This document shows, one piece after another, positions 1 to 64,000 of a stretch of 64,000 nucleotides of DNA (position 1 is the stretch's first letter; every line of letters begins with the position of its first letter). A program made the translations under genes and the position numbers. The notes beneath the pieces were generated by a model. That model had not been told where the DNA came from. It did not search any database and worked only from the letters and a program-made list of their open reading frames with translations. Origin of the DNA: Halichondria panicea. Taxonomy: Eukaryota > Porifera > Demospongiae > Suberitida > Halichondriidae. Location: the NCBI RefSeq assembly GCF_963675165.1, contig NC_087388.1:4407047-4471046 (forward strand). Direction: 5' to 3'.

Positions 1-40
1 TTATTATGCCTCGGTGCGCATGCGCAAGCGAGGTATACGG

Positions 41-79
<39 letters not shown>

Positions 80-505
80 CTGCTACAGCTGCTCAAGGAT
101 GAATCAAGTGCAAGTAAGAGTTTCTATAGGCTTCTAGTCATGTTTACTTGGATTTTAATTTGGGGATTTGCAAAATAATGCTTCGTTCTTGAGTTATGCT
201 TAGTTTTTCAGAAGAGCACGTAGCCAAACGTGTTTACCGAATGTTGCTACTCTACTTAGTAGTTAGCTATGCACTAGAACGCTAGCTATTGGTAGCTGCA
301 AGAGTGAGAAGAGAGCTGCAAGGCTCTGCAGACGGCAGCCTGACTATTTTAGACTTGAACTTTTGGCATCGATCGTTTTTAACAACAATCATGGTTGATC
401 ATTACCAACTCCTTGAGTTTGCATCATGATTGGACTGAATAAAAGCAGCTTTATGTTATGTAGCTTTGGCATCTCCACCAAGGTATCAGCACCTGCGGTG
501 CTTTC
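1..505 (+). repeat. Interspersed repeat family A, full-length copy
   Basis: One end reads TTATGCCTCGGTGCGCATGC and is followed by a (TG)n tract (about 43-76). The other end reads like CACCTGCGGTGCTTTCATTA. The same internal order (CTGCTACAGCTGCTCAAGGA, TTTCTATAGGCTTCTAGTC, GAACGCTAGCTATTGGTAGC) recurs at 3615-4060, 10138-10706 (inverted), 42976-43739, and 43806-44366 (inverted). Fragments lie at 25904-25985, 54862-54905 and 63890-64000. No long ORF is present, so it is a non-autonomous element. Class unknown. Confidence 0.75.
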
Positions 506-2187
506 ATTACTAACTGCAGCTCTAGCTGTCTGTGGAAGGCCTCATTGAACTGCAATGTGCAAGGTATAACATATAATTAATTATGCATGCTTCCTAGTTT
601 GAAAACAAAACAAGAACCTGGCTGAGCTAGGGTTTCCAGATGAGCAGACATAGAATATGCACACATACGAACAAACCAACTAAAGTGTCACGAGCTTAAT
701 AAAATGTGTGGTATTTATATAATTGTACGTACATTGAGTGAAATGCTGACAGATTTCATCAGCTATCTTCTCTTTTCTCAGTTTCAGTAACAACTCCAGC
801 AGAGCTCTGTAAGTTGCTGCATAAGGATTGTGCGTTTTCCAGAAAGTAAAGCATTTTATCATGGCTACTTGAGTTCCTTCTCTATAGAACAACATATTCA
901 CATCAGCTTGTTCAGCAGGAGTTAATCCCATGGATTTAGAATAGATCATCACACCATCAAAATATTCGGTCAGGTAGGGAAATTCAGAATCACTTATTTC
1001 ACTGCTGAGTTGCTCACCAGTCAGATTGTATAGTCTTATTAGTTTTTGGAGAGTAACTCGATGTGCGGATGGTCCTATATAGAGGAAGCAAACAATTGAA
1101 TCCAGCAAAAAAACATACAATTAAAACGACTGTTACCAGCAAATGATGAGGTTGGAATTCCAACTTTCTGGACTCGAGCGGTTGGGTATTGGAGCCTTTC
1201 CGATGACAGTGACCCCGTATCTACATAAAATATTCAGTAAACAACAGCTAGTGTTACAGTTTGTTGAACAATCAAACCTGATGATGGCGTCTTCACAATG
1301 GATTTAGAGCCAGATTCATTATCTGCATGTCAATTAGCAGACACTGAAATATACACTGACGTTAAAACAACTTACCTGCATCGTAAATTTTGTAAAAACA
1401 CCATTCTTTATGTCCAGTTGGTGTTGTTCCGTGGTGAGGGCATATCCCACTGAGTTCACCTTTGTGGGTGATGATCCTAACCAAAGTTATAATAAGGCTC
1501 CCTATAATTTGTACAATGCTAAGAGTGCAATCTATGTACAATAAAATAATCGTATGATGTGGTATTACCGACTGCCATGGAGAGTGTACAGCAATTAATC
1601 CTCATATCACATCCGGTCCAGTAATTGCACATCGCCACTAACAGCGTGCAATTACCTGTCCAGTAATTGCACGCTGTCAATGACAACATATATTGTTTTC
1701 GAATAACGGCCACAGCCGAAAATATTACAGGAATCATGATTAGAAATCAATAGTACGGCTACTCGTGCAATAAGGGATTAATAGCACTCATAACAAGCAC
1801 TGGCAAGGTTAATAGCACTCGGCTGCGCCTCGTGCAATTATAGTATATAATTATAGCCTTGCCATTGCTTGTTACTCGCGCTATTAAATAAATCCTAATA
1901 AATAAATAAAGTATGTTATTATATCCAAAGTACGCATTCTAGTGCACGTGCTATCACTTACAACTTGATGAGCTTGAATGACATATGACTCTTGCTACAT
2001 TTGGGATACTCAGCTTCTGTAGATTCTCTATATACACAACAGTAGAAAATGGATTTACCGATCCCAGGACGAGTTTTCGCTTTTATATCGGATAGGCCTG
2101 GTACTAGTTGTCTGTACATGCGTCAATCGTTCATCAGATTCTATACTCTCGTTCACTTTCGTGACATTTATATTGATGTACTATCGT

Positions 2188-2400
2188 CAAGGGCGTATAA
2201 AGAGAAGAGGGCATGCAACTACAATATAAATGGGCGGGGGCTTATGTTAAAGGATTTATTGCACGCACTGACTAGCCTTGTTTTTACTCTATCTAGTGGG
2301 GAGTTGGCTAAATATAGCATATCCTACATGTTGCATGACTCATCAATAATACGCATACACAGTATATATATACATGCCCTCTTCTCTTTATACGCCCTTG
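2188..2400. mobile_element. MITE family D with 7-bp target duplication
   Basis: Terminal inverted repeats begin CAAGGGCGTATAAAGAGAAG and the element ends in the reverse complement. It is flanked by direct repeats CTATCGT at 2181-2187 and 2401-2407. Related copies lie at 9189-9577 (TSD GTGAGAT), 38791-39000 (the same insertion, in the duplicated segment) and 49121-49391. Confidence 0.8.
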
Positions 2401-2805
2401 CTATCGTGTACTAGCAGTCACAATCCCATTTAGAATCAATTGGAACCCTGAAGCTTAGGAAACATTATTCTGAAGACAGAACAACAAGTGAAGGCTATTA
2501 TATAAAGCATGCAAGCTTGTCAAAGTCAGAATTGCTTATGCTATCAAGTCATTTTTGTTTGGCAAGATTTAACCATTTATCCATCTTATGGTGGATCAAG
2601 TGAGCTAGATGACTTGGTGCTGCCATCATCAGCTCGAACAGAGGGATTGACAATGACACTAACCTGTTTAATACGAGAAATTTAAGATGTACACGTGTTT
2701 TAGAATGTCTACTTCTCTGCACAGGAGCAATAGCTGATCCAGCTATCCCAACAGTGCTCCTCTTGGCTATACTAATGGTCCAGTGTGAGGTAAGGGTTTA
2801 AATGA

Positions 2806-2906
2806 CCAATAAACGCCCATTTCAAATAAGCACCCATCTCGTTTAAATGCCCCCTTTACAGACTTCGATATCAAATAAACGCCCGGGCGTTTAATCATAA
2901 ATACGG
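2806..2906. mobile_element. MITE family C, right-half fragment
   Basis: Matches the right end of the full element at 32522-32876: AATAAACGCCC tracts ending in AAACGCCCGGGCGTTTAATCA. It lies where the second DD-gene copy has a sequence of its own, so it marks a rearrangement between the duplicates. Confidence 0.65.
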
Positions 2907-3614
2907 TCTATATAAATTTCGGTTTAATAAAGTTTTTACCGACAATGAAAATTTAACGCATGCACAGACAACTACCAGGCCTATCCGATATAAAATCGGC
3001 CTGGGATCGAAGCTAAAGCCTATATACATACAGATAAAAGCTTACTCTGAGAAACGTTCGAGCTTCCTCTTCGTGGGGTCATCCGGGAATAGATCAACAA
3101 CGCTCTTCATATTTGGTCGATATCTTCCTTGCCTAATGCGGACCCATTCATTTATCAAAAATGCAGCTAATCTATGCTGGTTGCTGGTTTTTTTTTTCTG
3201 CTGACTTCAGGGAAGACTTTGTTTTAAATATTTTGCTTAGATTTTCTGGTGTGTGCCCTAGTTTCAATAATTCTCCAGCTAATTTCCATTGGAAAATAGG
3301 GAACACTAGCGGGTTTAAGTGAGCTGAATAAAAATAATTGCTATATTCACAATTCACACACTGAACAAAATGCACAATTTACCTTGGCTAGAAGGTTTTT
3401 GTCTGCGGGGTCTTTCAGTATCTTCCATCGGTATAGTCTTTATGGCCTTTTTTAGTTCTATGTATAAATATAGCTCTTGGGCATCCTCAGTCAAAAGGGA
3501 AGACACCTGCTCTGCCCCCCCATGCCCAATATATGAGACTTTTGGAATGGGAGTTCACATGATGCCAGGAACAGAAGTTATATTTAACCACAACACACCC
3601 CGCGAATTATTTAC

Positions 3615-4060
3615 ATATTATGCCTTGGTGCACATGCGCAAGCAATAGGCTGTGTACAGCTAGCTACTCAAGGAGATCGTGCAAGTAAGAGTTTCTATAG
3701 GCTTCTAGTCGTGTATTTTAATTCGTGGATTTGCAAAATAATGCTTGATTCTCCAGTTATGCCTACTAGACTACTAGTACTTGGAATGCCATTGCTGCCT
3801 TTTCAGAAGAGTAGTGCGTAGCAAATCTTGCCATGAATATCATTATGATGCTATAAAACGCTGACTCAGCTAGAACGAGTGCTACATTGGAACTTGACCA
3901 GGCGTTCTTTCAGATAACGAACGGCTGGTCTCGAGGCTAAATCTTGCCCATGGAGTGTTGCTACTCTACTTAGTAGTTATAGCTCTGCACTAGAACGCTA
4001 GCTATTAGTAGCTGCAAGAGTGAGCTAGAAGAGAGCTGCAGTGCAAGGCTCTGCCAGGAG
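3615..4060 (+). repeat. Repeat family A, diverged copy
   Basis: Begins TTATGCCTTGGTGCACATGC and shares the GTAAGAGTTTCTATAGGCTT and GAACGCTAGCTATTAGTAGC blocks with the copy at position 1, but lacks the long TG tract. It ends 120-150 bp before the cysteine-proteinase start codon, so it supplies much of that gene's upstream region. A motif like a family D end (CAGGAGCCCATAAATAAGAG, about 4054) overlaps its 3' part. Confidence 0.65.
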
Positions 4061-4178
4061 CCCATAAATAAGAGAAGGAGTGGCCTAACAAGCGCATGCT
4101 CGTTATATGAGATAGTTTGCATAACTGTCAATTTAATTTGTGACCTCCATTTTCCTAACGGGGAGACTACTTGCAAAG

Positions 4179-7100
4179 ATGTTGAGAGCTCTTTCCCTTC
4201 TCCTGGTAGTCCAGCTGTGTGTTGCACAGCAGCTAGAGTGGCCCAAACAGTACACTGCCAAGGGTCACATCATCCTGCCTTACGGAGAAATTGTGGAGCC
4301 CTTCACTGCCTATGTGGACATGAGTGGCAAGGGAAGGAGCAGGATAGACTATTATGGAGGTAACTTGAGCTGCAGCTGAATAAACACGGTCATTAAGCTT
4401 AGATCTACCAGCTTAGATCTAACGTTATTTTGTTCACATTGACACTCAGAATTGATACTGAGGGCTACATTGTTAAAGTGGCTAGCTACATTGTTTGAGT
4501 GTGCATGCATGCATGCATGTGAGAATGTTTAGTATTTCAATGTCAAACAGTATATACAACCCTTAATTCTCACCTCACTTGAAATGCAAACCTTAGAGAA
4601 AACATATCCTACACACTTGAGGTCAATTGGAGGAGCATTTCTGCTTTTTGCTTTTAAAATCACATTTTTAGAGTGAGGTGAAAGGGTTGTATATCAGGTA
4701 AGACAAATCTCATCCTTCTTCAGGGGCATTCCATCAATTTAAGCGCCCATTAATTTTTCTTGTAGGGTCGGCTATCGACCTCAACCTCGGAGACCAAGGC
4801 CAGCATGGAACAATCTTCAAGATTGCCTACGAGACCACTCAAGAGTTTGCCAATGTCATGACTTGTTTTGGAGTGCCTGGAGTAGTAGGAGCCCCTGTGA
4901 CCCCGCAGGGCGTACTGCCAGATATTTCCATGTATAAGGTACGGTATGATTGTGGACACAGATGAACTGTATGGAAGTACCGTTGTTGAGATGTAGACAG
5001 GCTGAGGGTGCATGTGCTTTTAAATATGACATGATGTCTCTTTATGCAGCATGGTGGGAGAGGCTGCTGGCAGATGGTATAGAGTGCGCATGCGTAGGAC
5101 TAGATAGTTTAATGTTTCAAATCGAATCAAAGCAGCAACATGTCCAACGTCAATTTTAAGCTTCCTAGCTTTTGGAACAAAGCTTTATTGAGAAAATCTG
5201 CCAATTTTTTTGTTGTGTTGAAGGCTATCCATAGTACAAACACAAAGCTATGGTAGCCAGGTGCAGACTCAGATTACACAGAACGCCAGACTGACCAACT
5301 ACTAAGCCTTAAGGAATCCATAATTGACCACAAATTATCCCCCACTCACCACGCTAATTGAACCGAGGCGCTGTGGCACGCCTCGGATTACAGCAGTCTT
5401 TCTGTGTGTCTGTTTGTTTGTTTGTGATTACATGCAGTAGACTGTCATTAATCCGGCCACCCTTGGGACAGTGTAACTTGGCCGGAATAGTGAGATGGCC
5501 ATAATTTCAGAAAATAGCCACGGCTAAAAAGCGATCCCTATTTTGCGGTTCTGTCTCGAGGATAATGATCATTTTGCTCTCTATTTAAGTATAATCCGAT
5601 TTTATCTGCCAAACCACACCCAAAACGTCGTATCCGGCCGTAATAAACGTATAAAATTACATAAAAAACCTAGTTTGGGGCAGTAAACATCTAGCTAGCA
5701 ATCCGTGCTAAACTAAATGGCCGGTATATCGAGATGGCCATACTTAGAGAGCCAGAATAGCGAGAGTCTACTCTGTGAGTCTTCTCACCTGGGCAGTGCC
5801 ATTGCATGCGCTGCATTTACAGGATCGAGTAACACATTAGATTTACAGTAGGCTCAGGGGCGTAGCTAGGGAGTTGCTAGGGGTGCTCGAGCACCCCCAT
5901 CCATGCAACCTAAGTCAAGTACAAAACACAAAGAAATGTATATCTAGTTGAGCACCCCTTCTCGTCAGATCTTTCTGCAGTTTGCTAGCTAACAATTATA
6001 GGCAAGCAAAATGATTCAGTCTCTAAACTGTGAGCTATTCTGGCCTAATCTATAAACTATAGTTCTCTTTCGTATAGCTAATAGGCTTCTCTATGCAAAT
6101 AGAAGATTGGGCCACGCCCCACTAGTTAATCATGACACCATTAATAAGAGGTGTGGCTTCCTGTCAACCAAATTTCGGCGCTTCGGGCCCTCTTTCATCT
6201 ATGATAGCATCCCCTTCCGATCAAAATTTTGGCTACGCCCCTGAGGCTCTCACCCGCTATTCCGGCTCTCTGAAGTATGTCCACCTATATATATTGGCTA
6301 TTTGGTGCTATTATGTTTACTCACAAAACTCGCCCTGAAATGCGGCTACTCGCTATTCCGTATACTGGCCGGTGCTGGCTGCCCCAAACTATATTGTTTA
6401 TACGTTTATTACGGCCGTATATGACGTTTTGGGTGTGGTTTTGCAGATAAAATTGGTAGAGGAACATAATAATTCATATCCTCGAGACAGAACCGCAGTC
6501 ATTACATTCGAGGTAGGGTCGTTTTTAAGCCGCGGCTATTTTAACCAACTCGCTATTCCGACCAAGCTGCACTGTCACAAGGGTGGCCGGATTAGCTAAC
6601 TGTAATTGTGCCAGATTTTCTCATAAAAGCTTTGTTGTCGAATAAAAGCTAAGAAGCTTGAAGGTTTGCACGTATATCACACTAGCTTGAACCATTTGTA
6701 CTGGAAAGGCTCAGGTCTGCATGTAACTGTACAATTGCCTCTTGCACTGGAAAGCACTAGCACTCATAGCACCAGGTGACACACGATACTACCTACCACT
6801 AGTTAAAGAGTTGATCAGCTTCGATCTACATCAAGCCTGGCTATAAAATGTATCGTGTCTGGCTTGTAACAGCTGCACAACCTCTTGTACTGGAAAGCCT
6901 CTAGCTAGCTAGCTCAGGTCTGCATCTAGCTATACAATCCCTTGTACTGGGAAAACCCCTAGCTGAAATAATATATATTGTTCAATGTGCACTCCCCCCT
7001 GTACAGTATGCGACTGACTTGATGTACAACGGTGTGATGTCAGAGGTCTACATGTCCAGTAACACTGAGGAAGAGAAGAACAACAACTACACTCTCATTG

Positions 7101-10100
7101 TCAGGAAGGATAGTAAGGTGAGAGGGTTTGATCGCAAACCTTAAATTTAAAAAGTGTCCAATTCTACTATCAAGGTTTCATATAAGATTTTTAGCTAGGG
7201 AGGAAATGACGACGGTCATAGGCTACCGAAAATTTGGGGGGTCCGGGGAGCAAGTTGGCGGAATAATTGTCTAAGATGCATGCAATTTTGGGGGTTTTTG
7301 TGCTTAAAACTATTAATATAGTTCTTAACTGTTTTTACAGCATTGTACACACCTTCACATCGCCTTAAAAAATGTTTTAAGCAAGAAGCAGAACAGCTAC
7401 TCAAATTGACCTCAAGTGTGTGTACAGAGCCTATGGTCCCACTATATGTACACTGCTAACGTTTTATTGTATACCGTTTAAATGCCCATCATCTCGTTTA
7501 AATGCCCATGGTAAAAGCTCTGTCTTTGCCAATAAACGCCCATCTTAAATAATCGCCCATGTGTGGGCATGACACTGTGGGTGGAGCTGAACTAGCACGT
7601 GGAACCAGTTGCAAGCGTGGCAGCATAGAATAATAGATACTTTTTATGATGGCAGAGAGAGAGAGAGAGATATCAACGCAGAGGGAGAAACACCATTCCT
7701 ATGAGCTGTGGCAGCAGCCAAAAAGAGCATAACTAGAGCACTAAAGTGCAAACCCTCGGCTGGTGACATGATTATAAAGAAACCATATAATGCAGTGCAT
7801 TGCCATAATTATAGTGATGTTGTTATCATCATCATGCATGCATGACTTGCACAGCAACTCAGGAGCAATAAAACTAAACCAGACTGGAGGCATGCTGAAA
7901 CATTTGAGAACAGGTAGTAGTACTATATAGATATATGCACTGTGGATTAGGATCACAGCAAAGAGAAGCCTGGAGTCTCAGAGAAGTATGGCTCCAGGTC
8001 CTGCTGGATCCCAGTCAGCTAAAGCAAGCTTTCTACTTTAGTGACCCTGTTCCATTGTTCCTGGTATATACAGCTTTCTACTTTAGTGACCCTGTTCCAT
8101 TGTTTCTGGACCTGGTACAGGATCACTTCAGTTATAAGTAACACATGTGCAAGTTCTGTTCAAGCTATATTTTGCTCGCTTTTATTAGACAACGAAGCTT
8201 TAACACCGAAAGCTGCCACTATTAGAAGTACTGACTTGTTGTGTGGAGGCTACCCATGCTGTAAACACAGTGGTAGAGCATCCAGGTAAGCAGACCCAGT
8301 CACAAGCTTCTTAGCTTTTGCTCGTTTTTATTTGACAACGAAGGTTTAACATGAAATTCTGCCACTATTAAAACTAATAACTTGTTGTATGAAGGCTATC
8401 CATGCTGTAAACGCAGTGCTGTGGCATCCAGGTGAGTAGATTCACCTGTCACAAACAAACAAACAAACAAACCAAACGACTACTATAACCCGTGGCCGCC
8501 CACGCGCCTCGGGTTAATAACTGCTGCTGTGCAAGAGTTTGGAGTAGACATGACCAATAAACGCCCATTTCAAATAAGCGCCCATCTCGTTTAAACGCCC
8601 CCTTTACAGATTTCGATATGAAATAAACGCCCGGGCGTTTAATCAAGTACATACATTTTATGTATCTGATATAATTATGTACTCTCTTGTCTGAACTTTT
8701 GAACTGTACCATGGGCTAGATCAAAATGGATATAAGAGGCTTTTTCTCAGATTTGACTGATAGCTACATGTAGAATTACATGTAGATTATAATTATTTCT
8801 TCACTGTACCACAATTTAGTATGACATCATTAATTTTTCATATTTCCAGGGGAAATCCCAGGGCTTCCACCTCTGTATGAAACCCTGACCATAGATACAA
8901 GAGAGAGGGATTGGAAACGAGGCTACCTCGCGGTACAATCCATGTTTCCTCGCGGTTTTATCTAGGCTGTGTTCTAGGCACAAAGAAAATCTATATAGAA
9001 CAAGTACAGTACAGCTCTCACTATTCAACTCTATTGGAGGCAGTTTCTTCGTAGGAAGCTTATAGTGTCTGTGACAGTGAGAGCGAGAAGTGTTGTTGGA
9101 AGTGCTGTATATAGTTAGCTATAGAGTGCCAGTCAGAGCAAAACTCCCAAATAACAAAATAAACTGTGTCTTGTGTCTTAGGTGAGATCAAGGGCTTATA
9201 AAGAGAAGAGGGCCGGCATGCAACTCAACTATCTACCCTATGTAATCATCATAATTATATACTTTATATCAGAGGCAAGATATACTACAGTGGTGTAGGG
9301 AGCAATTTCTCAATGGAGGGGCTCTAGTGTTTTGAATGGCAAAAAGTACGACTATCTACATGATTATGTCATCTCTAGCCTAGAAAGATGGGGGGCTCCA
9401 GCCCCTGGAGCCCCCCTCCCTTTCTACGCCACTGTACTATAAATAGAATCCATTAGTGTACAAAAGTCAAGCATTCCACTCACGTGTAATGTCTAAAAAT
9501 AGTAACAGATGAAGTGTTTGATGAGTCTGAAAATAGCCTGAGTGAGTTGCATGCCCTCTTCTCTTTATAAGCCCTTGGTGAGATCCAGAGGGGGCCTTTT
9601 TCTGCCAGCCAATCCAATTGCCAGTCCATGTTTAATAAGCAGGAAAAGATTTAGTGCTAATGAAAGCGCATTACGGTAACAGAGTGGCTGTTATAAAGTA
9701 GGAAATCAAGAAAAAAAACTGTAAGAGGTGGCTTACCTCGAGTGTCCCCCAATAACAGCACAAGGCACTGGTAAAGACTGTTTATAAACGATACCTGCCT
9801 GAATGGTCGTTTTTTATAGCAGAGATTTCGAGCAGCTAAGTTAAACGCTATCATAGCCACCACATTAAAAATGAAACGGGGATTGAGATCAAAGGACTTC
9901 TAACCATAAGCATCAAGTCTATATATGTACATTGAGCACGTGATCTGCTGCCGTTTCCAATCTCTTTTCCTTAATCATATATACTAGCCAATGTTGAGTG
10001 CCCATAATTATTTTAAGTTTGCATGGAAGGTCCAATTTTAGAGCTGATGTATATTGTGCATTTAATTTGTAGCTCTATGTGTGTAGACTCGCAGTTGAGA

Positions 10101-10630
10101 TACTCCTGTATTATTTTATAGTGATTCATATTATAATGAAAGCACCACGGGTGCTGATGCCTCGGTGGAGGTGCCAAAGCTACAACTACTAATAGCTAGC
10201 TTTTATACACACATTGATTATAATTATCATGATGAACAATAATTTTGCTGCATGCAATCAACCGAATAGTGGGTAATGTGATCAACCATGATTGTTGTTA
10301 AAAACAATCGATGCCAAAAGTTCAAGTCTAAAATTAACGGCTGCAAGTCAGCAGGGCCTTGCAGCTCTCTGCTCACTCTTGCAGCTACTAATAGCTAGCG
10401 TTCTAGTGCAGAGCTAACCACTAAGTAGAGTAGTAACACTCGGTGAACAAGTTTTGCTACGGACTCTTCTGAAAAGGCTGCAATGGCGTTCCAAGTAAGC
10501 AAAACTAGGCATAACTCGAGAACGAAGCATTATTTTGTAAATCCACGAATTAAATCCAAGTAAACATGACTAGAAGCCTATAGAAACTCTTCCTTGCACT
10601 TGATTTATCCTTGAGCAGCTGTAGCGGTCT

Positions 10631-10665
<35 letters not shown>

Positions 10666-13600
10666 ACCGTATACCTCGCTTGCGCATGCGCACCGAGGCA
10701 TAATAACTGTAGCTTGATTACATTTAAATGTGCAGTAGCAGACAATCATTAAAATTCCCTTTTCATTATTAGCACATTGTGTTTCTGCAGAATCCTATAA
10801 CGCTTCGATTTGTTGGCTTTGATCGGCTCTTTAACTCCTACTACGATGAGTACGTGATCGAATATTCTGACTTTGAGACCACCTTGGACGCTACTGTGTT
10901 TGACTATGCCAGCAGTGAGTTTGTCTAAATATGTAGTGGAATACTTGCAGCACTATAAGATTATAAGACTCACAAAAACATTTGCAATGTGAAAAATTGC
11001 TAGGATTGGCTGGAGGAAACACCAAAAAGCGTAGAAACAAGAAAGCGGCGAGAGCATAACTACAACGTCATTCACATGTAGATCCATGTTAAATTTTTGG
11101 CTGGTAGTTTTTCCCGCTAATATAATGTACCTCATGAACACTATAGCTGTACATGTTCATGACGTTGTAACGGATTAGAGTTATGCTCTCGCCCGCTTTC
11201 TTGTTTCTATGCTTTTTGGTGTTTCCTCCGGCGGCAATCCTAGCAATTTTTCACATTATGGGTCTTGTTCCCATGCTTTTTTGGTCAGATCGTCGCAGTG
11301 TGGATTATAAGAAATCTGACAGGAACTGACTTATGTCAGACCATAACCAAAATGCTCTGTCATTGTAGTTTCTTGTTCTGCCATGACTGTCGCAAGGCCC
11401 GACTAATGAGGAAAGTCTAGGGTCTGAGACATGGATCTACCATGCATTATTATTTATAGCTCATTGACGTTCATTCTGATAAAATATGATATGACAGTCT
11501 AATTATTAATATGCACAAGTGAAAGTTTAGTCATTGAACCATCCTATAAGTATTCAGCCAGTGAAATGGTTGACTCATCTTGACCAGGACTGGTTGTAGA
11601 GCTGGATGTGCTTGTCTTGCTCAGATTCACAACACAGTCATGGTATAGTGTTTAGTGATCTTTCTCCAGTTTAATGGACTTGCCTCTTCCTACATATAAA
11701 CTTGTCTCTCAGGCTGTTTGACAGCTAAATGCTGAGAAGAGTGACGGTTAGAGGGCATAGCTAGCTAGCTATTTTACAATCTATTCTTAATTTCGCACGT
11801 GGCTATTTAGCTTGCTGAATCAGCATCCAATAGCAACTAATTAGCTTGCTGAATCAGCATGCATAGGGTGGGCGCATGCGCAACTAGATCTCGAGTACAG
11901 AGCTAAACTGACCGGTTATTCAGGTTCTTGGGTCGGTAAATAGCCGAATGCCGACCGTTATAATCCACACTGCGTCAAATAGAGATGTTAGAGTTAGTGG
12001 CAGCATGTTTTCGTAAGTTTGCAGTTATTCAGGTGTTATTAGTGATGTTTGCAGATTTTCAAAGGACCAGAGACTATTTATCAACCATGGCTGCATACAA
12101 CTTCTCAATCCTAAATTGTAAAAAAAAAGCTGCAAAAGTAGTCAATGGCGTAGGAAGTAATTTCTCAATGGGGGGGCTCTAGTTTTTTTAATGGTAAAAA
12201 GTACGGCTATCTACACAGTTTAGCTTGAAAAGTCATCTCTACTTAATATAGCCTAGAAAGATGGGGGGGCTCCAGCTCGGGCTGGAGCCCCCCCCCCTTC
12301 CTACGCCACTGGTATAGTGCCAATCCAAGTTAAAGCAGCTTATTGGCTTTGACAATTATGTTACTGTATATAGTCGTGTTAGGACACAGTTATGGTTTGC
12401 CTTCTGTTACCAACAGATACAGCTAGCATCCGTTTCATGTGCAGCACACAAAATATAGCTACATGTAAAAGCAATATTGTGTTACTGTGAACTTTGTCCC
12501 CCCCCCCCACATAAGAATTCACTTGCAAGGGTTTCCCTGGTCCCGGTGTAACTCTCCCTATGATCGAGAACCCGATGTTTGAGTTTGTGGGGGCAAGTGG
12601 CTATGAGGAGAAGCATCGTAGCTACAAGGTGGACTCGGATTTTGAAGAGTTCAAAGGTCACCACAGCCGTAAGTATGAGAGTGAGGGGGAGGAAGTAAAG
12701 AGGAAGACTCACTTTAGACACAACCACAGGTGCGCACCTTATTGTGGCAAGATTCTCATATCTAACTATTTTGTTACTATTTCCCCCGCCCACACACCAC
12801 ACCCTTTGCAGGTATATCCACTCGATGAATCGTCGTGACCTCCCCTACAAGCTGGGGGTGAACCACCTGACTGACCTGGCTGACGGGGAGATCTCTCGTA
12901 TGAGGGGCTACAGACACACCCCTAACTCCCCTCGGGGCACACTCTACAAGCCCTCCATCAGTGACGTCCCACAGAACTACAACTGGAGACTCAGAGGTAC
13001 AACTACTGGGTGTAATTATTATAGTTTTGTTCTATTGGTTACGTGTCTCCCCTCCCCCGCCCACCTCATTCTAGGAGCGGTGACCCCGGTCAAGGAACAG
13101 GGTCTCTGTGGCAGCTGTTGGAGTTTTGGGACTACCGGTACACTAGAGGGGTCTCAATTCATCAAGGTCCGAGGGTTAAAGTACTTTATTGTAATTGTAG
13201 CTAATGCATGCATGGGCTTAACTACGTATTGCATACCGTATAGCAGGTATATTTCGAGGGTATAAATTTCGCGGAATGACCGTTAGAAAGGTTTTTGCGG
13301 ATTTAATTTGCGCGGAATAGCAGCCTTTTTGCATCATGCATGGATGCGATATTAAATTCGTGGGTATAAATGTTCGCAGTTTTAATCAGGGAAAAATGCG
13401 AACATCGAATTATACCCGTTATACGGTAGCTAGAAATGAGCAATCAAAGTTCTGTAATTGCAATGAAGTGATAAGGTTTTCTAGCCAATTCAAATAATTA
13501 TAGCCTTATATATAATTGTGAACTCTTTCATATGGTGTATTAAATAAAGTCAAAGGTTCATTCATTTTTTCGAGGATTTTTTACGGAGGCTAGATGGGGG

Positions 13601-16238
13601 AAAGCGTGAGCAATACCATCTGATAGAACTATTTCTAGAAACCTGCAATTTACTTTGCTCCCTTTACTGTGTACACTAAGTATTTCACTTATTATTAGCA
13701 TGATCATCTTTTCCCAATCCCCCTACAGAACGGTATGAAAAATCTGAAGGCGTTCAGTGAGCAATCTCTCATAGATTGTTCCTGGGGCTATGGCAACAAC
13801 GGTTGTAACGGGGGAGAGAGTGAGAGGGCGTACAAATGGATTATCGAAAACGGGTGCATCCCAACAGAAGAGTCCTATGGGGGAGGGAAATTCCTCATGC
13901 AGGTGGGTGGAGTTTACCAAATTCTACATAACAGTTGTACTAAGCATCTTCAGCAATAATTACATGCAAAGCATGTAAGTGTGACAATAAAACCGTAAGT
14001 TACAGCTCTGTATGTGAGATTTTAGGTGTGATGCATGTATGCTACAAATCTTGTAATAGTACTATAGTACTAGTGTGTATATCTTTAGTCAGTGCACTCC
14101 AGCCATGGCTTGTAGTCAGGTACTTCCACGAATGCAATATTGAAAACTAGAGTGTTGTCTTTGAGGTACTGAGTGTTCTTGTCAGCATTGTAGTCGAAGT
14201 CAGCGTGGGAGATGAACGTATGGTAGCCATATCCTCTTTGTGCCCATCCACCACTTTGTGACTGCCATCACTGTCTGCTGGGAATGTGCTTGTGTAATTG
14301 TTCTTGTCCTCCAGTTGATTAAGTAGCCCAAATGTCACTGCCCCAGTGAACGAAAGTCTATACACATGATTATTCCTTGGCTTTACAATGGGGGGGGGGG
14401 GGGGTGGTGGTAGTAAGACAATCGTTTGTCTCCTCAACTGTTTCCAGCCTGGATTTTCTTTCCACGTTGGAGTAGACAGCCTCTAGTAAAACCGAGCAAC
14501 ACAGATAGTTATTCGAGGTCACTTCCGTTTCCAATCCCTCTCTTCCTTAATCTATGATTAGGTAGGATGCCATGCCTTTTACATGTACCTGTGGGAAGGG
14601 ACTGGGAGGGAAGGTGACTATCGACTACTTGTCTTCACTACCTCGAATCGAGGCCTCTTTTCTCAAGAGACTGGATTCGAGGCTATCACTGTGTTCACTG
14701 TGGGGTTCAAAGAAACGTATTTAACACTGGAGACCACACCCTTTTTCTTTTCATGGTTGTGTAGTCTCACTCAAGATTTCATTTCAGATTTCATGCTTGA
14801 TTTCAAGTTGCATGGGCTCTACGATATTTTCAGCCCCTCGGCTTAATTTGATTAATTTGAAGCTATACTGCCATTTTTGTCATGTAATCCTATGTGCTTT
14901 CCCCTGCATGCTTACTGCATGTACCCTTATAACAATGGAGTGCAACCTAGGATCTAGTTGAATATTATTAATTTTGCTGGTGATAGGTGAGATTGTTCTG
15001 AAGGTTTGATGTGCACATACCGTTTCCCCCACCATACACACGAGTGCAGGATGGCTTCTGCAAGGTGAACGAGAGTGAGTGTGGTGCTAGGATCTCCATG
15101 TACGTGAACACTGCCCCTGGAAACGAGACTTCCCTGATGATGGCTATCGCTGAGAGAGGACCCATCAGTGTCGCCATTGACGCTAGTCACAAGTCCTTTA
15201 ATTTCTATTCTCATGGAGTCTACTATGAACCAGCGTGTGGTGAGTGTGGTTGGTTGGTATCTAATCTTACGCTTTTGCTTCTATGTATTTTCAGTGAATT
15301 CAATTGTTACTATTAGTCATGCAGTGGCGGATCCAGGAAAAAGGAAATGGGTTCTAAACAAACGAGTATGCAGCATAACATTTTTGGGGGGTTATAAACG
15401 CCAACTTCTGGTCACACATTGTGCAGTAAGAATAGGGAAATCACATTCTCAGCCAGGGGAAGTCCCATATTAGACTGGCGTAGAGCTGCTACAAACAGTA
15501 ACTAGCTAGCCTAGGCTAATGATTGACTTTGAACACTCTTTTGTCAGTTGAGGTACAATCATTGAACCAAAATTAATTACAATAGCTATAAATTGATAAA
15601 TAGCTAGCTATAGTATAGCTGTACTAAAGCGTAATAGATAGACGGCATGAAAACTGGGTTTCATGGCACACTGGGATCTCCCTTTGGATCTGCCACTGTA
15701 TCTATTCCCACATATACATTGATGCCTACGAACGTAATGAGTGAATATGGATTCGAAACGTGTCACATTACTGCAAATTTTTGTATAGAGAGACTGAGTG
15801 TTTTATTACGGAAATCAAATTTCGGGAATATTGCGCAGATTTGAAATTTTCATGGTCATGAGACTCATAGCAAGCTTGCTATTCGTTTAATAGACCTGCA
15901 AAATCGATTATTATAACGTTTGCAACAGTTAAATCCTAATTCAATTAACCTATAATTATAATTACATGTTATGTTTCATAAACTGCTGAGCCCACCCAAT
16001 CTTGCCAATTTTATTAATTTTTTGATTCCCTTCTACAGGTAATGGAGTGGATAACCTCGATCACCAGGTCTTGGCCGTGGGTTACGGGACGCTGACCCCT
16101 GGTGATCCGGACAGTGATTACTGGTACATCAAGAACTCGTGGTCCACTCACTGGGGCAACGATGGCTACGTGCTCATGAGCAGGAAGAACAACAACTGTG
16201 GAGTCACCACTGACGCTTCTTTTGCTATACTGAACTAA
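4179..16238 (+). CDS. Secreted papain-family cysteine proteinase (26/29-kDa-proteinase type)
   Basis: Ten exons join in frame: 4179-4359, 4766-4938, 7007-7117, 10791-10914, 12516-12729, 12812-12996, 13075-13166, 13729-13902, 15050-15239 and 16039-16238, giving about 547 residues. It begins [16 protein letters not shown], a signal peptide; this Met is preferred over the upstream in-frame ATG at 4140 because it places the hydrophobic core first. Next come a long N-terminal domain (exons 1-4), an inhibitor-I29-like propeptide ([11 protein letters not shown], exon 6) and a C1A catalytic domain. All catalytic residues are visible: Gln in [13 protein letters not shown], Cys in CGSCW, His in [11 protein letters not shown], Asn in IKNSW. 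The length and the extra N-terminal domain fit the insect 26/29-kDa proteinase and Dictyostelium CfaD family, probably lysosomal or digestive (known family role). Introns 2, 3 and 4 are swollen by MITEs. Confidence 0.93.
4551..4697. repeat. Short imperfect inverted repeat in proteinase intron 1
   Basis: TATACAACCCTTAATTCTCACCTCACT at the left is matched by AGAGTGAGGTGAAAGGGTTGTATA at the right, about 145 bp overall. Probably an old MITE; no target duplication is evident. Confidence 0.4.
5435..6604. mobile_element. Foldback element with pogo/Tigger-like ends
   Basis: Long arms in opposite orientation: left CAGTAGACTGTCATTAATCC..GGCCACCCTTGGGACAGTG, right CACTGTCACAAGGGTGGCCGGATTAGCTAACTG. Matching internal blocks are CGAGATGGCCAT / CGCTATTCCG, AACCACACCCAAAACG / CGTTTTGGGTGTGGTTTTG and TCTGTCTCGAGGA / CCTCGAGACAGAACC. 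The CAGTAGACT..ATCCGGCC end resembles pogo/Tigger termini (from memory). No transposase ORF is present. It lies in proteinase intron 2 and hosts a second MITE at 5855-6243. Confidence 0.6.
5855..6243. mobile_element. MITE (CAGGGGCGTAGC ends) nested in the foldback element
   Basis: Ends CAGGGGCGTAGCTAGG and TTTTGGCTACGCCCCTG are inverted. Direct repeats AGGCT flank it at 5850-5854 and 6244-6248. The CAGxGGCGTAG end is related to the small elements at 9288-9434 and 12143-12311. Confidence 0.65.
7467..8652. mobile_element. MITE family C copy split by a later insertion
   Basis: The left part (7467-7734) and right part (8517-8652) together align with the uninterrupted copy at 32522-32876. Shared blocks are ATAAACGCCCATCTTAAATAATC, CACTGTGGGTGGAGCT, GATATCAACGCAGAGGGA, then GTGCAAGAGTTTGGAGTAGACATG and AAACGCCCGGGCGTTTAATCAAGT. 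The join sits exactly at a duplicated ATAACT. Confidence 0.7.
7735..8516. mobile_element. 782-bp insertion inside the family C MITE
   Basis: Flanked by ATAACT at 7729-7734 and 8517-8522, interrupting the family C element. It contains partial internal tandem repeats (a 46-bp unit with TTTCTACTTTAGTGACCCTG twice near 8030-8100, and a longer unit around 8195-8290 and 8325-8435). One end reads CCGTGGCCGCCCACGCGCCTCGGG next to a (CAAA)n tract. Related sequence (GAGGCGCTGTGGCACGCCTCGG followed by (TTTG)n) is at 5362-5430. No coding potential. Confidence 0.6.
9189..9577. mobile_element. MITE family D with nested element
   Basis: Inverted ends CAAGGGCTTATAAAGAGAAG and its complement; 7-bp direct repeats GTGAGAT at 9182-9188 and 9578-9584. 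The middle is occupied by a separate 147-bp MITE (9288-9434). Confidence 0.75.
9288..9434. mobile_element. Small MITE family E (CAGTGGxGTAGG)
   Basis: Ends CAGTGGTGTAGGGAG and CTTTCTACGCCACTG are inverted, with 5-bp flanks TACTA at 9283-9287 and 9435-9439. The interior includes GGGCTCCAGCCCCTGGAGCCC. A close copy lies at 12143-12311. Confidence 0.75.
10138..10706 (-). repeat. Repeat family A, full copy in proteinase intron 3
   Basis: Reverse complement of the copy at position 1: starts with GAAAGCACCACGGGTGCTGATGCCTCGG and ends with an (AC)n tract (about 10631-10668), TACCTCGCTTGCGCATGCGC and CACCGAGGCATAATAA. The splice acceptor of exon 4 lies 85 bp downstream. Confidence 0.75.
10975..11265. 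mobile_element. MITE-like inverted repeat in proteinase intron 4
   Basis: TGTGAAAAATTGCTAGGATT...AAACACCAAAAAGCGTAGAAACAAGAAAGCGG on the left is inverted on the right as CCCGCTTTCTTGTTTCTATGCTTTTTGGTG..CAATCCTAGCAATTTTTCACA, with an AT-rich centre. Confidence 0.6.
12143..12311. mobile_element. Small MITE family E, second copy
   Basis: Shares CGTAG-GAAGTAATTTCTCAATGG, GGGGGCTCTAG, GCCTAGAAAGATGGGGGG and GGAGCCCCCC blocks with the element at 9288-9434, with inverted CAATGGCGTAGG / CCTACGCCACTG ends. Confidence 0.7.
13234..13428. mobile_element. MITE family B (TACCGTATAGC ends)
   Basis: Begins TACCGTATAGCAGGTATATTTCG and ends CGAATTATACCCGTTATACGGTA; interior alternates blocks like AATTTCGCGGAAT. 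Sister elements are at 26090-26281, 49936-50173 and 63342-63551, with a fragment at 53420-53523. It lies in proteinase intron 7. Confidence 0.75.
14085..14360 (-). pseudogene. TRAF-type MATH-domain relic antisense in a proteinase intron
   Basis: On the minus strand one frame gives [17 protein letters not shown] and a second frame gives [16 protein letters not shown], then [14 protein letters not shown] and [14 protein letters not shown] before a stop at 14085-14087. This order (LLNQLEDKN, then TFISH, then QYLKDDTL, then a KPWLECT end) is the C-terminal half of the TRAF/MATH domain. The two halves lie in different frames, joined near 14232-14240, and nothing upstream restores a RING, zinc finger or longer MATH domain. 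I read it as a truncated, frameshifted TRAF copy that inserted into proteinase intron 8. An exon of a live nested gene is possible but less likely. Confidence 0.7.
15322..15698. mobile_element. hAT-like MITE (CAGTGGCGGATCCAG ends), family H
   Basis: Inverted termini CAGTGGCGGATCCAG and TTGGATCTGCCACTG, 377 bp, in proteinase intron 9. A truncated inverted relative lies at 21858-22003. The CAGTGGCGGAT end is hAT-like (from memory); I see no clear 8-bp flank duplication. Confidence 0.6.
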
Positions 16239-16323
16239 CTCTTAACCTGTTTTTGAGTTGACTGAGTACATACTTTTATTTTCGTATGTGTCCCCCTTCC
16301 CAATTGCTTTGCTGCTACTATTG

Positions 16324-16329
16324 AATAAA
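16324..16329 (+). other. Polyadenylation signal of the cysteine proteinase
   Basis: AATAAA 85 bp after the TAA at 16236-16238, in a short 3' UTR. It fits a gene end here. Confidence 0.6.
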
Positions 16330-17980
16330 CCTTGGGATACATTAAGTTTGGTACAGCTCTTGTTGAATTTATGGCTGCATGCTTGTGCTGATGCTCAATA
16401 TTTGAAAAGCGTTACGTGTGGTAGAGAATAACTCTTGACACAGCACATGACTCGCAAGTCATCACTGTTACACAGCGAACAGCTTGTGAGTCTACACTGT
16501 ACAGTACATGCATAATTATTATATCGAGTAACACGTTGACCATATAGATATTGACAATTAATGCAGTTTAGACATGCATGGTGTCTCCTTGGAATATACC
16601 CCTCGAAAGATAGGAAATTATCGTGTTGACTACATCTTCATACTAACGAATGCTACTATACACGCATTCCTTAACATCTAACTGCTGATGGAATTGTAGA
16701 ATGTTCGAAATTAGATTGTGAGCAACGGAATCTAGAAATGATATAAGTGGCGAATCATTTGATTTAGCATGTTCTACAATTTAAAAATATGCTCCATGAT
16801 GCCTCTTATACATTATAGAGGCAAACCAATTATAGCTGTAAGATAGAATGTCACCCATGAGGGCCCTTGAGGGGGGAATTACCCCATTATTAATATTGGT
16901 GGACACTATAGGTGTACATGTAGATTGTCCCCCTGAACAGCCTATAATTATACTCTAGGGTATAGGGGATCGCCAACACTAAACTAAAAATGTTAACCTC
17001 TTAAACTAGTTTGTAGAGACTTGTATTATATGGCCTTGCGATAGAAAAGCTATAGGACACGTACAGAAAAGAATATGGTATAGGCTCAGACGTTTACGAT
17101 AGCCCTACGCATGCAGGCAATGTGAATGTACGTGTTATTTGTTGTTACTTGTTGTTCATGTTGTTGTGAGTGCATTCACATTTAAGCACTTTTTTGGTGG
17201 TCAATATTTACCAGATCTGTACCATAATTATATACATAACATGCATAATCGGAATAAATTGGGAGAGGACCGACATAAAACAGCATGCAGCTAAAATTAA
17301 TATGTATGCTAGAATCTATACCACTTATCAGTTCATTTGTCAGTTCATTACTGTGTTCGATAAAATAATGCTTGATGCATGGGCGGTAACGCACAACTTA
17401 GCTTGGAGGGGTTTGTCCACCAGATATATATAAGTAAGGGGCTACCGGGTGAGACGCATACGCGGTGGCCAGATTTGAGTGTTGTTGGTCTTTGGTCCAT
17501 GGATTGCATAGGTAGGCTGTATTTATGATTACGGATGTCCTAGGTGATTGGAACTTGAGGCAACAACATTTGGTGCGTGCATGTTCAAGCCATAGGAACA
17601 CATGATAATCACAACAGTTACTATATTACAAGGTGTAAACTAACCCTTCTGGCCTTGTGTATGATAATAATGCTAGTATATAGCAGTCATGACAAGGCTG
17701 AGTGATATGTTGGAGGAAGTGGATACTGCATAAATATACAGTATGTATAAGCATCGATGAGCATGCATGTAAAATTATATTATTGCTCCCTCAATTAAGG
17801 CAAGGGACCCCAGTTGCTATGATACAGACCCCAAGTGGGGTATAGGTTATAGTTATGCCTCAGATTCTGAAAACACACCTTCATAAGATCAGCAATGATC
17901 ACCCTCACTGGCAGAAAATATACCCTCATAAGATTAGCAAGCATGCACCATTGCTGGCAGAAAGTACACCTTCATTATAC

Positions 17981-18085
17981 AGGGTTTTGCAGAATTCTTG
18001 CAACAGGGCTAAACAGACACAGCAATGACTTCCATATATGGAAGTCAAGTCAACTGCTGACTTAAAATATTGTGTGTACTATGCA
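17981..18085 (-). repeat. Repeat family G (TTCCATATATGGAA core), copy 1
   Basis: Reads ACAGGGTTTTGCAGAATTCTTGCAACAGGGCTAAACAGACACAGC followed by a GACTTCCATATATGGAAGTC palindrome. It is inverted relative to two head-to-tail copies at 18668-18757 and 18762-18844. Confidence 0.6.
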
Positions 18086-18515
18086 GGGTGTCATACTGCT
18101 CATACAGAGGAGGGATATGATTATATCCTTCCTCTGGCTCCAATCTCCCCCCCCCCTAAAATGTGCATTTAGGTACTCAGTTGTATTTGAGTGCCCATAG
18201 CGGTATAGGGTATCGAAATAACTGTTGACCTTTTTTTTTTATGTTCTGGTGATGTTTCAAATGGTAATGTTTGAAAGTCCCCTCTCTAATTGCAATTGTA
18301 TGACACTCTGGTATGTGTATAATTATTTGAATGGCTTGAATTGAAAGTTGTCCTGTGAGCCTAAAAGAGAGCATCATGCACAAGATCAGGAGGACATCCT
18401 GACAAGATTTAAGGTGGTGCATGGACGGTGTACCAGGTGGAAATGTCGTAAAGTTGGTGACAAGACAATTTGCTTCAACTGTGTGCAGAACTGTTGCTCT
18501 TTTCAATGACACCCT
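18086..18515. mobile_element. MITE family F (CAGGGTGTCATAC ends)
   Basis: Starts CAGGGTGTCATACTGC and ends AATGACACCCTG. The left 160 bp (GGGATAT..CCTCCCCCTAGCTCCAAT type sequence, then ACTGTTGACCTTTTTTT) match the shorter copy at 43150-43345. Confidence 0.5.
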
Positions 18516-18667
18516 GATAAGCATTTCCATGGTGCACCACCCACCACCTTAATTAAATCTTGTGAATAAGCTGATGCTCTCTTAATTAAGGCCCCAGGAC
18601 ATCTTTTAATTCAAAATACAGATACCTGCACATGTACAATAATAAAAGTAATAACAAAATTAATAGT

Positions 18668-18844
18668 AAAAGTCAGCAGTTGACTTCCATATATGGAAGT
18701 CATTGCTGTGTCTGCTTAGCCCTGTTACAAGAACTCTGCAAAACCCTGTACCCAAAATATTATAGTCAGCAGTTGACTTCCATATATGGAAGTCTTTGCA
18801 GTGTCTGTTTAGCCCTGTTGCAAGGATTTTGCAAAACCCTGTAT
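18668..18844 (+). repeat. Repeat family G, two tandem copies
   Basis: Two head-to-tail units of about 90 bp each contain GTCAGCAGTTGACTTCCATA, TATGGAAGTC, TTAGCCCTGTT and GCAAAACCCTGTA. Confidence 0.65.
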
Positions 18845-19800
18845 TAGCAAGCACCCTCACTGGCAGAAAAGACACCCTCGAAAGCACGCTCAATGATGTA
18901 TGAAAACACGCCCTCATTGAAATTTTGCAGTCACCCTAATTTTAATACTAATATATATAATATCACACCATACTAACTTGCTCTGCCATTTTGTTATGAA
19001 GCAGCTATAGAGTGGTTTTTCCCTGGGAATATCCCTACTGCATGTCTAACAATAATTATGGTTGCACTTTTGGTATTAATTTTGTGCATGTGCATACCAT
19101 TACATATAGAGAATTTCGTCAGATGTCAATAATCGTCAGCTAAAAATGCGCAAACAAAACAAGAGATTCTAACTAACTGCACACACTAATAGGTAGCTAT
19201 GGGGACTATGGTTTCACCACAACAACCCTACACCACTCAGAATAATTGTCACAGGTATACAGCTGGCACAGGGAAGTCGTATCGTATCTACATCAGACTA
19301 CTCGGTTATTCACAATCATAATAAATAATTAATACTAAATTCATTTCATAAATAAACAAAATTACGACATTGTACCTGTACAATGATGCTAATCACTGTA
19401 CAACAAATACAAAATTGCTCGCTCGCCCCAAACATGCTTTGCATGCTCCTAGTTATGGATCTATATTATAACTATACTGTAGTTCCTCTAGTGGATCAGC
19501 CAGACCTGAAGGACGTGATCCATGAGACTATACTTCCCCGTTTATTTTTCATAATTATGCATGTATGGGCGTGGCAGTGGTGGCGCATATGCACAAAGCC
19601 CCACTGCACTATATAAGGCCACTATCTTCAATACTGCATGTTGGGCTTGGACACTCGAGTAGAATCTACCTACAGACACTCTCACTCTGAAAGACCAGCT
19701 GCCCAATGGCTACTTGTGGACATGAGAGTGGACAGTCATCGCCACTAGTTAGTGAGTTCGAGTATAGACAAACTAATTGAAGAATTCTACATGGTCTAGT

Positions 19801-21518
19801 AGATCTTACGGTGGCCCTGAAGGTCGCTCAGCAGTTGTGTTCTCTCAACTTGGTGTTCTGCACTTGAGCTTCGCTAGTTGAGCCTTCGCTAGTTGAGTGA
19901 TCGCTAGTTGAGTAATCGCTAGTTGAGCCTTCGCTAGTTGAGTGATCGCTAGTTGAGCCTTCGCTAGTTGAGTGATCGCTAGTTGAGTGATCGCTAGTTG
20001 AGCCTTCGCTAGTTGAGTCTTCGCTAGTTGAGTCTTCACTAGTTGAGCCTTCGCTAGTTGAGTGATCGTAGTCTCGAATACCCGCCTCAACCTAAAAGCT
20101 TGAGTCTGGTCAAACTCACATATGAACTTTGTTCTGCACAGTCAACAAAGTCAAGTGGGCTACACGCCCACAAGCATAGTGATAAAGCCACAAGCCACCG
20201 CATGTTAGGGACAGAACATACACAGAGGGCTATATCAGACAGTGTATCAATTAAGGCTAGGAGTTGAAAGCCTACGAGAAAAACACTGAGCTTGAAGCCA
20301 TCATTGCACAGAGCTAGAGGGCTATGAAACCATGGTCGACGGTCACATTCACTTAATTAAATGAGCATTTAGGCTGTTAATTTCGACAAGGTGTTCCAAA
20401 GGTCCTGTTGCTAGTCTGGAGAGTTCTAGTATCACATCCTTACAACTCTCTCCATGAATGTTCCTACGTCGCCTTCTGTCAGGGGCTAATTCTTTCTACT
20501 AGTAACAATCCATGCTGCCGTGGCGGTTAGCTATAATGATATTCATGTAGACTATAATTTTATTCATGTTTCACACCCACTTGTGGTCAATTAAATGTCC
20601 AAGAAATTCCTGGACACACTTGAACCAAACCTCAATGTGAGTTTGACCAGACTCAAGCTTTTAGGTTGAGGCGGGTATTCGAGACTAGAGTGATCGCTAG
20701 TTGAGTCTTCGATAGTTGACGACCTTTGACCTATGGGTGTGGTTTGATGCACTAAATTTAGGTACATGCAGGCAAGTACGTGCAGCAAGTGGCAAGATCC
20801 AAGCTGTACAATGGCAGTATACAGCACTACCTGCAGTATATTTATCAAGAGATATAGATATAGACAACAACTAGAGCTACAAGACAAGTTGTACAGAAAT
20901 ATATACAGGCCATAATTTATGGCCTGGGCATAATACTATTGTTATTTCATGTTCTGTTTTGTGAAGTTAGTGAAAAAATAATTATTACTCAAAGAAGAAT
21001 ATTATTCAAAGATGCTCATGACAATGTACGTGGGGGCAACTCAATAACTAGTCAATAAACAAAAGAGCGAGTGATTTGACTGATGAAGATGTGTATCAGG
21101 TTGCACAATGAATACCAGATGAGATAGATCTACAGGTTCACTACAGTTAAACTCTTCTTACTTCACTTCAGTGGCTAGCCAGCTAGCTATTCTTTATCTT
21201 GCAAGCTGCTTCTCATTATGGTCTCGCTAGCTAGACTAGGTAGCTGCGGTTACCAACAAACCACACCCATAGCCTTATAGGTCAAAGGTCGTCAACTATC
21301 GAAGACTCAACTAGCGAAGCTCAACTAGCGATCACTCAACTAGCGAAGGCTCAACTAGCGATCACTCAACTAGCGAAGGCTCAACTAGCGAAGCTCAACT
21401 AGCGATCACTCAACTAGCGATCACTCAACTAGCGAAAGCTCAACTAGCGAAGCTCAAGTGCAGAACACCAAGTTGAGAACACAACTGCTGAGTGACCTTC
21501 AGGGCCACCGTAAGATCT
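19801..21518. mobile_element. Foldback element with 15-bp minisatellite arms
   Basis: Ends AGATCTTACGGTGGCCCTGA and the inverted GGGCCACCGTAAGATCT bracket 1.7 kb. Each arm continues with GCAGTTGTGTTCTCAACTTGGTG-type sequence and then tandem copies of a ~15-bp unit (TCGCTAGTTGAGTGA / CTTCGCTAGTTGAGC; about 19862-20067 on the left, 21305-21460 inverted on the right), then GACGACCTTTGACC / GGTCAAAGGTCGTC. The left arm is interrupted by the element at 20069-20687. The roughly 500-bp centre has no coding signal. Confidence 0.7.
20069..20687. mobile_element. Nested 619-bp element with 9-bp target duplication (MULE-like)
   Basis: Terminal inverted repeats TAGTCTCGAATACCCGCCTC.. and ..GAGGCGGGTATTCGAGACTA extend about 45 bp. 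GAGTGATCG flanks both sides (20060-20068 and 20688-20696), and the minisatellite continues directly after it. A 9-bp duplication is typical of Mutator-like elements (known); the class assignment is inference. No transposase is present. Confidence 0.7.
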
Positions 21519-23100
21519 ATACTAATTTCAGCCTGAATAGCCACGGTGATACCTCTAATTAAGGCAACCCTCCAAATATGCAACATCCTCGAGCTCAGGC
21601 AATTTTCTGACCTCTAAAAGTAGCGGACTGCTGCAGTGACAACATTCTAAATGGCGCGAATGTAACCACACCCTAGCCTTGATTCTAGCCCACTGGAAAA
21701 TACACGTTTAGAAATCGAGGCAAGTAGACTGAGTAGAGCTACCTCCAATTAGATGCAAACTATGCGACACCAAGTCTTTGACATCATTTTTACCTCTAAA
21801 AAAGCAACCTCTGGCTTCCTAATTATTAAAAAGTGTCGCCTTAATTAGTTATAGTAGCTAGCTCTACACAAGTCTGACTTCCCCTGGCTGAGAATGGGAT
21901 TTTCCCTAGTCTTACTGCACAACGTGTGACCGGAAGTAGGCGTAACCCCAAAAATGTTCGCACGCTTGTTAGTTTGGAACCCCCTTTTCTGGATCTGCAG
22001 TCTATTGATAATCATTAATGATGAAGTTCACTGCATTATTAGCCGCGGCCGTTATTATATATACGATATACACCTATATACGCCTATATACGATTACAGT
22101 GGAACCTCTCATAATGGACCCTCCCACTAGAGGACAACCTCTTTATAAAGGACACTAGCTAGATTAAAATCAATATATAATTACACAGAAAAAACCTCCC
22201 ACAAGCGGATGTTCTTGATTCCGGACAGAGGACAAGCTTCGTTCTCCCAACTGACTAACTCTTGTGTAAAATTGCCTCTTATAAACGGACAAACAGGAAA
22301 CCACACCCACATTTTATGTCCAATATGGTAGTAGAGGTCGTTTATAATGTTATTGCTAATACTGCAGATCTACGTAGATCAATCGGTGAGCGACTTCATT
22401 TGAGAACAAAAGTTTTGTTTGATTCAATTGTCAATGAGCGAAAGAGTTCTATTGACCCGTCGTACAATACACATATATAGTATAGCACAAACTTTTTGAG
22501 GCATCACTTAAATTTCGTAGAATTGCCTCTAAAAAGCAATTCGTTGAATAAATAAGCCCCTTAAAAATGTCACGCTATGCGGTATACCTGCACTCCTGCG
22601 TACAACATAAACGACAGAAAAATCCACGCATAACTCGCTAACATACTATAGCTTTGCTCGCCCTATTATAGCTATATATAGATCAGTAAGCTATATTAAA
22701 GCAATATACTTATGGGATTGTTATCCTCCTAGTGATTGAAGCACTGCATGTCCTTTTGTAGAGTTTCAGTGTCTTTATTTCATGTCCTTTTTCAAGTTTG
22801 AATTAGAGAGTCTATATAGCTATTGAAGCCAGCCGTTGTATAAACTTAATAAGATGCTCATAGAGCACAGCGGCAAACATAATGATTAACGGAATAAGAG
22901 ACCTGACAGCCAACTTACTCAATGAAATCTGCAGTGACGTCTGTATAGAGCTAGAACTACAACTGTATAAGTGGTGAACACATGGGGTAACAATGCTATT
23001 TATCATGACTGTAATAACTTGTGTGCATGTCACATAAAGCTTACAGCCATGCATGAGTGGTATTAGAGACATTCAAGTGTACGGATTGTTTTTTTAGGGC
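21519..23100. other. Intergenic region with degenerate repeats
   Basis: It holds a truncated inverted family H copy (21858-22003: CTTCCCCTGGCTGAGAATGG, CACAACGTGTGACCGGAAGT) and a degenerate family B-like stretch near 22490-22590. No exon is supported. An undetected 5' exon of the downstream DD-LRR gene could lie in its last few hundred bases. Confidence 0.45.
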
Positions 23101-23117
23101 ATGAATTTACCCTACAC

Positions 23118-25883
23118 ATGCACATGCACACGCACACACATACAGAGAAGTGTGGTGACCTGTCTACACTGTATGTAAAACTATTTCCTGCTTGTGCTAA
23201 ATGGTACAATATTGGATTGAACCTGATGCTCAGTAATGACGTACTGGAAAAGATAGGGATTGCACAACATGACAATACTGAGAACTGTCTACGTGAAATG
23301 CTGGCTAAACGACTGCAGGCAGTTGGTCCCCTCTCGTGGAAGGAGGTGTGCAACTGTCTCCGATCTTCAACCGTGACTCGTAACGATGTGGCAGAAGAGA
23401 TTGAAGATTGGAGAAAAGGTATAACAAAAAGCTATAGTTTTGCAAATAGCAATTAAAGTGGTCAGGCCAACTTGTAAACTGTTGTTGGAACTTTTCATAC
23501 AGTGATGAATTTTACCTAAAAAAAGGTCAGCGTACGCATTTTGCTATCACGATGGCTCAATAATCACTCACAATATTCACGACTATTTAATACCAGGAAA
23601 TAATAATTATTATACAATTTTCAATACTGACGACCATTACCTACCCAGCTATAAGTGGTCAGGCTACGGCCTTAATATTCAGCAACTATATTATATATAA
23701 TTGTAACATTTTTACATTCCATAGAAACGGCGGGTAACGCGCACTCTCAATCGTTTGTAACTGTTTCTCCTTTTTCAAAATCAGCGACTGGTAAGTTTTG
23801 GTAATTGTTCAGAATCTATGTATTTAGTTATTGTAATCTCAACCTAGGTTCCGTAACTGATTTCTCCAGCCTTGAAGACCAAGTTAAACACCTGGAGTCA
23901 AAGTTTCAATTGCTGACAAATGAAGCTTACCGATTGCTCAAGCAATCTGGTGTCAGTATAGACGATTTCTACGCTACTATATCAAGCATGAAACTCTCAC
24001 TAAAGCACCTTGCGGGAAAATATGTCAGAGAATGTTTTATGAAAACAAGCAACTTTTCGATGATTTGGGGTGATTTAAATCAATTCTGGGATTTCTTCAA
24101 CTGTGAGCTTTTCCAACACGTGGTTCGAGTCATGTTCACTGAAGATGACAATCCTTTGCCGAGCAAACTAGCCGAGTACGAGAATGAACTGGAAATATTT
24201 CTTCATGGAACAAAGCTTTGTGATTTCGTTGAGTATTGGCCATTTACAATCACAAAACCAAAGCAAACATCGATAAAAAAGCTTAAAAGAGTAATCGTTA
24301 CTGTATACAAGAAATGGGAAGATTGCACCTTGCACGATGTAAAGAAAACTAGAAGAATTTTTTCGAAAGAGTTTTCGCTACCTAAAGAGTTTATGGTTCT
24401 GGCAGGTGTTAGTGAGAGCAGTGTGTGCATCCTCTGGTACGTTCCTCCTTCTCTGGCTAGCTCAATAGAGCAACAGATGAAACAAGGAAAGAGTGGCTTT
24501 TTAGCAGACAATAGCTTTTTATCCATCAATATCGATGGTGTCCAACTCGACCTCTTAACTCCAGGCCAAAAGAGAATGTGCACATCTATGCTAAATTCAT
24601 TGGAAGACAAAGACCAGCTGACCGTATTTCACTGGCTGTTTAAAAGAGGTTACAAAGTTTATATTGCTGATATCCTTAAAGAAAGGAAAATGAGAATTCA
24701 TGTAAATAACTCCTGGTCTGATCGCGACTTCTTTGTGGCTAGCTACTGCATTGCTCGGTCAAACTGTGCATGGGTTATTGATTTTAGTGGCTCATCCATA
24801 GAAGATAAGAAGATGACTTTGTTCCTTCAAGCACTATGTAGTGCCAATAGAGGAGAGCAGGGAAATGCTTTCATCACATCAATAGACTTCAGGTCTAATG
24901 ATCTCACCTCACAAAGTCTCCGATACATGCAAGACATTCCTGCTCACTTCCTACACCACCTGAAGACGCTTGATGTTTCCCATAACAATCTTGACGGTAC
25001 TGCTATGGCCCACATTGCTAAAGCCATACCCCACATGCCTTCACTAAATAGCCTTGATCTGAGCTGGAATCCTATCATTATCCAGAGAGGAGGTGCATGT
25101 CTTTTATCAGCCCTATGTGATCACAACGCCTTGAAAAAACTAAATTTGTCAGGGACTAATATCGCCCATGCGGACTGTGAACAATTAGCTCGACTCTTGT
25201 GTTCTAGTCAGTGCCTTGAATCGTTGGATGTCAGTGGCAACTTTCTCTCCTCTAACAGTGTCCACACTTTGCTTAGAGGACTTCAGCTAAACAGCTCTCT
25301 GACACAACTGGACGTATCACACAATAGCATTTCCCTGGAGGCCATGATGACTCTATGTACTTATCTTGGAGACGATGACAAATGCAAACTGGAGACATTG
25401 GATCTGTGGGGCAGTAACATTTCTCCAGAATCAGCTATTGAGCTAGCACACGGACTCAGTCGAAACTGTTCAGTGAAGGAGCTGAGCGTGTCGTACAATC
25501 CACTTGGAGACAGTGGAGTGGCTGCCCTCGGTACTGCACTAGAAACAAACAAAACAATCACTGAACTCGAGTTATTTGACTGTTCCATCACTACCGTTGG
25601 AGGAGCAGCACTGGCATCATCTCTGATGGCCAACTCAACAATAGAGGAGCTGAACATTAGCCACAATTCGTTAGGAGGAGAAGCCATTCAACGATTTGCT
25701 GATCTAATACAACACAACGACACATTAAAGAGGCTAGATACTAGCGAGGATGACTCATTAACTCAATCTGATATTGATATCCTCTTCAAGAGTTTAGCAA
25801 ACAATCTATCACTCGAAGAGCTGAGACTGCCATATTATCTTAAATTAGTTGAGGACACTGACCAGAGAGTGGTGTGGTGGTAG
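23118..25883 (+). CDS. Death-domain plus leucine-rich-repeat protein (NLR-like, no NACHT seen)
   Basis: Three exons join in frame: 23118-23418 (or from an acceptor at 23146 if a 5' exon exists upstream), 23725-23790 and 23848-25883, giving about 795-800 residues. Exon 1 is a death domain (LYVKLFPACAKWYNIGLNL, ENCLREMLAKRL, SWKEVCNCL). After a linker and a helical segment comes a region with FWDFFNCELFQHVV and KLCDFVEYWP; I recall this module recurring in sponge and cnidarian DD/NACHT proteins but cannot name it. The last third holds at least seven ribonuclease-inhibitor-type LRRs (LKTLDVSHNNL, LNSLDLSWNP, LESLDVSGN, LTQLDVSHNSI, VKELSVSYNPLGDSG, IEELNISHNSLGG). No Walker A or NACHT motif is visible between DD and LRR, unlike classical NLRs. 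Probably a cytosolic sensor or adaptor. The start is uncertain. Confidence 0.85.
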
Positions 25884-25903
25884 TATATAGTCTATAAATT
25901 AAA

Positions 25904-25985
25904 GGTGAAAGCACCCGGGTGCTGATGCCTCTGTGGAGGCACCAAAGCTATACGACATGAAGCTTGGCTATTTATTTGTGCAAAA
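25904..25985 (-). repeat. Repeat family A end fragment
   Basis: GTGAAAGCACCCGGGTGCTGATGCCTCTGTGGAGGCACCAAAGC matches the terminal 80 bp of the copy at 10138-10706. It lies 20 bp after the DD-LRR stop codon. Confidence 0.6.
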
Positions 25986-26089
25986 AGTGGGAAATGATCA
26001 ACCATGATTGTTGCTAAAAGGATACCAAAGTCCATAGTTTTATGAATTACATCTGCATAATTTTTGCTGTGGCAAAGGTCATTAACCAT

Positions 26090-26281
26090 TACCGTATAGC
26101 AGGTAATTTTCGTGGGGTAAAATATTCGTTATTTTCGTGGGCAAGCTGACCTCCACAAAATTTTAACATATAGGCATGGCTTACCGGAACGTAGGAATGC
26201 AGTGCAGGCAATGAGACTCACGAAAACCACCGTTTCTCGAGTTGAACGAATTTTTTACCCCACGAAACTTACCCGGTATAC
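26090..26281. mobile_element. MITE family B
   Basis: TACCGTATAGCAGGTAATTTTCGTGGGG on the left, CCCCACGAAACTTACCCGGTATAC on the right; 192 bp with palindromic TTCGTGGG blocks inside. Confidence 0.75.
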
Positions 26282-27015
26282 ATTTAATCATAATTTTACC
26301 TATGATAATTTATTAAACATGCATGTGTCTAGAGTAGTGTATAGAGCATCTTATTTGTCCTACATGAATGTAATGCAGTGCGGATGAATTCACTTACATC
26401 CACCTGCATGCATGGCTAGTTGGCTACCCTCTGGATGGAAGCTAGTCATCTCAGACTGTCCCATGCAGAGATAGTCATCCACTGCACCCATGCATGCATG
26501 TACTTGCAATTGTGAGACTGAACACCTTCTATTTTGAACTCGGATCACCTTGAAGTGATACACACATTTATAATTATGGTATCGCTTGTCATGAACATTT
26601 TGGTCAATAGCTCAACCTGTTACCTAAAATCCATAATTTTTATATAATTTAAAATGATACTATAATTATAGTGTGAATTTTGTGAAAATTTGAAAATGTA
26701 GCTAGTTTCTGGGTAGTGAAAAAATTAATCAACAATTGTATAGACAACAATTTATGCTTCCAAATAACGCTTAATTGTGCAATGGCACTTTCTTCATTCA
26801 GAATAGCGGATGCATGGAAGACACCTATATACCTGCATGGGAGTATACATGTATATGGATGTGAGATAGAGAACAGTTAGAGAAGAGTAATCACACATGA
26901 CATTATAATTCGAAGCTCACACATAATTATTAGTGCACTGTCTGTGTTAACCCAAACAATTTCAGGGGTAATAATTTGAATTCCTTGAAATTTCAAGCCA
27001 AGTACTAACTGTAAT
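26282..27015. other. Unannotated AT-rich spacer
   Basis: No gene or clear repeat seen. Several AATTATA tracts occur, and one CTTGAAATTTCAAG palindrome near 26988. Confidence 0.4.
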
Positions 27016-29630
27016 GTTTCAAAGTATTTGCATGTATTGGTGTTTTTTATAGGCCCCCTTCCTCACTTTTGTCAACCTTTGATGAGTTATTTCATGTTTT
27101 AAGTAGTCTAAATAGTTGTTCAATTTCAAATCTTATTTTACTAGGTGACTTTAATGTGAATGTTCTGTCAGCAAATAGTTCTTTGTGCAATCACCTTGCA
27201 AATATTACTGACTGCTTCTCTCTAACTCAGGTGGTGAAACAACCCACACGCATTGCAGCTGATGGCACATCAACTCTTATTGACCTCGTTCTTATGTCAT
27301 CTCCAAGAACTCTAAAGTACTGTGAAACGGTGCCTCCACTAGCCAACTCTGATCATCTTGGCATCAGTCTACAAGTGAAAGTTCGTGCAAACTCTCACAC
27401 TCGTACGCACACAAACAAAGTATGGAGATATGATTATGCTGACTTTGACAAAGCAAGATATATGTTGGCTACATTTGATCTTACCAGCTTCATACACCCA
27501 AGTTCTGTTGAGTCATCCTGGAAAGAGTGGAAGAATGTATTCATGACTACTATGAGAAATTGTATTCCCACAGCAGAAATCGCAACCCGAAAGAATCTTC
27601 CTTGGCTAACGAAAAATATAATAAGAGATATCAAAAAGAGAAACTATTACAACAGACTTGCCAGAAAATACAACAAACCCTCTGATTTTGCAACCTACAA
27701 ACAGATCAGAAATAAGGTTGTGACCACTCTCAGACGGAGTAAACAAGATTTCTTTAGCACCCTCAAGCCTCAGTCAAAAAAAAAAAATTTTGGACAGCTC
27801 TGAAATACCTGAGAAAATCAGATAGCTCTATCCCATGTCTTGTAGTAAATGGCTGCAAAATCGAACAGGATGAAGAAAAGGCCCAGGTCCTTAACAAACA
27901 GTTTTATGCAAATTTCAACCATTCACTTCCTCCTCTTGACCCAGATTCCTTTAAACAACCAACAAGAGACTTACCTGAGAACTTACGCTGCACAGAAGAT
28001 GAAGTATTCAACCTGTTATCAAATCTAGACACCACAAAAGCAAATGGTCCTGACGGAATCTCCGCCAAAATGCTGAAGGCTACTGCTGAAACGATCACCC
28101 CAAGTATAACAATGCTTTTCAATATATCGATAAAAAACTGTGAACTGCCATACGACTGGAAATTGGCTCATGTCACTCCAATACCCAAATCAAACGACAA
28201 GTCTGATCCCTTAAACTATCGCCCTATATCGCTACTCTCCATCCTTGTAAAGCTCCTGGAAAAACATATGTATAGTAAAATCTTAGAACATCTAAAAGAT
28301 ATATCTTTCCTCTCGAATAAACAATGGGGTTTCACTAAAGGAAAATCCACCACAGGTGCGCTGCTTACGGCAGTGCACAATTGGCACAAACTGCTTGAAG
28401 ATGGTCAGAGTGTATGTGCAGTCTTTTTTGATTTCAAAAAAGCATTTGACAAGGTTCCTCACTCGATATTGATGAGTAAGCTAACCAATCTGAACCTAGA
28501 TCTCCATCTGGTATCTTGGGTAGCAAGCTACCTCAGGAATAGATCACAATATGTCATAATAAATGGAAAGTCATCAAATATCTCGGAGGTTGTGTCAGGA
28601 GTTCCCCAGGGTTCGGTGCTGGGACCTCTTCTTTTCCTAATCTATATAAATGACATCGATCTACATCAAAATGAAGGAAGTCTCTTGCTCTATGCTGATG
28701 ATCTTCTTCTTTACCATCCTATTCAATCTCCTGAAGATTATCTAAAATTGCAAGGAGATATTGATCAACTCCAAGCATGGTCTGAAAGAAATGTACTCTT
28801 GTTTAACCAAAGCAAGTGTAAATACATGACTATATCAAGAAAATTCAGCCCACCACTTCCCAACATGTTTCTCAATATCAGTGGACGTCCCCTACTTAAA
28901 GTTGACCACTACAAGTACCTTGGAGTGTGGATCTCTCACGACCTCTCATGGTCAAAACACATAGAAGGAATGTGCATGCAGAAATGCCTGCAAGCAGGTT
29001 GCCGACAGTTCTATGGCCACTCGTCACTAGAATGTTTAAGACAACTCTACATCTCACTTGTGAGATCAAAACTGGAATATGCTGCCCCTGTTTGGGATCC
29101 ACACCAAAAAACAAATTCTCACAAAATAGAAAAAGTACAAAAGTTTGCCCTTAAAATCTGCACAAAACTTTGGAATAGGGACTACGACTCCCTATTAGAT
29201 ACTGTGGACCTACCGTCCCTTTCCACAAGAAGATTGTACCTGAAACTATCATACCTTTACCAGGTAATAAATGGTAACTTTAAATTCCCTGATCCACCAC
29301 TGGAAAGAAGAGTATGCCCTCTCAATCTAAGAAGCACAAAAAATATACAGTTTAAAGACCAATTTGCAGAACAAATGCATATGCGAACTCTTTTTTCCCA
29401 AAAGCAATATCTGTATGGAATGAATTACCACTGGAGCTGCAGGAAAGTACATCGATTTTGTCATTTAAGAGAAATGTACTCTGTCACTTGCATTAGTATA
29501 ATATTAGTCTTTATTTTTAATTTGTACTCGCTATTGTAAGTAATATATACAGGGCACACATTAGGTTAGCATAATATGCTACTAGTGTATCCATGCATTT
29601 TGCAGAATTATTATAAAAAAAAAAAAAAAA
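27016..29630 (+). mobile_element. LINE (CR1/Jockey-group-like), 5'-truncated and frame-broken
   Basis: The 3' end of an apurinic-type endonuclease (YRPPSS near 27048, LLGDFNV, ANSDHLGI) is followed by reverse transcriptase: NYRPISLL, FFDFKKAFDKVPHSIL (motif A), VPQGSVLGPLLF, and YADD encoded at 28691-28702. A thumb/C-terminal part with KLEYAAPVWDPH follows, then a 3' UTR ending in A17 at 29614-29630. It is dead or damaged: the endonuclease and RT frames are offset at a 12-A run (27776-27787), and the C-terminal frame changes again near 29350-29370. The N-terminal endonuclease and ORF1 are missing. LINE class is certain; clade is inference. Confidence 0.9.
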
Positions 29631-29924
29631 GATCATTGCTATACTAAAATACTTGGCTTGAAATTTCAATTAGGCAAACTGTAGATGTTCAATAATTATT
29701 GCAGTACTCTATAATCTCATAATTCTCAAGCTAAGTGATAATAAAAATTATATATAATTATAATACACAAATTTTTCAAAGATCAAAGCTATAATTATAG
29801 TTCTCAAAGTGCTTGGCTTGAAATTCAAGGTTTTTAACACTGTATAGCAGTCAAGTAATTATGTATTTTGTTGGAATTATTGTAACTATAAGTATGTACT
29901 ATCAAAAAGTAATCTTAACATCCA
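29631..29924. other. Spacer between LINE poly-A and the ParB-methyltransferase gene
   Basis: AT-rich sequence with two copies of a GGCTTGAAATTTCAA-like motif; no coding signal. Confidence 0.4.
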
Positions 29925-32900
29925 TTAATTAACAGTTTTCTCAATTGAGGATAGTTGCTTCAATAGAGCTTGTGTTTCGTTGTTTTCCAGTGCAAGGGCA
30001 CTCCGTCCATTCTTGACAGCAGATGAAGATACTTTCCCTGGGGATGAGTGTATGCACGTGAGATGTTGCACAGTAATCCAGGCATTACATGTACATGCAC
30101 ATGAATCTTTTGAACATCAAGTTAACTTCCTAACCATGCAAACCATACACATGTCTTGAAATTTCAAGCCTGATACATCATAACTATAAACGCAAATTCC
30201 CAAAGTGCTTGAAATGTCAATGACTATTGTACGTATAATTATCCTGTCTGCAAAGAACTAGCTGTGCAGTTGTGGCTTGAAATTTCAAGGATGTACCTTG
30301 CCTCGAACCCAGGCCGCAGGGAGGCCTGGTTCGAGGCAAGGATGTACCGTATATGCTTTATCAGGAGCCGCGGCTACTAAATGTTTCGAAGAGGAGGCTA
30401 CAATTAGAGAGAGGCCACTGTTCAAGAGCGGCCTTTATTAGCTCCAGCTAATTCAACTTGTTATCAAAAGTTATTTTCACCTGCATAAACTTAAACTCTG
30501 CCATGAGAAAGTCTTTGTGAAGCACTAAGAAGCAGTTACCTGTACCTAGTAGCTACGTACATCTAGCTAGCTGCTAGTATTGACCTGTACCTAGTAGCTA
30601 CATACATCTAGCTAGCTGGTAGTTGTTTTGGCTGCCACGTGCAGAAATGCTAGAGTCAAAGTTCACTGAGGCTACTATTTGAGAGCGGCTACTAAAATTA
30701 GTTTCATTTTGCTAGCAAGGGAGGCTACTATTTGAGTGCGGGCCTTTATACAAGAGCGGCCTCTGATCGAGCATAATGCGGTAATTATTGTACAGAGATT
30801 CATTACACGATCTTTACCATACTAAGGATGACCTTTTTTGCAAATTCTCTTTAAAGGATCTTTACCATAATGCAGGATGACCTTTTTGCAAATTATCCTT
30901 AAAGGATCTTTACCAGATGTTAACAGTACTTACTATTCCCACTCGAAGACCCATTGCCCAGGTGATGTTAGTAGTTTAATGAGTTCCTGATAAAGCATTG
31001 GTTTTGGTCTTGCCCTGCCTTGAGGTGTATTGATAGGCTCATCCATAGCTACTGTTAGAAGGTTGCCCACAAACTCTGTTTTCTTAGCAAAGAAAGGGTA
31101 CTCATTGCAAGAAGACCATTGCCCAATCACCATTGGTGTTATAGTGTTTTGAAGATCACACCCTGTGTACGTATCTGTATATGTAAACAAAATGTAGTGG
31201 CTTTTTGTGTTTAAATGTAGTATAGGTGTACTCATACAATATAAATTTATTGTAAGTACATACTATAATTATATCACCTTTGCTTGCAGCGCTGGTGTCT
31301 TGCATGTATGCTGTTAGTACATACTATAATTATATCACCTTTGCTTGCAGCGCTGGTGTCTTGCATGTATGCTGTTAGTACATACTATAATTATATCACC
31401 TTTGCTTGCAGCGCTGGTGTCTTGCATGTATGCTGTTTGTGCTTTGCAATCTTGCTGCTGCAACTCCAGGTCTTGTGGTGGGGAAATTACAACTACTGCA
31501 AAGGACGATAGGCCCAGGGCAATGTTGGTAGATCTCACTAGGCGTACAATTGTCGTTACTTCTGTGCACGACCAGTCCTGTATGAGATTTACACAGGTGA
31601 ACGTGGTACATCATTGTATAATCATGTATGTATACGTACGTAACCTACATTGTGTAGATGCTTGCATACCATTGATTCTGTAAAGCTATAATAATACGTA
31701 CATACCCCAACGAATGTTGCCTTTTATATGTTATTCTAATGATGTGCTGTAATATAAAATTAGCAAACTAATTACTTACCTCTGGTGTGTCGAGGATGGT
31801 GAGGTGCAGACCACTGCACTGCAGACTCCCAAAGCCATCCAGTAACTCTCTCGTACTGACCGTGATCACGTTCGCATTTATAATAACCGCGAAACTGTTG
31901 TCATAACTGACATGTAGGCCGTCTGTGACGCTAGTTGGTTGTTCTATGGATTTGTTTAGTATAGCTTGCTTTGCTTGGGTACAGAAGGAGCAAAACGTTT
32001 GGGGAACATTGCTCTTTTTGAAATAGAGGGAAGTAAACTGTGCCAAGTTTTCGTCAGATGTGTGCGTAGGGTAAAGCTGCAGTGCTTCCTCCCAAGAGCC
32101 GATGTCGAGTTGCGTTATGAAGGCCAATTTAATCTCTTTCATTTTTTTTATGACTTTGCACTTTTGGCTTAGGTCTTTAAGCGACAACTCTCCACATTGA
32201 ACTTCCTGTAAGAGGTTTCGTCTTTCTTCCTCTTCCAACCCTCGAAGCGGCTTAAAATTAACGCCTTTGCAGCTAATTTTTGAGTACTTGTCTCTGCCCT
32301 CGTGACAGCTTTTGGTTTTTGAGGTCGCACAATTCATATTGAGCAAAAATCTCTAAAACACAATCATACTCAACGTCGGGTAACGAAGCCAGGAAGAAGA
32401 CCATTGAGTATTCGAGCTGTTGCACCTGTATACAAACGTTATGAACTAGTTAACCCGAGATACGTACGTACATACATTATGCAAATGCATAATTATTATG
32501 TATGACAAAGGTATGACAATGTACCGTATTTACTTGATTAAACGCCCAGGGTAAAAGTTCTGTCTTTGTCAATAAACTCACATCTTAAATAATCTCCTAT
32601 GTATGGGGTGTAGCACTGTGGGTGGAGCTAGATACTATTTACGATGGCAGCGCAGAGAGAGAGATATCAACACAGAGGGAAAACAATACTCCTATTATGA
32701 CTTTTAAGCTAAGAAATAGATTTAAGCTGAGACAGCAGTCAAGAAGAGCACAATAACTGCTGCTGCGCAAGAGTTTGGAGTAGACATGACAATAAACGCC
32801 CGTTTCGAATAAACGCCCTCTCTACAGACGTTGCTAGGAGATAAACGCCCGGGCGTTTAATCAAGTAAATACAGTACGTGTGTAAGCACGAGTTTGTCAC

Positions 32901-34148
32901 TCACCTGCAGGCTGAGTAGACTAGCACATGCCTTTCGCCACTCTGTCTTGCTACTCCTCCCAGCATACCTGCTTCTGCATATCATTACCTACATAACGAA
33001 AATAGTTTCCTTTTACTAACTACTAGTTTAGGTGTTGCTATGTATCCGTACATCATAAATGCGCGCTTACCTGATCTTGTGTCGTCATTTTGTGAGTAAG
33101 ATCGGTTGCCCTGTTGTGTTTCGAAGCTATCATTAAGGCCACGTCGTCATCGACACCTGTATAAACTGCTACTAGCCTTGTCTGAAGGCTTTCTCTTGGG
33201 TTTTCGACAGCCAGCTCCTGAAGTGCAATTCTGCTATGATTGCCCCCAATCGTTTCATACTTGTATAGTGCTGGATGTTTTTTATCGAATTCTTGACCGT
33301 CATCGAGGCATGGTATACCAATAATGGGTGACACCGTAGAAATTTGGTTCGCCATTATTTCGTCTTTCAGAGTGTTGATAAAAACTCTATCTGGGGGTCT
33401 CAAACATCTGCTCATTCTAGGCTCCATTAGACAGGAAATGGGAATCTCATAGCACCCTATAACATTGACCGATTGCAATTTGCATAAACTTAATTACTTA
33501 TTGAGCTCACCAGTATAGTACTGTATGATGTCATTGTCACTGTCTTCATCAATTTTTTTCTTCTTTGATGGTCCAAGACCTGTGCTTGGTGAAGTATGCT
33601 TACCAAGCTGCACTAGTGGCTCATCCTGGTACTTGCCTATAACGATACATGGAAAAAAAGCTCTCAGTTTAGTGTAATTAATTTATAGTTATTTACGTAA
33701 GCTGTCAAACTCCGAAAATTATAAAACCTGCATGCATGCATGCACTAGGTGATTCATGAAAACCATGTCACGCGCTTACCAGTGTTGCTGTCAATTCTTG
33801 GAAGAACTAGCCGAGTCCATTCTTCATGGAACTGCGTGGCGCTCTTTGCATTCTTAAACTGTCTTGAAAATGGTGATTTCTCCCATGTAAAGTCTACCAG
33901 TGACTTCTCTCTTGCTGCTTCTTGGTCCAGTAACTTGATCTGCATACATTAGTCTAATACTTGCATGTGCCATGCATGCAGTGTATCTGTATCTACCGAT
34001 AAACATTTATATAGAAAAAGCTTACCCTGATCTTGTCGTTGCTAGCTTTAACTGCAAACACAGGACCATTAGTTTCCTGTGTCGCATTCTTCACGATATG
34101 AATGTAGCTGTCTTTGACATCAAAATACCACTCCTTGTTTGCTGGCAT
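29925..34148 (-). CDS. ParB-like domain fused to beta-class N6/N4 DNA-methyltransferase-like domain
   Basis: Exons on the minus strand: 34026-34148 (starts MPANKEWYF), 33780-33939, 33511-33636 (lysine-rich GPSKKKKID, possible nuclear signal), 33071-33456, 32905-32988, 31780-32425, 31400-31577, 30934-31162 and 29925-30037; about 680 residues. Exon 4 is ParB/sulfiredoxin-like: RPPDRVFINTLKDEI, ISTVSPIIG, YKYETIGGNHSRIALQEL, VAVYTG, ASKHNRAT. The C-terminal exons follow a beta-class MTase order: an ILDTPEDW site where DPPW is expected, then KPMLYQELIKLLTSPGQWVFEW, then AVKNGRSALALENNE. The canonical DPP(Y/W/F) and FxGxG are not intact, so catalysis is doubtful. Two defects are visible: a +1 in the T5 run at 32277-32281 (exon 6), and an unclean join of exons 8 and 9 (TA plus G makes a stop). 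This fusion is known from phage and bacterial proteins. Decayed gene or assembly errors remain possible. Confidence 0.72.
30296..30344. repeat. Perfect-stem hairpin
   Basis: CCTTGCCTCGAACCCAGGCC, a 7-nt spacer GCAGGGA, then GGCCTGGTTCGAGGCAAGG: a ~19-bp stem with a single bulged base. It lies in the last intron of the ParB-methyltransferase gene, adjoining the MITE at 30345. Confidence 0.7.
30345..30782. mobile_element. MITE with TACCGTATATGCT / AGCATAATGCGGTA ends
   Basis: The left TACCGTATATGCTTTATCAGGAGCCGCGGCTACT and the right GAGCGGCCTCTGATCGAGCATAATGCGGTA are imperfect inverted repeats. The interior carries repeats of GAGGCTACTATTTGAG and a duplicated CCTGTACCTAGTAGCTAC block. It lies in the last intron of the ParB-methyltransferase gene. 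Confidence 0.55.
30815..30915. repeat. Tandem repeat of ~57 bp (two copies)
   Basis: GATCTTTACCATA..AGGATGACCTTTTTTGCAAATT.CTTTAAAG occurs twice and then begins a third time, ending 18 bp before the exon 8 donor of the ParB-methyltransferase gene. Confidence 0.65.
31252..31435. repeat. 61-bp tandem triplication across an exon-intron boundary
   Basis: Three near-identical 61-bp units (TAGTACATACTATAATTATA, TCACCTTTGCTTGCAGCGCT, GGTGTCTTGCATGTATGCTGT). On the minus strand each unit carries the end of exon 7 (..GACACCAGCGCTGCAAGCAAAG) and the same GTGATA donor. The gene therefore has three copies of one splice donor. Confidence 0.85.
32522..32876. mobile_element. MITE family C, complete copy
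   Basis: TACCGTATTTACTTGATTAAACGCCC at the left and GGGCGTTTAATCAAGTAAATACAGTA at the right are inverted; 355 bp. It sits in intron 5 of the ParB-methyltransferase gene. This is the reference copy for the split element at 7467-8652 and the fragment at 2806-2906. Confidence 0.8.
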
Positions 34149-34559
34149 TTTCAACTCAATAATAATGAAAGATCACTGTTAGTGAACAATAATGTTGTAC
34201 GGTATCATTTATCAACAGAAAACTCGTACTCTTGTACTGTACGTTTTATCGTATCGTTCTTTTATCAGCAATAGACACATGTAACAGTACATCATGTCAT
34301 GTATCATCAATATCTTGATACATGACAACATGTAGTATGGTGTTTGTTTAATGTCCGAGCATAATTGTTGTGTCTGTTAAACATTATGGTACTTACATAC
34401 ATAATATATTTATGCAGACTCTTATACCAACTTGAGGAAATGAGGTGCCAGCAACGTAAGTTATTATTTGCTGAAAATGTTTGTCCACTCAATAATAACC
34501 ATTGGGTGTACACATTCATACGTAGTGCGAGTATTTTTTTAACTACTACATTACATGCA

Positions 34560-36335
34560 GTAGCAAATAATTATTTAACTTAATCGACCACCTTTATTGC
34601 TCACATACGTACTTTGCCTAATACATTACAGGGAGCCCTTACTTATCACCCTCTAGTAGAATCTGAAAACCTGTCGGTCAATTAGCTAAGCTAGTGTATA
34701 CACATGTGCACCGGATTTGCTATTGTGACAACTTAATCGACCACCTTTATTGCTCACATACGTACTTTGCCTAATACATTACAAGGAGCCCTTACTTATC
34801 ACCCTCTAGTAGAATCTGTAAACCTGTGGGTCAATTTTTTATTCTTAGCTAAGCTAGTGTATACACATATGCACCTTACAGAGGATTTCAGGTTGGTTGG
34901 CAGAAGTTAAAAGTTGAAGTGCACTCAACCACGACCACACACTGTGTGTTTCTTCTACTAATGTAATTAGTGGTCATGGTTGACTGCACTTCAACTTTTA
35001 ATTCTGCCAACCAGCCTGAAATCCTCTGTATCATTTGCTATTGTGACTGTAGCAAATAATTATTCAACTTAATCGACCACCTTTATTGCTCACATACGTA
35101 CTTTGCCTAATACATTACAGGGAGCCCTTACTTATCACCCTCTAGTAGAATCTGTAAACCTGTGGGTCAATTAGCTAAGCTAGTGTATACACATGTGCAC
35201 CGGATTTGCTATTGTCTGTAGCAAATAATTATTCAACTTAATCGACCACCTTTATTGCTCACATACGTACTTTGCCTAATACATTACAAGGAGCCCTTAC
35301 TTATCACTCTCTAGTAGAATCTGTAAACCTGTTGGTCAATTAGCTAAGCTAGTGTATACACATGTGCACTGGATTTGCTATTGTCTGTAGCAAATAATTA
35401 TTCACTTAATCGACCACCTTTATTGCTCACATACGTACTTTGCCTAATACATTACAGGGAGCCCTTACTTATCACTCTCTAGTAGAATCTGTAAACCTGT
35501 GGGTCAATTAGCTAAGCTAGTGTATACACATGTGCACCGGATTTGCTATTGTCTGTAGCAAATAATTATTCAACTTAATCGACCACTTTTATTGCTCACA
35601 TACGTACTTTGCCTAATACATTACAAGGAGCCCTTACTTATCACTCTCTAGTAGAATCTGTAAACCTGTTGGTCAATTAGCTAAGCTAGTGTATACACAT
35701 GTGCACCGGATTTGCTATTGTCTGTAGCAAATAATTATTCACTTAATCGACCACCTTTATTGCTAACATACGTACTTTGCCTAATACATTACAAGGAGCC
35801 CTTACTTATCACCCTCTAGTAGAATCTGTAAACCTGTGGGTCAATTAGCTAAGCTAGTGTATACACATGTGCACCGGATTTGCTATTGTCTGTAGCAAAT
35901 AATTATTCACTTAATCGACCACCTTTATTGCTCACATACGTACTTTGCCTAATACATTACAGGGAGCCCTTACTTATCACTCTCTAGTAGAATCTGTAAA
36001 CCTGTTGGTCAATTAGCTAAGCTAGTGTATACACATGTGCAACGGATTTGCTATTGTGAATAGCAAATAATTATTCAACTTAATCGACCACCTTTATTGC
36101 TCACATACGTACTTTGCCTAATACATTACAAGGAGCCCTTACTTATCACTCTCTAGTAGAATCTGTAAACCTGTTGGTCAATTAGCTAAGCTAGTGTATA
36201 CACATGTGCAACGGATTTGCTATTGTGAATAGCAAATAATTATTCAACTTAATCGACCACCTTTATTGCTCACATACGTACTTTACCTAATACATTACAA
36301 GGAGCCCTTACTTATCACCCTCTATACAATCTGTA
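34560..36335. repeat. Satellite array, ~168-bp monomer, about 10 copies
   Basis: Each monomer runs TAATCGACCACCTTTATTGC, ACATACGTACTTTGCC, TTACTTATCAC, GTAAACCTGT, GTGTATACACATGTGC, GATTTGCTATTGT, GCAAATAATTATTCA. Monomers begin near 34579, 34732, 35069, 35238, 35406, 35574, 35743, 35911, 36079 and 36247. Identity between monomers is very high; the first lacks the CTGTAGCAAATAATT linker, the second carries a MITE insertion, and the last is truncated. The array starts about 410 bp upstream of the ParB-methyltransferase start codon. Confidence 0.9.
34877..35030. mobile_element. Hairpin MITE inserted in a satellite monomer
   Basis: TACAGAGGATTTCAGGTTGG..AGTTGAAGTGCACTCAACCA on the left is inverted on the right (GGTTGACTGCACTTCAACTT..CCTGAAATCCTCTGTA), giving a 154-bp foldback. 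The satellite unit resumes after it at GCTATTGTGACTGTAGCAAA. Confidence 0.75.
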
Positions 36336-36339
36336 CCCA

Positions 36340-37340
36340 TAAGGATGATACAAAATATACAGCAATTAAATATAATGATATAAAAGTCATACATTTTAAA
36401 TACGTATCATAATTGTTCACAGTATACGAGTGTATTATTATATGGCTATAGACTCAATAAGTTCCACAAAAGTTCTATATATAGTGGACCTTGTTGTCTC
36501 TGTATGGAAACACAGTGAAAACAATTAAAATATGAACTTGTATATGTTTTACGTGACATGCAATTCTATATCCATTACCGCCATTCCGCTTGCTATTATA
36601 ATTATATATACATGAGCTCCATATAATTATAGATATATCATCATCAGTTTAATATAGCTAAAGCAACACTTTTTATGAACAGTTTAAGCATATTTTTTTT
36701 TATGTTAGGTTGTCTGTGGGAATATTGAAAAAAGCTGTCCCTTTTGATTATAGGCTAAAGATGAGTCACATGCAACAATGACTTTACTGTTGAATTTCGC
36801 ACGTGATCAAGCCTAATCGAGGTATACTTGCGTCGTACTTCTTTTGACTGTGTCATGTTGACCATTTACAGAAATGATTGACGCTGCTAAAAAGGATGCT
36901 AAAAATTCGAAGTCCATAATAATATTAGGCTAAACAGCTTTGCAGCTTTTTTCACTCACAGCTACCAATATATCACAGCTACCAATATAATCACTCAAAC
37001 TCTATAATTATACAGATGTATAAGGAGAGTCTTATTACTAACTGGCAGAGCTCTAGCTGTCTGGAAGGCCTCATTGAACTGCAATGTGCATGCATGCAGG
37101 GTCACATGATACATAATTATAATTATGCATGCTTCCTAGTTTGAAAAAACAAAGCAAAATCTGCCACTGGCCGAGCTATAGGGCTTCCATGCAGATGAGC
37201 AGACATAGAATATGTACACATATATACAAACAAACCAACGGACTACTAAGGTGTCACGAGCTTAATAAAATGTGTGGTATTTATATGTACTAAGGGAGTT
37301 AATAAAATGTGAGGTATTTATATGATTGTACGTACATTGA
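36340..37340. other. AT-rich spacer with start of the segmental duplicate
   Basis: No gene seen in 36340-37040. From about 37040 (TAACTGGCAGAGCTCTAGCT, CTGGAAGGCCTCATTGAACTGCAATGTGC) the sequence aligns with about 510-700, marking the edge of the duplicated DD-gene segment. Confidence 0.55.
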
Positions 37341-37348
37341 GTGACATG

Positions 37349-40300
37349 CTAACAGATTTCATCAGCTATCTTCTCTTTTTTCAGTTTCAGTAACAACTCC
37401 AGTAGAGCTCTGTAAGTTGCTGCATAAGGATTGTGCGTTTTCCAGAGAGTAAAGCATTTTGTCATGGCTACTTGAGTTCCTTCTCTATGGTACAACACAT
37501 TCACATCGGCTTGTTCAGCAGGAGTTAATCCCATGGATTTAGAATAGATCGCCACACCATCGAAATATTCGGTCAGGTAGGGAAAATCAGAATTGCTTAT
37601 TTCACTGCTGAGTTGCCCACCAGTCAGATTGTACTGTCTTATTAGTTTTTGGAGAGTAACTCGACTTGTGGATGGTCCTGTATATAGAGGAAGCGAACAA
37701 TGGAGTGAATCCAGAAAAAAACATACAATTAAAACGACTGTTACCAGCAAATGATGAGCCTGAGGTTGAAATTCCAACTTTCTGGACTCGAGCGGTTGGG
37801 CATTGGAGCCTTTCCGATGACAGTGACCCCGTACCTACATAAAATATTCACTGAACAACAGCTAGTGTTACAGTTTGTTGAACAATCAAACCTGATGATG
37901 GCGTCTTCACAATGGATTTAGAGCCAGATTTATTATCTGCATATCAACAGACACTGAAATATGCACTGACGTTAAAACAACTTACCACCCTCATCGTAAA
38001 TTTTGTAAAAACACCATTTTTTATGCTCAGTTGGTGTTCTGTGGTAAGAGCATATCCCACTGAGTTCACCTTTGTGGGTGATGATCCTAACCAAAAGTTA
38101 TAATAATTATATACTGGCTCCCTATAATTAGTATTATGGCTAAGAGTGCAATCTATGTACAATAATGATAATCTGTTTCACATCCGGTCCAGTAATTGCA
38201 TGCACGTCATCATTGACAGCGTTCAATTACCTGTCAAGTAATTGCACACTGTCAATGACAACGTACAATTTTCGAATAACGGAAACTGCTATTAAAACTG
38301 CAGACAACTTTATCATACACGATGAGTATGCATGGTTACATGTGCAATAAGGGATTAATAGCACTCATAATAAGCACTGGCATGCAAGGTTAATAGCACT
38401 CGGCCATGCCTCATGCAATTAGTAGCCTTGCCATTGCTTGTTACTCATGCTATTAAACCCATTTTAGCTATAATTATATCTAAGAGTACGCATTCTCATC
38501 CTGCAAGCGCACGTGTTATCACTTACAACTCGATGTGCTTGAATGACTTACGACTCTTGCTACATTCGGTATACTCAGTTTCTGTAGATTCCCTAGATAT
38601 ATATACAACAGTAGAAAATGGATTTACCTTATATATAATTATACTATAATAGTCGATCCCATGCAGGACGAGTTTTCGCTTTCATATCGGATAGGCCTGG
38701 TACTAGTTGTCTGCACATGCGTCAATCGTTCGTCAGATTCTATATATATATACTCCCGTTCACTTTTGACATTTATATTGATGTACTATCGTCAAGGGCG
38801 TATAAAGAGAAGAGGGCATGCAACTACAATATAAATGGACGGGGGCTTATGTTTATTGCACGTGCACTGACTAGCCTTGTTTTTACTCTATCTATAGTGG
38901 GCAGTTGGCTAAATATAGCATATCCTGCATGCTGACTCATCAATAATACGCATATACACTGTATATACATTGTGAGTTGCATGCCCTCTTCTCTTTATAT
39001 GCCCGTACTAGCGGTCACTATCCCATTTAGAATCGATTGGCTTAGAAAACATTATTCTGATTACAGAACAACAAGTGAAGGCTATAAAGCTTTGCATGCA
39101 TTTCAGATATTTTTTGGTGGTTCCTATATGCTATCAAGTCATTTTTGTTTGGCAAGATTTCACCATTTAGATCTATCTATCTTATGGTGGATCAAGTGAA
39201 GAGTGTGAGCTAGATGACTTGGTGCTGCCATCACAGCTCGAACAGAGGGATTGACAATGACACTAACCTGTTTAAAATTAATACGAGAAATTCACGTGTT
39301 ACAGAATGTCTACAGTTCATTTAGTCTAGAGAGTAGATTACCACAAATGTGTGAGTAGTTGTACTTAAATGTAAAATTATTAATATCTTTTGATTGGAGC
39401 ATTTCTAAGAAATGGTGTTGATACCCGTGTGTAGATGAATGACTGAACTACAACATATCCAAAAATGTTTCATAAGGTGGTGGGTTTGTGGTGATTAATA
39501 GAACAACAGCAAATTGTTATAGTGGGTAATCGGTTAGAGTAATAAAACACTAACCTTAAACAGCTAAGGTCTTAGACTTTTATCACACAATAGTTTAATG
39601 GTTTAGATATCCTGGCCATCCCTTTATGGGTCTTACATATGCTCACAGTGTCTATAATTCATGATTTACCGGTTTTTAGGTACACTTTTAGTTAGAGTAA
39701 TATCTTCTGAACATTTTATAGCTTAGCTTTAAAAGTTATCTGGTAAGTTTACAAATAAATGGGCTACATTTTGATACCAAGAACATCCTCTATGCTTATT
39801 CCATTGTTGAGATATCACTGAAAAACTACATATTCTACTATTTTCTACCGTTTTGATGACATCACAAGCTGCTAACCACAAATCGATGACACTTTAATTA
39901 ACCACGTAAGTGGGCGTACAATAACTGTACGCCCACTCTTAATTACATTTGTGGTTGATTAAAGCATCATTGGTTTGTGGTTGGCAGCTGTTGATGTCAT
40001 CAAAACAGTAGAAATTATGTAGCTTTTCCAGTGTTATCTCAGCAATGGAATAAGCATATAGGATGTTCTTGGTATCAAAATGTAGCCCTTTTATCTGTAA
40101 ACTTACTACAGAAATTTGAAAGCTAAGCTATTAATTTTCAAAAGTTATTACTCTAACCAAAAGTGTACCTGAAAGCCAGTAAATCATGAATTATAAACAC
40201 TGTGAACATTTGTAACACCCATAAAGGGATGGCCAGGATACCTAAACCATTGAACAATTATGTGATGAAGTCTAGGACCTTAGCTGTACAAGATTACTGT

Positions 40301-41570
40301 TTTATTACTCTAACAGATTACCCACTATAACAATTTGCTGTTGTTCTATTAATCACCACAAACCCACCACCTTATGTTTCCATGGAAACATTTTTGGATA
40401 CGTTGTAGTTCAGTCATTCATCTACACATAGGTATCAACAAAATTTCTTAGAAATGCTCCAATCAAAAGATATTTACATTTAAGTACAACTACTCACACA
40501 TTTGTGGTAATCTACTCTCTAGACTAAATGAACTGTACTTCTCTGCATAGGAGATGATGGCTAATATCCAGCTATCCCAACAGTACTCCTCTTGGCTATA
40601 TATACTATAACGGTCCAGTGTGAGGCAAGCGTTTAAACGTGCACTCTTTTTGTCCTTTGGTTTTCTATTTAATCTTGTCGGCCTACTCACATGCAGGACT
40701 GGACTGTATATATCTGCTCGTCGAGCGTAATTGTTTCCGGCAGCTCAGAAGCAGCAAGAGAATCTACGTTTCTCAAGCAAGGTTTGCCTGAGTTACGAAT
40801 AGGGACCTCTATTCTATTCAGAGAGGTACAGCAGCCTGCTAAACTGTAATTTTGAGGCATTTTGAGGCATTCAATCATCCTGAAGTTGCCCTGGGTCACT
40901 ATAAATCGTGCTGCAGCACAACCGGCAACTCCCTTTGTGAAGCAGCTTCCTATGTTCATCTTTTATATACCCACTGAATTTTCTATGTATATATGAATTT
41001 CAATTATATATTGGTTTAATAAAGTTTTTTACCGACAATGAAAATTTAACGCATGCACAGACAACTCTAGTATAATTACCATATCCGATATAAAATCGGC
41101 CTGGGATCGAGGCTATAAAGCCTATATATAATTATATACATAAAGGCTTACTCTGAGAAATGTTCGAGCCTCCTCTTTGTGGGGTCATCCGGGAATAGAT
41201 CAACAACGCTCTTCATATTTGGTCGATATCTTCCTCGCCTGATGCGGACCCATTCATTTATCAAAAATGCAGCTAATATATGCTGGTTGCTGGTTTTTTT
41301 CTCTGCTGACTTCAGGGACTCGGAAGACTTTGTTTTAAATATTTTGCTTAGCTTTTCTGGTGTGTGCCCTAGTTTCAATAATTCTCCAGCTAATTTCAAT
41401 TGGAAAATAGGGAACACTAGCGGGTTTGAGTGTGCTGAATAAAAATAATTCAGTGCTAAATTCACAATTCACACACTGAACAAAATGCACAATTTACCAA
41501 TTTGGCTGCGGGGTCTTTCAGTAGATCTAATGCCTTTTCCATAGGCATAGTCTTTATAAGGTTTATGGCC
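37349..41570 (-). CDS. Death-domain gene, copy 2 (apparently intact)
   Basis: Exons in matching phases: about 41498-41570 (5' end not defined), 41152-41434, 37986-38086, 37892-37936, 37745-37834 and 37349-37677. The 41152-41434 exon encodes a conserved helical region (LAGELLKLGHTPEKLSKIF, then NMKSVVDLFPDDPTKRRLE) that I do not recognise. A short exon has EWCFYKIYD-like sequence (here KKWCFYKIYDEG), a serine-rich linker follows, and the last exon is a death domain (VTLQKLIRQYNLTGGQLS, ALLELLLKLKKEKIADEIC, stop). Compared with copy 1 at 680-3460 the frame is open throughout, and the stop falls earlier. A possible extra exon (40691-40959, ending at a GTGAGT donor) exists only here. Likely a cytosolic death-fold adaptor; the first exon and true start are unresolved. 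Confidence 0.6.
38791..39000. mobile_element. MITE family D, duplicated copy with eroded right end
   Basis: Same insertion as 2188-2400 (identical left flank CTATCGT), but the right terminus and target duplicate are lost by a small deletion. The MITE therefore predates the segmental duplication. Confidence 0.75.
39313..40535. mobile_element. 1.2-kb foldback transposon (Tc1/mariner-like, TA target)
   Basis: Inverted arms of about 600 bp each start CAGTTCATTTAGTCTAGAGA and end with the complement CTAAATGAACTG, with a short centre near 39925-39945 (GTGGGCGTACAATAACTGTACGCCCAC). TA flanks at 39311-39312 and 40536-40537. The paralogous segment at 2700-2720 reads GAATGTCTACTTCTCTGC, the uninterrupted site with a single TA. 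No transposase. It lies in the long intron of DD-gene copy 2. Confidence 0.9.
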
Positions 41571-42183
41571 TTTTTTAGTTTTGGAGTTCTTAGGCATCCT
41601 CAGTCAAAGTATATATATCTACGGCCGGACACTGCCCGCCAATATGAGACTTTTGGAATGGGGAGTACACAAAATGCCAGGAACAGAAGTTATATTTACC
41701 ACAACACACCCCGCGAATTCTTTACATAATTATGCCTTGGTGCGCCTCGGGTAGGACGCCCTCTTTTATAACGCCCATTTATAACCACCATATCAAATGA
41801 TAAAATCATTTTTTTGGCATTGTTTAGAACGTTTACGGTAGTGGGTGTTTTCCACTCACTGCGACAGTATCACTGCAATTTGAGACAACAAACTGATGAC
41901 TATTTGGATCATGTAATTAGTATTGTAGAGTTCCTGCTATTTTGCACCTGAATGAAAATTAATGTGGTAAAGATCCTTAACTTTGGTTATGTATTTCAAC
42001 AGCATAAATAATTATGGTAAAGATCATAAACGATGCATTTAAGGGTCAAACAGTCTTGACCTTCCCTAGCCGACCTCGGATCGATTGTGTCAGAGTTGGC
42101 CCAACTTGTACTCTAAGCCAGCTAGTTCTCCACTTGCACTATAAATATATAATTGTGTGTGTGGAAACTGAGGACTTCGAAAC

Positions 42184-43052
42184 ATGTCGTTAGAGGAGGA
42201 GGACAGAGACAGCGGGGATGAGCAGTACCCTCCTGATGTGGACTATGACACTGAGTACCTCATACAACGTGGCAGAGAGTGAGTGTGAGGTTGGACTAGC
42301 TAGCTAGCTATATATCGCAGGAGGGCGTAGGAGGAAGAGATTTGTATCCGCCATGCCTTTCTGTCATGTTGTTTTTGGTAACGATCATTACTGAAGCGAC
42401 TCATAAATAATACAGTGAAAGTCTGAGGTTTTGGGCTTTTGGTGGTGAAGACCTGTACCCATTTAGATCGGTGGTGGTAAATTTCGCTCAATTGAAGCCG
42501 ATCTATAATTATTGTATTGTTCCTATAATTATAGGTAGACTACTGTGCAAGCACTTGTACTGATTCTCAGCTAGGGCTTGTATTTACGATGTCTAAATCA
42601 TCCTGTAGCGTGGCTTGTTAAACCTATAAGGATATACTTTTATTATAGTAGCCTATTGTGGGATTATGCTGGCCACTAGAAAGTTGACTAGCGTGTAGCG
42701 TGGTGTGTTATAATGGGTTATCAGATTGGAAATCTCACCATGAGAGAGAGGCCATTGTACTGTGGATAGTATTTAACACATCACTGTTGCTATGCTATGC
42801 CAACGAATATACTTAAGATTTGAAAATCACGATACAATGTCGTATATAATTATGAAATCAATCACTTTGAGTCACAAATTCATAGCGCTATCCCTAATAC
42901 CCCCTAATACCAAGTAACGCTATTTGCATGTGTCTGTGTTGAATACTCACCTAGTTGCAGATCCTGTTTCTGGTTATGCCTCGATTGCGCATGCGCAGTG
43001 AGGTGTGTGTGTGTGTGTGTGTGCGTGTGCGTGTATGTGTGTGTGTGCGTGT

Positions 43053-43097
<45 letters not shown>

Positions 43098-46000
43098 CGT
43101 GTAGAGTGCTACTGATAGCTGCTCAATGATAAATGAAGTGCATGTACAAGTGTCATACAAGGGGGGGAGGGGGGATATCCTCCCCCTAGCTCCAATTCCT
43201 CACCTAAAATTTGCCATTTATGTACTATAAGTTGTATGACTGAGTGTCCATAGCTGGGGTATTGAACTAACAGTTGACCTTTTTTTAGCAAAATGTTCTG
43301 ATTACTTTTCTTATTTCCCCCCTACAAAATCCTGTATGACACCCTGATGTAAGAGTTCTATGGGCTTCTAGTAATGTTTTCGTGGATTGCAAATAGTGCC
43401 AAATAATGCTTTGTTCTCGAGTTATGGTTAGGTTTGCTTACTTTGGAGAAGCTATTGCAGATTCTTCAGCTCGTGTGTAGGAAAATCTGTTGAGATATTT
43501 AGCTCTGCACTAGAATGCTAGCTATTGGAGTAGTTAGCTCTGCACTAGAACGCTAGCTATTGGTAGCTGCAAGAGTGAGAAAAGAGCTACAAAGCCATAC
43601 TGCTTGCAGCCATTATTAATTACGTTTTGGTATCTTTTTTAGCAACAAGCGTTAAGCATGGTCAACCATTTCCCACATTTCCTGCTTGCATGTAGCTTCA
43701 TTGCCTACACTGTGGCATCAGCACCCGCGGTGCTTTCATTTAGCTATCTTACTACTTGCTGTTTAAACCATGCTTTTCCTACTATTGGTTGGTTGTACAA
43801 TTCTTTTAACCAATTTAATGAAAGCACCGCAGGTACTGATGCCTCGGTGGAGATGCCAAAGGTACATAACATAAAGCTACTTCACTGACTTTTTTTATTC
43901 AGTCCAATATCCATGCAAACTCAAAGAGTGGGTAATGATCGACCATGAATGTTGTTAAAAACGATCGATGCCATAAGTTCAAGTCTAAAATTAATGGCTG
44001 CCGTCTGCAGAGCCTTGCAGCTCTTTTCTCACTCTTGCAGCTACCAATAGCTAGTGTTCTAGTACAGAGCTAACTACTAAGTAGAGTAGCAACATTCGGT
44101 AAACAAGTTTGGTTACATGCTCTTCTGAAAAGGCTGCAATGGCATTCCAAGTAAGCAAAACTAGGCATAACTCGAGAACGAAGCATTATTTTGCAAATCC
44201 ACAAATTAAAATCCAAGTAAACATGACTAGAAGCCTATAGAAACTCTTACTTGCACTTGATTCATCCTTGAGCAGCTGTAGCAGTCTACACACACACACA
44301 CACACAGACACACACAGACACACAAACACACTACCGTATACCTCGCTTGCGCATGCGCACCGAGGCATAATTATCGTTGTTAGCCTACCTATGTGGTACA
44401 TCACCATTTGTAACATCCTATGAAGCTGGTTCGATTCCTGCATTGAAGCTTGTCCCTCCTATTTTCTTTTCGTTACTTCCTGACACAATTGACCTAGTGC
44501 TTGACTAGTGCTACTATAGGCCACCTTATGGTTGCTACACTACCTACACTGACTTATACAAAAATTATACAAAAATTATGCCTGTACAAAAGGATGCACT
44601 GTATAGGAAGTTTACGTTTAGAGATAAATGGAAGACTTGAATAGGAATTGCAAACATTGCAGGCTTACATTTCTGAAGTGGAAGTATTGAAAGAGATCTC
44701 TCAGTTGCATTTGTGTAGAGGTACAGCGATTCTATGTTATTGATAATGTAAAAACATATGTTAGTGACAGCTGCTTAGATTGTGCATAGTTACAGTTTAG
44801 CAGTTAATATACAGTGTAGCGAGCTAGCTACTCCTTTAGCTCAAGTTCAAATTTACTGTCAGTATAGGTATTTAGTGTAACTCTGTAGCTGTATTAACAA
44901 GGTGAACAATCAGCTAGAGTGAGCTAGTTTAGCTGAGGCTATATATTATATATAATTGTCAAGCAAGCTAGTGCAATGAATGGAGTCCACTCCTTTACTG
45001 TGAGTAGTAGACAGCCTGTAGAGGCATAGTGCATAGAATATAAGTAGCTCTCTGTTGTACTTACCTCAACATTAATGCACACCTTAGCTACTCTCCTGTA
45101 ATTGTATAGTTTGTCGATTGGGTTAGAATCACCATGACTATCAGGACGTATGCTATAGTCACACCCACTAACCCCCCCCCACACACACTCACATAGACAC
45201 AGTGGCTCTAGCAGACGGGCAATTCGCATCAATCGAGAGAGAATGGACGAAGAGACATTTGAAAAGGGCTTTAAACCCTCGAAGAGGAAGGCCACACTAT
45301 TGAAGAAGTTTATTGAGAAGATAACTCCACCCGAACCAATTAAGACAGCTCTCAAGTAAGTGCTCGGTGTCTGTAATGTGAAGTTGATACTATAGAATGA
45401 CAACTCCATTTTTGCTCTAAAGCTAACAACATGTAACCTCTGATTACAGGCATTGAATATTGCATTTGTCCTTTGTGCATGTACGTAGAAACATTGTCGT
45501 TCATTCAGAGGTGTTGTGCACTGTATTTTGGGGACTATAGCACTGTCTATTGTAAAAATGTACGTGAGTTTGAAGGCCCTTTTTGTATCTGAGGTTACCC
45601 TCACACATTATTAGTGTGCAAATACTCATTAACCAATTGAGCGTTTCAGTTTACCATGTGATCAAAACGACAGTACTAATTAGTGTACGTGCACCTATTG
45701 CATGCTAGGCCGCATTGACCCCCCCCCCACACACACACACACACACACATACACTATACACACACACACACACACACACGTAGACCCCCCCTGTCTCGGA
45801 AAGAGTGGCTGAAATTTTTCCTAGTCCGCCTACCCATCCTGGAGTGGGTGTGGACTTATAGACCCTCCTATTTCGTGGGCGATATCATCTCAGGAATCAC
45901 AGTCGCTATCATGCATATTCCACAAGGTGTGTTTAGTATGACAAAGCTCGAGACTAGTGAATCCTCAAATTGACGAAATTCGTCACAACCCTTCGAAGTT

Positions 46001-47377
46001 TCGTGTAGCTAATATTGGTTGCAATATAATTATTGTACGTGCATAGGAAATGCTTTAGTTTGGAGCATCTCTTTCAGTACACTGGCCACCTGTAAGCATT
46101 TTCGTTTGCACAGTTTACTAAACACAGATCTTATAGCACTAAGTTATTGGTACTTCTTGTCCATCTTTAATTGACCTGTACACAGTTTATTGCTTACATT
46201 AGCATGTGAGCTACAGGTGTATTTACGTTTTGTGACCACGTTGCATGCAAGTAGCTTTCACAATAGTGCTGTAAGCATTAATTTTGTGAATCTCTTCTCT
46301 TATGTAGCTAGAGGCCTAGAGCACTGCCAGGGGGCGTGTGTGCTCAGCAGAGCATGTGTAGCTGTCAGTGATCCCGTGAATATCATTTATTAACTGACTG
46401 TGTCAGTTCAATAGAGGTTACAAGCTGTGTTTCTGACCGCTGTGTTTCTGACCGCTGTTTTGCTGCGTGTGTTCTCGACATCTGTGTGTACAGATGTGTG
46501 TGTATGTATTAATATCGAAGAATTACTATACTATAGTTGTGTTGCACAATAATAATAATTGTTGTGGCATTAGGCACTAGAATTATATAAAGCAATGACA
46601 CAGTAAAAGTTCTACCTATTGTCTGGGCAATTGTCTCGTATGAATGATAGCATCATCAATCTGCTGAGGTAACAGAATACTCTCTCGTTGGTGTCAACAT
46701 TACATATTGAGCAGAGATTCACCCAGACATTACTGCTACATTATTGCTAATATTTTACACCTTACAAAAACGACCATAAGCTGACAACTACAGCTATAGT
46801 AGCCCACTCATTTGTGAATATGAATACAGTACTGCACATGTGCCACTTCAATTCCTGCACAAAATATGTACATGTATAGGTAAACTACATCTAGGTGTGC
46901 TAACCTAGTCTACCCCCCAGGTTTGGCCTATTCCCTGCTCGCCACCCTCCCTGCTGTGTACGGACTATACGCCTCCGTCGTGCCTGTGGTCGTCTACTCG
47001 GTGTTGGGTACCTCCAAACACATCTCTGTCGGTACGTGTGTACTAGCTGCTATCCGATAGTACATAATTATACATGTGTACTGTTATACATGTCCTTTGT
47101 CTATTGGAGCAGTTTGTACATTTAGAAGACTCTACAGTAGTACATGTATGTTATCTTAAATGTACATTGTACGTTTTACTTTTATATGCAACTTTGTAAT
47201 ACAGTGCACAATTGCATAGCATTACCTACCACATCCCTCCACCCACAAACTGTATTGCATCCTTTATTCCTACGCTGTAAAATGAAAACGTTACTTACAC
47301 CAACATCCACCAACCCATGCACACACACACACACCCGCACACATACACACCCACACCCAACCACACACGCACGCACG

Positions 47378-47420
<43 letters not shown>

Positions 47421-50400
47421 ACACACCTACCCACACACAGGCACTTTTGCTGTGGTCGAGCTGATGATAGGCAATGCTATTCAACGTACCCTCAATTCCC
47501 TTGGTTATTCTCAGTGCACTGGAGGCTCAGGGAACCTCACTGACACCCAGGTCCTGGATATGGTTGTGGACAATGTCACCAATGCCACTTGTGGAAGTAT
47601 TAAGATTGACATTGCCCTCACACTGGCCCTCATGACTGGTCTTATCATGGTGAGAGTGCATTCTCAGACTACTGAATAAGCATGTACGTAGATGATTCAG
47701 AGCAGCTCACTTGCAATGAACTAGGAGGTTTTGGGTGAGTAGCATTTTTGCCTGTATATACATTGAGTTAAGATATTATCCCCAGTCGCCTGTACACACG
47801 TTGTGCTTGTATAATGTACAATCTCAACAGTATTGGATTAGCTGCGGAAGCACTCTAATCAGACTCACAAGTAAAATATTTGGTCAAACTTACCCCCCCC
47901 CTCCCCCCCTCCAGCTTGTTCTAGGCATCATGCAGTGTGGTTTCATCACGATTTTTCTATCCACCGCTCTTGTGTCTGGCTACACCACTGGGGCCGCCAT
48001 TCACGTCTTCTCCAGTCAACTCAAACACATCACAGGGATTAATATTCCTAGGACACCGGGTGTGCTCTCAGTGCCTAAGGTATAGGTACCGCACATGTAT
48101 ACGTATATACATGTGCGCTGGGTTAACGCTTGTAATAAATACCCTCCAACGCCTCTCCTTGCATGGAAATAGACAATACTAAAGTAGTGTCACTGGTTGA
48201 TCGTGTTGAAGATTGTGAATAATATTCTACTTTTGACAAGCCTCTTCTAACTTGCTTTCACAGCCAGTGGATTTGTGACACTTACATTTAGATATAACTC
48301 CCCTTACAGACTTGGGTGTACTTCTTTGAGAACATGAATACCATCAATCCTGCCGCTGCCATTATCTCCATCATCAGCATCATCATCCTCATCATCTTCA
48401 AGGTGGGCTATCAAATGAACTAACAATGTGCAGTATATTCACTTGCGTAGACTGTCTATTGTGGTCACCTGATACCCTCTATTATACAGCCAGGTTACAG
48501 GCCTTAAATATCCATAGCAACCAGGCCATCTCTTTATTACACTCTCTGCTGGTCTGCCCAAGGGTGACCGCTATAACACTGTGCATGTCTTCCTGTACAT
48601 ACATTTATTGATTATGTTTTGGTTCAGGAATTGAAGTGGCTACTGTATTCATAATTCACAAATGAGTGGGCCTACTATAGCTGTAGTTGTCAGCTTATGG
48701 TCGTTTTTGTAAGGTGTAAAATATTAGCAATAATGTAGTAGCCTTGTTTCACAGTGTTGCTACGGTGGTTGTTGGTTAAAGATGAAATGATTGATTGCAG
48801 ATCTCCAACAAGTTGCTCCAGGCTAAAGTCGTGATACCCTGTGCCAAGTACAAAGGTCGCAAAAAGGGGTGTGTTAAAGAGAAGATCAAGTGGCCCATCC
48901 CAATACCCTCTCAGCTCATAGTGGTGAGTTACCCTCTGGGTCTCTGCCTCAGAGAGTACATCCTTCATAGCCCCTACTGCATGCTTACATATAATTATGA
49001 CTTTACGTACCATCTCTTAAGCTGCAATGTTTTTGTCTATATCTTTAAAAGTATGTTGCAATATTGCAGAGACCATGCTCAGTAAGCCGAAACATAATAT
49101 TATTATGTCATACATTATATCAGGAACCCATAAAGAGAAGGAGCGTCTAACTTCAATGTATATACTCAAGGTTCACGTTTTGTAATTGCCAGTGAAACCG
49201 CAATTCCTTTTATGGAACCGACTAAGTGCTTGCAAACTGCAGCGCTGTAGTGCGTAATACAGTACACGTGTAGGGATTCAACCACTTAGTAACTCTACAT
49301 AATTATATGGAAGTGCAATCATATATATAGCCACTTATGAAACATGACCCCCGTACAGTAGTCAGCCGCTCCTTCTCTTTATGGGCTCCTGATTGTATGT
49401 GGGGTGTTATGTGCATTGCACAAGCGGTGGAGTTCATGTAATTTTCTCCCTATTAATAACGTGATCTATGGTTGGCCATTAAATTTAAAATTTTGGCTAG
49501 AGCTAATAAATAGCCCTGCATATTAAAACGGGTGACTTCACCAAGTCAGCTTGATCTTGAACAATTGATATTTGTGCTTACGTTCATGTACTGTCATTCT
49601 ACTGCCGTTTCTCCACAGGTGGTAGTGTCTACGTTTATATCAGCTCAGGCCATCTTCAGAGATCCCGACGGCTTCGATGTCGATGTGGTTGGTGCTATAG
49701 AGCCAGGGTGAGTTGAGGAATTTTGTGTAGATTGATTATAAGTTATTACTCATGCAAGACCGAGGGCAAGAGTTGTATTAGCAGTACAGCACGAGGGACA
49801 ACATACTTACTGCTGATATTGATACATGCATTACTCAGGCATGTACTGTACATTCATTAGTACATCCTTTGATGTCTCAACACATTGTGTCTGCTAATAG
49901 ATTAGTACAGTCCTTCAACACATTGTGTCTGCTAATACCGTATAGCGCGAAATTTTCGAGGCACTTATATTTCGTGGAATGGCCTCTAAAAACCATTTCG
50001 TTGCACAATGTTCGCGGAATGACTGCTTACCGGAAGCCACGCCTTTAAATATTTGCACGATAGCAGGTAATTCTAATTAAAGAACAATTTTCGTGGACTT
50101 AATTTTCGTATAGAATTCTAACCCACGAAATCCGCGAAAATTAAGCCCCTCGAACATTTCGCGCTATACGGTAATATACATGTAGTGTACATGCACATTC
50201 TTATGCACACCGCATGCATGTGCACTGTACATGTACATTATAGCTACTTACTTGTACACTCAACTCTTTGATTGGCCATAACTTGAGTAGTCCAATTTCA
50301 ATGGTCTTGGAAAAAACTATTTCAACTGGTATCTTCAGTACACAATATTAATGTTATAGCCCACTCTTCACATCAGACCCTAGAACTATGCATGCATGTA

Positions 50401-50516
50401 TACCAACTGAAAGGGCTCATAAACTGTCTGGGAAAAAATTACTTTGTTTAAACTACTATGGCCATTCGTAATAATAATAGTACGTGTAAGTAGGATGTAT
50501 CCCATCCTCCCACACA

Positions 50517-50557
<41 letters not shown>

Positions 50558-53132
50558 GCCTGGTTTTACCCCACCCACCCACTTCCTAGAGTATAGCATC
50601 TTCCTCATCCAGGACGCATTCGTCATCTCCATAGTAACGTACTCCGTAACAGTATCGCTGGTGCAAACGTTTGCGAGGGAGCATCAGTATACCTTTGATA
50701 ACAATCAGGTACGTATACATGCGTACATTACAGTAAAACCGCTCTTAACAGCATAAATACGTGGGATGTGTATATGTAACTGTATGCATGGAAACTAAAG
50801 ATTATAATGAACCAACTAAAATTATGCACCAGGTCCCAAATTAAAGTTTTGGCGTACTTTACAAAACATGCTCTGTATAATTTTGACCCATCACATAAAA
50901 TTAATGTCCAGATTATAATTATGTGGGCCCAAAAATCTGTTGACATAACAAATCTGGAGCGAATCAACATAGAGCTACATGTACACTGTGCATGTGTCAA
51001 GTTCGAAGATGCATGCACTGTACATGTATAAATGGTCCCATCTACATGTAGTCAGACACACACTGAGTCTATGCATGTACGTATGCTGAACAGAGACCAT
51101 GCATGGTCATGTATGACATTGTGTACAGGTGTATGTGTCGGTCATCACAGATCATCAGTTTGTATTCCTCACTGCAGGAATTTCTGGCGTATGGGATCAT
51201 GAACATCATTGGTTCGTTCTTCAGTTCGTTCACGGCAGCTGGAAGTTTGTCCCGTTCGTCTGTGCAGTCCAATGCAGGTGGCAAGACTCAACTGGTGGGC
51301 CTGATATCAGCAGTCATCATAGTGATTGTGCTGGTAGCACTGGGTCCACTCTTCTTTGACCTGCCGAAGGTGAGTCCTCTCACATACAGTACATGTGTAG
51401 AATGTGTCATCACTGGACGCGTTATTCCTAGCACTGTGTTGAGTTTCTGTGCAGAATTATTGTTACAGAAATCATTAAACAGGACATGTTCTAATAAGAC
51501 CCGAAAGTGTCCGTTTTTTAGTGGTTTTACAGTTTGTGTTTATATCCTTCTCTTACTAACTTATTCACCCGCAAACAACCCGGCTGTAGTGTGTGCTAGC
51601 TTCTATCATCTGGGTGGCTCTGTACGGAATGTTCAAACAGTTTGGGGACATCTGGACACTCCTCAAGGTCTCAGTCTGGGACATGGTACGTGCACTGTCG
51701 GGAAAATGACACTATGCATGTAGTATATAATGTAGTTCGCTAGTTTGTGTGATCTCTTCAACTTCCAAGCCTTATTGACAAAGCTGTTTACTTTCTCTAA
51801 TGCTTTTTGTAATTATGTCAGCATTGTTGTGCTATGTACAGAGTACGTGGCTGGTGGTGTTTGTGGCTACAGTGCTGCTGGGAGTGGACCTGGGTCTTGG
51901 AGTGGGCGTCGGCTACTCCCTCTTCTGTCTCGTGCTCAGAACTATTCTGTGAGTAGCCAGCACTGCAGATCTTGTCAGATATTCACTATATCCTCTTAGT
52001 GGTACAACAGTGCAACCTGTACAGTAACTATACCAACACTGTTATATACCACTAAGAGGTTGTTCCTTTTGGATTATTTGTATGGAAGGCGTTTATTGAG
52101 GTGTCCCGCTAACCTTTATGTTCGTCTATTGGGACTTGTTGGGTGTCCTTATTATCTACTGTAGTATGAATCAGAAGGGCCGTGACATTCGAAGTGCCCA
52201 GAACTGAAGGATTACTGTTTCCCTCACTTAAATGTACTCATAATAATGAAGAGAATTGGTGATGTCTATTATGTACGTATTTCATTGAAGCCCCTCCCCC
52301 CACCACACCCACACAGGCCAGTCTACTCTGTCCTGGGTCAAGTAGAAGGAACTGAGATATATAGGAACAAGGACAATTTTGACAAGGTACATTTACATAT
52401 AGTACTGTACGTAATATAGTACATTGCCAGCTAGTGCACCCTGGCTAGGTTAGTTCAAGCACATGCACAAGTCATGTATAGGTGTATGGTTTGGTCAGTT
52501 CACAGCAGGGTGTCCTTTGTTGAGGAGTTGTCTTGTGATTTGTATGATTTGGGGGTGTCGACCTTTGTACCGTTATAGTGGCCTGCCCTCAAGGGGACCA
52601 TTAGGAAGGGCCCCACTGTACAGCATCGTGCATTATGCAAACTTGGTACAGCTATTATTTACATTGTAATACGTACCAGCTATTCATGTAACTCCTCCCC
52701 CTGGCTATGCAGATATCACCAGTGCCTGGGGTGTTGATCTACCGGTTCTTGGGACCAGTGTGTTTCGTCAACAGTCGAGTGTTCAGAGCACGGCTGGAGA
52801 TGATGGCCGGACTGTACGGACAAATGGCTGCCACTCCGAAAGACGGCTGCCTTCAGCAACTCTATCAGTCCGTGAGTAGGGATGAGTAGATGTACTTGAC
52901 CTTGTTTCACTAGTGTGGTACATGTACATAACCTGATTACTTGGTGTGTTGATTCAGTGTGTATACATGTATGTACATACATCGAAGGAAATACAATGAC
53001 CTCAATATACGCATGAGGTTTATGTCTGCGTATACAAAATGTCACTCTACATGAACTTATAACTGCAACTATTTTAATTATCACTGCACAAAGGAATAAT
53101 ATACAATGTCCTGAGGTACACACGCACGCACG

Positions 53133-53203
<71 letters not shown>

Positions 53204-55476
53204 CACGACACGCACACACACGCACAGGTGCGTGGCCGTAGTGGTGACTATCCTGTTCACCCAGTGACCAGTGCGGAGGAGGCCAAGAATACAAAGACTA
53301 TCCCACTGGACACACCTTCCTCCACCATTGGAAGGTCAGGACTTTAGTTACCATATAGCTGGTTATTTTCTGAAGGTAGAAATGTTTGTATATTTCGTAT
53401 CATACAAAATTATTCTACTGCCATTGTAGATTTAACGTCACTATCCTGAGCTGTACGAATATTTAAAATCAATTGGTTTCATACGAAAATTTGTACCAAT
53501 GAAAATTACCCGGTATACGGTATGACATGGGCTGCCCTCATTTTGGGACCCCGGCCCTAAAACTCTAGCATATTTTGCTAATTTTACCCCTAAAATAGTA
53601 TCGGTGTATCGGACACAGTGAGTGCTGTGCACCAGTCTATAGGTTACGTAGTTTGCTTTTTATTTTCCAGAATGCTAAATACAAATTTAACCCCCCCTCC
53701 CCTCCCCCAGGAGTCAGTCGTTTCAACAAGCTGTGGAAGTAGACATAGTGAGCATGGACAATGTGGTGTCTGACACACAGGCCTCATCATCCAACAGGTC
53801 CACCACCAAGACCATGGAAAAGTGAGCATTCTCTAAGAGGACTTATTCATGCTTTTTACTTTGGTGATCCTTACCATTTCACACATATAGTGATTGCAGC
53901 TTACACTCCTACATTGTACAGGTCTTCATTGCACATAATAATAATTATATGCATGTACCAGTAACTGCATGACATCAGTTTTCACCCTGTGCATCCTCAG
54001 AACAGAAGTGCGTATCCACACTGTCATCATTGACTGTGCTCCTATCAGCTTCTTGGACGCAGTGGGAGTCAAGACACTAGAGACTGTAAGTGTTGCAACT
54101 GATAGCTTATTGAGTATACATCTGTCAGTGGCTTCTACAAGTAGACATTATGCTATCAATATTAGAATCCTTGTCAATGAGATCTCATCGTGTTTAGCAC
54201 AGTGTTTCTCTATGTACAGGCTGTATTGGACTTTTACAAGCAGAATGTGCAAGTGATTTTTGCTTCTATGATCAGTAAGTTATGCATCCTCCTTGTCTTT
54301 AAGTCCCTCATACTGTATTGTATGGTCAGGCTCGCCATTAACAGCTCTTTATCCATCACAGTCCACTTATAATTATGTAAACGTAATAACCGCCTTTCTA
54401 TTATCCCTCAGAGGAAAATCGCGACCGACTGAGATGGTCGGGGTTCTACAAGAAGTGTGGTAAGAAGTGGCTCTTCCCCACTGTGCAGGATGCAGTAGAC
54501 CATGCCAAGAGTGGAGTTCCTCTGGTGAGCCCTTGCCTCTAATAAACATCACGATAGTGCAAAAATAATTACCAATGTGTCCTTTTTTCGAATGTTTGAC
54601 AGAAAAACTGTGCATTACATTATTAGTGGAATGATGTTGATGTTGTTACTGTACACATGGATTGAATATTTCTTTACGTTGATGTCGGACCCTTTGTGTA
54701 GGTACCTCGTGCTCTCAAGAAGAAGGATGACAGGAGACTACCTGCCATCGTGGCCCCCGGGTTACCCGGGGAGTCCCCGCTACATTTATCCTCACCACTA
54801 CCAACCACTCTACAGGTATGCAGAGCTACAAAACTCAATGTTGGGTCAATATGTACTGTAGTTATGCCTCAGTGCGCATGCGCAAGCGAGGTATACGGTA
54901 GTGTGTATGTGGGGGGGGGGGGGAGGTTGGGATATCCCCCTTGGCTAAATTTCTCCCCTCTTATATTGCTCAACTAATTTATGTGGGAGTATAATTGTGC
55001 ATTGTATTATCTGAGACGGTGGGTACACTGGGTAGATATTTGATCAGTCACGTCAGTCAATGTCACTAGTCATCTACTTTTTACGTGAGACAAACCTAAT
55101 GTCCATGTCAAGTAAAAAGTTATTCAAAATCTAAGAGCATGTTTTGCTGACTCAATCACGTGGACCCTCGAAACCAATTTTGATACCCATTCATCTACTC
55201 CATTTCAAATTCAAAATGAGCAAAGGCAACCCCAAAACTCACTAGAATTCACCTCAGAGCACAAAAATTATAAGAGAGGTTCATTTGTGTTATTACATGT
55301 ACTATGGCAGAATTACGACTGTTGTGTGATAATTAATTCACTCGTTTTCCTAGATTGACGAACAGACAGAGGGTGTTGATCTGAGCACAGTGTCAGCTGC
55401 TGATACAGTCGGTGATGAGTTGGGCGCATTGAGAGGAAACTCAGATACTGAGAGCGTCAAAGACAAAGATGCTTAG
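42184..55476 (+). CDS. SLC26A: SLC26-family anion (sulfate) transporter
   Basis: Twenty-two exons join without a phase conflict: 42184-42278, 45197-45355, 45784-45926, 46921-47031, 47441-47649, 47915-48079, 48310-48402, 48801-48923, 49619-49707, 50555-50708, 51178-51369, 51590-51685, 51842-51948, 52317-52386, 52713-52871, 53228-53334, 53711-53821, 54001-54085, 54220-54274, 54412-54524, 54702-54815 and 55354-55476; about 890 residues. After an acidic N-terminus ([13 protein letters not shown]) come [20 protein letters not shown] and [19 protein letters not shown], the SLC26 core. Further on is [28 protein letters not shown], the SLC26/SulP signature. Hydrophobic exons 6-13 give multiple membrane passes. 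Exons 14-20 form the cytoplasmic STAS domain ([20 protein letters not shown]) with a serine-rich insert in exons 16-17. NLT and NAT N-glycosylation sites lie in the exon 5 loop. Electroneutral or electrogenic anion exchange at the plasma membrane is the family role; the paralogue cannot be assigned. Confidence 0.95.
42976..43739 (+). repeat. Repeat family A copy with internal MITE and long (TG)n
   Basis: TATGCCTCGATTGCGCATGC at the left, a (TG/CG)n tract at about 43003-43102, and GCATCAGCACCCGCGGTGCTTTCATT at the right. It is interrupted at 43150-43345 by a family F element. It forms an inverted pair with 43806-44366 in SLC26 intron 1. Confidence 0.7.
43150..43345. mobile_element. MITE family F inserted in repeat A
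   Basis: GTGTCATACAAGGGGGG at the left and CCTACAAAATCCTGTATGACACC at the right are inverted. It splits the AAGTGCAAGTAAGAGTTTCT block that is continuous in other family A copies. Confidence 0.6.
43806..44366 (-). repeat. Repeat family A, inverted partner copy
   Basis: Begins AATGAAAGCACCGCAGGTACTG and ends with an (AC)n tract (44288-44330), TACCTCGCTTGCGCATGCGC and ACCGAGGCATAATTA. Confidence 0.75.
45722..45780 (+). repeat. (CA)n tract ending at the SLC26 exon 3 acceptor
   Basis: C9 followed by two (AC)n blocks, then GTAG and exon 3 at 45784. Comparable tracts precede exon 5 (47319-47440), exon 10 (50513-50554) and exon 16 (53121-53227). Confidence 0.8.
46733..46853. repeat. Inverted-repeat arm in SLC26 intron 3
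   Basis: GCTACATTATTGCTAATATT, TACAAAAACGACCATAAGCTG and GCCACTTCAATTCCTG are near-perfectly complementary to 48625-48745 in intron 7, so exons 4-7 are bracketed by a ~115-bp inverted repeat. Confidence 0.8.
47319..47440 (+). repeat. (CA)n-rich tract ending at the SLC26 exon 5 acceptor
   Basis: Over 120 bp of CACA with CCCACA and GCACGC interruptions runs directly into ACACAG and exon 5 at 47441. Confidence 0.85.
48625..48745. repeat. Inverted-repeat arm in SLC26 intron 7
   Basis: Reverse complement of 46733-46853: CAGGAATTGAAGTGGC, CAGCTTATGGTCGTTTTTGTA, AATATTAGCAATAATGTAG, with only a few mismatches and one small indel. Confidence 0.8.
49121..49391. mobile_element. MITE family D relative in SLC26 intron 8
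   Basis: CAGGAACCCATAAAGAGAAGGAGC on the left, GCTCCTTCTCTTTATGGGCTCCTG on the right. Flanks ATTATAT and ATTGTAT form a 7-bp duplicate with one mismatch. Confidence 0.7.
49936..50173. mobile_element. MITE family B in SLC26 intron 9
   Basis: TACCGTATAGCGCGAAATTTTCGAGGCAC at the left, CCCCTCGAACATTTCGCGCTATACGGTA at the right, 238 bp. Confidence 0.8.
50513..50554 (+). repeat. (CA)n tract ending at the SLC26 exon 10 acceptor
   Basis: About 18 CA units run directly into the acceptor AG; exon 10 starts at 50555. Confidence 0.85.
53121..53227 (+). repeat. (CA)n tract ending at the SLC26 exon 16 acceptor
   Basis: (CGCA)n, then about 35 CA units, (CGACA)2 and ACACGCACAG; exon 16 starts at 53228. 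Confidence 0.85.
53420..53523. mobile_element. MITE family B fragment in SLC26 intron 16
   Basis: The right end TGAAAATTACCCGGTATACGGTA is preserved; the left end is degenerate. Confidence 0.45.
54862..54975 (+). repeat. Composite fragment: repeat A start joined to family F-like G-rich sequence
   Basis: TATGCCTCAGTGCGCATGCGCAAGCGAGGTATACGGTAGTGTG equals the start of repeat A, then G12 and GGTTGGGATATCCCCC as in family F elements. It lies in SLC26 intron 21. Confidence 0.5.
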
Positions 55477-55689
55477 AGAATTGATGTACATTAGATATTT
55501 TATTATGCTTCAATCGTCAGTTTTGGATCTCCGAGTATGATTGGCACTATGGTTTATTTATGAGAAACTGGTTTATTTATGAGAAACTATCTGTGAAATG
55601 CATGATAATTATTGGCCTCGACTCCAGCCCCTTCAATAGCTTTTACCTGCGGCCTGGAATCTAGGCTAGATAATTATAATTAGCATGTC

Positions 55690-55925
55690 TACATTTTTTT
55701 GTAGCCTCTATTAGAGGACGCAACACCCACCTTTTGCGAGAAGAGGGGGTGGGGCTCGCTTGCAAACAACATACACTTAAGACTCTATAACATGTAGATC
55801 TATATATATCTAGCCAAGCCATGTCTAGCTAGCTATAGGCAAATTGCATTATTTTGTACCCTCTATTAGAGGACGCAACACCCACCTTTTGCGAGAAGAG
55901 GGGGTGGGGCTCGTTTGCAAACACG
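55690..55925 (+). repeat. Direct repeat with duplicated 5' leader of the ankyrin gene
   Basis: CCTCTATTAGAGGACGCAAC..TTTTGCGAGAAGAGGGGGTGGGGCTCG occurs at about 55705-55765 and 55858-55915. Between them (55777-55845) is AAGACTCTATAACATGTAGATC..ATATCTAGCCAAGCCATGTCTAGCTA, which recurs at 56888-56950 around the start codon of the ankyrin gene. Confidence 0.75.
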
Positions 55926-56880
55926 ATACACTATATCTCTTTCCTTGGCAATCTGTTGTAGAAATTACAACAATGGGTAAGGAATTGTTATGATGAATTA
56001 GATGAAGTTGTATGTGAGCTCCTCCCTGACAAACAAACTGTAGTCTAGGTAACCGCCTTATCAGTCAAGTAGGCTAAAAATCTGTGTCCTTTGATGTAAG
56101 CTTTGATGTCTCTTTGTGCATATGTAGTTATAAAAAAAAAAAAAAAAAAAAAAGAAACCTTTGACTAGCTAGGAAGAGTAGCAGCAGTAGGCAGCAGTAG
56201 TAGTAGCAGTGCAAGCAGGACTAGACTAGATTAAAAAGTTGGTGGAAAGAATAACTGACCGTTTGGACGTCACCTGGCTGCCAGACTTTCATCTGGACTC
56301 TTCCCCCTGAGTAGCTGGCCTTTCTCTAAGCCACAAAACTGAGCAAGAAGCTGAAGAAGCAGCTAGACAGAGACATGTACCTAGCCTTGAGAATTGGGAG
56401 GCGTGGCTCAACTAGTTAGCCCAGCCCAGAGGAATTGTTACCGTGGGTACTGAACAACCGTAGAAGTAGGGCTACCCCTGGCTTTACTGAATTAACTAGC
56501 TGTGTCTGCTGTCTAGTTGGACCAGATTTAGCTAGATAATGGGGTAGAGAATAGTTGAGCGGTGCTGTGTGTAGCTTGAACTGTACTGGCTGGCAAGAAT
56601 CTAGTAAGCACCCTATGCACTGATAACTCGTCAGAATGGAGGGTATGTTCTAGGGATCTGGACAGCTGTACATCCAAAGGAGCCAGGGAGTGCCAATCAT
56701 CTTCTCCCAGTCTCTGACACGCTAAACAAAAGGAGCTAGAACTGGGAGTCCCAGCTAGAATTGCTAGCCGGATCTAGACTAATAGAATGACTTGGAGGCG
56801 TGGTGAGGCCGGATCCACACTAATTGATCGACCTAAAGACGCTCCTGTTCCAGATTTCACGAATGGCAAGGAAAGGGATA
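55926..56880. other. Spacer upstream of the ankyrin gene
   Basis: It has an A22-type tract at 56132-56153, AGCAG/AGTAG triplet repeats near 56175-56215, and no ORF with recognisable features. It may hold the promoter or non-coding first exon of the ankyrin gene; nothing in it decides this. Confidence 0.4.
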
Positions 56881-56937
56881 TAGATACAATTAAGACTCTA
56901 TATAACACGTAGATCTATATACATATCTAGCCAAGCC

Positions 56938-59305
56938 ATGTCTAGCTATAGGCCACCTAGCTCCAGGAAACGGAGAGAACAGTCCCAGTTTGCTCGCAAG
57001 GTGGCTGCAATCAAGAATGAGTTCAAGATTCTCCTGGGCACCCTAGACCCTGTGTCAGCCTTCAATTACCTCCACTATGAAGGAATTGTAACTAAGTCAG
57101 ACAAGAAAAACTTTGAACAGCATCTGTCCACCAGTGAGACAAACACTGGCCTTGGTAAAAGAACAGTTTCAGTGTCTAGTGTTGACGAGGGTAAAAAACC
57201 AGTTAAAATAGACGACAAAAGGCAACAAGCTGCTCGTGAGAAGTTGGCTGAGATTGTGGACCAGAAAGATGATTATAAAGAAATGAGGGCCATCGTAATT
57301 GGACTCAATGCTTTCAAGAAGCTGCATCAGTCTGCCGTTGACCGACGTCAGACTGTTCAATCACAAGGTATATAACACTTAAATGTGGCGAGAGCAACGT
57401 ACTCACCACTATATGAGCTGAGAGGGTAACTCACCATATAGCTTGGTTCAGTTGTCAGATTGAATTTAATCTCTACAGTTATTAACGGTGTGGATGAGTA
57501 TAGAAGCATCGATCATTACTAGATATCAATCAGATGATAAGCTTCATCCATCATTATAGTTTTTACAGTTATACTGTACTGTAAACGAGTATAGTAAATA
57601 AAATCCTTTTATACAGCAGCTGCTACTTTGTTTGAGCAGAGCATTTTTAATCAAGATTTAAGCGAAACCACTACGAAGAAACCAGGTAAGTAAGCTGTAT
57701 CAGAATCATATCAAACATTCAGAATACAAATTCAGTGCATGCATGCCATGGTTCTCAAACCAGCAGAAGGTGCTATATGGACTATTATACTGTTGCCATG
57801 CAACACATCTATGCCATATTGCCTTATAAGAGCTAGTATTTAGTGTTGTGCAATACATATGATATGCTACCGATTTGGCATCAAGCTCGTGTAAATACAA
57901 ATTGTTCTTTTTGCAGTGATTCTTCCTGAAGAGAAACTATTAGCAGCCTTTGAGCAAGGAACTCATAGTCCTGAAGAGCTTATCGAGCTTCTTGAGGAGA
58001 GCATGAACCATTGCGTCATTTCGGAAGTGGTAAACTTTGAAGGAAAAACTCTACTTCATCTTGCTTGCTGTATCCAGCCGGTTGAAATTGTAAAGACTCT
58101 TGTTACTAAGTACAGTTGTGACCCAAATGTACAAGACAATGAAGGAAACACTGCTCTGCATGAAGCAAGTCGTTGTCGAAAGCCTATCGTCACAAAGTTT
58201 ATTGTCAATCTTCCATATTGTAACCCAAACATTTCCAACAGTGCCAAAGAGACCCCTCTACACCTGGCTCTTCGTGTACACCACTGGAGACTAAGTAAAG
58301 TCCTACTAAAGTCTGGAAAAATTGACAAGACGATTGAGAACTCAAAAGGCGAGACAGCATTTCAATTGATGGAGAGACATCCCCAGAGTCATGAGGTAGC
58401 CAGGATGAAGAAGCTGCTTGAAAGGGGTCATAGTGTGATGTCCAACACATCCGGAGACAGCGAACTGATATCACCCCCTAGTGAGTACATTACATAATAA
58501 TTGCGTTTGATACCACTATACTCATTATGATCACTATAGCTCACATGTACATGCACACACGCACGCACACACACTACACACTTCTCCCTATAGCTTGCTT
58601 ATGTTCCTCTGAATCATTTGGCACAGATATAATGTATATAGCCTGGACACTTACCCACCAGTGCGTTCTACTTTTGTATACAGTGACTCCAACTGACAGT
58701 ACAAGTCACAGAGAATTACTACTCCATGGACAGGGGTCAACTGCTACACGCTCCCAGCAAATACAAGTAGCAGCAACTACCCCAGTTCGACCCAAAACTA
58801 GATTAAGTAAGTAATCATGAAGTAAAAGTAAGTTTGGGGCCACAAAACAACATTAGTGAGTCATTTTGTAACCAGTTTAACACACCATCACAATAATTAC
58901 TCTATATCTATAAATTATTCTTATCATTAAATATGTTCTATATACATGTACAGAGGGTATACTTCGACCCTACAACCCTGAATCTATACGCACGTCACAA
59001 CTAGAGACAGTACTTGAGGGGCTGGATGATAGTAGTGCCGAACAGAGTGAAGTATCACTGGACATGGACAGTTGCAACCTGCTAGCAGGCACCAATACAG
59101 TCACTTTGACAGAAAAACTGTCTAACGCTTGTTGCTACAGCCCTGAGGTAAATATAGCATAAGTATGATATTTTTTGCATAAGGTAGTTTAAATTAAAAT
59201 GTTCTTTCTTCGCAGATATTTGTAAGAATCGGATATTTCCTCGTTGCCATGGTACTGTGTCTAATCGTGCTGTTACTCCTTTTTGTGCTACTTTTCTTAA
59301 CTTAA
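56938..59305 (+). CDS. CARD-like / ankyrin-repeat / tail-anchored membrane protein
   Basis: Six exons in frame: 56938-57367, 57617-57685, 57917-58480, 58684-58806, 58954-59147 and 59216-59305, about 489 residues. Exon 1 (residues 1-143) is helical; segments LLGTLDPVSAFNYLHYEGIV and REKLAEIVDQKDDYKEM look like the two halves of a CARD, separated by a serine-rich insert (inference). Exon 3 carries three full ankyrin repeats plus a partial one (GKTLLHLACC, GNTALHEASR, ETPLHLALR, GETAFQLME). Exons 4-5 are a low-complexity linker. Exon 6 encodes a single C-terminal hydrophobic span (YFLVAMVLCLIVLLLLFVLL) ending two residues later, a tail anchor that would leave the rest in the cytosol. Probably a membrane-tethered signalling adaptor. 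Confidence 0.82.
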
Positions 59306-59442
59306 TGTTTATGGACTAGCAGCAACAAAATTAATAACTTATTGTTAATGGTTGAAATCTGTGTACACTAGTAGCTATAATATACGTACACAATTGACGC
59401 ACATTTTATTTCTTGATTGGTTTTGTAATTTGTATATAAACC

Positions 59443-62400
59443 TCAAAAACCGTTTAGAAGTTCCTTGATGTCAAATATCTGAAGTCTATGGTTTTGTTCA
59501 TCGGCTACCACCAATCGTCCCTGAGAGTCCACACAAAGGTGACGAGGATATAGAAACATCCCTGGCTCAGATCCCTTTGTACCAAAGCAACGCACAAACT
59601 TGCCACTCAAAGTGAACACTGAGATTCGATGATTCCCGCTATCAGCCACAAAAATATTACTGTCCAAATCAGCAGCAACACTGTACGGCTGTAGAAGCTC
59701 CCCCGGGTTGGTGCCCTTCGTGCCTAAACGGGTTACATAGCGACCACTGCTACTGTACACCCACACACAGTGATTTCCCAGATCTGAGATGATCAGATTC
59801 CCTCTATGGTCATGAGTGATGTCTGCATGGGATAAAATTATGGTATTATGGCAATCATCTCACTGCACATTCCGTGTGTAGTTAAGTTGTGTATGCATGC
59901 AAGGCCACGTAATTAGACACCAATGCGTGTCTGTAAGTCATGCATGGGTGGCCTTGCCAAGCATAATTATTGTAGATAGTGTTTGTTTATAGTGGTTACA
60001 TACAAACAAACTTTAGCATCGGAATCTACAGTAGCTATACAATTATACTGAGCCAAATTACCTGAGGGGCTATCAGGCTGATGTATTTCCATGATGTCCA
60101 ACTTCCCTTGGTACTTGCCAGACACCGATTCGAACACATGAATGCAACTCTTCTGAGAATCTGACACGAGCACATTGCCATTGGGAAGGACTGTAAGACC
60201 AGTGGGATCGCCCAGTTGACCACGCCCTTTCAGTTTCGTCAAGTATTTACCTGTGAAATGAACATATTGATTATATAAAGATAGTGTGATGCACATCAAC
60301 AGTGACAATGCAGTAATTATACGTAGCCAAGCCGAATACAACTTTTGATGTATTGATGCTAAACTGCCTTGCAATAATTATACCTAGCCTGTTTGTTTAA
60401 GACTAGCACAAACACACACACATTCATTTGGGAGATCAAGCTTAGAAGTGGGAGAACATTCCAAGCTCCACAAACACGTCCTATATCTACACAGCCATAA
60501 TGGAGTTTTTGTAGCACCATTCCGGACATTCAAAAACTCGTACCACACATGCAACTATAATTATAGTAGATATTAATAATTATACCTGAGGAGGAATACT
60601 TTTGAATCTTGTTTGAAGTGCCCCTGATAATGAGATACATAGTACCTTCTTCACTAGTAGCAACAGCTGTGGGCTCCACCATATTTCCTTCCCCCTTTGA
60701 TTCTATTACAACTGAATCAAGACATTTTCCGGTGGGAGTCAAAATTCGAAGTATACCATTTCTAGAGTCCGTGACAATCAAACAGTCTGGTTTCCCCACA
60801 CATACACCATTGGGAAATACACTTGCCAGTCGAGGAGACGAACCAAGCAGCTGTCTTGAAGTGATCTCCAAATACGGCGGAGCAAGACAGTCCGAATCAG
60901 ATATGTCTTCGTTTTCGTAGAACCCAGAAAACCGGTTACGAGAGTAATTGAACGAAGGTAGAGAGAATCTTCCGTGGGAATACTCAGGTGATTTTGAGCT
61001 TGCAGAGGAGAGACTGTCACATGATGTTTCAGATGGGATCATTGATCGAGTTCGTGGTCGGAATGCAGATGATAGGGGTGGTGGTACAGGATTGTAGAAT
61101 TCGTCATCTTGGGCTAATGGATTGAGAGGCCTTTCGTAGGGATTTTCACCAACGGTTTTGCACTGAGCTTCGAAGTAAGAATCGGCGTTGAAAGGAGATT
61201 TGAAAATTTGATTCCCTTTGATCTTAATGTTTGCGACCACTAATTCAAGCTGGCTCTTGCGATGCTCAACACGAGCTTTGATGCTTTCCTCTTCTACTAA
61301 GACTTTGACATCACTTTTCCGATTTTCTTCGATGTCTTGTACGTGATCCACACATTTCTGGAGCTCTTTAGTAGCTACTTGTATGCTCTGTTGATGCTTG
61401 ATAATCTCTTTCTCTTTTTTGCTCACATCACTCGAAATTTCTTCCAATAATGATGCTTCTCTCTCTTGGAGCAACTTGTGGATGTTTTGGAAGTAGCTTG
61501 TGACTGTATTCACTACTAGCTCAGCATCATTCTTAAGTTCAATAAGGTCGCTGCCGAGAGAATCATTAAATGCTTTTGAAACAGAGAGGGTGGCTTCAAC
61601 AGATACCAGAGAAGTTTTCATGGCTGAAATTCGTTCCGGTAGAGCTTCAGTGGCGTACTTAACCTCTTGGTGCATTCGATGCTTATCCAGCATACATTTT
61701 CCACAAACTAGCATTGCACATTCTTTGCAGTAATACTCCAATTGTTTGTCCTCATGGATTGTACAATTAAGACTGATATCCTCTTGCTCAACTGGCTTAG
61801 GAGTGCTGTCAGCTTTGGCTTGTTTGATGGAAACAGATCGAGAGAGGATGTCTTGCTTCTGTTTGCTTGAAAGGATCTCAACAAATCGTTTAAGTTTGAA
61901 GTTGATTGGAAGACCTATATGGAAATGTAATATGGAAAGTGAAGATGAGGTTGGATTATTAGATCAGTGTGACCACAAAGTCTTCTAGCAATCACAACTG
62001 CTCCGATAGACATACATACTGCAATGTGTTGCTTTCATATTCCTTATACTGTAAACAAACTATAACAGTATTTCAATAGTGTTTGATACACATTGAAGTA
62101 CAAGTTAAGCAGGTGAAGTTAAGCAACTTTGAATAGAGGAATAATAAATTGAATGTTTAGCTATCTACAACAAAACAATCGCACACAATTGACTAATTAT
62201 AAAGTATTTATGTTACCTTTTATCCCATCTTCTGGCAGAGGTGTATTGGCACGGCATTCTGGGCAGATTATGGAGGTTTTATCATTGGATGACTTGAGTA
62301 AACATTCGATGCAATTCTCGCAATAAGAGTGGAGACATTGGAGAGATTTCGGTGTATTGAATACACCAATGCACATGGGACATATTATTTCTTCTTTAGC

Positions 62401-62499
62401 GAGATCGACATTGCTTGGCCTACGGCTGTGAAGTGGTTTTTGTCTGCTAATCGGCTGTGAGCCATCACTGGAGCTGGAGTCATTTTCAGAGTCAGCCAT
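59443..62499 (-). CDS. TRIM-NHL protein (TRIM71/TRIM2-3-like), RING E3 ligase
   Basis: Four exons on the minus strand: 62217-62499, 60586-61914, 60062-60250 and 59443-59822, giving 726 residues with no phase conflict. The N-terminus holds a C3HC4 RING (CPMCIGVF, CLHSYCENCIECLL, CPECR; residues about 40-85). Exon 2 has a B-box (CTIHEDKQLEYYCKECAMLVC, MHQEV) and a ~150-residue coiled coil (KKEKEIIKHQQSIQ). A serine/proline-rich linker follows where TRIM71 has a filamin repeat; none is visible. The C-terminus holds five or so NHL repeats (GKCLDSV, DPTGLTVLPNGNVLVSDS, HRGNLIISDLGNHCVWVY, FVADSGNHRISVF, LVVADEQNHRLQIFD). Known family roles are ubiquitin transfer and RNA binding by the NHL propeller. 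Confidence 0.93.
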
Positions 62500-62868
62500 A
62501 GTGAGTCCTTGTTCAGGTAAAATCCAAAAATAAAGAAATAGATCTATATGACTAGATCTAGATACTTGACTACTATTTTCAGCTTTGATTATATCTACTA
62601 GTACTAATAACTAATAATCTAAACTCTATTCAGCATTATTGTAAACAGACTAGCTTAAAATTTGTTTCCCAAAACTTTAGGAACGCATCAGTGTATCAAG
62701 GCTGTAAGTTGATACTGCACTACTTGTACTGCTACCATTCCATGCATGCAAGTAGAATCCATAATGTTGTGCAATAACGATGTAAGCAATTACTGCGCAT
62801 GCGCTTATAAAAAGTTTCAATCATGGAAAAAATCAGAATAGCATAACGGACTGCATAAGCAGTTGAAA

Positions 62869-63242
62869 TCAGTCAAATTTATCAGCTATATCAAATATCT
62901 GAAGTCTGTGGTTTTGTTCATCAGCTACTACCAATCGTCCCTGAGAGTCCACACAAAGGTGACGAGGGTACAGGAACATCCCTGGCTCAGATCCCTTCTT
63001 GCCAAAGCAACACACGAACTTGCCTCCCGGTTTAAACATCGAGATTCGATGATTTCCGCTCTCAGAAACAAAAATATTTCCCTTCTTGTCAATGGCGACT
63101 CCGTACGGGTAATTTAGTTCTCCAGGAGCACTGCCATGTTTCCCAGTCTTTGAGACATATTGTCCACCGCAGGTGTAGATCCAGATACAGTGGTTGCCTC
63201 GGTCAGCAATGAAGACATTGCCTCTACTGTCTATAGCCATTC
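62869..63242 (-). CDS. NHL-repeat last exon of a tandem TRIM-NHL paralogue (partial)
   Basis: The exon opens in the same phase as exon 4 of the gene at 59443-62499 and encodes GMAIDSRGNVFIADRGNHCI, VAIDKKGNIFVSESGNHRIS and LVVADEQNHRLQIFDIADKFD, then a stop. The final ~100 bp are almost identical to the neighbour's. No further exon was found in 63243-64000, so upstream exons must lie outside the window, or this is an exon-only duplicate. Confidence 0.75.
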
Positions 63243-63341
63243 CTGCACACAGGGAAGACACAATTGAAGCTGAATAACCTTCATACACGATAAAATGTAT
63301 TATTATTATGTACATCATGCTTTAGGGTATACCCACATACC

Positions 63342-63551
63342 TACCGTATAGCGTGTAATTTTCGTGGGGCAAAATATTCGTGGTTTTCGTGGTTGGAGGT
63401 CTGACCACGAATATTTTACCCACGAATGAAGCGACCTTGCCTACCTTTACCTGCAGTGCAAGCTGCAACCACGAAAATATTACCCACGAAATGTCTCAAT
63501 ATTGCTGATCCACGAATATTTTGTCCCCCGAAAATTACCCGCTATACGGTA
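63342..63551. mobile_element. MITE family B
   Basis: TACCGTATAGCGTGTAATTTTCGTGGGG on the left and CCCCGAAAATTACCCGCTATACGGTA on the right; the interior repeats CCACGAATATTTT / ACGAAAATATTACC. Confidence 0.8.
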
Positions 63552-63889
63552 TATAGTCTAACTGTTTTGGGAGTGACTGTAATTAAGCCCAAGGGTATTC
63601 AAATGTCTGGGGGACAACATAACCAATTAATTAGCTATTGATCAGAATGCTACATGTTTACAAGGATGGCTGATGCTATAAGACAAATAAGACAACAGAA
63701 GCCATTGAAACTGACCTTTAAATGGTCGTACAGATTGCAATAGATGATTGTGATCTAGATCACATCTTACACGAGGATATTACTATAATTTTTGGCAGTA
63801 TCGGTCTAAGCAGATGTGACTTGCTCATTCATCTCTGTCATGCTAGAGGTCGGGAGTCACGTGGCTGCGATTAGGTTTTAAGGGAGTAC

Positions 63890-64000
63890 TTCGCAATCCA
63901 CGAATTAAAAAACGTTACTAGAAGCGTATAGAAACTCTTATATATATTTGCACTTCATTTATCACTGAGCAGCTGTAGCACTCTACATGCACACTATCGT
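63890..64000 (-). repeat. Repeat family A, copy cut by the window end
   Basis: GCAATCCACGAATTAAAAAACG, TAGAAGCGTATAGAAACTCTTA and ATTTATCACTGAGCAGCTGTAGCACTCTAC match the inverted copies at 10138-10706 and 43806-44366. Confidence 0.6.

Follow-up and report, generated by a model that had tools for sequence, protein, structure and literature searches.

A ParB-like/methyltransferase-like fusion gene of the sponge Halichondria panicea as a probable accessory gene of a DNA transposon family

What is the role, in a sponge genome, of an intron-bearing gene that joins a ParB-like domain to a beta-class methyltransferase-like (MTase-like) domain? The question is raised by a locus of Halichondria panicea (assembly GCF_963675165.1), contained in a window of 64,000 nt that covers positions 4,407,047-4,471,046 of the forward strand of NC_087388.1; the coordinates below are those of the window. 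A preliminary description had read it as an animal gene of phage or bacterial ancestry, possibly turned into a factor that reads DNA or chromatin. Instead, the gene is probably (about 0.7) a decayed accessory gene of an animal family of cut-and-paste DNA transposons, whose fusion product would act as a DNA-binding helper in trans.

The gene is a chain of nine exons on the minus strand, with GT/AG borders and consistent phases; the borders of exons 7 to 9 were set by eye. Exon 1 (34026..34148) starts with MPANKEWYFD, comparable to MPATKRWHFE in the A-type subfamily described below, and is followed by exon 2 (33780..33939) and by exon 3 (33511..33636), with the lysine-rich GPSKKKKID. The ParB-like domain (GGNH ... 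ASKHN) lies in exon 4 (33071..33456), which carries ETIGGNHSRIALQEL, VAVYTG and ASKHNRAT. After exon 5 (32905..32988), a helical-looking linker and the start of the MTase-like domain occupy exon 6 (31780..32425), which ends in LTILDTPE, aligned with low confidence to DPPY. The domain continues with a strand region containing AVVVISPPQDLE in exon 7 (31400..31577) and with KPMLYQELIKLLTSPGQWVF in exon 8 (30933..31162), where motif I is damaged, and it ends with the motif II-like AVKNGRSALALE of exon 9 (29925..30037). The 3′ end of exon 7 and its splice donor sit within a 61-bp tandem repeat.

The exon chain is real, and the strings quoted for it in the preliminary description are present, but in this copy the gene is not intact. 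Relative to a sister copy elsewhere in the genome, exon 6 is frameshifted, and exon 8 has a premature stop at 30935-30933, so that it reads VFEWE-stop where the sister has VFDPLSGN. A short intron splitting exon 6 in two was considered and rejected; since the sister is open across that stretch, a small deletion is the simpler explanation.

A G-x-H core with a downstream N motif is a hallmark of the ParB/Srx superfamily, in which the arginine after GxH is an active-site residue. In all six aligned subfamily sequences, GG[NQLV]H and AS[RK]HN are present and the arginine is missing, its place being taken by S, T or G. The ParB-like assignment of exon 4 holds weakly to moderately. This half matches a PHROG profile (E=3e-4), and an hhalign comparison with phage ParB-like proteins, themselves chosen by similarity, gives E=7.4e-6 over 52 columns. 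By tblastn, the ParB exon of the window gene matches 62 phage records (best E 0.01), and the best 20 of these include 14 labelled ParB-like, five hypothetical and one DNA-binding protein. The ParB exons of two other subfamilies match no phage in the same kind of search, and thus the tblastn link to phages is confined to the window subfamily. The window exon has no tblastn match in plasmids, and the ParB alignment finds no relative among IMG/VR and GTDB contigs. In NCBIfam, the sole match is to TIGR00295 (E=0.033), in one of six ParB exons.

The 3′ exons resemble, again weakly to moderately, the C-terminal half of beta-class DNA methyltransferases. PHROG methyltransferase profiles match at the motif I/II C-terminal region (E=4.4e-4 and 4.6e-3), and hhalign against similarity-chosen phage proteins reaches E=1.6e-7 over 64 columns. 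With an E limit of 10, tblastn of this half matches 352 phage records; among the best 15, all 13 that are annotated are called methyltransferase or methylase. The A-type end, from a last exon located via reading frames, has just two phage matches, both weak; one of these records is called an adenine methylase and the other has no annotation. When the other subfamilies were scanned for motif II by regular expression, nothing useful emerged. PDB profile searches supported neither the ParB nor the MTase fold, their one match being meaningless (E=1.6). For each half, the hhalign score exceeds those of 20/20 column-shuffled controls, none of which came near it. Because the same exons also recur at many loci, the pattern is not due to chance.

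The proposed architecture, ParB-like and beta-class MTase-like in a single multi-exon animal gene, is supported by PHROG profiles, phage tblastn and profile-profile comparison; the animal nature of the genome is borne out by ten Wnt exon matches over the Pfam cut-off. For Pfam, the profile search suggested in the preliminary description came close to the outcome named there as refuting the fusion: ParB_N (PF02195) matches neither the genome nor any scanned protein, N6_N4_Mtase gives E=0.016-0.1, under its cut-off, and a scan of the spliced window protein gives nothing.

The fusion gene is found at no fewer than 16 dispersed loci, with 13 genome rows for exon 4, nine for exon 6 and 18 for the A-type exon. 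In the A-type subfamily, four copies are about 99% identical and lie in elements of about 9.8 kb. These elements end in 35-bp terminal inverted repeats (TIRs), AACAC...GTGTT, that are identical at 34/35 positions, and termini starting with AACAC occur in three diverged subfamilies. Both ends are known for four A-type elements; exact 4-bp target site duplications (TSDs; AAGA, ATAG, ATAT) flank three of them, and in the fourth the duplication is one base off. Helitron-type elements were considered on account of a head-to-tail junction, but the TIRs and TSDs argue against them. The full-length A-type element comprises two divergent multi-exon genes, one for a DUF7869 protein (Pfam, E=1.3e-30) and the other for the fusion; DUF7869 is the sole domain above cut-off in five ORFs of the element scanned with Pfam. 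The two genes stand head-to-head within about 11 kb at 9/16 loci, with no such pairing at the other seven. In any orientation, DUF7869 lies within 12 kb at 11/16 loci, against a mean of 1.6/16 under local shifts. The structure of the element, the pairing of its genes, their recent copying and the conservation of the protein between subfamilies are shown by computation.

Is the fusion gene a working part of these elements, or cargo that they captured? Two of the three elements with exact TSDs, at unrelated sites, lack the ParB exon through one and the same 1.5-kb deletion. As these two TSD-flanked elements share it, ParB seems dispensable in cis, although a single deletion may have passed from one element to the other by gene conversion. 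A passenger with no part in transposition or silencing would fit such TSDs around elements without the ParB exon. It would also fit the absence of an intact catalytic motif from the three subfamilies that allow it to be read, and recent F-type copies in which the ParB exon shows no clear constraint (dN 0.025, dS 0.033). Nevertheless, in two pairs of subfamilies dN is 0.24-0.27 with dS saturated, and for another exon dN is 0.196 against a dS of 2.24. Since the DUF7869 genes of these subfamilies have diverged as well, the low dN at saturated dS suggests that the protein has long been under selection in the lineage of these elements, and a passenger is unlikely.

In these elements, the DUF7869 protein is the putative transposase. 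That the fusion is the recombinase itself, or an obligate transposase part with ParB as a nicking nuclease, finds some support in the copy in the window and its sister: neither has DUF7869 nearby, yet both have the AACAC terminus. The two copies are 93-98% identical in introns as well as exons, and their flanking DNA is not alike. The left terminus of the window copy (26521..27024), the first part of a long terminal repeat, starts with AACACCTTCTATTTTGAACTCGG and is matched exactly at C12:4433567; in the sister, each of the two ends carries this terminus, and the window copy shows one end only. Within the terminal region lies an insertion resembling a non-LTR retrotransposon (27025..29627, plus strand), with an RVT_1 ORF at 27758-29536 (E=7.3e-37). 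It is missing from the sister, in which 26544-27024 runs straight into 29628 onward. A poly-A run occurs just before 29628. The rest of the long terminal repeat (29628..30817) is present at both ends of the sister in inverted orientation, and exon 9 falls within the stretch that forms this long inverted repeat. Upstream of the gene, tandem repeats of about 169 bp (34560..36335, with the array called at 35033-36335), to which related repeats exist in the sister, are the last part of the window copy that can be aligned to it. The TIRs of the sister are perfect over about 1.7 kb; a special mechanism behind them was considered, but a single such element was seen and gene conversion or repair is equally likely. 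No matching TSD is found at the two ends of the sister. With this and with no DUF7869 nearby, both copies are assigned to the family by the homology of their genes and by their AACAC terminus.

A nicking role has a precedent in the bacterial ParB-methylase Bce_0392, which is described as a nicking endonuclease (PMC5512222). Nevertheless, the usual partner of the fusion is a DUF7869 gene, and the ParB exon deletion common to two TSD-flanked elements at different sites means that ParB is needed at most in trans. Thus, that the fusion is the recombinase or part of it is improbable.

An active enzyme that marks element DNA, by N6-adenine or N4-cytosine methylation, would be in keeping with the motif I/II C-terminal region, which is kept in two subfamilies, and with an SPP string in exon 7 of the window subfamily. 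By contrast, other subfamilies have ISTS, IGED, IGEY or ICSV at that string, and motif IV, [DNS]PP[YFW], is not intact: in three subfamilies, the low-confidence alignment places DTPE, DIPV or NVQK at the DPPY position. Judged from these motifs, methylation by the fusion appears somewhat more improbable still. Finally, a domesticated host gene of which the other loci are copies, as introns and a lysine-rich stretch might suggest, is very improbable, given that the introns were copied along with the exons, that other loci show recurring termini, TSDs and a DUF7869 gene as partner, and that the copy in the window is truncated and no longer intact.

For the preferred reading, an accessory gene that helps in trans, the following mechanism may be proposed. 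Through its ParB and MTase folds, the fusion would bind DNA, most likely that of the element; it would be non-catalytic and leave the bound DNA unmethylated, and it would help the element in trans. Its most likely job, by analogy only, would be protection from host silencing or its reversal; aid in the assembly of the transposition complex would come next. A more specific reading is rather doubtful: a hitherto undescribed animal transposon superfamily (DUF7869 transposase, AACAC ends, 4-bp TSD) might encode a ParB/dead-methyltransferase, derived from a prokaryotic ParB-MTase, as a sequence-specific DNA-binding factor for counter-silencing or replication licensing. A phage or bacterial origin of the fusion is plausible; no close prokaryotic relative was found in the phage, plasmid, IMG/VR and GTDB collections searched.

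Bacterial DNA-modification modules are suspected to reach eukaryotes by way of transposons that carry such genes, and these genes may be a weapon in the contest over transposon silencing. With a ParB/MTase fusion carried by an animal transposon, this idea would come to cover a further class of proteins and another kingdom of hosts. The family is possibly still active, as some of its copies have intact ends and are about 99% identical. In addition, where genomes of this kind contain a gene that looks like ParB or a methyltransferase, it might belong to a transposon and not to the epigenetic machinery of the host. Among the titles and beginnings of abstracts listed, no published description of such a transposon was found, including any of ParB with a transposase in a eukaryotic DNA transposon, and a literature search for DUF7869 found nothing; a different name may already exist for this superfamily.

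The VANC proteins of plant transposons are not known to be related to the fusion. They are proposed here as its functional analogue, being described as sequence-specific anti-silencing proteins encoded by the VANDAL transposons of Arabidopsis (PMC10398659, PMC5735166). Composite-like animal DNA transposons are represented by KolobokP, named as a Kolobok lineage, in which a DDD/E transposase is accompanied by a His-Me finger homing endonuclease as second protein, as described in PMC9587614; compared by description, the fusion is a different sort of second gene. With phage and bacterial ParB-like proteins (PHROG 6392) and ParB-methylases, the fusion has in common the GNH core and the C-terminal motif I/II of methyltransferases, and Bce_0392, as described in PMC5512222, is likewise a ParB fused to a methylase. 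In contrast to these, the fusion is intron-bearing and transposon-borne, its motif IV is not intact and its phage matches are weak. The transposons with TET/JBP genes, as presented in PMC12730594, are also eukaryotic DNA transposons with a second gene of a DNA-modification family beside the transposase, and they are suggested there to escape methylation-based silencing. Perhaps the fusion is anti-silencing in the way proposed for these genes of fungal transposons. Compared with that account of TET/JBP elements, which are of the KDZ or Plavaka type, the family described here has an animal host, a ParB/MTase-like fusion with a DUF7869 partner, AACAC ends, 4-bp TSDs and, as its motifs suggest, probably no catalysis.

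The ParB/MTase gene is a repeat. In a search of the 131-Mb genome, exon 4 matched 13 places and exon 6 matched nine, both counts being lower bounds; when the A-type exon (A-type, F, H and I are subfamilies of the same family) is included, 18 rows merge to 15 loci, and a degraded locus, L036, brings the ParB/MTase loci to 16. The copy closest to that of the window, the sister (contig C1, L023 and L024), is 92.6–97.7% identical to it in three long blocks covering exons and introns. Since the introns are alike as well as the exons, the gene was copied as DNA and not as mRNA. Four loci on contigs C1, C3 and C8 (L025–L028) share ~99% identity across thousands of bases.

The preliminary description had proposed a host fusion gene here. 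Its minus-strand exon chain is found from 34148 to 29925, bordered by GT/AG splice sites and with phases that agree, and the ParB-like and MTase-like strings it quoted are both present in the exons; the chain stands, but the window copy is not intact. Relative to the sister, exon 6 is frameshifted, and the end of exon 8 carries a small deletion that takes away part of motif I and creates an early stop. The sister is open at both damage sites and contains a stop in exon 1. A 61-bp tandem repeat of ~3 units (31251–31440), present as a single unit in the sister, spans the 3′ end of exon 7 and its splice donor. Directly upstream of the gene lies an array of ~169-bp units (34560–36335) related to repeats of the sister element; there, the counterpart region is, in addition, arranged as an imperfect inverted repeat. 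Farther along, a 1.2-kb palindrome (39311–40537; 86% identity to its own reverse complement) adjoins a direct repeat (37034–39313 versus 506–2712; 79%).

The gene is carried by transposons. On C8, the A-type element is 9,805 bp long and is bounded by 35-bp terminal inverted repeats that start AACACATTCACTG and are identical at 34 of 35 positions; this terminus has 22 genome-wide matches with up to two mismatches allowed. Both ends are known for four elements (two on C8, one on C11 and one on C12), three of which have an exact 4-bp target-site duplication (AAGA, ATAG, ATAT), the fourth showing GACA shifted by one base. The sister element has the terminus AACACCTTC on both sides, within perfectly identical inverted repeats of ~1.7 kb, one of them broken by a 0.9-kb insertion; comparison of its flanks revealed no matching target-site duplication. 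That insertion (L024 4156–5057, in the right terminal repeat) ends CCCTTTCCC...GGGAAAGGG beside TTAA and resembles a piggyBac-type non-autonomous element. The left terminus of the window copy, at 26521, is the same as the sister's in a different flank; no right terminus was found within the 64-kb window, and the alignment with the sister stops inside tandem repeats at 36335. A non-LTR-retrotransposon-like insertion with an RVT_1 ORF (27025–29627) lies inside this transposon end. In a third subfamily, of which one end was seen, the alignment border likewise begins AACAC. On C3 (1893821–1893869; L048/L049), only one base separates the right end of one copy from the left end of the copy that follows, which points to tandem insertion or a circle-junction-like event. 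At C13:5.63–5.98 Mb, a related terminus occurs six times (L059–L063, L066) with nearly identical 30-base flanks, which suggests local amplification of one solo end.

In the A-type element, a protein with the Pfam domain DUF7869 (E=1.3e-30) is encoded divergently from the ParB/MTase gene. A genome search for this domain gave 56 rows, merged by hand into 31 loci. Such a locus lies head-to-head, with centres 2–11 kb apart, at nine of the 16 ParB/MTase loci; at two others it lies no more than 12 kb away but is oriented differently, and for one of the two it is the partner of a neighbouring locus; near the remaining five, window copy and sister included, it is absent. Thus, 11 of 16 have DUF7869 within 12 kb in any orientation, against a mean of 1.6 and a maximum of 6 under random local shifts of 20–200 kb. 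The nine head-to-head pairs represent ~5 lineages, because the four A-type copies hardly differ and a single subfamily includes both C1:8.26M and C7:4.0M. The DUF7869 protein is a putative transposase, presumably an RNase-H DDE enzyme.

Both halves of the ParB/MTase protein show a weak to moderate resemblance to phage proteins. The Pfam ParB_N profile gave no match; the window exon matched PHROG ParB-like profiles (E=3e-4 and 0.043), and three of six subfamily exons matched DUF6551 (best E=0.003). Against 50,697 phage records, the window exon yielded 62 matches, all weak (best E 0.01); the best 20 comprise 14 ParB-like proteins, one DNA-binding protein and five hypothetical ones, three of which are second records of phages labelled ParB-like in the other record. 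Two other subfamily ParB exons had zero matches there. Profile–profile comparison with four of these matches reached, across 52 columns, E=7.4e-6 at a probability of 84%, a result favoured by their having been chosen by similarity; all 20 column shuffles gave E 0.1 or worse. GGxH is conserved in all six subfamily sequences and is followed by S, T or G, never by R.

For the other half, the N6_N4_Mtase profile fell under the cut-off (E=0.016 and 0.1), and a PHROG methyltransferase profile matched the window-type (E=0.0046) and A-type (4.4e-4) ends, which are ~20% identical across the domain. The window-type end matched 352 phage records under an E limit of 10, with 0.03 for the best one listed; among the best 15, all 13 annotated ones are methyltransferases or methylases and two are unannotated. 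The A-type end matched two records. Profile–profile comparison with three of the phage methyltransferases gave E=1.6e-7 over 64 columns in the motif I/II region (20 of 20 shuffles at E 0.068 or worse). In a permissive, low-confidence alignment, LTILDTPED falls over VITDPPY, and two further subfamilies have DIPV and NVQK at the DPPY position. Judging from these residues, methyltransferase catalysis looks lost, and the fold may be retained.

Between subfamilies, synonymous changes are saturated, with a ParB exon dN of 0.27 (A-F) and 0.24 (H-I), and 0.49–0.67 in more distant pairs. Exon A5 has dN 0.196 versus dS 2.24 (A-F), and the DUF7869 exon dN 0.17–0.38 (three pairs; one copy carries a stop). 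Window and sister differ by too few changes to interpret (exon 4, dN 0.003, dS 0.025; exon 6, dN 0.008, dS 0.019). Between F and its C4 partner, the ParB exon shows no clear constraint (dN 0.025, dS 0.033), and recent copies may be decaying.

By computation, the ParB/MTase gene is a transposon-borne, conserved, two-part coding gene, and two elements that have moved lack its ParB exon. These, on C11 and C12, account for two of the three exact target-site duplications, in differing flanks; they share an identical junction that removes A-type positions 5163–6660, ParB exon included, and retain the last 1.5 kb with the MTase end. This is most simply explained if a copy that had lost the exon beforehand transposed with the aid of proteins from elsewhere; ParB seems dispensable in cis. 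Spread of the common deletion through gene conversion is a possible alternative.

The protein would act in trans, on DNA but not as a methyltransferase. By analogy, its role may be anti-silencing, the favoured but tentative reading, with a probability of about 0.4. Assistance in assembling the transposition complex ranks next and is rather unlikely, and that the gene is passenger cargo is more doubtful still.

The sponge genome contains Wnt genes, which mark the host as an animal. Transposons bearing DNA-modification genes are already known; the combination of ParB/MTase and DUF7869 in an animal transposon was not found among the literature matches listed. One study links TET/JBP genes of fungal transposons to escape from methylation-based silencing (PMC12730594), and these transposons are proposed as an analogue for the role of the ParB/MTase gene. 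VANC proteins would be a second analogue.
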